From positions 1-49,716 of the forward strand of contig JALHOE010000042.1 in the NCBI GenBank assembly GCA_022843175.1: DNA of 49,716 nucleotides. The letters are read 5' to 3'. The DNA comes from Deltaproteobacteria bacterium (GTDB lineage Bacteria; Myxococcota_A; Polyangia; Polyangiales; JADJMO01). Of this stretch, positions 1 through 49,716 are shown piece after piece; the stretch's first letter is position 1, and each line of letters begins with the position of its first letter. Below the pieces are notes generated by a model, which was not told the DNA's origin, made no database searches, and saw only the letters and a list, made by a program, of their open reading frames with translations. The position numbers were made by a program, and so were the translations under genes.

Positions 1-760
1 CGATCGGACCGAACGTGCCGATCACCAGCCGGCGGGTCTCGGCGCCGCCCACCAGCACGATCCGATCGTCGTCGACGCGCACGCACAGCGGGCCGAGCGC
101 GTAGGCGCTCTCGGGGCAGGGGGGCTCGGGGCGGAGCGGCGGCGCTTCGGGGAGTCCAATCGGCGAGGGATCGAGCGCGACGGCGCCGAGCGCGGGGGGG
201 AGCACCAACGCGGCGATCGCCCGATCGGAGAGGATGTCGAAGCACGCGCCGCGCCGCACGACCCGCGCCTCGACGTTCCCGGGCGCGAGGAGCAGCCCCG
301 AGAGCTCCGGTGCGATCGACGAGCAGTGCGTGACGCTCTTCTCCCCGGTCCAGACGCGTTCGGCGAAGGGCGTCGCCCGCACCACGAGCTCGTGCGCCAG
401 CGGTGCGCGGCGCTCCTGCAGCACGACCAGCGTGTGACGACCACCGGGCAGCGCGCGGACCGGCTGCGCGAGCCAGCGATCGCCTTCGCTCCAAGCGGTC
501 GTCGCCACCTCTCGCGCGCGCAGCGCGGAGGTCAGCCGGTTGCGAGCGTACGCCGCGAGGTCGTCCGCGCTCGCGCCGCCGGACACGACGACGATGCGCG
601 GCTCCACGAGCGGGCCGGTCGACGCGAGCGTGAACCGCACGACGCTCGGCACCTCGCCGCCCGGAGACACCGACGCGAGGGCCGCGATCGGGACCGCGGG
701 CGGCAGCTCGACGGCGGGATCGGTGCAACACGCGAGGAGGAGGGGGAGGAACCTGCGCAT
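1..760 (-). CDS. putative lipoprotein, C-terminus cut by window edge
   Basis: The frame reads from an ATG at 758-760 leftward without a stop to the window edge, so the C-terminus is missing; at least 253 residues are visible. It begins MRRFLPLLLACC, a short lipoprotein signal peptide with the lipobox cysteine at residue 11 or 12, which predicts anchoring to a membrane from the periplasm. The rest is rich in beta-forming residues and has scattered cysteines (one pair at the sequence CPESAYALGPLC). I do not recognise a family. It starts 43 bases after the stop of the upstream lipoprotein gene (804-1376) on the same strand, so the two probably form one unit. Codon use is the usual GC-rich pattern. 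Identity as a lipoprotein is likely; function is unknown. Confidence 0.62.
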   Translation of the reverse strand, partial: MRRFLPLLLACCTDPAVELPPAVPIAALASVSPGGEVPSVVRFTLASTGPLVEPRIVVVSGGASADDLAAYARNRLTSALRAREVATTAWSEGDRWLAQPVRALPGGRHTLVVLQERRAPLAHELVVRATPFAERVWTGEKSVTHCSSIAPELSGLLLAPGNVEARVVRRGACFDILSDRAIAALVLPPALGAVALDPSPIGLPEAPPLRPEPPCPESAYALGPLCVRVDDDRIVLVGGAETRRLVIGTFGPI

Positions 761-803
761 GCGCGGCCCTCGACCGTGCGCCGCCGCCGGTTGCGCGCGC
801 CGC

Positions 804-1376
804 TCAGTCCAGCACGCCCTTCACCACGATCGTTCGGGTGCCCGTCGCGACGGCGCCGTCCGGATCCCTGAGCTGCGCGGTCACCTTCACCTTGTGGCCG
901 AGAAGCTCGACCAGCGCGACCCCGCCCGCGTTGTCGAGCTGCATGCGGAGCCCCGGTCGCGTGCAGAACCCGCCTTTCTGCGGGTCGTACCCCTCGTCCT
1001 TGTCGAAGTCGTAGATGAGGCGGCTGTGGTTGACGAGGCGGGGCCTCGCCGGATCCTCGACGTCCTCGAGGTCGATCGTGATGATGGTCCCGCGCATGCG
1101 CAGCCCGCGCTGGCGCAGCGCGATCCATACGTGGTGGCCGCCCTGGGGCCCCTTCTCCCAGATGAGCTCCGTGTTCTCGGCGATGTCCCGGTAGAAGGTC
1201 TGGCCCTCGCCGACGATCACGCTCGCGGTGGACCCGGCGGCGAGAGACGGCTTGCACCAATCGGGCGCGAAGGGGCCGGTGTCGGTGCCGCCGTCGCCGG
1301 CGACGATGGGCTGGGCGTCGGGCGAGCAAGCCGCGACGACGCCGAGAAACAGAGCGAGGCGGTTGAGTTGGGCCAC
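804..1376 (-). CDS. putative lipoprotein, unknown function
   Basis: This 190-residue protein has a signal peptide ending LFLGVVAAC, a good lipobox. The reading frame stays open far upstream, across the divergent gene at 1488, but a GTG at 1374-1376 puts the signal peptide at the N-terminus and is chosen for that reason; no clear ribosome binding site precedes it. After a short Gly/Asp/Thr-rich linker the mature part has two cysteines (DWCKPS and GFCTRP) and an alternating hydrophobic pattern that suggests a beta-sandwich of about 150 residues (the segments HHVWIALRQ, IITIDLEDV and TRTIVVKGV look like strands). That fold is inference. It is the first gene of a probable two-lipoprotein unit with 1-760 and is divergent from 1488-2498. 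Confidence 0.6.
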   Translation of the reverse strand: MAQLNRLALFLGVVAACSPDAQPIVAGDGGTDTGPFAPDWCKPSLAAGSTASVIVGEGQTFYRDIAENTELIWEKGPQGGHHVWIALRQRGLRMRGTIITIDLEDVEDPARPRLVNHSRLIYDFDKDEGYDPQKGGFCTRPGLRMQLDNAGGVALVELLGHKVKVTAQLRDPDGAVATGTRTIVVKGVLD

Positions 1377-1487
1377 GAAGGAGTCCAGCGCGCGGGGCTC
1401 CGGTACACTATCCCGACGCCGCCACACGCGCACGGTCGTGAATCCGCGCGCCCATTCGCGCGTCTGTCCATCCAAGAACCGAAGCCC

Positions 1488-2498
1488 ATGCGATCCAACC
1501 TCCTCCTCGCGCCGCTCGCTCTCGCCCTCGTGCTCGCTGCTCCCGCGCTGCCCGCCGCCCCCGACGAGGGGGCCGGCGTCGACTGCGTGGTGAAGGGCAA
1601 GGGCGTCATCGAGAAGGGCGTCTTCATCTACTCGACCAAAGAGGGCGGCACGCCGATCGCCGGGTTCGCGACCCAAGAGGTGAACCTCGAGCTCAGCGAC
1701 GTGCCGGCCGATCCGAGCGCGGGTCGCGCCAAGGTCAAGACCGGCAAGGGCTCCGGCTCGGTGCGGATCGAGGGGTGGATCGACGCCACCAAGATCCCGC
1801 TCAGCGCGCGCCAGGACATCGCCATCGTCCCGACCCACGTGTGGATCGGCCGGGGCGAGCAGGTGAAGCTCAAGGGCGCGTCCTCCGGCAAGCTGCACAT
1901 CCAGACGACGATCAGCGCCACCCAGCAGACGCTCAAGGCCAAGGCCTCGTGCAGCGAGCTGACGGTCGGCCGCATCAAGGTCGACGAGTTCCAGATCCCG
2001 AGCGGCGCGAAGAAATACGTCCTCAAGAAGACGTCGCTCGATCTCTACGACGACGCGTCGGGCGGCAGCAGCATCTTCACGGTCGAGGTGCCGAACGCCG
2101 AGGCCGGCGTGTTGCTCTATTCCACCGAAGCGAAGGGTGGCTACACCAGGGTGCAGCACGGCGGCGCGTTCGTCGTCGACGCGTGGGCCAAGACCGCCGA
2201 TCTCAAGCTCTTTCCCAAGGGCGAGATGCTCGACCAGCTCGGGGCGGGCAGCATGGTCTCGATCTCCCCGGCCAAGCTGAAGGTCGACGGCTCGACCAAA
2301 GAGGTGAAGGTCAGCAAGGACGTGTCGATTCGCCTCTCGGCCAACGAGTCGGTGAAGCCGATCGGCGTCATCGAGGACGGCGCCGACGTCATCGTGGTGG
2401 ACACCGTCGGCGAATGGTCGCGCGTCTTCCCGAAGGGGCTCGAGATCATCCCGCCCGACGGCAAGGACTTCTGGGTGAAGGCCAGCGACCTCAAATAA
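1488..2498 (+). CDS. secreted protein of unknown function, SH3-like repeats possible
   Basis: The protein has 336 residues. ATG at 1488 gives a clean Sec signal peptide (MRSNLLLAPLALALVLAAPALPAAP, cleavage after about residue 23) without a lipobox cysteine, so it is probably periplasmic or exported. The longer in-frame extension upstream is GC-rich noise with no signal peptide. The mature chain is Lys/Gly/Val rich with repeated short strands. Segments such as GVFIYSTKEGGTPIAGF and GVLLYSTEAKGGYTRVQHGG, and the C-terminal segment VDTVGEWSRVFP ending in FWVKASDL, resemble bacterial SH3-type domains, in which a final WV motif is common. This is inference from pattern only. It is convergent with the DsbD-like gene (15 bases between the stops). 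Confidence 0.6.
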   Translation: MRSNLLLAPLALALVLAAPALPAAPDEGAGVDCVVKGKGVIEKGVFIYSTKEGGTPIAGFATQEVNLELSDVPADPSAGRAKVKTGKGSGSVRIEGWIDATKIPLSARQDIAIVPTHVWIGRGEQVKLKGASSGKLHIQTTISATQQTLKAKASCSELTVGRIKVDEFQIPSGAKKYVLKKTSLDLYDDASGGSSIFTVEVPNAEAGVLLYSTEAKGGYTRVQHGGAFVVDAWAKTADLKLFPKGEMLDQLGAGSMVSISPAKLKVDGSTKEVKVSKDVSIRLSANESVKPIGVIEDGADVIVVDTVGEWSRVFPKGLEIIPPDGKDFWVKASDLK

Positions 2499-2513
2499 CG
2501 AGGCGCTGCGGGC

Positions 2514-3809
2514 TCAGTTCATCGCGAACTTGTCGAGGGGGAATTTCTTGGCCGCTTCCTCGAGCCGCCCCGCCACCAGCTCCGCCGTGATCACCGCCGG
2601 CAAGAGATCGTAGGTGCCGTCCGGGTACCAGATCACGTAGACCGGGATTCCGTTGCGCCCGAGCTGCTCGAGGAGCGCGTCGAGCTCGTTGTTCTCGTTC
2701 GTCAGGTCTGCCTTCATCGGCAGGATGCCGGTCTTGAGGAGCGCTCCGCGAACGATGTCGGTCTCGAGGAAGGCCTTCTCGTTGGCCTTGCAGCTCGCGC
2801 ACCACTCGGCGGTGAAGTCCATGAACACCGGACGGTTGCGCTGCTTCTCCTTGTCGAGGCGCTTCTTGTCGTAGGGCGCCCACGCGATGTGGCCGTCCTT
2901 CACGACGGGCTCGAGTGTGACCACCTTGCCGAGCCCCACGCCCTCGGGGGTGGCCACGATGGCGACTTCGGGCCGATGGAACGTGACCATCGAGCGATAC
3001 GCGAGGAAGACGCCGCCGACGGCGACCACGCGCACGACCCACCGCCGGAGCGGCGTGCGATCGATGCCGCCGAAGCGATGCCCTGCCCACAGCGCGACGG
3101 CGAGAGCGAGGAGGAAGAAGAGGAACCAGTTCGCGCTCTCGGCGGTGACCTGCACCTGGAACGTGCGGTAGAGCCAGATCGCGGTCCCGAGCAGCGTGAA
3201 GCCCATCAGCTGCTTCATCGTCTCCATCCACGCGCCGGGGCGGGGGAGGATGCGGCCGATGGCCGGGATCTGCGTGAGGAGCAGGTAGGGGAGCGCGAGG
3301 CCGAAGCCGATGGTCGCGAAGACGAGCGTCGTCTGCCAGCCGGCGGTGTTGGCCGCGAGCGCGAAGGCCGCCGCGGTGCCGAGGAACGGCGCCGAGCAGG
3401 GGGTGGACATGATCGCCGCGAACCAACCGTTGGCGACCGAGCCCCAGAGCTTGTCCTCCTCGCCCTCCTTGCCCTGCGCGGAGATGAGGATCTCGAAGAC
3501 GCCGAGGGCGTTGAGGGCGAACGCGAAGACGATGGCCGTCATCGCCGCGACGAAGGGCGGGTGCTGGAACTGCATGCCCCAGCCGAGCCGCTTGCCCGAC
3601 GCCTTGATGACGATGAGCACCAGCGCGAGCGCGACGAAGAGCGACACCGTGCCGGCCGTGTAGGCCCAGCCGTGGAGCGCGCGTTTGCGCGGGTCGTGCT
3701 TGCTGTGCTCGACGGCGTGGAACGCCTTGAGCGCCAGCACCGGCAGCACGCACGGCATCACGTTGAGGATGAGTCCCCCAAGGAGCGCGACGCCGAGGAT
3801 CCCGAGCAT
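2514..3809 (-). CDS. DsbD-type thiol:disulfide interchange protein (beta and gamma domains)
   Basis: This protein probably carries reducing equivalents from cytoplasmic thioredoxin across the inner membrane to periplasmic thiols. Its 431 residues begin directly with a membrane segment. The membrane domain carries the two conserved proline-flanked cysteines, C20 (MPCVLP) and C138 (STPCSAP), typical of the CcdA/DsbD beta domain, with about eight hydrophobic segments to residue 270. A thioredoxin-fold gamma domain follows, with the pair C337-A-S-C340 in AEWCASCKANE and the cis-Pro region GIPVYVIW. The N-terminal periplasmic alpha domain of E. coli DsbD is absent, and I see no in-frame extension that would supply it, so a separate periplasmic acceptor is expected. 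The start ATG at 3807-3809 has no strong Shine-Dalgarno. The neighbours do not explain its substrate. Confidence 0.85.
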   Translation of the reverse strand: MLGILGVALLGGLILNVMPCVLPVLALKAFHAVEHSKHDPRKRALHGWAYTAGTVSLFVALALVLIVIKASGKRLGWGMQFQHPPFVAAMTAIVFAFALNALGVFEILISAQGKEGEEDKLWGSVANGWFAAIMSTPCSAPFLGTAAAFALAANTAGWQTTLVFATIGFGLALPYLLLTQIPAIGRILPRPGAWMETMKQLMGFTLLGTAIWLYRTFQVQVTAESANWFLFFLLALAVALWAGHRFGGIDRTPLRRWVVRVVAVGGVFLAYRSMVTFHRPEVAIVATPEGVGLGKVVTLEPVVKDGHIAWAPYDKKRLDKEKQRNRPVFMDFTAEWCASCKANEKAFLETDIVRGALLKTGILPMKADLTNENNELDALLEQLGRNGIPVYVIWYPDGTYDLLPAVITAELVAGRLEEAAKKFPLDKFAMN

Positions 3810-3943
3810 GCTTCAATCCTAGTGTGCACTACGCCGGCGGACGGCTCTAGGTTTCAAATTTCGGAGCCGCGCGCGCGTACGCGAGCGGGTTGTCGAGTTC
3901 GGGGCCGGAGCGATCGTCCAGGCCGGGGGCCCCCCGGGGCCCG

Positions 3944-5131
3944 CTACAGCCGCTCGACAATCACGGCGTTGGCCTCGCCGCCGCCGATGCACAGGGTCGC
4001 CAGGCCCCGCTTCAGATTGCGCTGACGCAGCGCGTGGACGAGCGTGACGAAGATGCGGGCGCCGCTCGCGCCGATCGGGTGTCCGAGGGCGATCGCGCCA
4101 CCGTGCACGTTGACCCTGCCGTGGTCGAGCTCGCAGTCGCGGAGGGCGGCCATCGCGACGACGGCGAACGCCTCGTTGACCTCGAAGAGGTCGATGTCCT
4201 TGACCGGGATGCCGCTGCGCTTGCTCGCGTCCTTGATGGCGAGGCCCGGCGCGGTGGTGAACCACTCGGGGGCCTGCGCGGCGGCGCCGTAGCCGACGAT
4301 CTTCGCGATGGGCTTGAGGTTGTGCTGCTTGACGGCGCTCTCGCTGGCGAGCACCACCGCCGCGCCGCCATCGTTGATCGACGACGCGTTGGCCGCGGTG
4401 ATCGTGCCGTCCTTCGCGAAGGCCGGCTTGAGCGCGGACATCTTCGACGGATCGCCCTTCCTCGGGCCCTCGTCCTCGGCGATCTGCAGCGGATCGCCCT
4501 TGCGCTGCGGGACCGCGACCGCCGCGATCTCGTCCTTGAACAGCCCCTCTTTCTGGGCGGCGACCGCGCGGCGGAACGACTCCTTGGCGTAGTCGTCCTG
4601 TGCCTCGCGGGTGAACTCGTACTTCTTGGCGCAGAGCTCGCCGGCGTTGCCCATGTGGAAGTCCTTGTACGGATCCCACAGGCCGTCGTGGATCATCCCG
4701 TCGACGAGCTGACCGTGGCCCATGCGATAGCCGGTGCGCGCCTTCTGCAGGTAGTAGGGCACGTTCGACATCGACTCCATGCCGCCGGCGACGATCACGT
4801 CGGCGTCGCCGAGGGCGATCGCGCGCGTCGCGAGGATGATCGCCTCGAGGCCGGAGCCGCAGACCTTGCCGACGGTCACGCACGCGGTCGCGTCGTTGAG
4901 CCCGGCGAAGCGCGCGGCCTGGCGGGCGGGCGCCTGCCCGATCCCGGCGTTGAGGACGTTGCCCATGTAGCACTGCGTGATCGCGTCGACGGGGACGTTG
5001 GCGTCGGCGAGCGCGGCTTTGATCGCCGTCTCTCCGAGGCGCGGGGCGGGGACGTCCGCGAGCGTGCCGAGGTAGGCGCCAATCGCCGTGCGGCGAGCAG
5101 AAACGACGTAGATCGGGGGGAGGTTCGCCAT
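3944..5131 (-). CDS. acetyl-CoA acetyltransferase (thiolase)
   Basis: This 395-residue protein is full length for the thiolase family, which reversibly condenses two acyl-CoA molecules (acetoacetyl-CoA formation or beta-oxidation thiolysis). The family residues are all visible: nucleophile C91 in GKVCGSGLEA, the NEAF motif near residue 319, H351 in GHPIGASGAR, and the second catalytic cysteine C381 in CIGGGEANAV. The long insert with QKARTGYRMG and the DPYKDFHMGN region also fit biosynthetic-type thiolases. The start MANLPPIYVVSARRT at 5129-5131 is the usual position relative to the first strand. It stands alone, divergent from the lipoprotein at 5229. The 134 bases after its stop hold only a GC-rich inverted repeat (about 3927-3947) with no T-run. 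Direction of the reaction in the cell cannot be told from sequence. Confidence 0.92.
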   Translation of the reverse strand: MANLPPIYVVSARRTAIGAYLGTLADVPAPRLGETAIKAALADANVPVDAITQCYMGNVLNAGIGQAPARQAARFAGLNDATACVTVGKVCGSGLEAIILATRAIALGDADVIVAGGMESMSNVPYYLQKARTGYRMGHGQLVDGMIHDGLWDPYKDFHMGNAGELCAKKYEFTREAQDDYAKESFRRAVAAQKEGLFKDEIAAVAVPQRKGDPLQIAEDEGPRKGDPSKMSALKPAFAKDGTITAANASSINDGGAAVVLASESAVKQHNLKPIAKIVGYGAAAQAPEWFTTAPGLAIKDASKRSGIPVKDIDLFEVNEAFAVVAMAALRDCELDHGRVNVHGGAIALGHPIGASGARIFVTLVHALRQRNLKRGLATLCIGGGEANAVIVERL

Positions 5132-5228
5132 GGTGAATCGAGGTCATGGCGCTTCCGTCCCAAAGAGGCAATCCACAAGCCCGCACTCCGGGCTTTTCCC
5201 CGCGTCCTTAACGTGCGAACGAGGCCGA

Positions 5229-5759
5229 ATGAAGAGCTCGTCTACCGCCGCCCTCCGTGGCCTGGCCCTCCTCACTGGCGCCCTTGCGCTGACCTCAGCC
5301 TGCGGCGGCTACTCCGTCTCGTACGACGGCGCCCGCTCGGGGAAGCGCTCGAAGAGCGACGTGACCTTCTACGAGATCGACTGCCGCGAGCCCACGCTCC
5401 AGCCGCAGGATTGCCAGTACGCCGGCGCCGCGTTGCCCTGGCGCACGCTCGGCGTGTTCCGCGCGCCCAAGAAGGCGCTCGGTGACTGGGGTCGCTACCG
5501 CGGCAAGGTCGCCGACGCGGCGGCGGGCAACGGCTGCCCGGCCGTGGCGTTTCGTCGGTCGCCGCCCGCCCAGGGCGACTCGATCGGCGCGTTCTGCGTC
5601 GATCCGGCCTCGGCCGGCGTGGCCACCCCCGGCGCTGCGCCCGGCGGCCCCACCGGCGTGAACATCTCCGTCTCGGCCTCGGTGTCGGTCACCGAGTGCA
5701 ACGCCAACAGCGACTGCCCGCCCGGCAACAAGTGCGAGCGCGGCAAGTGCGCGCCGTAA
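5229..5759 (+). CDS. small cysteine-rich lipoprotein
   Basis: This 176-residue protein has a signal peptide ending TGALALTSAC, a convincing lipobox. ATG at 5229 is chosen because it places the signal peptide at the N-terminus; the in-frame extension from 5130 is not hydrophobic. The mature part has a DCREPTLQPQDCQYAG segment, a middle domain with GNGCPAVAF, a Pro/Gly/Ala-rich stretch, and a C-terminal CNANSDCPPGNKCERGKC pattern. Short C-x5-C-x5-C-x4-C clusters like this occur at the ends of many myxobacterial surface proteins (family knowledge; no search run). The function is unknown. Its last 265 bases are antisense to the C-terminal tail of the acyltransferase gene 5495-6607. Confidence 0.75.
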   Translation: MKSSSTAALRGLALLTGALALTSACGGYSVSYDGARSGKRSKSDVTFYEIDCREPTLQPQDCQYAGAALPWRTLGVFRAPKKALGDWGRYRGKVADAAAGNGCPAVAFRRSPPAQGDSIGAFCVDPASAGVATPGAAPGGPTGVNISVSASVSVTECNANSDCPPGNKCERGKCAP

Positions 5760-6607
5760 TCCGTCGGTAGGCGCGTCTTCCAGCGCCGATGCAGCCATAG
5801 CCACATCGCCGGCGTGTCGCGCACGAACGCGTCGACGTGCGCGGCGATGGCGCGCGTCGTCGCGGCGATCCACGCCCGGCCGGCGCGGACGGGGGGCTCG
5901 ATCACCGCGACGATCTCCACGACGTTGCCCGCGGCGGTGCGCCGCGCGAGCGCGACCACGATGGGCGCTCCGGTGCGGGCGGCGAGGGTCGCCGCGAAGG
6001 TGTCGTGCACCGCGATCGCGCCGAGGAAGGGCGCTTCGACGACGCTCGTCGTGCGCTCCGGATCCTGGTCGACGAGGAGCGCCACGGCGCGGCCCGCGGC
6101 GAGCCGCTGCCGCGCCGCTCGGAGCACGCCCCCGTCCGGCGCGGCGATCAGGTCGACGCCCCTCGCGCTGCGGGTCTCCTGCCAGAAGCGGTCGGTCGAG
6201 CGCGAGGAGAGGCGCTTGGTCACGACGCTCAGCGGCGTCATCGCCGCGCACGCGCACGCGGTCAGATCCCAGTTGCCGGTGTGCGCGGTCGCGACGATCA
6301 CGCCACGCCCGAGGGCGCGGGCGCGATCGAAGCGATCGCGCCCCTCGACCCGGACCAACGCGGCGACGTCGGCGTCCGGGCGCGCGGACACCCACAGCAG
6401 CTCGAGCGCCGACGCGCCGAGCTGCCGATAGACGTCGCGTGCCACCGGCGGCAGACCGGCGCGCTCAAGGGCGGACTCGACGTGGGCGCGCCGGATCCGC
6501 AGCACGTCGAAAGCGAGCCACGCGAGCGCGCGCCCGAGCCGCGGCAGGGCCGCGAAGGGGAGCCACGCGACGAGCCGCGCGAGCGCGCGGAGGAGCAGAC
6601 CGCTCAA
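5495..6607 (-). CDS. LpxL/HtrB-type lysophospholipid or lipid A acyltransferase with long C-terminal tail
   Basis: The protein probably adds a secondary acyl chain to lipid A or a related lipid at the inner membrane. It has 370 residues. An N-terminal hydrophobic segment (residues 3-35) is followed by the acyltransferase signature H109-TGNW-D114 (HX4D), a GGVLRAARQRLAAGR region, the VDQDPERTTSVVEAPFLG block typical of LpxL/LpxM proteins, and the usual closing motif WLHRRWKTR near residue 283. The start is TTG at 6605-6607, overlapping the TGA of the upstream gene (TTGA), which suggests translational coupling. After WKTR, where relatives normally end, the frame runs on for about 88 low-complexity residues that are antisense to the lipoprotein 5229-5759. 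The tail may be non-functional read-through of a lost stop. Acceptor specificity is not known. Confidence 0.82.
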   Translation of the reverse strand: MSGLLLRALARLVAWLPFAALPRLGRALAWLAFDVLRIRRAHVESALERAGLPPVARDVYRQLGASALELLWVSARPDADVAALVRVEGRDRFDRARALGRGVIVATAHTGNWDLTACACAAMTPLSVVTKRLSSRSTDRFWQETRSARGVDLIAAPDGGVLRAARQRLAAGRAVALLVDQDPERTTSVVEAPFLGAIAVHDTFAATLAARTGAPIVVALARRTAAGNVVEIVAVIEPPVRAGRAWIAATTRAIAAHVDAFVRDTPAMWLWLHRRWKTRLPTDYGAHLPRSHLLPGGQSLLALHSVTDTEAETEMFTPVGPPGAAPGVATPAEAGSTQNAPIESPWAGGDRRNATAGQPLPAAASATLPR

Positions 6608-6897
6608 CCCGAGGCGAACCCGGCGCGCCGAGCGCTCTTGGACTCCGCGCGGCCCTCGACGTTCGCGGCGAACACGTCGTCGAGGGAGACCAGGTAGAGA
6701 TCGCCCTTCAGCGTGCGCGCCTGGAGGTGATGCCCACGCACCGCGAGCGCCTCGATCCCCGACACGGTCAGGCCGACCGAGCTCTTGGCGAGGTAGAGGG
6801 TCACGGTGGTCTTCTGCGGGAGCTCACGGAAACCGCGCTCGTCGGCGGCGCCGGCGTCGCAGATCTTGAGGACTTCCTGGATATCTTCAGGGCTCAC
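6604..6897 (-). CDS. 97-residue conserved-looking protein coupled to sigma factor
   Basis: The GTG at 6895-6897 overlaps the TGA of the sigma factor gene by four bases (GTGA), and the stop overlaps the TTG start of the acyltransferase, so this is the middle gene of a coupled three-gene unit. The protein is soluble, mixed alpha/beta, with no signal peptide or membrane segment. It starts MSPEDIQEVLKICDAG and contains KTTVTLYLAKSSVGLTVSGIE and LKGDLYLVSLDDVFAANVEG, then a basic tail. I recognise no named family. Its place directly after an ECF-type sigma gene is where an anti-sigma factor often sits, but it lacks the zinc-binding His/Cys motif and membrane helix of common anti-sigma proteins, so that role is only a possibility. 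Confidence 0.72.
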   Translation of the reverse strand: MSPEDIQEVLKICDAGAADERGFRELPQKTTVTLYLAKSSVGLTVSGIEALAVRGHHLQARTLKGDLYLVSLDDVFAANVEGRAESKSARRAGFASG

Positions 6898-7520
6898 GAG
6901 TGTGCTCCACGTTTGGGTTGTTCTTCCAAGTCGGTGCCCTTCACGCGGTCGGCCAGCGCCTTGCGAAGGGCGAGGCGTGCGCGGTGAAGGCGGGTCTTCA
7001 CCGTGGGTACGGTGAGGTCCAGGATGCTGGCGACGTCTTCGGTGGACATGTCCTCGAGCTCGCGGAGGACGAACACCGAGCGATACGTCTCGGGCAGCTC
7101 GTCGATGGCGACCGCGGCGTGCTTGGCGAGCTCGCGGTTTCCGGCGTCGTCGTCGACGGCGGTCGACCAATCGTCGACCGGCTCGGCGATCTCGCCCGCC
7201 TCGGTGTAGCGGGGCGACGCGTCCTCGAGGGAGGTCTCGCGGTGACGGCGCTCGGTCCGCATGCGCATCAGCGCCGCGTTGACCGTGATCCGGTAGAGCC
7301 AGGTGGTGAACGCGGAGTGCTCCTGGAACTGATCGATCTTGCGATAGACCTGGAGAAACGCGTCCTGCATGGCGTCCTGCGCGCGCGCTTCCTCACGGGT
7401 GAGCCGCAGGGCAAGGCGATAGACCTTGTCCTGGTGGCGGCGGACGATCTCGCGGAACGCGGTCTTGTCCCCCTTCTGCAGGCGCGCGACGAGCTGGAGG
7501 TCGCTCTCGGGGGCATCCAT
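6894..7520 (-). CDS. ECF-family RNA polymerase sigma factor
   Basis: This 208-residue protein has the two-domain layout of extracytoplasmic-function sigma factors, which direct RNA polymerase to special promoters. Region 2 spans about residues 15-85, with FREIVRRHQDKVYRLALRLT, the AQDAMQDAFLQVYRKID segment (region 2.2, core binding) and the FTTWLYRITVNAALMRMR segment (2.3-2.4, -10 recognition). An acidic linker follows, then region 4 at about 133-190, with AIDELPETYRSVFVLRELEDMSTEDVA and the helix-turn-helix LTVPTVKTRLHRARLALRKAL. ATG at 7518-7520 is the natural start. It is the first gene of a coupled unit with the 97-residue protein and the acyltransferase, suggesting an envelope-related regulon. 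It is divergent from 7641-8855, with 120 bases between. No membrane anti-sigma gene is next to it. Confidence 0.93.
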   Translation of the reverse strand: MDAPESDLQLVARLQKGDKTAFREIVRRHQDKVYRLALRLTREEARAQDAMQDAFLQVYRKIDQFQEHSAFTTWLYRITVNAALMRMRTERRHRETSLEDASPRYTEAGEIAEPVDDWSTAVDDDAGNRELAKHAAVAIDELPETYRSVFVLRELEDMSTEDVASILDLTVPTVKTRLHRARLALRKALADRVKGTDLEEQPKRGAHS

Positions 7521-7640
7521 AAGCGGACGGCAAAGCTAACCCCGTTCGCGCCGGAGGGAAGTCCCCACCGTCGATCGCGCGGAAAAACTGCACGCCGCGG
7601 GCTTGACGCCGCGAGCCCCTCCTGAGAACCGACGCACCTG

Positions 7641-8855
7641 ATGGCCAAGCGCGCTGAAGTTGGGGCGAAGTCCGGTAGAGGTCACCGCGCGGCGTTCGAG
7701 CGCGCTCGGGACGTGCGCCCGGCGGCGATCACCGGCCGCGAGCGGCCGCGCGACATCATCGAGGGGAAGTTCCCGGCCTACGTCGGCCGGCAGGAGCGCA
7801 TCGCGTTCTCGCTGATGCGCCGCTCCATCGAGGAGGACGCTCGGGTGTTCCTCACGCTCTCGGGCGCGATGACCCCGGCCGGTCTCCACGCGTCGTGCAT
7901 CATCCCGCTCATCGAGCGCGGGATCATCGACGTCATCACCACCACCGGCGCCAACCTCTACCACGACGCCCACCGCGTCATTGGCCACCGCATCCGCGAG
8001 ATCGACCCGAGCGCCGGCGACCTGCAGTACCGCCTCGCGAAGATCATCCGCATCTACGACCTCGGCTTCTGGGAGGAGACCCTCCTCGAGACCGACAAGC
8101 TGTTCTCGGCGATCCTGCGCCGCCCCGAGTTCCAGAAGCGGATGACCACGACCGAACTCCACTACAAGCTCGGCCGCCAGATCGCCGCGATCGAGGACGC
8201 GCTCGGGATCACCGAGCCCTCGCTGCTCGCCACGTCCTATCGCTACGGCGTGCCGATCTTTGTCGGCGCCGTGCAGGACGGCTCCATCTTCCTCAACATC
8301 GTCAAGCTCAAGCGCCTCCTCGGCGAGCAGTTCAAGCTCGAGATCGACATCAACGACGACGTCTTCGAGATGGGGGCGATCCAGCACCACTGCTTCTCGA
8401 CCGACAAGAAGAAGATGGCGATCTGGATCCTCGGCGGCGGCGTGCCCAAGAACTACACGCTCCAGGGCGAGCCGCTCCTCGACCAGATCCTCGGCGTTCC
8501 CACGCACGGCTTCGACCTCGATCTGCAGTTCTGCGTCGATCCGGTCGACAACGGCGCGCTGTCGTCCTGCCCGGCGGGCGAGGGGCACACCTGGGGCAAG
8601 GTCTCCGCCGAGAGCGTCGCCCACGGCTCGATGTACGTGCACACCGACGTGACCGCGGTCTTCCCCTGGCTCGTCTACGCGCTCCTCAGCGATCCGACGA
8701 TGCGTCGCGCGCCGTCGAGGCTCTACACCGCCCGCGATCGCGCGGTCGAGCGCCTGCAGCGGGCCGTCCTCGCGCGCCGCAAGTCGCTGATGAAGACCAT
8801 CGACTACCCGCTGCCGGAGCGCGCGGGCGTGAAGAAGAAGAAGAAGGCCCGCTAA
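7641..8855 (+). CDS. deoxyhypusine synthase-family enzyme (bacterial)
   Basis: This 404-residue protein is full length for the deoxyhypusine synthase (DHS) family, NAD-dependent enzymes that transfer the aminobutyl group of spermidine. Visible family features are the VFLTLSGAMTPAGLH segment, the DVITTTGANLYHD NAD-site motif, PIFVGAVQDGS, the IWILGGGVPKNY loop, and WGK with K320 at the position of the catalytic lysine that forms the enzyme-imine intermediate in eukaryotic DHS. It ends in a Lys-rich tail (KKKKKAR). Bacteria have no eIF5A, so the acceptor is probably a polyamine, as in homospermidine synthase, which evolved from DHS; that is inference. No polyamine gene is adjacent. The ATG at 7641 has only a weak Shine-Dalgarno. 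Its stop overlaps the convergent gene 8852-10933. Confidence 0.88.
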   Translation: MAKRAEVGAKSGRGHRAAFERARDVRPAAITGRERPRDIIEGKFPAYVGRQERIAFSLMRRSIEEDARVFLTLSGAMTPAGLHASCIIPLIERGIIDVITTTGANLYHDAHRVIGHRIREIDPSAGDLQYRLAKIIRIYDLGFWEETLLETDKLFSAILRRPEFQKRMTTTELHYKLGRQIAAIEDALGITEPSLLATSYRYGVPIFVGAVQDGSIFLNIVKLKRLLGEQFKLEIDINDDVFEMGAIQHHCFSTDKKKMAIWILGGGVPKNYTLQGEPLLDQILGVPTHGFDLDLQFCVDPVDNGALSSCPAGEGHTWGKVSAESVAHGSMYVHTDVTAVFPWLVYALLSDPTMRRAPSRLYTARDRAVERLQRAVLARRKSLMKTIDYPLPERAGVKKKKKAR

Positions 8856-10933
8856 CCCGCGTCGGGGGCGGGGGCGGTCGACTCGCGTACGATCACCAGC
8901 TCGAGCGTGTGCGAGCCGTCGATCGGGTCGGCGGCGTACAGAATCGCGCCGCCGCAGCCGAACATCACGGTGCCGTCGGCGAACGCGCGCGGCGCGCGCG
9001 ACTCGTTCGCGAGCACGCGGGGCGCGGCGCCGCCGACCCCGTTGTAGGCGTACGCGCGGAGCCGCGTGGTCGTGGGGGACGGCTTGGCGGCGAGCAGATA
9101 CAACGCCGAGCGGTCGCGTCCCGGCCGCGGCGGGGTGCGCGGGACGTTGACGAAGGACGCGGAGGTCTCGTCGGTCGAGATCACCGAGGACGCCTCGGTC
9201 ATGACGTCCATGGCGGGGGCGTTGGCGTGGGCGAGCACCGGCGCGTTCTCCATGCCGCTCGTCGCCATGCCGGCGCCCACGGTCAACCCGCCCGCGCCGT
9301 CGGCGTAGGGATAGACCTCGAGGAACGACCGGACCTCGTAGCTCCCGGCCGTGATCAGGGACCACGACGCCTTACCCGCCGTGGCGTTGATTCGCCCGAG
9401 CGCCATCGCCCCCGGAACCGTGACGCCCATGGTGACGGTCTCGCGGCGCACCAGCGTCCACAGGTTGGTCGCGTCGCCGAAGAACCGGGCCTCGATGAAG
9501 GTGGAGGGCCCGAACAGCGGCGTGTCGGCGGTGAGCGACATCGGCGCGGTGTAGTCGGCGCCGTTGCGCACGAGCAAGTCCACGGTGGTGCGCGTGAAGC
9601 CCAAGCGGCTGACGAGCGGGGTCGATCCGTTCAGCGCGATGACCGACGCCCCGTCGGCGCCGTTGCGCTTCTCGCCGATCGCGAGCACCACCGGATCCTT
9701 CCACGTGCCGCCGCTGTAGCGACGGCTGACGGCCTGGAACTCGCAGTCCTTCGCGGCCGCCGCGCAGCCCGCGACCCACGCGACGAACTCCGTCTCCGCG
9801 CCGGTCACGGTGAACAGATAGGGACCGACGCCCGCGGGAACGACGCCGTTGGTGTCACCGGGGAGCTTCGACAGGAGGCGCGCCGTCGACCAGTTGTCGG
9901 TCGACGTCCACGTCGAGGTGACGACGCGTCGCGTGTCGCCGCTGCCCTCGAGACCCGCGAGCACGATGCTGCCGTCGTCGAGGAGGCGATACTGGGGGTT
10001 CGCGTCGGCCGGGGCGACCTCGGCCTTGGGCGAGGGGGTCGACCACGAGCCCGACAGCGAGCGGGTGCGGACCGCCGGGCCGCCGGCGCCCTGCCAGGTG
10101 AGCGTGAGGAACCGGCCGTCGGGGAGGGCGTGCGCGTCGATGCGCGGCTTGCCGCTCGAGCCCGCGAGGTCGAGCGACTGCGCGACGCTCCAGCTTCCCT
10201 TGGCGCCGCCCTCGTCGGGGCGGAACACGATCGCGTTGCCGTTCGGCGCCGCCGCCCCGGCGCGGCTCCGCGTCACCAGCACCTGGCCCGTCGGCGCGGC
10301 GACCGCCCCGAGCTCGTCGGACGGGACGAGGGGCATCGCGGAGGCGAGATCCGGCGACCACTTGCCCTTCGAGTACACGCGCGCGTGGGCGCCGCCGTAG
10401 CGCACGGCGATCGCGGCTCCGTCCGCGATGGCGTTGATCTGCAGCGGGCTCGACTCGGTGATCGCGTCGGCGTCGACGTCGAGGCGCTCGTCGGGAGAGA
10501 TCGTCGAGGTCACCGGGTCGACCGTGCGCGCCCAGACCGCATAGCGGGTGCCGGTGTCGATCGCCTCGAGCATCACGATCATCAGCCGGCCGTCGTCGAG
10601 CCGCGCCATGCCGGCGTTGGCCACGCGGCGGAGCGAGTCGGGGTTGTGGTTCACCCGCACCGGCGCGTTGAACGCGGGGCCCTTGGCGCAGGTCACCGGC
10701 GCGCCGGTGTCGGGCGGCGCCGTGTCCGGCGTCGTCTCGGCGGGCGTGTCCATCGGCACGGAGTCGGCGGTGCTGTCGACCTCGGCCTCGGTCCCGGAGT
10801 CGGTCTCGGGCTGGGGCGTTTCGTCGTTGCCGCCGGCACAATGGACGGCGCCGACCGCGATCAGGGCGGCCGGGAGGACCATGAGCAGGGCGCGCCGGAA
10901 GCCGGGCGCCGAAAGGAAGCGCAGCGATCGCAT
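8852..10933 (-). CDS. large lipoprotein, possible beta-propeller
   Basis: This 693-residue protein has an Arg-containing N-region, a hydrophobic core and a lipobox ending AVGAVHC, giving a membrane-anchored lipoprotein. Residues about 35-80 form an Asp/Glu/Thr/Pro-rich linker (DSGTEAEVDSTADSVP and similar) typical of surface lipoproteins of this group. The body has a run of repeating beta-rich blocks such as DDGRLMIVMLEAI, LPDGRFLTLTWQG and DDGSIVLAGLEGS, each about 50 residues apart, which is what a six- or seven-bladed beta-propeller would look like. That fold is inferred from pattern only. No catalytic motif was recognised. It is convergent with the DHS-family gene (4-base overlap of stops) and divergent from corA. 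Confidence 0.7.
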   Translation of the reverse strand: MRSLRFLSAPGFRRALLMVLPAALIAVGAVHCAGGNDETPQPETDSGTEAEVDSTADSVPMDTPAETTPDTAPPDTGAPVTCAKGPAFNAPVRVNHNPDSLRRVANAGMARLDDGRLMIVMLEAIDTGTRYAVWARTVDPVTSTISPDERLDVDADAITESSPLQINAIADGAAIAVRYGGAHARVYSKGKWSPDLASAMPLVPSDELGAVAAPTGQVLVTRSRAGAAAPNGNAIVFRPDEGGAKGSWSVAQSLDLAGSSGKPRIDAHALPDGRFLTLTWQGAGGPAVRTRSLSGSWSTPSPKAEVAPADANPQYRLLDDGSIVLAGLEGSGDTRRVVTSTWTSTDNWSTARLLSKLPGDTNGVVPAGVGPYLFTVTGAETEFVAWVAGCAAAAKDCEFQAVSRRYSGGTWKDPVVLAIGEKRNGADGASVIALNGSTPLVSRLGFTRTTVDLLVRNGADYTAPMSLTADTPLFGPSTFIEARFFGDATNLWTLVRRETVTMGVTVPGAMALGRINATAGKASWSLITAGSYEVRSFLEVYPYADGAGGLTVGAGMATSGMENAPVLAHANAPAMDVMTEASSVISTDETSASFVNVPRTPPRPGRDRSALYLLAAKPSPTTTRLRAYAYNGVGGAAPRVLANESRAPRAFADGTVMFGCGGAILYAADPIDGSHTLELVIVRESTAPAPDAG

Positions 10934-10997
10934 ATGCCGTCAAATTACCACGAGCAGCGCAGCGCGCTCGAATCTCGGGGTATGTTCGTCGGCGGCG

Positions 10998-12002
10998 ATG
11001 GCGGAATCGGAGGAGGTCACGGGCGAGCCGCGGTTTCGCGCGGTTTCGTGGGACGACCAGGTGGTCGAGCACGGCACGCTCGAGGCTGCCCTCGCCGCGA
11101 TCCGCGCCGGCAAGGTCACCTGGATCGACCTCCTCGGCCGGACGGACGAGAACGAACGCCTGCTCGGCTCGGGCGGCCTCGAGATCCACCCGCTGATCAT
11201 CGAGGACGTGTTCATGGACTGCGTCCGACCGAAGATCGAGGACTACGGCGACTACGTCTACGTCCTGTTCCACGCGCCCTCGCCGACCCCGCGCGACGAC
11301 GACCCGGAGACGCTCGATCTCGTCGAGCTCGATATCCTCCTCGGGCAGAACTACCTCGTCACCCACCACGCCCAGGGCTCTCGGGCGCTCGACGAGATCT
11401 ACCGCGACGCCCTGCGTACGCAGCGCGCCATCAAGCGCGGCTCGGCGTGGCTCGCGCACGCGGTGCTCGATCGCGTCGTCGACGACTACATCCCGCTGCT
11501 CGACCGCCTCGACGACGAGATCGGCGTGCTCGAGCACGAGGTCCTCAGCGACAGCGGGCAGGACGTCCTCAAGCGGATCTTCGCCGTCAAGCGGCAGCTC
11601 CAACAGCTCCGCCGCGTCACGATCCACCAAAAAGAGGTGCTCTATCGCCTCAGCCGCGGCGAGTTCGACGAAATCCCCGAGACCCTCGTCCCGTTCTTCC
11701 GCGACATCTACGACCACTTCGCGCGCGTGAGCGATCTCGCCGACAGCTATCGCGAGCTCATCGCCGGCACGTTCGAGGCGCACCTCTCGGTGCAGTCGAA
11801 CAAGATGAACCAAATCATGAAGACGCTCACGCTGGCGACGACGATCTTCATGCCGTTGTCGTTCATCGCGGGCGTGTACGGCATGAACTTCGAGGAGATG
11901 CCCGAGCTCAAGAAGCCGGGCGCCTACTTCGGCACGCTGGTCTTCATGGGCGTGCTGTCGGTGGTGATCCTCTTGATCTACCGCCGTAAGAAGTGGCTGT
12001 GA
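10998..12002 (+). CDS. corA: CorA-family magnesium/divalent cation channel
   Basis: This 334-residue protein has the CorA layout: a large cytoplasmic N-terminal alpha/beta domain (HPLIIEDVFMDCVRPKIEDYGDYVYVLFHA, then the long stalk helix with IFAVKRQLQQLRRVTIHQKEVL) and two C-terminal membrane helices. The defining pore signature YGMN occurs at the end of the first membrane helix (FIAGVYGMNFEEMPEL), and the protein ends in the basic cluster YRRKKWL. The family forms homopentameric channels in the inner membrane that take up Mg2+ and sometimes Co2+ or Ni2+. ATG at 10998 gives a start typical of the family; the upstream in-frame extension runs antisense through the neighbouring lipoprotein. No Shine-Dalgarno is obvious. 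Its TGA abuts the TGA of the convergent gene, forming TGATCA. Confidence 0.93.
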   Translation: MAESEEVTGEPRFRAVSWDDQVVEHGTLEAALAAIRAGKVTWIDLLGRTDENERLLGSGGLEIHPLIIEDVFMDCVRPKIEDYGDYVYVLFHAPSPTPRDDDPETLDLVELDILLGQNYLVTHHAQGSRALDEIYRDALRTQRAIKRGSAWLAHAVLDRVVDDYIPLLDRLDDEIGVLEHEVLSDSGQDVLKRIFAVKRQLQQLRRVTIHQKEVLYRLSRGEFDEIPETLVPFFRDIYDHFARVSDLADSYRELIAGTFEAHLSVQSNKMNQIMKTLTLATTIFMPLSFIAGVYGMNFEEMPELKKPGAYFGTLVFMGVLSVVILLIYRRKKWL

Positions 12003-13013
12003 TCAGGGGCCGCGCAGGATGTCGATCGAGCCGAAGCTCGCCTTCGAGCGCTGCGCGTAGAGCCCGACCTCGCCGGTCGCGAACCACCGCGTGCCGCCGG
12101 CGGTGATCTTGATCGCGTACTTGGGGTCGGTGCTGGCGAGCGTCTCGGGTCGCTTCGGATCGAAGACGCGGCACTCGAAGTCGCCGAGGATGCCGCCGTC
12201 GCCCATGCTCGCCGTGACCGAGGCGCGCAGGCCGATCTGGTCGCCGGGGGCGTGCGGGATGTCGGCCGGGATCGGGAACTGCGCGGCCATCGCCCCGGCG
12301 TCGGTCGGCATCGTGAACGTGATCGGCGCGCACAGGCCGCCGTTGCAGCCGGTGTCGGGCGCGCGCGCCACGGCGAAGCCGTTGGCCATCGAGAGCGCGC
12401 ACAAATAGAACTTCTTCATCGGATCGCCGTTGATCCGCAGGAGCAGGCCAGCGCTGCCGTTGTTCTCCTCGGCGATGGTGACCGTCGTCGTCGCGACGAC
12501 CGACGAGGATCCGGCGCCGGTGGTGCCCTGGAGGAAGCGGAGCTCGTCGGTCAGGCTGCCGCCGACGAGCGTGTCGTCGAGCCCGAGGTCGAACACGCCG
12601 ACGCCCGAGCCGTACGGCTTCCACGCGCTCATCGAGGTGAACGGATCGAAGAGGAGCCGGGTCGGCGAGGGGATGAACGCGCTCGGCACCGAGCACGCGC
12701 TCCCGATCATGTCACCGCCCTGGGTGGGGTTGGCGACGTTGGGGCAGTTGTCGCAGTCGTCGGGGACGCCGTCCTTGTCCTCGTCGTGGCCGGTACAGAC
12801 TCGGCCGTCGGGCAGGGTGTACGGGCCGTCGGCCACGGCGTCGCCGCCCGTGTCGCCCGGGGGCGTCGTCTCGCCGGTCGAGGTCTCGGTGCCCGCCTCG
12901 TCGACGGTCGCTCCGACCTCGTATTCCCAGGCGCAGCCGTTCGTGAGCCAGAACGCGAACGTTGCCGCGACCACGGCGATCGGCGCGACCTGCGCGAGTC
13001 GTCGCGTGTCCAT
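12003..13013 (-). CDS. lipoprotein with thrombospondin type 3 repeat
   Basis: This 336-residue protein has a membrane-directing N-terminus with a probable lipobox ending FWLTNGC. An acidic/Thr-rich linker (about residues 30-65) follows, then a single thrombospondin type 3 calcium-binding repeat, DEDKDGVPDDCDNCPN, with its DxDxDGxxDxxD spacing and two cysteines. The remaining 220 residues look like a beta-sandwich (FDPFTSMSAWKPYG, then VTIAEENNGSAGLLLRINGD) of the concanavalin-like type that often follows such repeats; that part is inference. It is probably a calcium-stabilised surface protein. It lies 42 bases downstream of the phosphatase gene 13056-14354 on the same strand and may be cotranscribed with it. 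Confidence 0.74.
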   Translation of the reverse strand: MDTRRLAQVAPIAVVAATFAFWLTNGCAWEYEVGATVDEAGTETSTGETTPPGDTGGDAVADGPYTLPDGRVCTGHDEDKDGVPDDCDNCPNVANPTQGGDMIGSACSVPSAFIPSPTRLLFDPFTSMSAWKPYGSGVGVFDLGLDDTLVGGSLTDELRFLQGTTGAGSSSVVATTTVTIAEENNGSAGLLLRINGDPMKKFYLCALSMANGFAVARAPDTGCNGGLCAPITFTMPTDAGAMAAQFPIPADIPHAPGDQIGLRASVTASMGDGGILGDFECRVFDPKRPETLASTDPKYAIKITAGGTRWFATGEVGLYAQRSKASFGSIDILRGP

Positions 13014-13055
13014 CTGCCCGAATCATGCCTCGCCCGGGCCGCCAATGCGAAGGTT

Positions 13056-14354
13056 TCAGCGTCGGCGGCCCCGGGGCCGCAGGCTGACCGCGCCCGCGAG
13101 GGCGCCGGCGAGCACGAAACCGAGCCACTCCGAGCCCCCCGACACCAGCGTGCACCCGCACGAGCGCGGCTTCGCTGGCGGCGAGGCCGGTGGCTGGGCG
13201 GGCGGCGCGGCCGAGACCGCGCCCGACGCGGCGCTCGGAGGGGTGCCGCAGCTCCACCCCGTGGGCAGGATCCGACACGATTCGATGAGCGACAGGTCGT
13301 GCCGCAGCGCCGTCATCGTCAGGCCCTCGGCGGCGACGTCGACCTTGAGGAAGTGGTAGACCGGCTCGAACTTGAGCGTCGTCTTCTCGGCGCGGTACTC
13401 GCGGTAAACGGGGGCGCCGCCCCCCCCCGAGACGACGTAGCGCAGGCCCGCCGCGTCGCCGCGCTCGTAGATGTGATCGTGGCCCGAGAGCACGAGGTCG
13501 ACCTTGTAGGCGCGGAGCAGCTCGGGGACGCGCGCCATGCGCAGCGCCTCGTTGCCGCCGTGCAGGCCCGACGAGTACGGCCCGTGGTGGAGCACGACGA
13601 TGCGGTGGGCAACGCCAGCCTCGTTCTTCGCCGACTCGAGCGCCTTCTCGAGCCAGGTGCGCTCGGCGGTCGCGAACTCGTCGTGCGCGTCGAGCATGAA
13701 GAACCGCACCGAGCTCCAACGGAACGTGTACCAGCGCTCCGCGGCTTCGGGCGGCGCCGGCACGCGGAACATCCGCGCGTAGCGGAGCGCACCGTCGGAC
13801 GTGGGCATCGCGATCTCGTGGTTTCCGATCGTGGGAAACATGCAGCGATCGCGGAGGAGCTCGCGCTCGATCGAGAAGAACTCGTTCCAATCGGCGAGGT
13901 TGGTGCCGTTGTAGACCATGTCGCCGGTGTGGAGCAGCATCGCCCCCGGCGTCTTGCGGATCGCGGCGACGATGGCCGCGTGCGCGTACGGGTTGCTGCG
14001 GTTGTCGCCGTAGACGAGGAACGTGAACGGCCGTGCGTCCTCGGGCGCGGTGGTGAAGCCGCCCTTCTCCGCGGTGCCGTCGTCGAGCGTGAGCGTGTAG
14101 CGATACGAGGTCGCCGGCTCCAGGCCGGTGGCCACGATCTCGTGCGTCGCCTCTTTGTCGCTCTTGAACGACTTGGGCGCCTCGCCCTCTTTGACGACCT
14201 CGAGCGTGGCGCCGTGGGCGACATCGAGCTCGAACATCACCGCGGCCTGGCGCGTCCCGACGTCCTGCAGGTAGGGGCCGCGGACGTAGCCGGCCGCAGC
14301 GGACGACGACACCGCGAGGAGGGCGGAGGCCGTGAGCAGCGACAGCGCCCGCAT
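13056..14354 (-). CDS. purple acid phosphatase-like metallophosphoesterase with MYXO-CTERM-like tail
   Basis: The protein has 432 residues. A signal peptide (residues 1-21, AVSSSAAAG) is followed by a fibronectin III-like domain (about 23-105, with VRGPYLQDVGTRQAAVMF) of the kind that precedes the catalytic domain in purple acid phosphatases. The five metallophosphoesterase blocks are present: GDN at 116-118, GDMVYNG at 144-150, GNHE, LHHGPYSSG and GHDHIYER, so a dinuclear metal site is expected. A Pro/Ala-rich linker leads to SCGC, a membrane segment (WLGFVLAGALAGAVSL) and a terminal RPRGRRR. This matches the layout of MYXO-CTERM sorting signals, suggesting processing and surface display. 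Natural substrate unknown. It is divergent from the small lipoprotein at 14408. Confidence 0.9.
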   Translation of the reverse strand: MRALSLLTASALLAVSSSAAAGYVRGPYLQDVGTRQAAVMFELDVAHGATLEVVKEGEAPKSFKSDKEATHEIVATGLEPATSYRYTLTLDDGTAEKGGFTTAPEDARPFTFLVYGDNRSNPYAHAAIVAAIRKTPGAMLLHTGDMVYNGTNLADWNEFFSIERELLRDRCMFPTIGNHEIAMPTSDGALRYARMFRVPAPPEAAERWYTFRWSSVRFFMLDAHDEFATAERTWLEKALESAKNEAGVAHRIVVLHHGPYSSGLHGGNEALRMARVPELLRAYKVDLVLSGHDHIYERGDAAGLRYVVSGGGGAPVYREYRAEKTTLKFEPVYHFLKVDVAAEGLTMTALRHDLSLIESCRILPTGWSCGTPPSAASGAVSAAPPAQPPASPPAKPRSCGCTLVSGGSEWLGFVLAGALAGAVSLRPRGRRR

Positions 14355-14407
14355 GCCCCTCGCTCTATTCCATACGCCGCCGTCGCGGAAGGCTATGCTC
14401 GCTACCG

Positions 14408-14599
14408 ATGCGCTCGCTCCTCATTGCGCTCACGATCGGTGCGACGTTCGCAGCGTGCGGCGGCAACCCGCCCCCGACGTCCACGACTCCGGCCACGCCC
14501 GGCAGCGCGGTGATCCTCCCGAGCCCCGTCACCGCCGAGATGGTCCCGAAGAGCACGCCGCCCGCCCCGAGCGCGTCGGCGTCGGCGTCCGCCCAATAA
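14408..14599 (+). CDS. small lipoprotein, 63 residues
   Basis: The ORF encodes a signal peptide MRSLLIALTIGATFAACGG with an excellent lipobox (FAAC), then a 45-residue tail rich in Pro, Thr, Ser and Ala ending in SASASASAQ. A short tethered Pro/Ala-rich peptide like this is common among small lipoproteins of the phylum. Third positions are strongly GC biased, supporting coding. It lies between the divergent phosphatase and the dcw control region and is followed by 236 bases without a gene. Function unknown; it may be a structural or quality-control lipoprotein, or not expressed. Confidence 0.58.
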   Translation: MRSLLIALTIGATFAACGGNPPPTSTTPATPGSAVILPSPVTAEMVPKSTPPAPSASASASAQ

Positions 14600-14663
14600 T
14601 CGGCGACGCGCGGCCGCTTCGTTAACGACTTGTAGAAGAGTGGGCCCGCGCCCTCTCCACGGG

Positions 14664-14684
14664 TTATCCACACCCTGTGTATGA
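14664..14684 (+). promoter_or_regulatory. DnaA box upstream of the dcw operon
   Basis: Positions 14664-14672 read TTATCCACA, identical to the E. coli high-affinity DnaA box. Three bases later TGTGTATGA (14676-14684) matches the inverted box at seven of nine positions, so the pair forms an imperfect dyad. It lies about 164 bases before the mraZ start and about 72 bases before the proposed -35 element. The match is direct; a regulatory role is inference. Confidence 0.5.
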
Positions 14685-14743
14685 CGCACGGCGGCGCTTC
14701 GCGTCATCCGCCAAAAACCTACAGCATTTCCTGGGCGATCTTC

Positions 14744-14773
14744 TTGACGGCCATGCGCCCCGCTCCGTAGTGT
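14744..14773 (+). promoter_or_regulatory. candidate sigma70-type promoter for mraZ and the dcw operon
   Basis: A TTGACG hexamer (14744-14749, five of six to the -35 consensus) is followed after 18 bases by TAGTGT (14768-14773, three of six to the -10 consensus). Transcription would start near 14780, about 55 bases before the mraZ ATG. The weak -10 and the GC-rich context make this a candidate only. The rest of 14600-14835 holds a TCGTTAACGA palindrome (14619-14628), the DnaA box and the MraZ-like repeats. Confidence 0.4.
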
Positions 14774-14784
14774 GGGGGCGGTTC

Positions 14785-14807
14785 GTGGAGGAAAGTGGCA
14801 AATGGTG
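14785..14807 (+). promoter_or_regulatory. candidate MraZ operator: GTG(G) repeats at 10-base spacing
   Basis: GTGGA, GTGGC and GTGCC begin at 14785, 14795 and 14805, exactly ten bases apart, and another GTGGG begins at 14772, out of phase. E. coli MraZ binds TGGGN repeats separated by five bases, that is, with a 10-base period, near its own promoter. The repeats here lie just downstream of the proposed -10 element and 29-50 bases before the mraZ start, a good place for repression. The middle copy also reads AAAGTGG, like the Mollicutes MraZ site. Confidence 0.5.
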
Positions 14808-14835
14808 CCTCTCTTCCCCATAGGGGTGCCGGCAG

Positions 14836-15300
14836 ATGTGGCAGGGTCAGTACGAGCACGCGATCGACGCGAAGGGGCGCACCAGCGTCCCCTCGCGTTT
14901 TCGCGACGCGCTCGGCGCCTTCTCCGCGGGCTCCTCGGCAGATGGAGCGGAGGGCATGGTGATCACCTCCGGGCTCGATCCCTGCCTCGTTGCGTATCCG
15001 CTGTCGGAGTGGCGTGCGTTCGAGGAGAAGCTCTCGAAGCTTCCGCGGTTCGATCCCCACGTCGTCAAGCTGCGGCGCATCTACGTGTCGGCCGCGGTCG
15101 AGACTCCCATCGACTCGCAGGGCCGCGTGCTCATCCCGCCGACCCTGCGCGCGTACGCGGCGCTGGAGAAGGACGCGATCTGGGCGGGGATGGGTCGCTA
15201 CGCCGAGCTCTGGTCGAAGGAGCGGTGGACGCGGGTCACCGAGACCACCGAGGACGAGCGCCGCGCGCTCGCGAGCAAGCTCGGGGAGCTCGGCCTGTGA
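14836..15300 (+). CDS. mraZ: transcriptional regulator MraZ
   Basis: This 154-residue protein is the first gene of the dcw cluster. MraZ is a ring-forming DNA-binding protein of the AbrB/SpoVT fold that represses its own operon and binds RsmH. The two tandem domains show the family DxxGR motifs: D11-AKGR15 in the first half and D93-SQGR97 in the second. The N-terminus MWQGQYEHAIDAKGR is typical. ATG at 14836 is preceded by AGGGG (14822-14826), nine bases upstream, which fixes the start. There is a short Gly/Ser/Ala insertion near residue 30-40 between strands. Its stop overlaps the rsmH start (GTGA). Autoregulation through the repeats at 14785-14807 is likely. Confidence 0.97.
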   Translation: MWQGQYEHAIDAKGRTSVPSRFRDALGAFSAGSSADGAEGMVITSGLDPCLVAYPLSEWRAFEEKLSKLPRFDPHVVKLRRIYVSAAVETPIDSQGRVLIPPTLRAYAALEKDAIWAGMGRYAELWSKERWTRVTETTEDERRALASKLGELGL

Positions 15301-16271
15301 GCGGCTTCGCGCACCGGACGGTCCTCCGCGACGAGGTTGTGCGCGCGCTGTCACCGCGCGACGGCGCCACGTATGCCGACGTCACGCTCGGCGGCGGTGG
15401 CCACGCCGAGGCCATCCTCTCGGCAGCCAACTGCCGGCTGATCGGGCTCGATCGCGACGATGCTGCCATTGCTGCCAGCACCGAACGGCTCGAGAAATTT
15501 GGGGACCGTGTGCGAATCACTCGCGGTCCGTTCGGCGATGCTGCCAACTTGCTGCCATCGGGGCTCGACGGCCTCGTCGCCGACCTCGGCGTGTCCTCTC
15601 CCCAGCTCGACGACGCCAGCCGTGGCATGTCGTTCCGGAGGGACGCGTCCGACGCGCCGCTCGACATGCGCATGGATCGCTCGACCGGCCAGACGGCTCG
15701 CGAGCTCATCGCGTCGTTCGGCGAGGAGCAGCTCGCCGACGTCATCTTCGAGCTGGGCGAGGAGCGGGCTTCGCGGCGCATCGCGCGCTCGATCAAGCGC
15801 GCCGAGGAGGCCGGCCAGCTCGCGACCACCGGCGATCTCCGCCACGCGATCTATCAGGCCGTCGGCGGGGACAAGCGGAGCGGGATCGACCCCGCCACCC
15901 GCACGTTCCAGGCGCTCCGCATCGCGGTCAACGACGAGCTCGGCGAGCTCGATCGCCTGCTCTCCGCGCTCCCCGAGCTGCTGTCGCCGAACGGCGTCGC
16001 GGCGATCATCTCGTTCCACTCGCTCGAGGACCGCAGGGTCAAGCGCGCGTTCGCCGACGGAGCGACGTGGGCGCCGCTCGCGAAGAAGCCGATCGAGGCG
16101 AGCCCCGAGGAGATCGTCGAGAACCCGCGCGCGCGGAGCGCCAAGTTGCGAGCCGCGCGGCGCAAGTCGGCGACCGAGGCAGAGGTCGATCCGCGCGCGG
16201 CGAAGTACGCGGCGCGGCGCGCGCGCAAGCACGGCTCCGGGCCCGATCGCGGGCAGGGAGGCCCGTCGTGA
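15297..16271 (+). CDS. rsmH: 16S rRNA m4C1402 methyltransferase RsmH (MraW)
   Basis: RsmH methylates N4 of cytidine 1402 in 16S rRNA with S-adenosylmethionine. The 324-residue length and motifs fit: start MSGFAHRTVLRDEVVRAL, the SAM-binding glycine loop DVTLGGGGHAEAIL (residues 28-41), LIGLDRD, VADLGVSSPQLDDASRGMSF, PLDMRMD, and near the C-terminus VAAIISFHSLEDRRVKRAF. The GTG start at 15297 overlaps the mraZ stop by four bases, and the stop overlaps the ftsL GTG in the same way. Between about 15460 and 15560 the codon use is odd (GCT GCC, ATT, AAA TTT, CGA ATC ACT), and the octamer TGCTGCCA occurs four times. Confidence 0.97.
   Translation: MSGFAHRTVLRDEVVRALSPRDGATYADVTLGGGGHAEAILSAANCRLIGLDRDDAAIAASTERLEKFGDRVRITRGPFGDAANLLPSGLDGLVADLGVSSPQLDDASRGMSFRRDASDAPLDMRMDRSTGQTARELIASFGEEQLADVIFELGEERASRRIARSIKRAEEAGQLATTGDLRHAIYQAVGGDKRSGIDPATRTFQALRIAVNDELGELDRLLSALPELLSPNGVAAIISFHSLEDRRVKRAFADGATWAPLAKKPIEASPEEIVENPRARSAKLRAARRKSATEAEVDPRAAKYAARRARKHGSGPDRGQGGPS
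15461..15557 (+). repeat. cluster of four TGCTGCCA octamers inside rsmH
   Basis: Exact copies start at 15461, 15470, 15539 and 15550. Three are read as T-GCT-GCC-A (Ala-Ala) and one as TG-CTG-CCA (Leu-Pro), so the repetition exists at DNA level rather than as one peptide repeat. Just upstream, CGGCAG-CCAA-CTGCCG (15421-15436) is a perfect inverted repeat containing the same CTGCC core. No other exact copy was noticed by eye in the window. The function, if any, is unknown. Confidence 0.45.
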
Positions 16272-16594
16272 CCCGGGCGAGCCGCTTCGTCGGGCTGTGG
16301 ACGCTCGCCGTCGTCGCCACGGCGTCCGCGTTCATCCTCTACCTCGCGCTCCGCAGCCGCGCCGTCGAGCTCGGCTATCGACTCGGCAAGGCGCGCGCTA
16401 AGCAGGCCCAGCTGCGCGAGACCCGCCGCGTGCTCCAGGTCGAAGCGGTCAGTTACCGGAACCCCGAGCGCATCGAGGCGCTCGCCAAGGGCGTGCTGCG
16501 GCTCGAGGAGCCCCCGCCCCAGCGCATCTTCGTCGTCGGCGCGCCGATCGAGCCGACCGCCGCCCCCGCGCCGGCAGGGAGCGGCAAGCCGTGA
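16268..16594 (+). CDS. ftsL: cell division protein FtsL
   Basis: This is a 108-residue bitopic membrane protein in the exact place of ftsL, between rsmH and ftsI. FtsL works with FtsB and FtsQ to activate septal wall synthesis by FtsWI. It has one membrane helix at about residues 9-28 (GLWTLAVVATASAFILYLAL), then a periplasmic coiled coil (ELGYRLGKARAKQAQLRETRRVLQVEAVSYRNPERIEALA) ending in the GVLRLEEPPPQRIF segment often seen in FtsL, and a Pro/Ala-rich tail. The GTG start at 16268 overlaps the rsmH stop (GTGA), and its stop overlaps the ftsI GTG. FtsL sequences are poorly conserved, so the call rests on topology and position. Confidence 0.9.
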   Translation: MTRASRFVGLWTLAVVATASAFILYLALRSRAVELGYRLGKARAKQAQLRETRRVLQVEAVSYRNPERIEALAKGVLRLEEPPPQRIFVVGAPIEPTAAPAPAGSGKP

Positions 16595-18696
16595 TCAACA
16601 TCGACCCGCAGCGTGCGCGCTGGATCCGCTTCCGCATGGGCGTCCTCTGCGGGCTGCTCGGACTCGGCCTGTTCTCGGTCGTCTCGAGCGCGTTCAACAT
16701 CCAGGTCAAGCACGGCGCGGAGTGGCGGCAGATCGCCGAGCGACAGCGCCAGCGTCGCTTGAGGGTGGCGCCCACCCGCGGCTCGATCCTCGATCGCAAC
16801 GGGGAGCCCCTGGCCGTGTCGGTCGACGTGCCCTCGGTCGCGGTCAACGCGCACGAGATGGTGCGCGGGATCCCCGAGCCCAAGGCGTCGATGCTGCTCG
16901 ACGCCAACGCCGCGAAGCTCGCGGCCGCGCTCTCGCTCCCGTTCCCCGAGGTCCAGCAGAAGCTCAAGAGCAAGCGCCGGTTCGCGTGGCTCAAGCGTCG
17001 CGTGAGCCAGGAAGAGGCCGTCGCGCTCCGCGCGTTGATCGATCCGCGCAAGCCGGACGCGATCAAGGGGCTGATGATCGAGGGCGAGGGACACCGCTTC
17101 TACCCCGGCCGCGAGGCGCTGTGGGGCCTCGTCGGGTACGTCGGCGCGGACGGCAACGGCCTCGACGGCCTCGAGAAGTCCTACGACGAGGACCTCCGCG
17201 GCAACCCCGATCAGATCACCGCGCTCCGCGATCGCAAGGGCACGCTCCTCTTCGGCGACGGCCTCGAGGACGAGCGCTCGCTGGTCGGCGACGACGTGCA
17301 TCTGTCGCTCGACCTCGGGCTCCAGTTCCAGGTGCAGGAGGATCTCGAGGCAGCGCTTCGCGCGTTCGAGGCCAAGTCCGGCAGCGCGGTGGTGATCGAT
17401 CCCAACACCGGCGAGATCATCGCGATCGCGAGCGCCCCGGGGTTCAACCCCAACGACTACGGCGACTCCCCGATCGAGGCGCGCCGGCACCACGCGATCG
17501 CCGACCGCGTCGAGCCCGGGTCGACGATGAAGATCTTCACCGTCGCGGCCGCGCTCGCCGAGGGGAAGCTCAACCCCACCCAGGCGCTGTTCTGCGAGAA
17601 CGGCGCGTGGTCGATCGGCGGCGTCACCATCCACGACACCCACCCCGAGGGGATGCTCTCGCCGTCGCAGATCATCGCCAAGTCGTCGAACATCTGCGCC
17701 GCGAAGATCGGCATCTCGCTCGGCGAAGCCGGCCTCTACAGCGCGCTCAAGCGCTTCGGCTTCGGCGAGCCGACCGGCCTCGGCCTCCCCGGCGAGGCGA
17801 GCGGCGTGCTCCGTGCGAAGGGCCGGCCCTGGTACGAGGTCGAGGTCGCGTCGGCGAGCTTCGGTCAGGGCATCAGCGTCACCACCGTGCAGCTCGCGAT
17901 GGCGATGGGCGCGATCGCCAACGGCGGTCGCCTGCTCGAGCCGCTCCTGGTCAAGCGGATCACCAACGGCGCGGGCGGCGTCGTGCGCGAGGATCTGCCG
18001 AGGGTGAAGCGCGAGGTCGTCCCCGCGTCCGCGGCGCGGATGGTGACCGAGATGATGACCGGCGTCGTCGAGGAGGGCGGCACCGGGCGCGAGGCGTACA
18101 TCCCCGGCTACCGCGTCGCCGGCAAGACCGCGACCGCGCAGAAGGCCGATCCGGCCACCGGCAAGTACGATCCCGACAAGTTCGTCTCTTCGTTCGTCGG
18201 CTTCGTGCCGGCGCAGAAGCCGCGCTTCGTCATCGCCGTCGTCGTCGACGAGCCGTGGGTCGCGCACCTCGGCGGGCAGGTCGCCGCGCCGGTGTTTCGC
18301 CGGATCGCGATGCGTGCATTGGCACGTTATGGAGTCGCGCCCAGCGGCGACGTGGCCAAGCAGCCGATCAACTTCCCGCTCGAGGATCCCACCCCGCGCG
18401 TCTACGCCGACGCGGCGAAGTCGGCGCCCGAGCTCACTGGACCGACCGGCGCGGTCGCTGCGCCCGCGGCCAAGCCCGCGCCTGCCGCGACCCTCGTCGC
18501 CGCCGCCGACGCTCCGCGCGTCGCGCTCCCCGACGTGTCGGGGCTCTCCGCGCGCGACGCGATCAAGACGCTGGCCTCGCTCGGCCTCCAGCCGGTGCTC
18601 GAGGGGAGCGGCACGGTGCTGAAGCAGGATCCGCCCGCGGGGGGCGCGGTCCTCAAGGGCTCCACCGTGAAGCTCGAGCTCCGGCCGGCGACCTGA
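16591..18696 (+). CDS. ftsI: septal peptidoglycan transpeptidase FtsI (PBP3) with PASTA domain
   Basis: FtsI crosslinks septal peptidoglycan. This protein has 701 residues: a cytoplasmic basic N-terminus, a membrane helix (about 17-35, MGVLCGLLGLGLFSVVSSAF), a pedestal domain with APTRGSILDRNG, and a penicillin-binding transpeptidase domain. The active-site motifs are S311-TMK314 (EPGSTMK), S365-S-N367 (KSSNICA), and K512-T-A514 (AGKTATAQ), where nearly all relatives have KTG. An Ala/Pro linker leads to one C-terminal PASTA domain (about 645-701, VALPDVSGLSARDAIKTLASLGL), usual for Myxococcota and Gram-positive FtsI but absent from E. coli. The GTG start at 16591 overlaps the ftsL stop. murE begins nine bases after the stop. 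Confidence 0.96.
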   Translation: MINIDPQRARWIRFRMGVLCGLLGLGLFSVVSSAFNIQVKHGAEWRQIAERQRQRRLRVAPTRGSILDRNGEPLAVSVDVPSVAVNAHEMVRGIPEPKASMLLDANAAKLAAALSLPFPEVQQKLKSKRRFAWLKRRVSQEEAVALRALIDPRKPDAIKGLMIEGEGHRFYPGREALWGLVGYVGADGNGLDGLEKSYDEDLRGNPDQITALRDRKGTLLFGDGLEDERSLVGDDVHLSLDLGLQFQVQEDLEAALRAFEAKSGSAVVIDPNTGEIIAIASAPGFNPNDYGDSPIEARRHHAIADRVEPGSTMKIFTVAAALAEGKLNPTQALFCENGAWSIGGVTIHDTHPEGMLSPSQIIAKSSNICAAKIGISLGEAGLYSALKRFGFGEPTGLGLPGEASGVLRAKGRPWYEVEVASASFGQGISVTTVQLAMAMGAIANGGRLLEPLLVKRITNGAGGVVREDLPRVKREVVPASAARMVTEMMTGVVEEGGTGREAYIPGYRVAGKTATAQKADPATGKYDPDKFVSSFVGFVPAQKPRFVIAVVVDEPWVAHLGGQVAAPVFRRIAMRALARYGVAPSGDVAKQPINFPLEDPTPRVYADAAKSAPELTGPTGAVAAPAAKPAPAATLVAAADAPRVALPDVSGLSARDAIKTLASLGLQPVLEGSGTVLKQDPPAGGAVLKGSTVKLELRPAT

Positions 18697-18705
18697 GGGC
18701 ATGCG

Positions 18706-20241
18706 ATGGACTCGTTGCCGCCCACATCGCTGAGCCCGGGCGCGCGCCTTGCGACGATCGCGCTCGAGCTCGGCGGCGCGCGCGAGGGCGTGACCGTCCG
18801 CGGCAACGACGTGACCCGCGTGCAGGACGTGCAGCAGGACTCGCGGCGAGTGTCTCCCGGCGATCTCTACGTGGCGCGGCTCGGCGCCGGCGATCCGCAC
18901 GAGGCGCGCGCGCGGATGGAGCAGTACACCGAGCAGGCCATCGCGCACGGCGCGGTGGCGGTGCTGCGGGCGGCCGGGGGGCCGCGGCTCCGCGTTCCGG
19001 CGATCGAGGTGCCGGCCGCGCGGCTCCGCGCGGCGATCGGGATCGCTGCGTCGGCCGTGCATCACCACCCGTCCTACGTCGTCGAGGTCATCGGAATCAC
19101 TGGCACCAACGGCAAGACCACCTGCACCACGCTCGTCGCCGACGCGCTCGATCACCTCGCTCAGCGCCCGGCGTGCGCGCTCGTCGGCACGATCGCGGTC
19201 CGTCTCGGCCCCGAGTCGCGACCGACGACGCACACCACTCCCGAGGGCGACGAGCTCGCGCGCGTGCTCGCGTGGGCGCGCGGGCGTGGCGCTTCGCACG
19301 CCGCGATCGAGGCCTCCTCGCACGCGCTCGATCAGGGACGGCTGGCCGGCACCCGCGTGCGCGTCGCGGCGTTCACCAACCTCACGCAGGATCACCTCGA
19401 CTATCACCGCACCTTCGAGGAGTACGGCGCCGCCAAGAAGCGGCTGTTCGGCGAGCTCCACCCCGGCGACTCGGTGGTGAACGTCGACGACGCCTTCGGG
19501 GCGTCGCTCGCCGAGGAGATCACCGGCGGAGTCCTCCGCGTCTCGACGCTGGGGAGCCGAGCGGAGATCTGCGTCCGGTCGTCGGAGATCAGCGCGTCGG
19601 GGATCGTCGCCACCATCGACACGCCGCGCGGACGCTGCGAGCTCCGGAGCCCGCTCCTCGGCGCGCACAACCTCGACAACCTCGCGCTCTCGCTCGGCGT
19701 GCTCTGCGCGCTCGAGATCGCTCCCGAGCGCGCAGCCGAGGCCCTCGGGACGTCGCGGGGGGCGCGCGGGCGACTCGAGCTCGTGTCCGAGCCCGACCAG
19801 GGGCAGCCGGTGGTGCTCGTCGACTACGCGCACTCGCCGGACGCGCTCACGCGGGTGCTCTCGACGCTGCGCCCGCTGACCCGCGGAAGGCTGATCTGTG
19901 TGTTCGGCTGCGGCGGCGATCGCGATCCGAGCAAGCGCGCGCCGATGGGGCGCGCCGTCGCCCACGCCGCCGACCTCGCCTACGTGACCAGTGACAACCC
20001 GCGGACCGAGGAGCCGCGCGCGATCGTCGACGCGATCCTCGAGGGGATGCCCGATGCCTCGCGACGCGTGGTCGAGCTCGATCGCGCGGCCGCCATCGCG
20101 CGCGCGATCGCCGGCGCGTCGCCCGCCGACGTGGTGCTCATCGCCGGCAAGGGACACGAGGACTACCAGATCATCGGGACCGAGAAGCGGCCGTTCGACG
20201 ACGTCGCCGAGGCGCGCCGCGCGCTCACGGGGAAGCGCTGA
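18706..20241 (+). CDS. murE: UDP-MurNAc-L-Ala-D-Glu:meso-diaminopimelate ligase MurE
   Basis: MurE adds the third stem-peptide residue in the cytoplasmic stage of peptidoglycan synthesis, using ATP. The 511 residues show the Mur ligase order: an N-terminal UDP-binding domain with DVQQDSRRVSPGDLYVA; the central ATPase domain with GTNGKTT at 133-139, NLTQDHLDYH and YGAAKKRLF (the carbamylated lysine region); and the C-terminal domain with DYAHSPDAL, FGCGGDRDPSKR and D430-N-P-R433. DNPR is the signature of meso-diaminopimelate-specific enzymes (lysine-adding MurE has other residues), so the wall should contain meso-DAP. ATG at 18706 is used rather than the out-of-frame ATG at 18701. The stop shares one base with the murF start (TGATG). 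Confidence 0.97.
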   Translation: MDSLPPTSLSPGARLATIALELGGAREGVTVRGNDVTRVQDVQQDSRRVSPGDLYVARLGAGDPHEARARMEQYTEQAIAHGAVAVLRAAGGPRLRVPAIEVPAARLRAAIGIAASAVHHHPSYVVEVIGITGTNGKTTCTTLVADALDHLAQRPACALVGTIAVRLGPESRPTTHTTPEGDELARVLAWARGRGASHAAIEASSHALDQGRLAGTRVRVAAFTNLTQDHLDYHRTFEEYGAAKKRLFGELHPGDSVVNVDDAFGASLAEEITGGVLRVSTLGSRAEICVRSSEISASGIVATIDTPRGRCELRSPLLGAHNLDNLALSLGVLCALEIAPERAAEALGTSRGARGRLELVSEPDQGQPVVLVDYAHSPDALTRVLSTLRPLTRGRLICVFGCGGDRDPSKRAPMGRAVAHAADLAYVTSDNPRTEEPRAIVDAILEGMPDASRRVVELDRAAAIARAIAGASPADVVLIAGKGHEDYQIIGTEKRPFDDVAEARRALTGKR

Positions 20242-21722
20242 TGGCGACCGCGATCCCCGCCAACAGCGCGTCGTTCACCGCCGCCGAGATCGCGTTCGCC
20301 ACCGGCGGCGTGCTCCACGGGCCCGCCGGCACCGTGATCACCGGCGTGACGACCGACTCGCGCGCGGTGCAACGAGGAAACCTGTTCGTGGCGCTCCGCG
20401 GCGAGAGCTTCGACGGCCACCGCTTCGTCGATGGCGCGCTCGCGAACGGCGCCGCGGCGGTCCTCGTCGATCGCGCGGTTTCGGGGACGGCGATCGTCTG
20501 CGACGACACCCTCGCGGCGCTCGGACGGCTCGCCGCGTTCCATCGACGACGCTGGGAGGCGGACGCCCCGCGCGCGATCGTGGCGATCACCGGCTCGGCC
20601 GGCAAGACCACGACCAAGGAGCTGTGCGCGGCGGCGCTCGCGGCCTCGCTCGGCGACGACGCGGTGCTCTCCACCCACGGAAACCTGAACAACCGCGTGG
20701 GTGTGCCGATGACCCTGCTCTGCCTCACGGCGGAGCACCGCGCGGCAGTGATTGAGATGGGCACCAGCGTGCGCGGCGAGATCGAGGCGCTGTGCGCGCT
20801 CGCCGAGCCCGACGTCGGCGTCCTCGTCAACGTCGGGGTCGCGCACGCCGAGGGGCTCGCGATCGCCGGCGCCTCGCCGGAGCAGGCGGTCGCGCTGGAG
20901 AAGTCCGCGATCCTCGCGGCGGCCGGCTCGTTCGCGGTCGCCTGCGCCGACGACCCCTGGGCCCACGCAGCCCTCGTGCGCGCCCGCTCCGTCGCGTTCG
21001 GCTTCGGTCGCCACCCGCGCGCGCGCTACCGCCTCATCGACGTCGTCTTCGAGGAGACCGGCCGCCCGCGCCTGACCATCGAGCGGCCCGCGAACAACGT
21101 CACCGACCTCGACGAGCGCGCGCGGCTCTCGTTCGCGGTGCCGCTGCTCGGCGAGGTGGTCGCGCTCGACGCCACGGGCGCGCTCGCCGCCGCGGACTGC
21201 GCCCTCGAGATCCTGTCCGAGGAGTCGGTCGAGGCGTCGTTGCTCGAGCGGACGCTCGCCCGACGCGTGCGCGCGGTGCCGGGGAGGCTCGCGCTCCGCC
21301 GCCGCGCCGACGGCGCGTTGATCCTCGACGACACCTACAACGCGAGCCCCGCCGCGTTCGCCTCCTCGATCGAGGTCGCGCGTCGGCTCGCCGAGGGCAG
21401 CAAGCGCCGCCTGGTGATCGTCGCCGGCGAGATGCGCGAGCTCGGCGCCGAGCACGACCGCGCCCATGAGCAGGTCTCGCGCCTGATCGCCGCGGCCTCG
21501 CCCGCGTGGCTCGTGACGCTCGGCGGCGGCGCCGACCGATACAGCGCCGCGCACGTCGAGCGCTTCGCGAACGCAAAGGACGCCACGGCGATCGCCGAGC
21601 GGATCACGGCCGGGGATCTCGTCCTCGTGAAGGCGTCGCGCGGCGTTACGGCCGAGCTCGTCGTCGACGCGATCTTGGCCCGTGGTGGGGAAGTATCGGA
21701 TGGACCGGGGAGGGGAGCGTAG
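20241..21722 (+). CDS. murF: UDP-MurNAc-tripeptide:D-Ala-D-Ala ligase MurF
   Basis: MurF adds the D-Ala-D-Ala dipeptide to give UDP-MurNAc-pentapeptide. The 493-residue protein has TDSRAVQRGNLFVALRGESFDGHRF in the N-terminal domain, the ATP loop G118-SAGKTT at 118-124, HGNLNNRVGVP (a MurF signature), VIEMGTS, and the C-terminal DDTYNASPAAFASSIE block. The start ATG overlaps the murE stop by one base, indicating coupled translation. The C-terminal end EVSDGPGRGA is short and low in complexity. The next gene, mraY, begins six bases after the stop, and a GGGGAGGGGAG stretch near the end of murF may serve as its ribosome binding site. The D-Ala-D-Ala ligase gene that feeds MurF is not in this cluster. 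Confidence 0.96.
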   Translation: MATAIPANSASFTAAEIAFATGGVLHGPAGTVITGVTTDSRAVQRGNLFVALRGESFDGHRFVDGALANGAAAVLVDRAVSGTAIVCDDTLAALGRLAAFHRRRWEADAPRAIVAITGSAGKTTTKELCAAALAASLGDDAVLSTHGNLNNRVGVPMTLLCLTAEHRAAVIEMGTSVRGEIEALCALAEPDVGVLVNVGVAHAEGLAIAGASPEQAVALEKSAILAAAGSFAVACADDPWAHAALVRARSVAFGFGRHPRARYRLIDVVFEETGRPRLTIERPANNVTDLDERARLSFAVPLLGEVVALDATGALAAADCALEILSEESVEASLLERTLARRVRAVPGRLALRRRADGALILDDTYNASPAAFASSIEVARRLAEGSKRRLVIVAGEMRELGAEHDRAHEQVSRLIAAASPAWLVTLGGGADRYSAAHVERFANAKDATAIAERITAGDLVLVKASRGVTAELVVDAILARGGEVSDGPGRGA

Positions 21723-21728
21723 CCAGCC

Positions 21729-22949
21729 ATGCTCTTCGAGCTCCTCTATCCACTGCGACATCGGTACCCGTGGCTCGGGCCGCTCAATGTCCTTCGCTAC
21801 ATCCCGTTCCGCGCCGTCGCCGCGACGCTGACCGCGATGCTCATGAGCTTCCTCCTGAGCCCGTGGTTCATCCGCGAGCTCGAGAAGAAGCAGATCGGGC
21901 AGGTCGTGCGCGAGGACGAGGCGGCCCACCACCAGGTCAAGCGCGGGACGCCGACCATGGGCGGCGCGCTGGTCATCCTCTGCCTGCTCGTGCCGACGAT
22001 CCTGTGGGCCGACCCGCACAACGTGTTCGTGTGGTCGACCGCGGCGGTCACCGCCGGCTACGGCGTCATCGGCTATCTCGACGACTACCTCAAGATCAAC
22101 GAGAAGAGCTCGGCGGGGCTCGCCGGCCGCTACAAGCTGATCGGGCAGATCCTCATCGGCGGCGCGGCGCTCGCCTACGTGTTCATGCCGCGCGGGGGCA
22201 TGCCGGCCGACTGGATGTCGATCCGGTTCCACCTCGCGATCCCGTTCGTCGCCTTCAGCAAGCACCCGATCGTGCTGCCCGGCTGGCTCTACATGGGGTT
22301 CGCGCTGACCTGCGTGGTCGGCATGTCGAACGGCGTGAACCTCACCGACGGCGCCGACGGACTGGCGATCGGCCCGGTGATCATCAACGCGCTCACCTAT
22401 CTCGTCATCGCCTACCTCACCGGCGCGGTGTTCAGCGGAATGGTGCTCGCGCGCTACCTCTCCAACGTCGGCCCCGAGGTGCGCGAAGCGCTGGCGCGGC
22501 CGGACGTGGTGTTCTCGGTCGCGAAGTACCTCGACATCCCGGCGATCAGCCCGGCGAGCGAGCTCACGATCTACTGCGGCGCCATGATCGGCGCCGGGAT
22601 CGGGTTCCTCTGGTTCAACGCGTTCCCCGCGAGCGTGTTCATGGGCGACGTCGGGGCGCTGGCGCTCGGCGGCGGCATCGGCATGCTGGCGGTGCTCACC
22701 AAGAGCGAGCTGCTCTCGCTCATCGTCGGTGGCATCTTCGTGGTGCAGGCTGGCTCGAGCTTCCTCCAGACCTCGTATTTCAAGCTCACCCGGCGGTTCA
22801 CCGGCGAGGGGAAGCGGCTGTTCCTGCGGGCGCCGTTCCACCACCACCTCGAGAAGAAGGGCTGGCCGGAGACGAAGATCGTCGTCCGGTTCTGGATCAT
22901 CACCATCCTCCTCGCGCTCGTCAGCGTGGCGCAACTGAAGGTGCGGTGA
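21729..22949 (+). CDS. mraY: phospho-MurNAc-pentapeptide transferase MraY
   Basis: MraY moves phospho-MurNAc-pentapeptide onto undecaprenyl phosphate to make lipid I at the inner membrane. The 406-residue protein has about ten membrane helices and the family residues: HHQVKRGTPTMGGALVI after the first helices, the D118-D119-YLK pair (GYLDDYLKINEK), NLTDGADGLAIGPV, FMGDVGALALGG, and FHHHLEKKGWPE with the HHH motif near the C-terminus. Compared with E. coli MraY (360 residues) it has an insertion around residues 245-275 (YLSNVGPEVREALARPDVVF) between helices, common in deltaproteobacteria-type proteins. The stop shares a base with the murD start (TGATG). Confidence 0.97.
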   Translation: MLFELLYPLRHRYPWLGPLNVLRYIPFRAVAATLTAMLMSFLLSPWFIRELEKKQIGQVVREDEAAHHQVKRGTPTMGGALVILCLLVPTILWADPHNVFVWSTAAVTAGYGVIGYLDDYLKINEKSSAGLAGRYKLIGQILIGGAALAYVFMPRGGMPADWMSIRFHLAIPFVAFSKHPIVLPGWLYMGFALTCVVGMSNGVNLTDGADGLAIGPVIINALTYLVIAYLTGAVFSGMVLARYLSNVGPEVREALARPDVVFSVAKYLDIPAISPASELTIYCGAMIGAGIGFLWFNAFPASVFMGDVGALALGGGIGMLAVLTKSELLSLIVGGIFVVQAGSSFLQTSYFKLTRRFTGEGKRLFLRAPFHHHLEKKGWPETKIVVRFWIITILLALVSVAQLKVR

Positions 22950-24253
22950 TGAACGCCATCGTGGTCGGCCTCGGAGCATCCGGCGACGCTGCGGCGCGGC
23001 TGCTGCACGCGCGCGGCGCGAAGGTCGTGGCGACCGACAGCCGCCCGAGCGCGCCGCCGATCCCCGGCGTCGAGATGGTGCTCGGCGGTCATCAGGGCGT
23101 GGACTTCCTCGGCGCCGATCTGATCGTGGTCTCGCCCGGCGTCCCCAACCTCCCGGTGCTGCGCGAGGCCGAGCGCCGCGGCGTTCGCATCGTGGGCGAG
23201 CTCGAGCTCGCGAGCTGGTACGTCGACGCCGAGATCATCGCGATCGGCGGCACCAACGGGAAGAGCACCACCACCGAGCTGTGCGCCGCGCTGTGCGCGA
23301 CGAGCGGCAAGCCGGTCTTCGCCGGGGGCAACCTCGGGACGCCGCTCGCGCGCGCCGTGCTCGACGGCGATCCGGGCGTCGCGGCCGGCGGGATCGCGGT
23401 CCTCGAGGTGTCCTCGTTCCAGCTCGAGCGCGTCGCTGGCTTCCGTCCGCGGGCGTCGGTGCTCATGAACATCACGCCCGACCACCTCGATCGCTACCCG
23501 TCGTTCGAGGCCTACGCGGTCGCCAAGGGCGGCGCGTTCCGGGCGCAGACCAGCGACGACGTCGCGATCGTTCCCCACGGCGACGCGCTCTGTGCGCGAA
23601 TTGCATCACTTGGTTATGGAAGGCTGCAGACGATCGACGGGCCGACCCCGGCGTCGATCGGCGTCGAGGGCGACCAGCTGGTCGATCGCCTCGGCGGCGT
23701 GACCATGCCGCTCTCGACGTTCCGGCTCGAGGGACGCCACAACGTGACCAACCTCTGCGCCGCGTGGGCCGCGGCGCGCACGCTCACCGCGCCGGCCGCG
23801 TTCGCCAGCGCCGTCGCGGGGTTCGGAGCCCTCGCGCACCGGACGGCGTTCGTCGCCGAGCAGAACGGCGTGCGGTTCTACGACGACTCCAAGGGCACCA
23901 ACGTCGGCGCCTCGGTCACCGCGCTCCTCGGCATGCGCGAGCCGCGGACGGTGCTGATCGCGGGGGGACGGGACAAGGGTGGCTCGTACGCGCCGCTGGT
24001 CGACGCGCTGCGCGCGAAGGGCCGGGCCGTGGTGGTGATCGGCGAGGCCGCGGAGTTGATCGCCGCCGCGGTCGGCGACGCGCTCCCGATCGTTCGCGCC
24101 GCCTCGATGGAGGAGGCGGTGGCGGCGGCCGCGAGCTTCGCGGAGCCCGGCGACGCGGTCCTCCTGTCGCCGGCCTGCTCGAGCTTCGACATGTTCAAGG
24201 ACTACAAACACCGCGGCGACGTCTTCGTCGCGGCCGTACGGGGGCGTGCATGA
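22949..24253 (+). CDS. murD: UDP-MurNAc-L-Ala:D-Glu ligase MurD
   Basis: MurD adds D-glutamate, the second stem residue, using ATP. The 434-residue protein has a Rossmann-like N-terminus MNAIVVGLGASGDAAARLL, the P-loop GTNGKSTT at 101-108, FAGGNLGTPLAR, LEVSSFQLERV, NITPDHLDRYPSFEAYAVAK, and the C-terminal YDDSKGTNVGASVTAL and LIAGGRDKGGSYAPL blocks, ending with the LLSPACSSFDMFKDYKHRGDVF signature of MurD. ATG at 22949 overlaps the mraY stop, and the stop overlaps ftsW (ATGA). Codons 219-226 (around 23603-23619) are a run of codons rare in this genome (GCA TCA CTT GGT TAT GGA), part of a pattern shared with ftsI and lnt. Confidence 0.97.
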   Translation: MNAIVVGLGASGDAAARLLHARGAKVVATDSRPSAPPIPGVEMVLGGHQGVDFLGADLIVVSPGVPNLPVLREAERRGVRIVGELELASWYVDAEIIAIGGTNGKSTTTELCAALCATSGKPVFAGGNLGTPLARAVLDGDPGVAAGGIAVLEVSSFQLERVAGFRPRASVLMNITPDHLDRYPSFEAYAVAKGGAFRAQTSDDVAIVPHGDALCARIASLGYGRLQTIDGPTPASIGVEGDQLVDRLGGVTMPLSTFRLEGRHNVTNLCAAWAAARTLTAPAAFASAVAGFGALAHRTAFVAEQNGVRFYDDSKGTNVGASVTALLGMREPRTVLIAGGRDKGGSYAPLVDALRAKGRAVVVIGEAAELIAAAVGDALPIVRAASMEEAVAAAASFAEPGDAVLLSPACSSFDMFKDYKHRGDVFVAAVRGRA

Positions 24254-25434
24254 TCGACATCCGCGCCGACCGTCCGGCCACCCGCGTCGAGAAGCTGATC
24301 GGCCTGTTCCGCGTGCCCGGTCCGGTCGACCCGTTCATGGCCGCGCTCGTCGTGACACTGATCGCGTTCGGCGTGGTGATGGTCTACTCGGCGAGCGCGA
24401 TCGAGGCGACGGTCCAGTACAAGGACCCGCAGTACTTCCTCAAGCGCCAGGTCTCGTTCGGCGCGGTGGGTCTGCTCCTGATGTGGGGCATCTCGCGGAT
24501 CGACTACCGCGCCTACAAGAAGCTCACCTACCCGATCCTGATCGTGGTCGTCGGCCTGATGTCGGCGTGCGTGTTCGGACTCGGCAAGAAGGGCGGCGGC
24601 GCGACCCGCTGGATCGCCCTCGGCCCGGTCCACATCCAGCCGGCCGAGCTCGCGAAGCTCGCGCTCGTGATCTGGCTCGCGTACTCGCTCGCGAAGAAGG
24701 GCGCGGGGGTGAAGACCTTCTCGGTCGGCTTCCTCCCCCACCTGCTCATGAGCGGCTTCTTGATGCTGCTCTGCATGAAGCAGCCGGACTTCGGGAGCGC
24801 GGTCGTGCTCCTGCTCCTCACGTTCACCATGCTCTTCGTGGCCGGCGCGAAGGTCGGCTACATCATGGGCGCGCTGCTCCTCGGCAGCATCGGCGGCGCG
24901 GCGGTCGTCCGCTTCAAGGAGTATCGCTGGCAGCGTGTCGTCGCGTGGCTCGAGATGGAGGCCCATCGGCAGGACCTCGCGTATCAGCCCTTCCAGGCCC
25001 GCATGTCCTTCGGCTCGGGCGGGGTGTTCGGGCTCGGTCTCGGCAAGGGCCTGCAGATCCTCTACCTGCCCGAGGCGCACACCGACTTCGTCGGCGCGGT
25101 GATCGGCGAGGAGCTGGGGTTCGTCGGCGTGTCGATGCTCTGCCTCTGCTACATCGCGCTCGTCGCGCGCGGTGTTCGCACGGCGTTCCGCGCCCCGGAC
25201 GACTACGGCACCTACCTCGCGTTCGGCCTCTCGACGCTGTTCGCGCTGCAGGCGCTGATCAACCTCGCCGTCGCGATGTCGCTGCTCCCGACCAAGGGGC
25301 TGACGTTGCCGTTCATCTCCTACGGTGGCTCGTCGCTCCTCGTGAACGCCATGGCCGCGGGGGTCCTCCTCAACGTCAGCCGCCACGTGCGGCAGGAAGC
25401 GGAAGCTCCCGTGCTGCAGGAGGCGACCGCATGA
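24250..25434 (+). CDS. ftsW: septal peptidoglycan glycosyltransferase FtsW (SEDS)
   Basis: FtsW polymerises lipid II at the septum as partner of FtsI. The 394-residue protein has about ten membrane helices and the SEDS motifs: VMVYSASAI in the first helices, [42 protein letters not shown] (with the conserved PDFGS/PDxG region), [38 protein letters not shown] and [19 protein letters not shown]. These last blocks distinguish FtsW/RodA proteins, and the dcw position makes it FtsW. The N-terminal cytoplasmic part is about 30 residues. ATG at 24250 overlaps the murD stop by four bases (ATGA), and its stop overlaps murG likewise. Confidence 0.96.
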
Positions 25435-26507
25435 TCCTCCTCGCTGGCGGAGGGACGGGGGGCCATGTGTTCCCGCTGGTCGCGCTCGCCGAGGCGTTCG
25501 CCCACGTGGTGCCCGAAGAGGAGATCCGCTTCGTCGGCACCGCGAAGGGGCTCGAGGCGCGGGTGATCCCGGCGCGCGGCTGGGCCCTCGAGACGCTCTC
25601 GATCGAGCCGATGAAGGGCCGTTCGCTGTTCGGCGCCGCGCGCGGCGGCATGATCGCCGGTGCGGCGATCGTGCGCGCGATCGCGCTGGTCGCGCGTCTG
25701 CGTCCGCGCCTGTGCGTGTCGATCGGCGGCTACGCGGCCGGCCCCGTGGGCGTCGCCGCGGCCACCCTCAACGTGCCGCTCGCGCTCCTCGAGCCAAACC
25801 GCGTCGCGGGCATCACCCAGAAGCTCCTCGCGCCGCTCGCCAAGCGCATCTACGTCGGCTTCCGCGAGGCTGTATCGAGCCCGAGCGGCGCCGGAGGCGT
25901 CCGCGTTTGGAAGAAGGCGCGGGCGCTCGGCGTGCCGCTGCGCAAGGGCTTCGCCGCCGTCCCCGCGCCGGCGCGCCGCGACCGGCCGCTGCGGTTGTTC
26001 GTCACCGGCGGGAGCCAGGGCGCGCAACACCTCAACGAGACGATGCCCACGGTGATCGCCGGCCTCCGCGCGCGCGGCGTCGAGCTCGAGGTCGTCCATC
26101 AGGTCGGTCGCGGGCGCGCCAAAGCGTACGAGGGCGCCGAGGTCGTGGAGTTCGTCGACGACGTGCCCGCGCGGCTCGCGTGGGCCGATCTCGTCATCGC
26201 GCGCTCCGGGGCGATGACCTGCGCCGAGCTGTGCGCGATCGGCCGCGCGGCGATCCTCGTGCCCTATCCGCACGCGGCGGACGATCATCAGGCGGCCAAC
26301 GCCGAGGCGCTCGCGGCGGCGGGCGCGGCGCTCGCGATCCGCCAGCCGGACGCGACGGCCGAGCGGTTGATCGAAGCGATCGGCGGTCTCTACGACGACG
26401 ACGCGGCGCGCGTGCGAATGGCCGACGCCGCGCGCGCGCGCGGCATCCCGGACGCGGCGACGAAGATCGCCGAGGACGTGGTCGAGCTCTTGAAAGGGGG
26501 ACGCTGA
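25431..26507 (+). CDS. murG: lipid II synthase MurG (GlcNAc transferase)
   Basis: MurG transfers GlcNAc from UDP-GlcNAc to lipid I at the inner face of the membrane, giving lipid II. The 358-residue GT-B protein begins [23 protein letters not shown], with the diagnostic GGGTGGH loop, then [30 protein letters not shown], the [18 protein letters not shown] segment, [14 protein letters not shown] and, in the UDP-binding half, [34 protein letters not shown] at 25431 overlaps the ftsW stop (ATGA); the upstream extension in the same frame is a shadow of ftsW. The stop shares a base with the murC start (TGATG). Everything fits a normal enzyme. Confidence 0.96.
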
Positions 26508-27889
26508 TGTTCCGCGGGCGTGTTCGTCACGTGCACTTCGTCGGCGTCGGCGGCATCGGCATGAGCGGCCTCGCGGAGATCCTCCGCTCGCTCGACTTCG
26601 ACGTCTCCGGCTCCGACCTCAAGGCCTCCGACGTGACCAAGCGGCTGGAGAGCCTCGGCGTGCGCGTCGACGTCGGCCACCGCGCCGACAACGTGCGCAC
26701 CGCCGACGTGGTGGTCATCTCCAGCGCCGTTCGGCCCGACAACCCCGAGGTGCTCGAGGCCCGCGCGCGGCAGATCCCGGTGATCGCGCGCGCCGAGATG
26801 CTCGCCGAGCTGATGCGGGTGAAGCACGGCGTCGCGATCGCCGGCTCGCACGGAAAGACCACCACGACCTCGCTCGTCGCCACCGTGCTCCGCGCGGCCG
26901 GGCTCGATCCGACCGTCGTCGTCGGCGGCAAGGTCAACGCGCTCGGCTCCAACGCGCGGCTCGGGCAGGGCGACTTGCTCGTGGCCGAGGCCGACGAGTC
27001 CGACGGCTCCTTCCTCCGCCTGACGCCGACGCTCGCCGTGGTCACCAACATCGACCCCGAGCACCTCGACCACTACGGCACGTTCGAGAAGCTGCAGGAC
27101 GCGTTCGTCAGCTTCGTGGAGCGGATCCCGTTCTACGGCCTCGGCGTGCTGTGCCTCGATCACCCGACGGTGCAGTCGCTCCTCCCGCGGCTCCAGCGCC
27201 GCCACGTCACGTACGGCCTCTCGGCGCAGGCCGACTACCGCGCGATGCACGTGGCGTTCGAGGGGCTGTCCACCCGGTTCGACGTCTACCGACGGCACGA
27301 GCGCCTCGGCGAGTTCGTGGTGCGCATGCCCGGCGCCCACAACGTGCTCAACACGCTGGCCGCCATCGCGGTGGCCGACGAGCTCGAGGTGCCGCTCGAC
27401 GTCGTGCGCTCGGCGCTCGCGTCGTTCGGTGGCGTGCAGCGCCGCTTCACCATCGTCGGCGAGAGCAGCGACGGGATCACGCTGGTCGACGACTACGGCC
27501 ACCACCCGGCCGAGATCGAGGCCACCCTCGACGCCGCGCGCCGCGCCTACGAGAGACGCGTGGTCGTCGCGTTCCAGCCGCACCGCTACAGCCGCACTGC
27601 GTCGCTGATGAAGGAGTTCGCGCGCGCCTTCAACCGCGCCGACGTCGTGCTCCTCACCGAGATCTACGCCGCGGGCGAGGAGCCCATCCCCGGCATCAGC
27701 GGCTCGTCGCTGGCCGAGCAGGTCCGCGCGCACGGTCATCACGACGTCTCCTTCGTGCCGACCCGCGCCGCGGCGACCGACGCGCTCGAGAAGATCGTGA
27801 AGCCCGGCGATCTCGTGATCTGCCTCGGCGCCGGCGACATCAACAAGTGCGCGCGCGAGCTGCTCGATCGATTGGCGGCCCGCCCATGA
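26507..27889 (+). CDS. murC: UDP-MurNAc:L-alanine ligase MurC
   Basis: MurC adds the first stem-peptide residue, L-alanine, using ATP. The 460-residue protein has [17 protein letters not shown] at the N-terminus, [11 protein letters not shown], the P-loop GSHGKTTTT at 113-121, [25 protein letters not shown], and the C-terminal [19 protein letters not shown] and FQPHRYSRT blocks, all MurC signatures. ATG at 26507 overlaps the murG stop by one base, and its own stop overlaps ftsQ (ATGA). In many related clusters murB and ddl follow murC; here ftsQ follows directly, so the UDP-MurNAc supply (MurA, MurB) and D-Ala-D-Ala supply (Ddl) must come from elsewhere in the genome. Confidence 0.97.
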
Positions 27890-28791
27890 GCACGACCGCC
27901 CGCACCCTGCCGAGCAACCGCCGGGTTGCGACGCCGCCGCGCGCCAACACGCCGGTGGCGCCGAAGAAGCCGTGGGATCCCGAGGCCCTGTGGCGCGGGC
28001 TGCGGCTCGCGGGGCGGATCGCGCTCGGCGTGGCGATCGTCGCGCTCGGCGTGATCGCGGCGGTGCAGGCGCGCCGCTACGTGACCCAGAGCCCGCGCTT
28101 CGCGCTCAGAGATCTCCGCATCGAGGGCAACCACCGCCGCACGAGGCAACAGATCACCGACCTCGCCGGGATCGTCCTCGGTCAGAACGTCGTCGAGCTC
28201 GACCTCGAGGCGGTGCGCACGCGGCTCGAGCGCGATCCGTGGATCGAGCGCGCCACGATCATGCGTCGCCTGCCGGCGAGCGTCTCGATCGACGTGATCG
28301 AGCGCGACGCCGCGGCGCTGGTCGCCCTGCCGAGCGGCACCTGGCTCGCGACCTCGCACGGCGATCTCTTCAAGAAGATCGAAGCCGACGATCCCAACGA
28401 CATGCCGGTGGTGACCGGGCTCACCGACGACGCAGCGGCGAGCGATCGCGACGCCACGGGCCAGATCATCCGCCGCGCGCTCGATCTCGCCGCCGACGCC
28501 GAGCGGGTCGGCCTGTTCGGCGGGCGCGTGCAGGAGCTCGCCGTCGATCCCGACGGCGGCATCACCGCCGTGCTCTCGCGCGGCAAGGTCTCGGTGCGCG
28601 TGGTGTTCGGCAAGAGCGGCTACCGCCAGAAGGTGCGCCTCGGCGCGAAGATCGAGGCCGAGCTCTCCAGGCGCGGCGCGCGCGCGACGACGGTGTTCCT
28701 CGACGACGACGTCCATCCCGAGCGCGTGGTCGTCCGCCTGGTCTCCGCGCTCCCGCCCGCCACCGTCACCATCGACGGAGCGACGCCATGA
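27886..28791 (+). CDS. ftsQ: cell division protein FtsQ
   Basis: FtsQ is a bitopic divisome protein that holds FtsB and FtsL and links early and late division proteins. The 301-residue protein has a Pro/Arg-rich cytoplasmic N-terminus (about 45 residues), one membrane helix (about 46-66, [18 protein letters not shown]), a POTRA domain ([19 protein letters not shown] ... [44 protein letters not shown]) and the beta domain ([15 protein letters not shown] ... PVVTGL ... [24 protein letters not shown]). The order of elements is the standard one. ATG at 27886 overlaps the murC stop (ATGA). Its stop overlaps the ATG of a 32-codon ORF rather than ftsA directly. Confidence 0.94.
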
Positions 28792-28886
28792 ACGATTTCT
28801 CATTGCGAAAACTTGGCCGCGGGTCGCGAGGCCTGACAGGTTCGCGTCGACCCGCAGGTCGGCTGCGGAATCAGGAGCGAACGTGA
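28788..28886 (+). CDS. 32-residue basic ORF between ftsQ and ftsA
   Basis: The ATG at 28788 overlaps the ftsQ stop by four bases (ATGA), and the TGA at 28884-28886 shares a base with the ftsA ATG (TGATG). The same overlaps join most other genes of the cluster, so the ORF keeps an unbroken coupling chain. The peptide begins [15 protein letters not shown] and ends RLRNQERT; eight Arg and one Lys against two acidic residues give it a strong positive charge. It has no membrane segment and I recognise no family. The first dozen codons are less GC-rich than the neighbours. It may be a real small protein, a coupling leader for ftsA, or an incidental ORF over the RNA hairpin at 28819-28855. Confidence 0.42.
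   Translation: MNDFSLRKLGRGSRGLTGSRRPAGRLRNQERT
28819..28855 (+). other. stable RNA hairpin between ftsQ and ftsA
   Basis: GCGGGTCG (28819-28826) pairs perfectly with CGACCCGC (28848-28855). The stem can extend inward with CGA/TCG after a small bulge. The ftsA ribosome binding site AGGAG (28873-28877) lies 17 bases downstream and is left free. No T-run follows, so it is not an ordinary terminator. It could be a processing or stability element in the dcw message. Confidence 0.4.
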
Positions 28887-30175
28887 TGGCGAAGCAGGGT
28901 GAGATCGTCGTTGGGCTCGATATCGGGACCACGAAGGTGTGCGCTGTCGTCGCCGAGGTTAAGAGCTCGGGAGGCGACTTCTCCGAGATCGAGATCCTCG
29001 GCGTCGGGAACGTCCCCTGTAAGGGTCTCCGCAAGGGCGTCGTCGCCAACGTCGCATCGACCACCGAGTCGATCCGGCAGGCGATCGAAGAGGCGCAGAA
29101 CATGGCGGGCGTCGAGATCCGCACCGTGTTCGCCGGCATCGCCGGCAGTCACGTGCGCGCGCAGACGTCGAACGGCGTGGTCGCGATCGCCTCCAACGAG
29201 GTGACCCGCAGCGACGTCGAGCGGGTGCTCGAGAACGCTCGCGCGATCCCGATCCCGACCGATCGCCAGATCCTCCACGTGCTCCCCTGCGAGTACCTGG
29301 TCGACACCCAGGACGGCATTCGCGAGCCGGTCGGCATGAGCGGCGTCCGCCTCGAGGCGAAGGCGCAGCTGATCACCGCCGCGCGCTCCTGCGTCGAGAA
29401 CGTCATCAAGTGCGCCGAGCGCGTCGGCCTCACCGTGGCCGACGTCGTCCTCGAGCCGCTCGCCAGCGCCGAGGCCGTCCTCACCGAGGACGAGCGCGAG
29501 ATCGGCGTCGCGGTCGTCGACATCGGCGGCGGCACCACCGACGTGATCCTCTACGTCGACGGCGGCATCGTCAGCGCGAACGTCATCCCGGTCGGCGGCA
29601 TGAGCGTCACCAGCGACATCGCGGCGGGTCTCCGCACGCCGATGGCCGAAGCGGAGCGCCTCAAGCACGCCCGCGGCTGCGCCCTCGGCCGGATGGTCCC
29701 GGACGACGAGGAGATGGAAGTCCCCGGCGTCGGCGGCTACCCCGCCCGCCGCGTGCCCCGCCGCGTCCTCGCGGACATCATCGAGCCCCGCGTCGAGGAG
29801 ATCTTCGCGGTCGTTCGTCGCCAGCTCGAGGAGTCCGGCTACCTCGAGCAGCTCTCGGCCGGCGTCGTCCTCTGTGGCGGCGCGGTCCTGATGGAGGGGA
29901 TGACCGAGCTCGGCGAGGAGATCCTCGGCATGCCGGTCCGCCGCGGCTACCCGGTCGGCACGCGCGGCCTGACGGATCTCACCCACGGCCCGCAGTTCGC
30001 GACCGCCGTCGGTCTCGCTCGCTACGGCGCCCGCGCCATCTTCCTCGCCCAGGCGCGCGAAGAAGAGCCCGCGCCGATGCCGGCCTCGAAGGCGGTCGGA
30101 AAGGAGCACAGCCGTGACCAGGGAATGCCGAGTGATCGGCCAGGCTTCTGGGGTTGGTTGAAGGCTGCCTTCTAA
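28886..30175 (+). CDS. ftsA: cell division protein FtsA
   Basis: FtsA is the actin-like ATPase that tethers FtsZ filaments to the membrane. The 429-residue protein shows the actin-fold phosphate loops: VVGLDIGTTKVCAVV near the N-terminus, VVDIGGGTTDVILY (phosphate 2) and SAGVVLCGGAVLMEGM (adenosine). It also has the 1C-domain region with GVVANVASTTESIRQAI and FAGIAGSHV. The C-terminus ends PGFWGWLKAAF, the amphipathic membrane-targeting helix of FtsA, after a variable linker. ATG at 28886 is preferred over the in-frame GTG at 28883 because AGGAG (28873-28877) then lies eight bases upstream. Some 252 bases without a gene separate it from ftsZ. Confidence 0.96.
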   Translation: MAKQGEIVVGLDIGTTKVCAVVAEVKSSGGDFSEIEILGVGNVPCKGLRKGVVANVASTTESIRQAIEEAQNMAGVEIRTVFAGIAGSHVRAQTSNGVVAIASNEVTRSDVERVLENARAIPIPTDRQILHVLPCEYLVDTQDGIREPVGMSGVRLEAKAQLITAARSCVENVIKCAERVGLTVADVVLEPLASAEAVLTEDEREIGVAVVDIGGGTTDVILYVDGGIVSANVIPVGGMSVTSDIAAGLRTPMAEAERLKHARGCALGRMVPDDEEMEVPGVGGYPARRVPRRVLADIIEPRVEEIFAVVRRQLEESGYLEQLSAGVVLCGGAVLMEGMTELGEEILGMPVRRGYPVGTRGLTDLTHGPQFATAVGLARYGARAIFLAQAREEEPAPMPASKAVGKEHSRDQGMPSDRPGFWGWLKAAF

Positions 30176-30198
30176 CTTGCCCGAATCTACATGCTTTC

Positions 30199-30227
30199 TT
30201 TATGTGACTACGTAAGGGCTTTATAAA
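30199..30227 (+). promoter_or_regulatory. candidate promoter in the AT-rich gap before ftsZ
   Basis: The gap 30176-30427 begins with about 75 bases much richer in A and T than anything nearby. It contains TATAAA (30222-30227, five of six to the -10 consensus) with TTTATG (30199-30204) 17 bases upstream as a weak -35. A TTGACG at 30228-30233 could serve a second start. The later part of the gap is GC-rich and forms a leader of about 190 bases. A separate ftsZ promoter would allow FtsZ levels to differ from the rest of the operon. Confidence 0.4.
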
Positions 30228-30427
30228 TTGACGAAGATGTGATTGATTAAGGCGTAGATCCGAGGCGCAAGGCAAAGTGACGGGGAAGAGGCGCCCCGTG
30301 CCGAGCGACCCCGATCGCCGCCCGCAGTGTGTGAGGCGTTCGAGGGGACAGACGAAGAGCGACCAGATTCCGGGCTCGAGCCAGGTGGCTCGTCCGCGGT
30401 CGAGGTTGCGCGAGGCGGAGGACGACG

Positions 30428-31702
30428 ATGGCTTTCCAGATCGAGTTCGCGGACGAGCAGCAGGACAACCAGGCGCGGATCAAGGTGATCGGCGTCGGCG
30501 GCTCCGGTAACAACGCGGTCAACACGATGATTGAGTTCGGCCTCGACGGGGTCGAGTTCATCGCGATCAACACCGACCGTCAGGCGCTGGACGCGAACGC
30601 CGCGCCCACCAAGCTCCAGATCGGCGGAGCGGTCACCAAGGGCCTCGGCGCCGGCGCGAACCCCGATCAGGGTCGTAAGGCCGCGCTCGAGGACGTCAAC
30701 CGCATCAAGGAGCTCGTCGCCGGTGCGGACATGGTCTTCATCACCGCCGGCATGGGCGGCGGCACCGGCACCGGCGCGGCCCCGATCGTCGCGCAGATCG
30801 CGCGCGAAGAGGGTGCGCTCACGGTCGGCGTCGTCACGAAGCCGTTCCTCTTCGAGGGACGCCAGCGCGCCAAGCGCGCCGAAGCGGGGCTCCACTTCCT
30901 CACCGAGCAGGTGGACACGCTCATCACGATTCCCAACCAGAAGTTGTTCGATCTCGGCGAAGATCTCACGTTCATCGAGGCCTTCAAGCGCGCCGATGAA
31001 GTGCTCTATCAAGCGGTCCGTGGGATCAGCGATCTGATCACCCAGATCGGTATCGTCAACGTCGACTTCGCCGACGTGAAGACGGTCATGTCGAACATGG
31101 GCCGCGCGCTCATGGGCACCGGCTGCGCCAAGGGCCAGGGCCGCGCGCGCAGCGCCGCCGAGATGGCGATCAACAGCCCGCTCCTCGACAACATCTCCGT
31201 CGACGGCGCCACCGGCATCCTCCTCAACATCGTCGGCGGCCCCGACATGAAGATGAAGGAGATCGAAGAGGCCGCCGCGCTCATCCAGGAGCAGGCGCAC
31301 GAAGAGGCGAACATCATCTTCGGCGCCTCGATCGATCCGAGCCTCGGCGAGATGGTCAAGGTCACCGTCATCGCGACCGGCTTCGACAAGCCGGCCGAGG
31401 AGTCGGTCCACTCGTCGCAGCAGATGCGCGCGACGATCCCGTCGGCCCTCCCTGCCGCGGCCCAGCCGCTCGCTCGCGCGCTCTCGCGCGAAGTCGCGCC
31501 GCAGCGCGCGTCGCAGCCGCGCGAGGAGCCGCTCTTCGTGCAGCCGTCGCGCACCACGCGCACGTCCGCTCCCGCCCCCGAGCCCCGCGCCTCGCGCGAG
31601 GTCGCGCCGGTGAGCCGCAACTACGAGGCGCGCTCGGAGCGCTTCGCCTCGCCGCTCGATCAGGACTGGGACATCCCGGCGTACGTCCGCCGCAACCAGT
31701 AG
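30428..31702 (+). CDS. ftsZ: cell division GTPase FtsZ
   Basis: FtsZ is the tubulin-like GTPase that forms the division ring. The 424-residue protein has [18 protein letters not shown], the tubulin signature GGGTGTG at 110-116, [10 protein letters not shown], the synergy (T7) loop region [14 protein letters not shown] and [13 protein letters not shown] globular domain of about 320 residues is followed by a roughly 90-residue disordered linker rich in Ala, Pro, Arg and Ser, then the conserved C-terminal peptide [10 protein letters not shown], which binds FtsA and other partners. ATG at 30428 is preceded by GGAGG (30417-30421). A strong intrinsic terminator follows the gene at 31734-31785, closing the dcw cluster. 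Confidence 0.98.
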
Positions 31703-31733
31703 CTCGGTCGCAGCAGACCCACGAACACCTTCG

Positions 31734-31785
31734 CCGCGTACCGCTAGGGAAGCCTCCCCCCGACCCGGTACGCGGTACCTTTTTT
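31734..31785 (+). terminator. intrinsic terminator after ftsZ with two alternative stems
   Basis: GGTAC-GCG-GTACC (31767-31779) followed directly by six T (31780-31785) is a classic short terminator. The left arm can instead pair as part of GGTACGCGG (31767-31775) with CCGCGTACC (31734-31742), a nine-base perfect stem that excludes the short hairpin. Either way the T-run follows within five bases. Confidence 0.72.
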
Positions 31786-31812
31786 GTCGTCGCTCGCGCG
31801 CGCAGCGGGCGT

Positions 31813-31841
31813 GTCGCTGCTCACCCGGGAACAGCAGCGAC
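31813..31841 (+). other. stem-loop upstream of 31885
   Basis: GTCGCTGCT (31813-31821) and AGCAGCGAC (31833-31841) form a perfect nine-base stem with an 11-base loop that includes the palindrome CCCGGG. No T-run follows. It lies between the ftsZ terminator and the start of the next gene and could be a leader structure or a protein-binding dyad; no promoter with both elements was found here. Confidence 0.35.
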
Positions 31842-31884
31842 CGCGCCCGGGCCGCGAATGGGCGAAAGGCTGTAGTATGGATCG

Positions 31885-32691
31885 ATGCGGCCGCACCCGA
31901 GCGGATATCCCAGGGCGCCGGACTCCCCGGCTCACATCGCGCCCGCCCTGGAGCTGCGCAAGGCGATCGAGGCCACGCAGAGCGGCGCGGTCGAGGACGC
32001 GGTCGCCTTCACGCTCGCGTTTCCGATCGTCGAGCGCACCCGGCCGTTCGAGTCCGAGGAGTCGACCAACCCCGAGGTCCCGGTGCACCCGATCGGCGAG
32101 GAGCCGGACACCTTCGTCGACCTGCCCGCGATCGATCCGGAGCGCACGCTCGAGCGCGACCCGTACCACAATCGCGACGCTGAGCAGACGCTGCCGGCCG
32201 CCGAGAGCGATCTGCTCACGCGCAGCCTGCAGTCGATCGGCGAGATCGATCACCCCAACAGCTCGGCGGGCAAGGTGCTGCTCGGGCGTGCACGGGCGAT
32301 CCGGGTGCGTCTGGCGCTGCTCCAGTGCTGGCCGGACGACTTCTCGCCCTCGCGCGCCGCCGACGAGCTGCTCGATCTCGCCGTTCACCCCGCGGTCGCC
32401 GTCGCGCTCACCGCCGAGCCGATCGACGAGCACGCGCTGGTCGCGACCGTCGCCGGCGACGTGCGCGCGCGGTTCCCGGCGATCACCCGCTCCACGCTAC
32501 GCGACGTGATCGCGGCAGCCTGCGCCCGGGTCACCCTGCTCGGCGTGCCGCGCGCGATTGAATACATGCGCACACGGTTCGCCGAGCTGCCCGGCAAGCA
32601 ACGTCGTGCGGCGGTCGCCGTCGCGAGCACGCTCGTCGCCACCCCCGCGCAGGGGGAGACGCTGCGGCTCGTCACCGCGGCGCTGTCATAG
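31885..32691 (+). CDS. unrecognised cytoplasmic protein, 268 residues
   Basis: The protein has no signal peptide or membrane segment. The N-terminal half (to about residue 110) is acidic and Pro-rich and probably disordered (FESEESTNPEVPVHPIGEEPD); the C-terminal half is helical (SAGKVLLGRARAIRVRLALLQCWPDDFSPSRAADELLDLAVHP, then helices ending VAVASTLVATPAQGETLRLVTAAL). I recognise no family. It follows the ftsZ terminator, so it is probably transcribed separately. Its stop lies six bases inside the 3' end of the convergent TonB-dependent receptor gene. The start ATG at 31885 is the first in the frame, but a later start is possible given the disordered N-terminus. Codon use is normal for the region, which supports a real gene. 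Confidence 0.62.
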   Translation: MRPHPSGYPRAPDSPAHIAPALELRKAIEATQSGAVEDAVAFTLAFPIVERTRPFESEESTNPEVPVHPIGEEPDTFVDLPAIDPERTLERDPYHNRDAEQTLPAAESDLLTRSLQSIGEIDHPNSSAGKVLLGRARAIRVRLALLQCWPDDFSPSRAADELLDLAVHPAVAVALTAEPIDEHALVATVAGDVRARFPAITRSTLRDVIAAACARVTLLGVPRAIEYMRTRFAELPGKQRRAAVAVASTLVATPAQGETLRLVTAALS

Positions 32692-34614
32692 AGCCCCGCG
32701 GATCGAGAGCGAGAACCGCCGCCCGGGCAACGGATACCCGAGGAAATCGCTGATCGGGTAGCGGTCGAAGCGGGGCCGCGCGCCGCTCTCGTAGAGCACG
32801 TCGACCGTGCGCTGATCGAAGAGGTTCATCACCTCGCCGATCACCGACACGCTCCCGAGGTCGAGGCGGGCGCCTGCGCCGTGGAAAACGCGGGTGGGCA
32901 GCTCGCGGGTGCCGGCGCGGTCGAGCGACGTGGTGCTCACCAGGTCGAAGCCGTAGCGCAGGGTGACCGGCCCGATGCGGGCCGACGCGTCGACGGTGAG
33001 GTCGTGATCGGGCCGGCCGGGCAGGCGCGCGCCGCGGCTGACGGGATCGGAGGTGCGGTCCTCGGTGACGAGGCGGGTATAGCTCACCACCATCCGCACC
33101 GGCCCGGTGGACGCGGCGACCGAGAGCTCGCCTCCCGCGATGCGCGCGGCCTCGACGTTCTCGGCGCGGAGCGAGAGCAAGCCCACCGGGCGCAGGAGGA
33201 TGAGGTCGCGGACCTCCCACGCGAAGCCGACGAGCTCGGCCTCCCAGCTCACCTTCGCCCGGGCGCCGCGCGCGCGGAGGCCGAGATCGGCCGCGTACGA
33301 CCGCTCGCTGCGGAGGCCCGGGGCGGGCGAGTAGATCCCGCCGTCGCCGAGCAGCTCGAGGAAGCCCGGCGGGCGGGCGAGCGTGCCGACGTGCGCGCCG
33401 AGCGCGAGGGTGTCGCTGAAGAGGTGCTCGGCGCCGAGGTGCGCGACCGGCAGGAGCTCGGCGCGCTCGCCGGTGTCACGCCGAACGTCGCCGCGCGCCG
33501 CGAGCACGATCGACGTGGAGCTCGCGAGCTGGTAGGTCGCGTCGAGGGCGAGGGCGATCCGGGCGCGCGCGTGGGTGGGGGCGCGCGCGGGCAGCGTCCG
33601 CTCGCCGTCGCGCTGCTCGAACGACCCGTCGACCCGCGGATCGAGCGTGAGACGAGCGAGGGTGAGCGACCGTCCGAACGCGAACCCGGCGGCGAGGACC
33701 CGATCGAGCGAGCGGCTCGGAAGGAAGGCTTGCTCCGCGCGCGGATCCTCGAAGGTGCGGCCGTCGCGCCGCCCCCACAGCCGCGCGACGAAGCGCCCGT
33801 CCTCGTCCCGCTTGCGCGCCTCGATCGCGAACAGCTGGCGATCGCGATCCATGTGGGTCGCGAGCGCCGGTCGATCGAACGGGCCGCCGATGCCGTCGCG
33901 GCGGAGCCCGAGCAACGTGGTGAGGAGCCACGTCCATCGGTCGGACTCGTGGCGCGCCTGGATGACGCCCGCGAGCTGCTGCGCGGCGTTGTTGGTTCGC
34001 CGCACCACCTCGCCGTCGATCCCGCGGAAGGGATCGAAATAGCGGAAGTCGCCCTCGGTGCGGTGGTAGCTCACGCCGGCCCCGACGCGGAACGCGCCGA
34101 TCGCGTGGGTGTCGGCGACCCGCATGCGGTAGCTGCCGAACGAGCCGGCCGCGTTGTAGACCTCGGTGCGGTTCTTCCCGAGCTCCATCGGGGCGATGTC
34201 GACGATGCCGCCGAGGTAGCCGCCGCCGAGGTGCGCAGGCGCGAACGTGCGATATACGCGCGCCGCGGCGCCGGGCCACAGCGGCAGCGTCGCGAGGTCG
34301 AGCGAGGGATCGGAGGCGCCGGTGAGGGGCACGCCGGCGAACGAGATCGCGACCTGATTGGACGCCGCGCCGCGGATCGACAGCGTCGCGAAGCTCGCCT
34401 CGCCCCCGAGCCGACGGACGCGCAGCCCCGGCAGGCCCTCGAGCAGCGCCGCGGCGTCGGGGGTGTCGCGCGGGCGATCGCCCTCCTTGCTCTTGCTCGA
34501 GAACCCCGGCGCCGCCGAGCCGCTCACCGTCAACGCGACGGGCTCCTCGGCGCGCGCGCGCGTCGCGATCGCCGCGAGTGCGACGAACGCGAGATGCACG
34601 AGCGCGCGTCGCAT
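32686..34614 (-). CDS. TonB-dependent outer membrane receptor
   Basis: This 642-residue protein has a signal peptide (residues 1-22, ending TRARAEE). A plug domain follows (about 45-155), with DTPDAAALLEGLPGLRVRRLGGEASFATLSIRGAASNQVAISFAGVPLTG, the usual signature of TonB-dependent receptors. The C-terminal 480 residues form the beta-barrel, with alternating aromatic strands, an EVMNLFDQRTVD-type late-strand motif and a terminal strand LPGRRFSLSIRGAL. The length is at the short end for the family, like BtuB or other cofactor receptors. The substrate cannot be deduced; no transport genes are adjacent. The start ATG at 34612-34614 faces the divergent helicase gene across 86 bases. The C-terminal residue is Leu rather than the common Phe. 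Confidence 0.88.
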   Translation of the reverse strand: MRRALVHLAFVALAAIATRARAEEPVALTVSGSAAPGFSSKSKEGDRPRDTPDAAALLEGLPGLRVRRLGGEASFATLSIRGAASNQVAISFAGVPLTGASDPSLDLATLPLWPGAAARVYRTFAPAHLGGGYLGGIVDIAPMELGKNRTEVYNAAGSFGSYRMRVADTHAIGAFRVGAGVSYHRTEGDFRYFDPFRGIDGEVVRRTNNAAQQLAGVIQARHESDRWTWLLTTLLGLRRDGIGGPFDRPALATHMDRDRQLFAIEARKRDEDGRFVARLWGRRDGRTFEDPRAEQAFLPSRSLDRVLAAGFAFGRSLTLARLTLDPRVDGSFEQRDGERTLPARAPTHARARIALALDATYQLASSTSIVLAARGDVRRDTGERAELLPVAHLGAEHLFSDTLALGAHVGTLARPPGFLELLGDGGIYSPAPGLRSERSYAADLGLRARGARAKVSWEAELVGFAWEVRDLILLRPVGLLSLRAENVEAARIAGGELSVAASTGPVRMVVSYTRLVTEDRTSDPVSRGARLPGRPDHDLTVDASARIGPVTLRYGFDLVSTTSLDRAGTRELPTRVFHGAGARLDLGSVSVIGEVMNLFDQRTVDVLYESGARPRFDRYPISDFLGYPLPGRRFSLSIRGAL

Positions 34615-34700
34615 GGAGGGGCGGTACCAGCGAGCCCAGCCGCGAGCAATTCCCTTGTCGGTGAACTTCCTTCGCGCGCGCTGCCGGCTTAGAGAGGGGC

Positions 34701-36674
34701 GTGCTCTCGGCCAAGACCCTCGCAGCGCTCGGCCCCGAGGGCCCCATCGCGCGCGGGCTCGCCGAGCTCGGCGTGCGTCACGAGGCGCGCCCCGGTCAGC
34801 TCGACATGGCCCTCGCGGTCGCCGAGGCGATCACCGCCGAGCGCGTGCTGCTCTGCGAGGCCGGCACCGGCACCGGCAAGACGCTCGCCTACCTGGTCCC
34901 GGCGATCCTCAGCGGCCGTCGCGTCGTCGTGTCCACCGCGACCAAGGCGCTGCAAGAACAGATCTACGCCAAGGATCTCCCGCTGCTCGCGACCCACCTC
35001 GGCGTCGAGTTCTCGGCCGCGCTGATGAAGGGCCTCTCCAACTACGTTTGCCGCCGTCGCCTCGCCGAGGCTCTGTCGGGCGAGCTCCCGCGCGACCGCG
35101 CCCAAACGCTGGCGCGCATCGAGCAATGGACGCGCGAGAGCATCTCGGGAGACCGCGTCGAGCTCGAGTGGCTGCGCGACGACGACCCGGCTTGGCGAGA
35201 CGTGCAGAGCGGCAGCGACACCCGCATCGGGCAGGGCTGCGCCTTCAACGAGCGCTGCTTCGTCACCAAAATGCGCGACGACGCGCAGCGCGCGAAGGTG
35301 ATCGTCGTCAACCACCACCTCTACCTCGCCGACCTCGCGCTCCGCCGCGGCGGGCCGGTGCGCGGCAAGGGCGTCATCCCCGAGCACGACGTCGTCATCT
35401 TCGACGAGGCCCACCAGCTCGAGGAGATCGCGACCGAGTTCTTCGGCATCCGAGTGTCGAGCGCGCGGGTCGAGACCATCGCGCGCGACGCGCGGCGCAC
35501 CTTCCAGGCCCTCAAGGCGAACCTCGGGAACGATCTCGCCGAGTCGTTGGTTCGCATCGACACCATGTCCGACGCCGCCAGGGCGCTCTTCGGCGCGCTC
35601 GCGCTTCGCGCCCCCACGGCCGACGGGCGCGCGCCGTTCCCCGAGGACAACTGGTCCGACGAGATGGTCGAGCTACGGGGCCGGCTCGACGCGTCGCTCG
35701 AGTCGGTCGCGCGCTGGGCGGGCAAGCGCAACGAAGAGCCGCTCGCGGTGATCTCCCGCCGCGCCGCCGCGGTCCGCGACGATCTCTCCCGGGTGTCGTC
35801 GCCCGGCCGCGAGGACGTCCCCTGGATCGAGCTCCGCCAGCGGTCGTGCGCCGTCGGCATCTCTCCGATCGACCTCGCGCCGGTGTTCCGCGAGGAGCTG
35901 TTCGCGGGCAACCGCCCGTGGCCCCACACCGTCGTCCTCACCTCGGCCACGCTCGCCACCGGCGAGGGCTTCACGCACGCGCGTCGGCGCCTCGGCGTCG
36001 ACCGGGGCGCCGAGGAGCTGGTCGTGCCCTCGCCGTTCGACTTCCGCAAGAACGCGGGCGTCTACGTGCCGGTCGATCTCCCCGAACCCAACGACAGCGC
36101 GTTCGTCGATCGCGCGGCGCTCCGGGTGATCGAGCTCATTCGCGCGTCGCGCGGCGGCGCGTTCGTGCTCTGCGCGTCCACGCGCAACATGCGGGCCTTC
36201 CACGCCATGTTGCGCGACGCAGACCTCCCGTGGCCCGTCCTCTGTCAGGGCGAGCGCCCCAAGTTCTCGCTGCTCGCCGAGTTCCGCGAGCGCGGCGACG
36301 CGATCCTCGTCGCCACGATGGGCTTCTGGGAGGGCGTCGACGTGCCCGGCCGCGCGCTGCGGCTCGTGGTGATCGACAAGCTCCCGTTCGCGGTCCCGAG
36401 CGATCCGGTCGTCGCCGCGCGACACCGGGCGATCGAGGAAGAGGGCCGCTCGTCATTCACCGAGCTCTCCGTCCCCGAGGCGGCGATCGCCCTCAAGCAG
36501 GGCTTCGGCCGGCTGATCCGCACCTGCGAGGACGCCGGCGTCGTGGCCATCCTCGACAAGCGCCTCCGCACGAAGGGCTACGGCCGCACCATGCGCGCGT
36601 CTCTGCCGCCGGCCTCTCCGCTCTTCGATCTCGAGCAGGTGCGCGCCTTCTTCGAGATCGTCGCGCATGCGTAG
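34701..36674 (+). CDS. dinG: DinG/XPD-family ATP-dependent DNA helicase
   Basis: The protein has 657 residues. The helicase motifs are clear: GTGTGK around 55-60 (Walker A, EAGTGTGKT), STATKALQEQ (motif Ia), DEAH at 235-238, VVLTSATL (motif III), and QGFGRLIRTCEDAG (motif VI). DinG relatives are superfamily 2, 5'-to-3' helicases that resolve R-loops and branched DNA. The iron-sulfur domain region shows C117 (NYVC), C180 (GQGC) and C186 (NERC), but the residue equivalent to the fourth ligand of E. coli DinG (five positions before C180) is not cysteine. GTG at 34701 is preceded by GAGAGGGG. It overlaps lnt by eight bases and is divergent from the receptor gene. Confidence 0.9.
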   Translation: MLSAKTLAALGPEGPIARGLAELGVRHEARPGQLDMALAVAEAITAERVLLCEAGTGTGKTLAYLVPAILSGRRVVVSTATKALQEQIYAKDLPLLATHLGVEFSAALMKGLSNYVCRRRLAEALSGELPRDRAQTLARIEQWTRESISGDRVELEWLRDDDPAWRDVQSGSDTRIGQGCAFNERCFVTKMRDDAQRAKVIVVNHHLYLADLALRRGGPVRGKGVIPEHDVVIFDEAHQLEEIATEFFGIRVSSARVETIARDARRTFQALKANLGNDLAESLVRIDTMSDAARALFGALALRAPTADGRAPFPEDNWSDEMVELRGRLDASLESVARWAGKRNEEPLAVISRRAAAVRDDLSRVSSPGREDVPWIELRQRSCAVGISPIDLAPVFREELFAGNRPWPHTVVLTSATLATGEGFTHARRRLGVDRGAEELVVPSPFDFRKNAGVYVPVDLPEPNDSAFVDRAALRVIELIRASRGGAFVLCASTRNMRAFHAMLRDADLPWPVLCQGERPKFSLLAEFRERGDAILVATMGFWEGVDVPGRALRLVVIDKLPFAVPSDPVVAARHRAIEEEGRSSFTELSVPEAAIALKQGFGRLIRTCEDAGVVAILDKRLRTKGYGRTMRASLPPASPLFDLEQVRAFFEIVAHA

Positions 36675-38178
36675 GCTGTTGCGCTCGGAGACCGCGCGGG
36701 CGGCGCTCGGCGGGCTGCTCCTCGCCGCGTCGGCGCCGCCGTTCCCGCCGGCGTTCATCGTGTGCGCGTTCCTCTCGGTGGTGCTCCTCGCCTCGGCGCT
36801 CGAGGGCGCGACGCTCCGGCAGTCCGCGGTGCGCGGGCTGTTCTTCGGCTTGTTCTGCAACCTCGTGGCGATGAGCTTCGTGCCGTCGACGATCACGCGG
36901 TTCACCGACCTGCCGCTCGCCGCCGCGATCCTCGGCTGGTTGCTCCTGTCGCTCGGGCAGGGGGCGGTGTGGGCGGTCTGCGGATTCGTCACCGGCGTCG
37001 GCCGGCGCCTCCGCGTCCCCCTCGCCCCGGCCTTCGCGCTCGGCGTCGCGGTGTCGATGCTCCTGCCCTCGCTCTTCCCCTGGACCATCGCTGCCCCGTT
37101 CGCGCGCGCGCCGATCTTCCTCCAGCTCGCCGAGGTGATCGGCGAGCGCGGCGTCGCGATTTGGATCGCGATCACCGCCGGCACGTTCGTCGCGGGGTAT
37201 CGCACGCTGCGGGGGCGCGCGCTCACCGCGGCCGCCGTCGTTGCATTGCCTATTTATGGGTTGGTGCGAATGCCCGCCGTGGACCGCGCGCGCGCGGCCG
37301 CACCGACGAAGACCGTGGCGCTCATCCAGCAGGCCATCGCGCCCAAGGAGCGGTGGAAGGCCGACCAGGCCGCCAGCATCGTGGTCAAGCTGTGGACCCT
37401 CACTCGCCTCGCCGAGGAGCAGGGCGCCGAGCTGTCGATCTGGCCCGAGGCTGCCTACCCGTACATCCTCCCGCACCACGGCGGCCGCGACGGCGGCGCG
37501 TTCCGCATCCGCGGCGGCGGCGTCCAGGGCGACGTCCTCACCGGCGTCCTCACCGAGGCGCCCGCGCCCGAGGGCAGCGAGCCCGGCTCGCACTGGCACT
37601 ACAACGCGGCGACGCTCGCCGACCGCGCCGGCAACGTCGCGCCCGCGGCCGCCAAGCTCGAGCTCCTCGCGTTCGGCGAGGTCGTGCCGCTCGGCGATCG
37701 GATCCCGGCGCTCCGCCGCATGTTCTCGCGCGGCGGCGGGCTCGTGCCCGGCCCGGCGCCGGTCCTCCTCAGCGCGGGGGGCATGCGCGCCGGCATCCTC
37801 AACTGCTACGAGGACACGCTCCCCTCCGTCTCGCGTCGCGTCGCCCGAGAGAACCCGAACCTGCTCGTGAACCTCACCAACGACGCGTGGTTCGGCGCGA
37901 GCGCGGAGCCGGAGCTGCACCTCCTCGAGTCGATCCCGCGCGCGATCGAAGCTCGGCGCGATCTGCTCCGCGCAGTGAACACCGGCGTCACCGTGCACAT
38001 CGACGCCCTCGGCCGCGTCGTCGCCCGCGCGCCGCGCGAGGTCGCCACGTTTCTGATGGTGAAGCCGGCCCTCATCGAGTCCCCGCCGACCCTGTACACT
38101 CGCTTCGGCGATTGGACGTGGGGCGTCCCGCTCCTGTTGTTTGCGATCGCGAGCACTCTGCACGCACGGAGACCATGA
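36667..38178 (+). CDS. lnt: apolipoprotein N-acyltransferase Lnt
   Basis: Lnt adds the third acyl chain to the N-terminal cysteine of lipoproteins in the inner membrane. The 503-residue protein has an N-terminal membrane part (about seven helices, residues 10-220) and a periplasmic nitrilase domain. The catalytic triad is visible: E261 (SIWPEAAYP), K330 (AAAKLELLAFGE, eight residues before the conserved Glu as in E. coli), and C380 (ILNCYEDTLP). NLTNDAWFGASAEPELHL and RRDLLRAVNTGVT also match. The ATG at 36667 overlaps the helicase gene; its stop overlaps the next gene (ATGA). A rare-codon island (37243-37259, Ala-Leu-Pro-Ile-Tyr-Gly) lies near the end of the membrane part. Lnt fits the many lipoproteins in this window. 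Confidence 0.94.
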   Translation: MRRLLRSETARAALGGLLLAASAPPFPPAFIVCAFLSVVLLASALEGATLRQSAVRGLFFGLFCNLVAMSFVPSTITRFTDLPLAAAILGWLLLSLGQGAVWAVCGFVTGVGRRLRVPLAPAFALGVAVSMLLPSLFPWTIAAPFARAPIFLQLAEVIGERGVAIWIAITAGTFVAGYRTLRGRALTAAAVVALPIYGLVRMPAVDRARAAAPTKTVALIQQAIAPKERWKADQAASIVVKLWTLTRLAEEQGAELSIWPEAAYPYILPHHGGRDGGAFRIRGGGVQGDVLTGVLTEAPAPEGSEPGSHWHYNAATLADRAGNVAPAAAKLELLAFGEVVPLGDRIPALRRMFSRGGGLVPGPAPVLLSAGGMRAGILNCYEDTLPSVSRRVARENPNLLVNLTNDAWFGASAEPELHLLESIPRAIEARRDLLRAVNTGVTVHIDALGRVVARAPREVATFLMVKPALIESPPTLYTRFGDWTWGVPLLLFAIASTLHARRP

Positions 38179-38902
38179 GCGACCACGTCATCCTCAAGAG
38201 CTTCCAGAAGCGCGGCCCGTTCCACGATCTCAAGCACCCGACGCTCGAAGAGGACGACGAGATCGCGGCCCTCGCGCCGAAGGGCTCTTCGTCGAGGAGA
38301 AGAAGAGCGCCACCAAGAACGATCCGCCGGCGGTGCTCAATCTGCTCGTGTGCGACGGCGCGCTCGTGATGGAGGAGGCCCTGGCGCGGAAGGCGTTCGC
38401 CGGCGTCGAGGGTGTGTCGCTCGAGCCGATCGACATCCACCGCCGGAAGCAGATCATCAAGGGTTGGGTGAACGTCCGCGTGCACCGCTTCGCGCCGCTC
38501 GATCGCGCGCGCGCGGAGCTCAACGTCTGGGGAAAGGACCCTTTCGTCTCCGTCGCCTCGCTCATCAACGCCCCCGCCTTCGACCGGCCGCCGGCGCGCA
38601 TCTTCCGCATCGTCGAGGCGCCGCGGTTCATCGCCGTCGACGCGGCGCTCGCAGCGCACCTCGCGAAGCTGACCAAGAAGGCGCTCGGTCCGATCGACGA
38701 CAACACCGACGCGAGCGTCTTCGCGGAGGGCTACGCGAAGCAGAAGCCCTTCGCGGTGAAGGACCCGCGTGCGGCGGCCAAGGCGTTCGTCGCGCTCGCG
38801 CGCGGCGAGAAGGCATCACGCAGAGACGTGCTGCAGTTCAACATGGTGGCCGACGGCAACCTGCCGAAGGCCAAGCCGGGCGAGGGCTCGCTGGTTACGT
38901 AA
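38175..38902 (+). pseudogene. unrecognised gene with one-base frameshift near 38282
   Basis: The ATG at 38175 (ATGA overlap with the lnt stop) opens a frame that reads well for 37 residues (MSDHVILKSFQKRGPFHDLK, then HPTLEEDDEIAALAPKG) and then turns into Ser/Arg-rich nonsense that stops at 38369. The -1 frame takes over at the G-run 38282-38284 with LFVEEKKSATKNDPPAVLNLLVCDGALV and continues as normal protein to the stop at 38902. Restoring one G in that run would give a protein of about 242 residues. The later part, with APAFDRPPARIFRIVEAPRFIAVDAALAAHLAKL, faintly resembles DUF1629/Imm11-type proteins, at low confidence. It may be a real mutation, a sequencing error in a homopolymer, or, less likely, programmed frameshifting. 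A shorter product from the GTG near 38349 is possible. Confidence 0.66.
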
Positions 38903-40121
38903 CCAGCGCGCGCGCACGAGCGATGGCCTCCACCGCAGCTGCGCGCGCCGTCCGCAGCGCCGCTTCGTTTCTTCGTGCGAGAACGCGCGCGGTGAGCAGC
39001 TCGCTGCGGTCGAGCCAAATCAGCGCTGCGATGGGGGACGCGATCACGACCACGGCGAGCCACGGCGCCCACACCAGCGCGGCCGTCAGCAGCGCGCCCA
39101 TCCACACCGCGTAGGCGGCGATGCCGAGGCCGAGTTTGTACGTCGACACGACGTCTTGTTCCCGGCCGGCGAGCCGCGTCGCGAGCTTCGGCAGCTGATA
39201 CGGGATCGCGTAGAGCGCGTACCCGGCCAGCGCGAGCGGCAGGATGGCGACGAGCAGCAGCGCCCGCAGCCACGCGCCGGGTGGCCGCGGCACCGCGGCG
39301 ACGACATGGTCCTCGTGCACGCCCGTCCGCTCGAGGAGCTCGTAGTAGCCGGTGACCGCCTCGTCGACGGCGCGGTAGCGCGCGGGATCGCCGAGCGCCC
39401 TCTTCGCCGCGACCACCTGGCGGCCGATCGAGCTCCACGTGGCGAGGCTTCGATCGCCCTCGTCGTGCGCGAGGAGCTCGGCCACGCGCACGATCAGCCG
39501 GCGCTCGGCCCAGGTGCCGGCGCCGATCACGAGATCCTCGAGATCGCTCCGCAGCGTCTCGGTGATCTGCGCCACGTCGCCGTTCGCCTCGTCGACGGCG
39601 CGCACCGGACCGAACACGAGGAGCGCGCGCGAGCGAAACGTGTCGCGCGCGTCGAACTCGAGGGCGATGGCCTGGAACGTGAGGCCGCGCGCGCCACGCT
39701 CGTAAGCGCGGGCGAGCATGCGGGCGGGCCCGGTCTTGATCGGCACGAGCTGCGGCTCGTTGTGGCTCACGCCCTCGGGGAAGATGAGCAGGTTGCCGCC
39801 GCGCGCGAAGTGCTCGGCGACGCGATCGAACACCGCCTCGTTGTCGCCGCCGCCGTCCTGCTTGCGGTTCACCGGCACCGCGTCCGCCACGCGCAAGAGC
39901 GCGCGGAGCACCGGCACCTTGAACAGCGGCGCCTTCGCGATCGGCGAGATCGGGAACGGCGCCCGCGTGACGACGAGGATGGGATCGATGAGCCCGTTGA
40001 CGTGATTGGCCGCGAAGAGCCGCCCCCGGGTCCCGGCCGCCGGCACGCCCACAGCCTCGATATCGCGGAAATAAACGCCGATCAGGGCCCGAAAGAAGCG
40101 GAGCAGGAGCGGGCGTAGCAT
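38895..40121 (-). CDS. PlsC-type acyltransferase with C-terminal membrane domain
   Basis: This 408-residue protein is a probable glycerolipid acyltransferase. The N-terminal third carries the acyltransferase motifs: A-N39-H40-VNGLI-D46 (five residues between His and Asp instead of the usual four, as in a recognised subgroup with ANHxNxxxDP), PVNRKQDGGGDN, LLIFPEGVSH (the FPEG motif) and IKTGPARM. The middle is helical. The last third has two to four membrane segments (LRALLLVAILPLALAGYALYAIPYQL, and GIAAYAVWMGALLTAALVWAPWLAVVVIASPIAALI). It should act in the inner membrane on lysophosphatidate or a related acceptor. ATG at 40119-40121 opens it. Its stop shares the palindrome TTACGTAA with the frameshifted gene. 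It is divergent from 40176. Confidence 0.87.
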   Translation of the reverse strand: MLRPLLLRFFRALIGVYFRDIEAVGVPAAGTRGRLFAANHVNGLIDPILVVTRAPFPISPIAKAPLFKVPVLRALLRVADAVPVNRKQDGGGDNEAVFDRVAEHFARGGNLLIFPEGVSHNEPQLVPIKTGPARMLARAYERGARGLTFQAIALEFDARDTFRSRALLVFGPVRAVDEANGDVAQITETLRSDLEDLVIGAGTWAERRLIVRVAELLAHDEGDRSLATWSSIGRQVVAAKRALGDPARYRAVDEAVTGYYELLERTGVHEDHVVAAVPRPPGAWLRALLLVAILPLALAGYALYAIPYQLPKLATRLAGREQDVVSTYKLGLGIAAYAVWMGALLTAALVWAPWLAVVVIASPIAALIWLDRSELLTARVLARRNEAALRTARAAAVEAIARARALVT

Positions 40122-40175
40122 TTGCGATCAGGTCTGACTGTAAGTAGAGTGCCGCCCAGCAGTCGGGAGGGTCTC

Positions 40176-41378
40176 ATGAGCGTACGCGGTCTCGTTGTCT
40201 CCGCCCTGTTGTTTGGCTGTGCGGGCACCACCGAGGGTGCTGCGGTGGAGCCGGCGCACGACAGCGGCGCCGCCGCCGACACGACGGCGGAGGACACCGG
40301 CACGCCCGCGCCCTCGGTAGAGGACACCGCGTCCACCGAGACGACGAGCGTCGACAGCGCCGTCGTCGACGCCGCGCCCGACGCCGAGGTCGGGATCGCC
40401 GACCTCTGCTTCTCGAAGATCAGCAAGTCCGCCGGCGGCAAGGGACCGGTCTACGACAAGTTCTCCCCGACGATCGCGTCGCACTGCTTCGGCACCAACC
40501 ATCAGGCGATCGCCGGCGTGGAGAAGGTCGTGTTCCTCGGCGATTCGGTCACGGTGGGCACGCCGAACGTGAAGCACTCCCTCGCCGCCGACAACGCGCA
40601 CTTCTACCGAAACAAGCTCGCCGAGTCGCTCGCGACGAAGTTCTCGTTGAACAAGGGCAACCTGCTCGATTGGGGGCTGTGGAAGTCGTACGACTACCTC
40701 AACGGCGTCGGCGGCAAGCTCGAATCGGGCGACTTCAAGAACTGCGCGAAGTGGGGCGCGCGCACCGACGACTTCCTCGCCGGCGGCAATCAGCTCGCCA
40801 AGTGCTTCCCGAGCGGCAGCTCCGACAAGAAGACGCTCTTCGTCTTCACGATGGGTGGCAACGACATCTCCGCGATCACCAAGATGGGCGCCGACGCCGC
40901 GCCGGCCGAGGTCGACGCCGGCTACCCGACGGTGTGGGCCGCGGCGAAGAAGATGGTGAAGGATCTCGACGACGCGATCGCCTGGATGCAGGACCCGGCG
41001 CGGTTCCCCAAGGGCTCGTACGTCGTGATGGGCAACCCGTTCGAGTTCACCGACGCGACCGGCGACGTGTCCTCGTGCCCGGCCGCGGGGCTCGCCGGCT
41101 TCAAGGACTGGAAGAAGCCCGAGGCGCAGGTCGCGATCGTGGTGCACATCCTCGAGGCGTACATGGACGTCGCGGTGAAGCGGAAGGTCGACCTGGTGTG
41201 GATGCTCGAGCACTTCTGCGGCCACGGCTACGTCGCGACCAAGGCGTCGTCGCCCCCCGAGGGCGCCTGCTTCCTCGGCCCCGGCGCGCCGCTGTGGTTC
41301 GACGAGACCTGCATCCACCCCAACGACGACGGCCACGACGCCATCTACCGGTTCATGAAGGCCACCGTCGACGAGTAA
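40176..41378 (+). CDS. SGNH/GDSL-family hydrolase lipoprotein
   Basis: This 400-residue protein is probably an esterase or carbohydrate esterase on the cell surface. A short lipoprotein signal ends ALLFGC. A 65-residue linker rich in Asp, Thr, Ala and Ser follows, as in other lipoproteins of this window. The SGNH blocks are visible: GDS with catalytic S124 (VVFLGDSVTVG, block I), a later Gly in the GVGGK or LAGGNQ region, GGND (block III, with the Asn), and HPNDDGH near the C-terminus (block V, Asp and His). Six or more cysteines in the mature part suggest disulfides. ATG at 40176 is preceded by GGGAGG, six or seven bases upstream, and the extension to 40122 is not signal-like. Substrate unknown. 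Confidence 0.85.
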   Translation: MSVRGLVVSALLFGCAGTTEGAAVEPAHDSGAAADTTAEDTGTPAPSVEDTASTETTSVDSAVVDAAPDAEVGIADLCFSKISKSAGGKGPVYDKFSPTIASHCFGTNHQAIAGVEKVVFLGDSVTVGTPNVKHSLAADNAHFYRNKLAESLATKFSLNKGNLLDWGLWKSYDYLNGVGGKLESGDFKNCAKWGARTDDFLAGGNQLAKCFPSGSSDKKTLFVFTMGGNDISAITKMGADAAPAEVDAGYPTVWAAAKKMVKDLDDAIAWMQDPARFPKGSYVVMGNPFEFTDATGDVSSCPAAGLAGFKDWKKPEAQVAIVVHILEAYMDVAVKRKVDLVWMLEHFCGHGYVATKASSPPEGACFLGPGAPLWFDETCIHPNDDGHDAIYRFMKATVDE

Positions 41379-41393
41379 GCGACAAAAGCATCA

Positions 41394-41421
41394 AAGCGCC
41401 CTCCGTTGCCGGAGAGCGCTT
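41394..41421 (-). terminator. intrinsic terminator of the HU gene, GNRA tetraloop
   Basis: Read on the minus strand, AAGCGC and CTCCG pair with CGGAG and GCGCTT around one mismatch, closed by the loop GCAA, a stable GNRA tetraloop. The stem is followed by TTTGATGCTTTT. On the plus strand the loop would be TTGC and the tail is poor in T, so it serves the HU gene, although it also lies 16 bases after the stop of the convergent hydrolase. Confidence 0.66.
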
Positions 41422-41430
41422 CGACACATC

Positions 41431-41454
41431 CATGAGCAGCCGAAGCTGCTCATG
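41431..41454 (-). terminator. UUCG-tetraloop hairpin just after the HU gene
   Basis: CATGAGCAGC and GCTGCTCATG form a perfect ten-base stem. On the minus strand the loop is TTCG closed by C and G, the exceptionally stable C(UUCG)G tetraloop. It starts six bases after the HU stop. No T-run follows directly; with 41394-41421 it makes a tandem terminator or a 3'-end stabiliser for an abundant message. Confidence 0.6.
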
Positions 41455-41460
41455 TTCTGA

Positions 41461-41775
41461 TCACTGGATCAGATCCTTGAGCGCCTTGAGCGCCGTCGCA
41501 CGGATCTTCTTCGAGGCGGGCTTGCCCTTGAAGATCGTCTTCTCCTTGGTGAAGGGGTTGATGCCTTCACGATCCTTCGTCGCCGGCTTCTTGACGGCCT
41601 TGAGCTTGAGAAGACCCGGGATCACGAACTCGCCGGGGCCACGCGCGCTCAGCTGCTTCTTGATCAGCTCCTGGAGCTTATCAAACACGCGAGCAACCGA
41701 CTTCTTATCCAGCTCAGTGAGCTCGGCGAGCTCCGAAATAACCTGAGCCTTGGTGAGCCTCTTCGCACCAGCCAT
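41461..41775 (-). CDS. HU-family nucleoid DNA-binding protein
   Basis: This 104-residue protein is a small basic homodimeric DNA-bending protein. The layout is that of HU: N-terminal helices (LTKAQVISELAELTELDKKSVARVFDKLQELIKKQL), then the beta-arm body (GPGEFVIPGLLKLKAVKKPATKDREGINPFTKEKTIFKGKPASKKIRATALKALKDLIQ). The GINPFTKEKTIFKGKPASKKI arm matches the subgroup in which the usual GRNPxTG turn is replaced by GINPFT. Start MAGAKRL at 41773-41775 has a GGAGG (reverse of 41784-41788) eight bases upstream; a longer frame upstream has no such site. Lysine codons are mostly AAG. It is followed by two tetraloop hairpins, fitting a highly expressed monocistronic gene. Confidence 0.92.
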   Translation of the reverse strand: MAGAKRLTKAQVISELAELTELDKKSVARVFDKLQELIKKQLSARGPGEFVIPGLLKLKAVKKPATKDREGINPFTKEKTIFKGKPASKKIRATALKALKDLIQ

Positions 41776-42003
41776 GGGACATGCCTCCGTTGAAATCCTC
41801 GTACGCCTCTCGGTTAGACCGCGGTGAAACCTGCGATGCGTACGAAACGCAAACACGAGTACCGCACGAAAACAGCCCTCGCAAGCCCTTATTTTTCAGC
41901 CTCGCGACGATTTCTCTCGCGGGCAGGCGTTTCGGATCGGGCGTCAAGGCTTGCGCATGCGGGATCCCATGCACCCCGGCGGACAGGGAAATTCTACGGG
42001 ATT
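41776..42003 (-). other. AT-richer leader/promoter region of the HU gene
   Basis: These 228 bases lie between ybeY and HU, both on the minus strand, and are clearly less GC-rich than the coding regions. On the minus strand they include TTGACG followed by AAAAATAAGGG and TTGCGAGGG, then TTTTCG and CGTTTCG elements, but no pair of hexamers with good spacing stands out. Short plus-strand ORFs here lack normal codon use and are judged spurious. The promoter of HU must lie here; its exact place is uncertain. No T-rich terminator for ybeY was found. Confidence 0.4.
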
Positions 42004-42591
42004 TCAACGCTTAGCGCGCGATCTCGAAACCGTTTTGCGAGCTGAAAGCGACGTGCGCGAGCCCGACTTGCGGCCCGAAGACCTCACCGTGGACCCTTTT
42101 TTTGCAGGCTGGGATCGCCCGACGGAGTCGACGCCGCCGAGCGCGAACAGCGGGGGGCCGCCCGCCGCGACGCACAGCTCGTCGGTCTTCGCCCTCATCT
42201 TCCGGTCCTCGGAGGCCGTACGGTGGTCCCATCCCAACAGGTGCAGGAGCCCGTGGGCGAGCAGCATGGTGGCCTCGTCGAGCACCGAACGCCTTGCTTC
42301 ACGGGCCTGGCGCGCGGTGGTGGTCATCGAGAGGACGATGTCGCCGAGGAGGTCTCCCGCGAACCGCGCGCCCTCGCCCTCGAGCATGGAGAAGGAGAGG
42401 ACGTCGGTCGGCTGGTCCGTCCCGCGATAGTCGCGGTTGAGGTTTCGGATCTCTCGGTCGTCGGTCAGGAGGACTGAGACCTCCGCCTTTGGCATTTGAA
42501 GGTGCGCGAGCATCGCGCCGACGCGACGACGAATCGTCGCGCTCGTCGGCGCTTTGGCGACACGCGGCCGGCGGCGAACGGTGACCGACAT
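42004..42591 (-). CDS. ybeY: endoribonuclease YbeY (rRNA maturation factor)
   Basis: YbeY is a zinc-dependent endoribonuclease needed for 16S rRNA 3'-end maturation and ribosome quality control. The 195-residue protein has LLTDDREIRNLNRDYRGTDQPTDVLSF and GDIVLS, then the metal motif H113-GLL-H117-LLGWD-H123 (HX3HX5H). The N-terminal 25 residues are Arg-rich. After the conserved core (about residue 140) there are some 50 extra residues ending in a very basic Ser/Arg/Lys tail (SGSRTSLSARKTVSRSRAKR), making it longer than E. coli YbeY (155). ATG at 42589-42591 shares its A with the TAA of the upstream channel gene (TAATG), so it is translationally coupled to the efflux operon. The basic tail may bind RNA. 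Confidence 0.93.
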   Translation of the reverse strand: MSVTVRRRPRVAKAPTSATIRRRVGAMLAHLQMPKAEVSVLLTDDREIRNLNRDYRGTDQPTDVLSFSMLEGEGARFAGDLLGDIVLSMTTTARQAREARRSVLDEATMLLAHGLLHLLGWDHRTASEDRKMRAKTDELCVAAGGPPLFALGGVDSVGRSQPAKKGSTVRSSGRKSGSRTSLSARKTVSRSRAKR

Positions 42592-44171
42592 TACTGGTAG
42601 TCGGCGACGGAGTCGTCGCCCGTGGCGAGGCTCAGCTGCGAGACGGCGACGTCGAGGTCCATGATCGCCTGCAGGTGGTTGTACCGATTCGTGAGGTACG
42701 ACCGGAGCGGGTCGATGATGTCCTTGTCGTCGCGCGTGCCGATGGCGATCGCCGCGCTGATGGTGGCGACCCACTTCTTGGCGAGCGCCTCGGCCTGACC
42801 GTAGAAGCGCTCGCGCGTGGCGGCGTCCTTGGCGGCCGCGTAGGCGTTCTCGACCTCGACGCCGACGCCGCCGAGCGCGAACTTCTCGGTCTCGCGCAGC
42901 TCGGTGAGCTGGGCCTCGGCGGCGCGCACGCGCGCGGCGGCCGGCAGCAGGTCGAGGTTCCAACGAAAGACGATGCCGAAGCCGTAGCGCAGGTAGTTCG
43001 CGTGATCGACCGCGAACGCGTTCGTCTGGTCGGTGATGAGGGGCGAGTTGGCGTAGCCGACCGCGAGGCCGAGGCCGATGTCCGGGTAGAGACGCGCCTT
43101 CTGGAAGTCGACGAGGTGGGTGCGCGCCTCGAGGCCGGCCTTGACCTGTTTGAGCTCGGGGCGATGCAGGCTCGCTGCCTTGAGGTAGACGAGCACGTCG
43201 ACCAGCGGCTTCTTCGGTGGCGCGATCGGCTCCTCGGGGATCTCGAAGGGCGCTGGCTTCTCGACGCCGGTGAGGAACCGAAGCCCCGCGAGCGTCATGA
43301 TCTCCGCCTTCTCGACCTCGCCGAGGCGCGCCGAGACCTCCATCTGGTAGGTCTTGATGCGCAGCAGATCGGCCTCGTCGATGTCGTCGGTCTTCTCGGC
43401 CTTCTTCACGGCCTCGTCGAGTCGGTCCTTCGCGAGCTCGAGGAGGTAGCGCCCGTCGTGCGCGAGCTGCAGCCCGAAGTAGGCGCGGCGCACGTCGTGG
43501 TAGATGAGGTTCTTCGTCTTCTGCACGTCGGCGAGCGCGACGTCGACCGCGGCCTTGGCGGCGGCGGTGGAGTGCTCGATCTTCCCGAAGGTGTAGAGCG
43601 GCACGACGCCCTCCATGCCGATGCGCCACGCCGGCCCGAGCTTGGAGGAGATCGAGATGTCGCCGTTCGGCGAGTAGACGCCGGTGCCGCGGATCTCGGG
43701 GACCATCGCGACGCCGCCGGAGATCGACCACTGCGACCACGGGATCCACTTGATCTCGTCGAGCTGCGCGTGGGCGAGGGCGAGCCGCGCCGACGACATT
43801 TTGATCTGCGGCGCGCGCGCGCTCGCGAGCTCGAGGCACTTCTGGAGCGTGTAGACGTTGGCCTTGGGCTTCTCGTCGACGACGTCTGCCTTGTTGGCGA
43901 TGGTGCCCGAGGTGCCCGCGGCGCTGATCGGCCCGGGACCGCTGATCGGGGCCGCGGTCGTGGAGGTGGGGTTCGGCGTGGACGCGGGCGCCGCCGTGGG
44001 CGCGACGAGGGTCGGCGCCTTGGGTCCGATCGTCGGCGTGTTGGGCGCGATCGTCGCGGTGGGGGCGCCGGGGACGGTGGGCGCCTTGGGCGAGAGCGGC
44101 CCCTGCGCGTGGAGGAGCGGCGCGCCCAGGACGAATGCGATGAAGCCTGCGAACGAGGTGCTCCGACGCAT
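42591..44171 (-). CDS. TolC-family outer membrane efflux protein
   Basis: This 526-residue protein is a probable outer-membrane channel of a tripartite exporter. The signal peptide (residues 1-22, FVLGAPLLHAQ) is followed by an unusual 85-residue Pro/Thr/Ala-rich segment with repeated APTVPGAPTATIAPNTPTIGPKAPT-like units. The TolC repeat structure follows: YTLQKCLELASARAPQIKMSSARLALAHAQLDEIKW, the long helical pairs with RLDEAVKKAEKTDDIDEADLLRIKTYQMEVSARLGEVEKAEIM, and the second repeat (KAASLHRPELKQVKAGLEARTHLVDFQKARLYPDIGLGLAVGY ... RVRAAEAQLTEL). It lies after the adaptor, permease and ATPase genes on the same strand, separated from the ATPase by 176 bases that hold a possible small ORF. 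ATG at 44169-44171. Confidence 0.88.
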   Translation of the reverse strand: MRRSTSFAGFIAFVLGAPLLHAQGPLSPKAPTVPGAPTATIAPNTPTIGPKAPTLVAPTAAPASTPNPTSTTAAPISGPGPISAAGTSGTIANKADVVDEKPKANVYTLQKCLELASARAPQIKMSSARLALAHAQLDEIKWIPWSQWSISGGVAMVPEIRGTGVYSPNGDISISSKLGPAWRIGMEGVVPLYTFGKIEHSTAAAKAAVDVALADVQKTKNLIYHDVRRAYFGLQLAHDGRYLLELAKDRLDEAVKKAEKTDDIDEADLLRIKTYQMEVSARLGEVEKAEIMTLAGLRFLTGVEKPAPFEIPEEPIAPPKKPLVDVLVYLKAASLHRPELKQVKAGLEARTHLVDFQKARLYPDIGLGLAVGYANSPLITDQTNAFAVDHANYLRYGFGIVFRWNLDLLPAAARVRAAEAQLTELRETEKFALGGVGVEVENAYAAAKDAATRERFYGQAEALAKKWVATISAAIAIGTRDDKDIIDPLRSYLTNRYNHLQAIMDLDVAVSQLSLATGDDSVADYQ

Positions 44172-44201
44172 GGAAACGCGACTACACGCGGCCGGAGCGG
44201 G

Positions 44202-44351
44202 TCACAATGGCGCCGCGAACGTGCGCGGCGCGCGGCGAATCATCTCGATCAGCCCATCGAGGCCGTACGCGAAGTGCCCGTCCCAGTGCTCCTTCTGGAA
44301 ATCCGGAGAGCAGGCCGGGCTCGCGCCGCTCCTCCTCGGGCGCGACGTCAA
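44202..44351 (-). CDS. possible 49-residue ORF between ATPase and channel genes
   Basis: The TTG at 44349-44351 overlaps the ATPase stop (TTGA), the same type of coupling as at the acyltransferase 5495-6607. The frame encodes an Arg/Ser-rich start, then SPDFQKEHWDGHFAYGLDGLIEMIRRAP, which reads like natural protein with normal GC-rich third positions, and stops 30 bases before the channel gene. I recognise no family. It may be a small protein, a remnant of a larger gene, or chance. Confidence 0.35.
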   Translation of the reverse strand: MTSRPRRSGASPACSPDFQKEHWDGHFAYGLDGLIEMIRRAPRTFAAPL

Positions 44352-45091
44352 CGCGAGTGAGACACCTGACGCATACGCTGCGACGGCGGAATGATCTCCT
44401 CGCCGCGGCGCGCGTCGGCGAGGATGCGGCCGTCCCTGAGCTGCACCTGCCGGTCGGCGCGCATCGCGAAGTCCTTGTCGTGGGTGACCATCACCACCGT
44501 GCGGCCGTGGTCGCCGGCGATCTGCGCGAAGACGTCGAACACGATCTCGGCGTTCTTCGAGTCGAGGTTGCCGGTCGGCTCGTCCGCGAGAATCAGCGCG
44601 GGGTCGTTGGCGACGGCGCGCGCGATCGATACGCGCTGCTGCTGGCCGCCCGACAGCTGACCGGGCTTCCGCTTCCACAGCTCCTCGAGCCCGAGCAGCG
44701 CGAGCGCCTCGTAGGCGCGGTCGTTGGCGTCGTCCCGGTGGATGCCGCGACGCCACATCGGCAGCGCGACGTTCTCGAGGACGTTGAACTCCGGGAGGAG
44801 GAAGTGGAACTGGAAGACGAAGCCGAGCCGCTCGTTGCGGAAGGCGGCGCGATCGTCGTCGTCGAGGCCGCCCATCTCCACGCCGTCGAGCCAGATCTCG
44901 CCGGAGGTCGCGCGGTCGAGGGCGCCGATCAAATAGAGCAGCGTCGACTTGCCGCTCCCGCTGGCGCCGGTGAGCGCGAGGAACTGACCGTGGGGGACCG
45001 CGAGATCGATCCCGTGGAGGATCGTCTGCGGCGCCGCGCCGCCGCCGCTCAGCTCGCGAACGAGCCCGCGCACCTCGACGATGTGGGTCAT
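44348..45091 (-). CDS. ABC transporter ATP-binding protein (MacB/LolD type)
   Basis: This 247-residue ATPase of an ABC exporter has Walker A GASGSGKST (about residues 40-48), the Q-loop FVFQFHFLLPEFNVLENVALPMW, the signature LSGGQQQR, Walker B LILADEPTGNLDS, and the H-loop VVMVTHDKDFA. The FHFLLPEF(N)VLENV and PTGNLD wording is typical of the LolD/MacB/FtsE group, which works with FtsX-fold permeases as mechanotransmitters rather than through a classic channel. ATG at 45089-45091 overlaps the permease stop by four bases (ATGA). It is third in the operon adaptor, permease, ATPase, then channel and ybeY. Whether the system exports drugs, lipids or lipoproteins is not shown; the adaptor and TolC favour a MacAB-TolC-like role. 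Confidence 0.93.
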   Translation of the reverse strand: MTHIVEVRGLVRELSGGGAAPQTILHGIDLAVPHGQFLALTGASGSGKSTLLYLIGALDRATSGEIWLDGVEMGGLDDDDRAAFRNERLGFVFQFHFLLPEFNVLENVALPMWRRGIHRDDANDRAYEALALLGLEELWKRKPGQLSGGQQQRVSIARAVANDPALILADEPTGNLDSKNAEIVFDVFAQIAGDHGRTVVMVTHDKDFAMRADRQVQLRDGRILADARRGEEIIPPSQRMRQVSHSR

Positions 45092-46413
45092 CCGATCTGC
45101 CCCCGGAGCACGTCGACCGGCTCGACGCGCGAGCCGCGGATCGCGGGCAGGAGCGAGGCGAACACCCCGACGACGAGGGCGAAGACGACGCCGTAGACGT
45201 AGAAGCTCGGATCCTCGTGGATGAGGAAGGTGTCGCTCTTGACGAGGCCCTCCATCTTCACCGGCAGCTTGGCGAGCTGAATGAGGGCGAGCTTGCCGAG
45301 CAGATCTCCGATCGCGCCCCCGATGAGCGCGATGATCAGGCCCTGGAGGAGGAAGATGCGCAGGATGTCGAGGCGGCGCAGACCGACGCTGCGCAGGATG
45401 GCGATGTCGCGCGTCTTCTGCAGCACGATCATGATCTGCACGGCGAGGATGCCGAACCCGCCGACGAGGAGGATCGCCGCGACGATGAAGCGGCCGATCA
45501 TCGCCTGCATGGCGAAGATGGCGAGGAAGTTCCCGTTGGTCTCCTGCCACGGCTCGGCGTCGTAGCCGAACATGCGCTCGATGCGCTCGGCCGCGGCGAA
45601 GCCCTGGTTCTCGTCCCACAGGCGGACCTCGATCCGGCTGACGATGTCCGGCTTGCCGAGGAGCGTCTGGACGTTGCGGAGGAGCGCGTAGGCTCGGACC
45701 TTGTCGACGGGAGGGATCTCGGCCTCGATGATCGCGACCACCTTGAGATCGAGCGGCCGCCCGCCCGGCGCGGCGGCGTGCACCACGTCGCCGAGGTGGA
45801 GCCCGAGGTCCGCGGCGACCCCGCTCCCGACGACGATGCCGTCGGTGGCGACCGCGAGCGCGCCGAGCGAGCCCTTCTTCACGAATTGATTGAGCGGGGT
45901 GACGTTCTGCTGCGCGTCGACGTCGATGCCGCGGATGTCGATCGACTTGGTCTTGCCGCCGTACTCGATGAGGGCCATGCCCGCGAGCGACGGCGCGGCC
46001 GCGCGCACCTCGCTCATCTGCTGCAGGGCGCGGACGATCTCCGACGGCCGCTTGATGCGGGCCTGGCGGTCGGAGGGCACCTCGTGGGCGACGCTGGTCG
46101 CGACGAAGGTGCCCTCGTGGCGCGCGAGGATCGATGGCTGCGGGCGCAGCTCGGTGTCGAACACGATGACGTGGGGAGAGATCTTGAGGATCGCCATCGT
46201 GAACTTCATCGAGAAGCCCGAGAAGATCCCGTTCATCGCGATCAGCACGAGGATGCCGAGCACCACGCCGCCGATGGCGATGCCGTTGAGCAGCTTTCGC
46301 TCCCACAGCTGGCGGAGCGCGATGAACCAGACGGTGCGCACGTCGGCGAAGGCGACGCGACGCTCGCGGCGCACCTCGGCGCGACGATCCGCTGCGTTGG
46401 CGACGGCGGCCAT
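45088..46413 (-). CDS. FtsX/LolC-type ABC transporter permease
   Basis: This 441-residue inner membrane protein has the layout of MacB/LolC/LolE permeases: a first membrane helix near residues 40-62 (LLNGIAIGGVVLGILVLIAMNGIFSGF), a large periplasmic domain (about 65-305), then three more helices. The last part carries the FtsX-domain motifs MIVLQKTRDIAILRSVGLRRLDILRIFLLQGLIIALIGGAIGDLLG and FASLLPAIRGSRVEPVDVLRGQ. The ILRSVG and final P-x-x-x-LR features are typical. ATG at 46411-46413 lies two bases after the adaptor stop. In LolCE-type proteins the periplasmic domain binds lipoprotein partners; here the adjacent HlyD-type adaptor suggests it docks that protein. Confidence 0.92.
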   Translation of the reverse strand: MAAVANAADRRAEVRRERRVAFADVRTVWFIALRQLWERKLLNGIAIGGVVLGILVLIAMNGIFSGFSMKFTMAILKISPHVIVFDTELRPQPSILARHEGTFVATSVAHEVPSDRQARIKRPSEIVRALQQMSEVRAAAPSLAGMALIEYGGKTKSIDIRGIDVDAQQNVTPLNQFVKKGSLGALAVATDGIVVGSGVAADLGLHLGDVVHAAAPGGRPLDLKVVAIIEAEIPPVDKVRAYALLRNVQTLLGKPDIVSRIEVRLWDENQGFAAAERIERMFGYDAEPWQETNGNFLAIFAMQAMIGRFIVAAILLVGGFGILAVQIMIVLQKTRDIAILRSVGLRRLDILRIFLLQGLIIALIGGAIGDLLGKLALIQLAKLPVKMEGLVKSDTFLIHEDPSFYVYGVVFALVVGVFASLLPAIRGSRVEPVDVLRGQIG

Positions 46414-46415
46414 GG

Positions 46416-47726
46416 TCAGAGCAGTCCGGCCTTGGGTTTGGTGGGCGCGGGGGCGGTGAGGTCGGGCGCCTTCTCGGTGAGCTTGACGCGGGTGCCGGGG
46501 GCGAGGAGCTCCGCGCCGGAGATCACGAGCTGCTCGCCCTCGGAGACGCCGGCGAGCACCTCGACGCGCAGCATGTCGCGGACGCCGATCGTGAGCTTGC
46601 GCTTCTCGGCGCGGCCGTCCCTCGCGATCCACGCGAAGCCGCTCGCGTCGATCGCGTCTGCCGGCGCGAGCAGCGAGCCGGGACGCTCGGCGACGATCAC
46701 GTTGACCTCGGCGCTCATGCCGCTGCGGAGCCCGGGCGGTGGGTCGCTGATGCGGAGCTTGGTGAGGAACGACTTCTTGGCGCGGTCGGCGTCGGGCAGG
46801 ATCTCGAAGACCTGCGCGCGGAAGGTCTTGCCGGGGAAGGCATAGAGCGAGACCGCCGCGGTCTTGCCGGGCGACACCTTGGCGATGTCGGCCTCGTCGA
46901 TCGCGCACTCGAGGACGAGGTCGTTGGTGTTGCCGACGCGGAACAGCGGCTGGTTGATCATCACCACCTCGCCGGGCTCCACCGAGCGGCCGAGCACGAC
47001 GCCCTCGATCGGCGAGATCACGCGGAGGTCGGCGAGCCGGGCGGCGATCGAGTCGACCGCGGCGCCGGCCCCGGATGCGCGCGCGCCGAGATCAATCGTC
47101 ACCGACTTCTCCTGCGCCTGCTGCGCCGCGAGCTGCGCCTCGAGGTTGGCGACGTTGGTCGTGGCCTTGTCGAGCTCGACCTGGGTGGCGGTGCCGGTGG
47201 TGACGAGCTTCGCGATCCGATCGCGGTCGTCGCGCGCGGCCTTGAGCAGCGCCTCGGTGGCCTTCTGCTGGGCGCGGAGCGCGGCGAGCTGCGGACCAGC
47301 CTGGTTGGCTTGCGAGGAGGCAGCCCACAGATCGGTCTTGCCCTTGGCGAGCTCGAACTTGAGGGTGGGGGAGTCGATCGTGGCGAGGAGATCGCCCTTC
47401 TTCACGCGCGCGCCCTCGCGGACCTCGAGGGCGCCGACGGAGCCGGTGACCTTCGCCTTCACCACCACGCGGTCGTAGGCCTCGAGGGTGCCGGTCGCGT
47501 AGACGGCCTCGACCGCGGTGCCGCGCACGATCGGCGTGGTGGTCACGGGCTTGGGCTGCATCCGCTTGACGGCGACCCCACCGGCCACCGCCAACACGAC
47601 GAGGAGCGCCACGATCCGCCCGATCGGCCGCTTCTTGGGCGGACGAAAGGCCGGCCGCACGACGACCGGACGTGGCGGTGCCGACTGCTCCAGCTCGTTC
47701 TCTGCTCGCTGCGTGGTGATGGCCAT
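46416..47726 (-). CDS. HlyD/MacA-type periplasmic adaptor protein
   Basis: This 436-residue protein bridges the inner membrane transporter and the outer membrane channel. A basic, Pro-rich cytoplasmic N-terminus precedes one membrane helix (about 44-62, IGRIVALLVVLAVAGGVAV). The lipoyl/barrel-sandwich half-motif VGALEVREGARVKKGDLLATIDSPTL is followed by a helical hairpin (about 110-215, with DRDRIAKLVTTGTATQVELDKATTNVANLEAQLAAQQAQEK), the second lipoyl half VISPIEGVVLGRSVEPGEVVMINQPLFRVG, and beta-barrel and membrane-proximal domains to the end. ATG at 47724-47726 opens the operon; the frame upstream is a shadow of the divergent deacetylase. It is the first gene of a five-gene unit. Confidence 0.92.
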   Translation of the reverse strand: MAITTQRAENELEQSAPPRPVVVRPAFRPPKKRPIGRIVALLVVLAVAGGVAVKRMQPKPVTTTPIVRGTAVEAVYATGTLEAYDRVVVKAKVTGSVGALEVREGARVKKGDLLATIDSPTLKFELAKGKTDLWAASSQANQAGPQLAALRAQQKATEALLKAARDDRDRIAKLVTTGTATQVELDKATTNVANLEAQLAAQQAQEKSVTIDLGARASGAGAAVDSIAARLADLRVISPIEGVVLGRSVEPGEVVMINQPLFRVGNTNDLVLECAIDEADIAKVSPGKTAAVSLYAFPGKTFRAQVFEILPDADRAKKSFLTKLRISDPPPGLRSGMSAEVNVIVAERPGSLLAPADAIDASGFAWIARDGRAEKRKLTIGVRDMLRVEVLAGVSEGEQLVISGAELLAPGTRVKLTEKAPDLTAPAPTKPKAGLL

Positions 47727-47795
47727 GAGCGTACCGGGCTCCGGGCGATTTGGACGAATCGGTGATGCCGCCGGCCCAGCGCGGTTCCAGGAAGT

Positions 47796-48812
47796 TTGGC
47801 CCGGAGCCCGTCCGGCCCGGCACGATCGCGCTGCTTGCGACTGTCTCGCGCGCTGAAGTTGGGCATCCTCGCCCTGGCCGGGTACGCGTCCTCGTGCGCG
47901 ACGCCGCTCGAGAGGGCGCGCGCGCTCACCCGGGTCCCCCCGATCATGACCGCGCCCTCGGTGACCACCCCGATCGCCGTCGACCCGACCGTGATGGACG
48001 CCGCCTCGTTGCCGAGCGTGGTCGGGCCCCTTCCCTACAACGGTCAGGCCGACCTCCACCGCGCCGGCATCCTCGCCGAGGGGGCGGAGTCATCCGGCGA
48101 GATCGCGCTCACGTTCGACGACGGGCCCTCCGCGGAGACCACGTCCGAGGTGCTCCGCATCCTCGCCGCGCACAAGGCGAAGGGGGCCTTCTTCCTGACC
48201 GGGCGAAGGCTCGAGGGCTCGAGCGTCGTCGCCGACATGAACCGCGCGATGGCCCGCGCGATCGTCGCCGCCGGTCACACGCTCGGCAACCACGGGCTCG
48301 ACCACTTCGCGGTCAACAAGCAGGATCTCGCGTGGAACCTCCTCCAAATCGAGGAGTCGGCGCGCCTGATCACCGACGCGACCGGCACGCCGGTGCGCTA
48401 CTTCCGGCCCCCGTACGGGAAGATCGGCGCCGCGGCGCAGGGCATCCTCGTGAGCCGCCGCGACGAGCTCGTGATGTGGACGATCGACGCGCAGGACACG
48501 CGGGAGACCGACCCCGAGAGGCTCGCCGCCCGCCTGATCGCGCAGCTCATGTTCGCGGGGCAGGGGATCGTGCTGCTCCACGACCTGCGGGGCCCGAGCG
48601 TGCGCGCGCTGTCGCTCCTGCTCGACTGGTTGGCGGCTCATCCTCGCGACGCCGACAAGGGCACGGGCTACACGGTCGTCGACCTCCCGACCTACCTCTC
48701 GCACGCGGCAGCGCGGCCATGGCCGTACGCCACGCGCCTCGAGCTGTATCACGCACGCGAGAAACTCCACGCGATCGAGCGCCTGGCGAGCAAGCCGAAG
48801 CGAAAGCAATAG
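47796..48812 (+). CDS. polysaccharide deacetylase (NodB domain) lipoprotein
   Basis: This protein of up to 338 residues probably removes acetyl groups from a cell wall or surface polysaccharide. The NodB catalytic motifs are clear: LTFDDGP (motif 1, catalytic and metal Asp), HTLGNHGLDH (motif 2, HxxxH metal ligands), RPPYGK (motif 3) and IVLLHD (motif 5). The N-terminus contains a lipobox (LALAGYASSC). The start is uncertain: no ATG fits, TTG at 47796 gives the longest frame but its AGGAAG lies only one base away, and TTG at 47835 gives a better-shaped signal peptide (MRLSRALKLGILALAG...) with no Shine-Dalgarno. The C-terminus is basic (SKPKRKQ). It is divergent from the efflux operon. Confidence 0.87.
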   Translation: MARSPSGPARSRCLRLSRALKLGILALAGYASSCATPLERARALTRVPPIMTAPSVTTPIAVDPTVMDAASLPSVVGPLPYNGQADLHRAGILAEGAESSGEIALTFDDGPSAETTSEVLRILAAHKAKGAFFLTGRRLEGSSVVADMNRAMARAIVAAGHTLGNHGLDHFAVNKQDLAWNLLQIEESARLITDATGTPVRYFRPPYGKIGAAAQGILVSRRDELVMWTIDAQDTRETDPERLAARLIAQLMFAGQGIVLLHDLRGPSVRALSLLLDWLAAHPRDADKGTGYTVVDLPTYLSHAAARPWPYATRLELYHAREKLHAIERLASKPKRKQ

Positions 48813-48867
48813 CGTTCTCCCGGCTACCGCGACCATGCGAAACCGCCGCGGTTCTCCTGAAGAAAAC

Positions 48868-48900
48868 GTCAATTGACCGCGTGCACGTCGGGCCGATACC
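48868..48900 (+). promoter_or_regulatory. candidate promoter and palindromes before the pseudoreceiver gene
   Basis: TTGACC (48873-48878) and GATACC (48895-48900), 16 bases apart, form a weak sigma70-like promoter about 100 bases before the ATG at 49002. The -35 is embedded in the ten-base palindrome GTCAATTGAC (48868-48877), and a second palindrome, CGTGCACG, occupies 48880-48887 in the spacer, so an operator is possible. The rest of 48813-49001 shows no ORF with normal codon use and no terminator for the deacetylase gene. Confidence 0.38.
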
Positions 48901-49001
48901 GTCCATGTTTGCGCTCTCGCGCGGCTTCGACTTCCGATGCTCCTCACTCGAGATGCATGGGGGTCGACACGTGACGCGCGGGCACTAGGTGGGAACTGTC
49001 C

Positions 49002-49716
49002 ATGAGCACCAAGGTCCTCGTTTTCGAGCACGATGCAGCGTTCGCGGGTGAGCTGCGTCGCGAGTTGAGTCGTTTGGGGTGCGCCGTCACGCTGGTCGAC
49101 GACGGCAACGCGGGTCTGCAGCAGGCCGCCGCCGATCGTCCCGATCTGATCCTCCTCTCGATCGAGCTGCCTCGGATGAACGGCTTCAGCGTCTGCAACA
49201 AGCTGAAGAAGGACCCGGGGCTCAAGGACGTCCCGCTCGTCATCATGTCGAGCGAGTCCTCCGAGGAGACGTTCGAGCAGCACAAGAAGCTGCGCACCCG
49301 CGCCGAGGACTACGTCCACAAGCCGATCGCGTTCGGCGAGCTCCTCCAGCACATGCGCGCGCTCCTGCCGCACCTCGGCAACGGCTCCGGCGGCGACGAC
49401 GAGATCGCGATCGACGACGACATCGTGGTCGCGGACCTCGACGACGACGTCTCCGACGACGAGATGACCCAGGTCGGTCAGATCCCGCCCGGCGTGCGCG
49501 AGCAGCTCATGCAGCGCGGCCAGAAGATCGTCCCGCGCAAGGTCGAAGCCGACGACGAGGTCGACGACTTCGCCGACAAGGCCTTCGACAACCTGCTCGG
49601 TGGTCCCGCGCACCCCGGCAACCCGAGCGGCAACCCCGGCCCCCGCACCCACGCCGCGCCGCCGCCGCAGGCCTCGACAGCCCCGCGCGCCAAGAGCGAG
49701 CACCCCCGCGCGAGCA
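49002..49716 (+). CDS. FrzS-like pseudoreceiver protein, C-terminus cut by window edge
   Basis: The frame from ATG 49002 (MSTKVLVFEHDAAF) is open to the window end; 238 codons are visible. Residues 3-123 form a response-regulator receiver fold, but the phosphoacceptor aspartate is replaced: the third strand reads DLILLSIELPRMNG, with S53 where Asp is expected. The acidic pocket is E-H-D, while the conserved lysine remains (YVHKPIAF). The segment FEQHKKLRTRAEDYVHKPI closely resembles the pseudoreceiver of Myxococcus FrzS (FAQHRKLKAHADEYVAKPV, from memory), a protein of polar gliding-motility complexes. An acidic segment (DDDIVVADLDDDVSDDE) and a Pro/Gly-rich linker follow; in FrzS a long coiled coil comes next. 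Function here is inferred from that resemblance. AGGTGGGA lies close upstream of the start. Confidence 0.72.
   Translation, partial: MSTKVLVFEHDAAFAGELRRELSRLGCAVTLVDDGNAGLQQAAADRPDLILLSIELPRMNGFSVCNKLKKDPGLKDVPLVIMSSESSEETFEQHKKLRTRAEDYVHKPIAFGELLQHMRALLPHLGNGSGGDDEIAIDDDIVVADLDDDVSDDEMTQVGQIPPGVREQLMQRGQKIVPRKVEADDEVDDFADKAFDNLLGGPAHPGNPSGNPGPRTHAAPPPQASTAPRAKSEHPRAS

Follow-up and report, generated by a model that had tools for sequence, protein, structure and literature searches.

A bacterial deoxyhypusine synthase homologue from a distinct clade, probably a polyamine synthase

Introduction

Two bacterial homologues of deoxyhypusine synthase (DHS) have been described as acting on small polyamines: SpeY, which makes homospermidine (PMC10407285, PMC9992855), and CdmS, which couples agmatine (PMC10981699). 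Bacterial homospermidine synthase (HSS) of the Blastochloris type is presented in PMC9992855 as non-homologous to such DHS-like enzymes. The DHS reaction steps as laid out in PMC7226451 served as the template for the mechanism that we propose below. For Myxococcus xanthus, PMC9548883 describes bioactive homospermidine lipids that are said to derive from arginine via putrescine.

Here we analyse a DHS-family gene on a 49,716-nucleotide stretch of DNA (the window) from a Deltaproteobacteria bacterium of the order Polyangiales. The original prediction presented it as a DHS homologue in a bacterium without a known acceptor, a framing that overlooks the described bacterial homologues acting on small polyamines (PMC10407285, PMC9992855, PMC10981699). 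Because such homologues are known as polyamine synthases, and because no eIF5A scored above cut-off in the genomes we searched, the puzzle of the missing acceptor largely dissolves.

A full-length DHS homologue with its catalytic lysine

The gene (7641..8855, plus strand) is an intact open reading frame of 404 amino acids with an ATG start. Its one Pfam domain is PF01916, which spans residues 47-347 with 176.8 bits (cut-off 27, E 7.8e-52), and the protein is the sole PF01916 match of its genome (completeness 95%). Within GEGHTWGK (8577..8600, plus strand), K320 (8598-8600) stands opposite the catalytic Lys329 of human DHS. We assign the protein to the DHS superfamily because the Pfam score lies far above cut-off and the catalytic lysine sits in W-G-K. 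The alignment also locates TTGANLYHD at residues 101-109 (7941..7967), DGSIFLN with its aromatic residue 217 at residues 213-219 (8277..8297), and GGGVPKN at residues 265-271 (8433..8453), with N271 opposite human His288. An AlphaFold2 model of the protein (mean pLDDT 93.3, pTM 0.90) returned only DHS structures among its 50 top PDB matches, e.g., 8put, 1dhs, and 7cmc, at probability 1.00. The full-length DHS fold with K320 in WGK that had been read from the DNA alone is therefore borne out by the Pfam span, the lysine position, and the structural matches.

The gene looks like a single-gene unit, given a divergent gene for an ECF-type sigma factor on one side (6894..7520, minus strand; Pfam/NCBIfam) and, on the other, a convergent open reading frame of 693 amino acids (8852..10933, minus strand) that overlaps it by 4 bp and has no Pfam or NCBIfam match. 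No polyamine gene adjoins it in the window, and no Rfam family exceeded threshold there, so that no known riboswitch was seen.

Among the NCBIfam models, NF001980 ('homospermidine biosynthesis protein'), which we take from its family name to be SpeY, scored best by far, at 291.6 bits against a cut-off of 450. NF002006 was second (155.7 bits, cut-off 434), followed by TIGR00321 for DHS (139.5 bits, cut-off 304.25) and NF002699 for the agmatine-coupling CdmS (113.8 bits, cut-off 500). The protein thus misses the curated equivalog cut-offs for SpeY, CdmS, and protein-modifying DHS alike. It clearly leans to the SpeY family, yet it is no member by curated threshold.

Clade B and its sisters form a branch of their own

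Of 183 genomes in the host order, 124 have a PF01916 match. The DHS homologues of the order sort into groups A, B, C, D, and a CdmS-type group, with the window protein in B; the 21 relatives from the order that were compared are 61-91% identical to it. A CdmS-type protein from the same order (L003) reached 587.8 bits against the NF002699 cut-off of 500. Scanning named genomes gave at least 584 relatives, of which we used the best 80. The top named ones belong to Myxococcota, and on that basis we take the host to be a myxobacterium. Among these 80, clade B occurs in Myxococcota (including Archangium) and, by the titles of metagenome-assembled genomes (MAGs), in Planctomycetota; a sister set of three rows, Bx, in Patescibacteria, Acetothermia, and one further bacterium; and group D in Acidobacteriota, Planctomycetota, and others.

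Clade B formed one group in all three of our trees (79, 50, and 49 rows; support 98, 100/98, and 99/98), as did B, Bx, and D together (100, 100/100, and 100/100), separate from CdmS, group A, and the euryarchaeal proteins. The CdmS rows were a group of their own (100/100). The SpeY side of the trees consisted of three rows, none of them the cyanobacterial (Anabaena) SpeY. L122 was labelled SpeY-type by tree place; L123 scores 436.1 and the second L096 gene 458.4 (cut-off 450). These rows fell near B+Bx+D with a union support of 71/26 in the 50-row tree, and constraining the two together in the 49-row tree was not rejected (AU p 0.358). Joining B+Bx+D instead with six Nitrososphaeria/Methanoperedens rows was borderline (AU p 0.0508), and all three sets lay in one larger group (100/99) in that tree. 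Phylogeny, the check proposed with the original prediction, therefore did not place the protein firmly inside a characterised bacterial group, the scores being below cut-off and the union with SpeY unfirm. Clade B is a distinct branch for which we found no experimental test, and Bx and D are two further uncharacterised sisters. Our search of the literature on bacterial DHS homologues and on polyamines in myxobacteria or Planctomycetes, which left most subscription papers outside its reach, showed no paper on clade B among the entries listed.

The original prediction regarded the Lys-rich C-terminus as an added feature. The KKKKKAR tail is indeed present in the window protein (8832..8852, plus strand), but across the 44 clade-B rows (3 of them duplicates) the tails run from Lys-rich to Lys-free, and we set the tail aside as a conserved or added feature.

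Several further observations concern the wider family. Three contigs titled Klebsiella pneumoniae or Bifidobacterium breve (L087, L088, and L090) carry clade-B genes that cluster with a Myxococcota MAG, and their MAG titles look wrong. In one Woesearchaeota genome (G201; L105 and L185), a group D homologue occurs together with a DHS of the human kind (408 bits, KHH motif). Five plasmid records held relatives at 27.5-29.2% identity; both of those tested (L072 and L073) exceeded the CdmS cut-off, the Nostoc plasmid homologue L072 with 590.7 against 500. On the Nostoc plasmid and on a Trichormus plasmid (L074), the DHS homologue lies beside rocD and iron-uptake genes. Two scans of viral contigs (63 and 77 pattern matches) gave no confirmed relative.

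Residues near the active site set the three groups apart

We counted residues over 41 distinct B rows (44 less the 3 duplicates), 3 Bx rows, 25 D rows, and 83 other rows. Position 217 is Phe, Tyr, or His in 69/69 B, Bx, and D rows (F217 in the window protein) and Gly in 82/83 others, among them the SpeY, CdmS, archaeal, and group A rows. The acidic E277 (8469..8471, plus strand) occurs in 68 of the 69 rows versus 2 of the 83 others, D294 in 68/69 versus 0/83, and S309 in 67/69 versus 1/83. In the alignment, with human DHS numbered as in PMC10981699, positions 218, 271, 307, and 320 correspond to Asp243, His288, Asp316, and Lys329, the His288 correspondence having been obtained by counting back from Lys329. 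Position 217 thus adjoins the substrate-binding position 218 and may play a part there.

K320 is kept in 40 of the 41 distinct B rows. The exception (L051:645-1904, G121) has Glu at this position, with WDE for WGK and hence no catalytic lysine; its genome contains three PF01916 matches. Group C (L066, L068, L070, and others) has W-D-K rather than W-G-K in 8/19 rows, and several genomes, G119 for one, contain this group together with clade B. Group A (L004-L030) has Gly for Asp109 and Arg for Lys270 in 27/27 rows.

Arginine decarboxylase accompanies clade B in some neighbourhoods and most genomes examined

L087 is a MAG under the title Klebsiella, with a clade-B gene that clusters with a Myxococcota MAG. 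There the arginine decarboxylase gene speA ends (TGA, 2216-2218) 5 bp before the clade-B ATG (2224). Its product scored 871.9 with NF003763 (cut-off 369) and 765.1 with TIGR01273 (cut-off 624.1). In L078, the SpeA gene is convergent to the clade-B gene and about 1.1 kb off. The two genes are about 24 kb apart in the 13.8 Mb Archangium genome (G197), and about 1 Mb or more apart in two single-contig genomes (G144 and G145). At the remaining clade-B loci, the flanks examined held no SpeA, SpeD, or arginase-family gene. An all-against-all comparison of flanking open reading frames in clade B showed no recurring polyamine gene; only DHS itself, lineage-specific genes, and antisense frames of GC-rich genomes recurred, and we dropped the idea of a conserved neighbourhood. 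In the Patescibacteria locus L096 (1909-6375), five genes on the same strand form an operon. They encode an arginine decarboxylase of the pyruvoyl type (206.2 bits with PF01862), the Bx protein, an agmatinase (TIGR01230, 201 against 174.3), a SpeY that is genuine by score (458.4 against 450), and a GNAT protein.

For gene content we compared 34 hand-picked genomes of the 183 in the order. Nineteen carry clade B, 13 by alignment and 6 by Pfam score band (G012, G049, G065, G117, G118, and G145). SpeA exceeded its cut-off in 17/19 of these and in 11/12 named-locus clade-B genomes, i.e., in 28/31 overall; the three without it are G117, G118, and, from the named loci, G188. In 26 of the 31, PF01916 matches nothing but the clade-B protein. 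Among the 19, SpeD (PF02675) was found in 12, SpeE-like matches above 100 bits in 11, the HSS/CASDH-type domain PF16653 in 4, and the arginase family, the only family searched for the step from agmatine to putrescine, in 14, with none in G005, G007, G064, G065, and G067. Canonical SpeE (TIGR00417 above cut-off) was present in none of the 19 and in 5 of the 34 overall, three of these having no DHS homologue. One genome (G069) has an apparent SpeD-SpeE fusion, with both matches in one 526-aa open frame (L156, C1:7887740-7888993).

The genome of the window encodes SpeA (717.2, cut-off 624.1) and two arginase-family proteins, of which the agmatinase-like one scores 167.8, just below the agmatinase cut-off of 174.3. 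It also encodes a SpeD-like protein, and its SpeE-like match passes the model for aminopropyltransferases of the membrane type (NF002956, 639.6 against 472), so that the genome may have two triamine routes. Three genomes (G109, G111, and G118) have no SpeD, no SpeE-like match above 100 bits, no PF16653 match, and no second DHS homologue, which leaves the clade-B protein as their sole triamine-synthase candidate among the families searched; G118 is assigned to clade B by score band only and also lacks SpeA. The clade-B enzyme thus seems to be the sole triamine route in some of its genomes.

Proposed function

The product of the window gene is probably a DHS-superfamily polyamine synthase that depends on NAD and transfers an aminobutyl group, most plausibly to form homospermidine. 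Direct observations cover the fold, K320, clade membership, the arginine-decarboxylase link in some relatives, and the lack of a detectable eIF5A; the reaction, the product, and the choice of diamine are our interpretation of them. A polyamine role is suggested by the NF001980 score, by SpeA lying beside clade B in L087 and L078 and occurring in most clade-B genomes, and by the position of Bx between arginine decarboxylase and agmatinase in L096. The diamine would be putrescine or agmatine, derived from arginine by way of SpeA. By analogy with DHS, SpeY, and CdmS, bound NAD would oxidise it, K320 would hold the butyl moiety as an imine, and this moiety would be transferred onto a second diamine, at its amine, and then reduced back. 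The product would be homospermidine, or a guanidino precursor finished by a ureohydrolase.

Several findings weigh against this assignment. The window has no adjoining polyamine gene, none recurs in relatives, and the SpeY cut-off is missed. An alternative triamine route is often possible, through the SpeD-like protein and aminopropyltransferase in the window's own genome and through SpeE-like matches above 100 bits in 11 of the 19 clade-B genomes. Three clade-B genomes lack SpeA, five of 19 lack the arginase family, and the own agmatinase-like protein falls just short of its cut-off. Bx and a genuine SpeY also share the L096 operon, so that the reactions of the two enzymes may differ.

If the assignment is right, clade B would be a further branch of bacterial enzymes that make triamines without S-adenosylmethionine. 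A bacterial gene annotated as 'deoxyhypusine synthase' does not necessarily point to hypusine. Myxobacteria, Archangium among them, carry clade B, and the relative M. xanthus is described in PMC9548883 as making homospermidine lipids. What remains of particular interest is the distinct clade, its changes close to the active site, and the operon that joins its Bx sister with SpeY.

Alternative readings

One may speculate, tentatively, that bacteria have evolved polyamine synthases from DHS in three lines, SpeY, CdmS, and B+Bx+D, and that the last has a reshaped pocket and catalyses its own reaction. Cells such as the Patescibacteria of L096 would use it with SpeY in one arginine-fed pathway. 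A longer or mixed aminobutyl polyamine would then be an example of the product.

A sub-case of the homospermidine assignment, which we consider somewhat doubtful, is a CdmS-like variant that joins agmatine to agmatine or putrescine, after which a ureohydrolase frees homospermidine. Such chemistry is described for CdmS (PMC10981699), and in L087 SpeA, whose product is agmatine, directly precedes the clade-B gene, with no arginase-family gene within the 10 kb examined. E145 and D152 lie opposite CdmS residues proposed in PMC10981699 to bind the second agmatine, with CdmS numbering transferred to L148 from its catalytic lysine. However, E145 is frequent in groups outside CdmS and hence not diagnostic, and we discarded it as a pointer to agmatine. 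The NF002699 score is only 113.8 against 500, and CdmS Ser67, the proposed first-guanidyl contact (PMC10981699), is Ala76 in 41/41 B rows and Ser in 6/6 CdmS rows.

It seems rather unlikely that B, Bx, and D make a product other than homospermidine, such as a longer aminobutyl polyamine, or act as a partner subunit of SpeY. The L096 operon with both proteins would fit this, as would the absence of the aromatic or His residue at 217, E277, D294, and S309 from the three SpeY-type rows. This is nevertheless a single operon and possibly a special case, and the 26/31 clade-B genomes with one PF01916 match have no SpeY partner to offer.

The original prediction left a choice between a polyamine synthase and an enzyme modifying a protein with an unknown target. 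The former is strengthened by the NF001980 affinity, by the neighbouring genes in L087, L078, and the Bx locus of L096, and by genome content. For the latter, modification of EF-P or another protein lysine, we see little prospect, and we regard protein modification by the window enzyme as unlikely. DHS ancestry would favour it, but TIGR00037 (eIF5A) was above cut-off in 0/12 genomes, the own genome included, versus 4/14 controls, and PF01287, an insensitive model that missed 2/4 archaeal controls, in 0/34. Ten weak TIGR00037 hits comprised the EF-P gene in six cases, other places in two, and genomes outside the EF-P search in two. EF-P carries the PGK tip lysine in 18/18 genomes, i.e., in 12 with clade B, 2 with another DHS group, and 4 with no DHS homologue, and is thus identical there with or without the clade-B enzyme. 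The window protein has N271 and L218 where human DHS has His288 and Asp243; archaeal rows likewise deviate at 218, and those in the alignment have Asn at 271, and so this difference is no argument against a protein acceptor. A non-functional or repurposed protein is scarcely credible, since the Glu at 320 in L051 concerns 1/41 distinct B rows, K320 is kept in the other 40, and the 21 relatives from the order are 61-91% identical.

Comparison with known systems

The probable polyamine synthase described here shares its presumed product with bacterial HSS, of whose domain (PF16653) its own genome has no match. With eukaryotic and archaeal DHS (1dhs, 8put, 7cmc) it shares the fold and the catalytic lysine; it differs in score (139.5 versus 304.25 bits), in N271 for His288 and L218 for Asp243, and in having no eIF5A above cut-off. 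CdmS is likewise a bacterial DHS homologue, with arginine-derived substrates (PMC10981699), but the window protein reaches 113.8 of the 500 bits needed, has Ala76 for CdmS Ser67, and falls in a separate tree group. SpeY is the best-scoring family and has the same conserved lysine, and the SpeY-type proteins L122 and L123 share with the window protein a one-residue insertion near residues 84-86. The window protein nevertheless scores 291.6 against 450 bits, and all three SpeY-type rows have other residues at 217, 277, 294, and 309.
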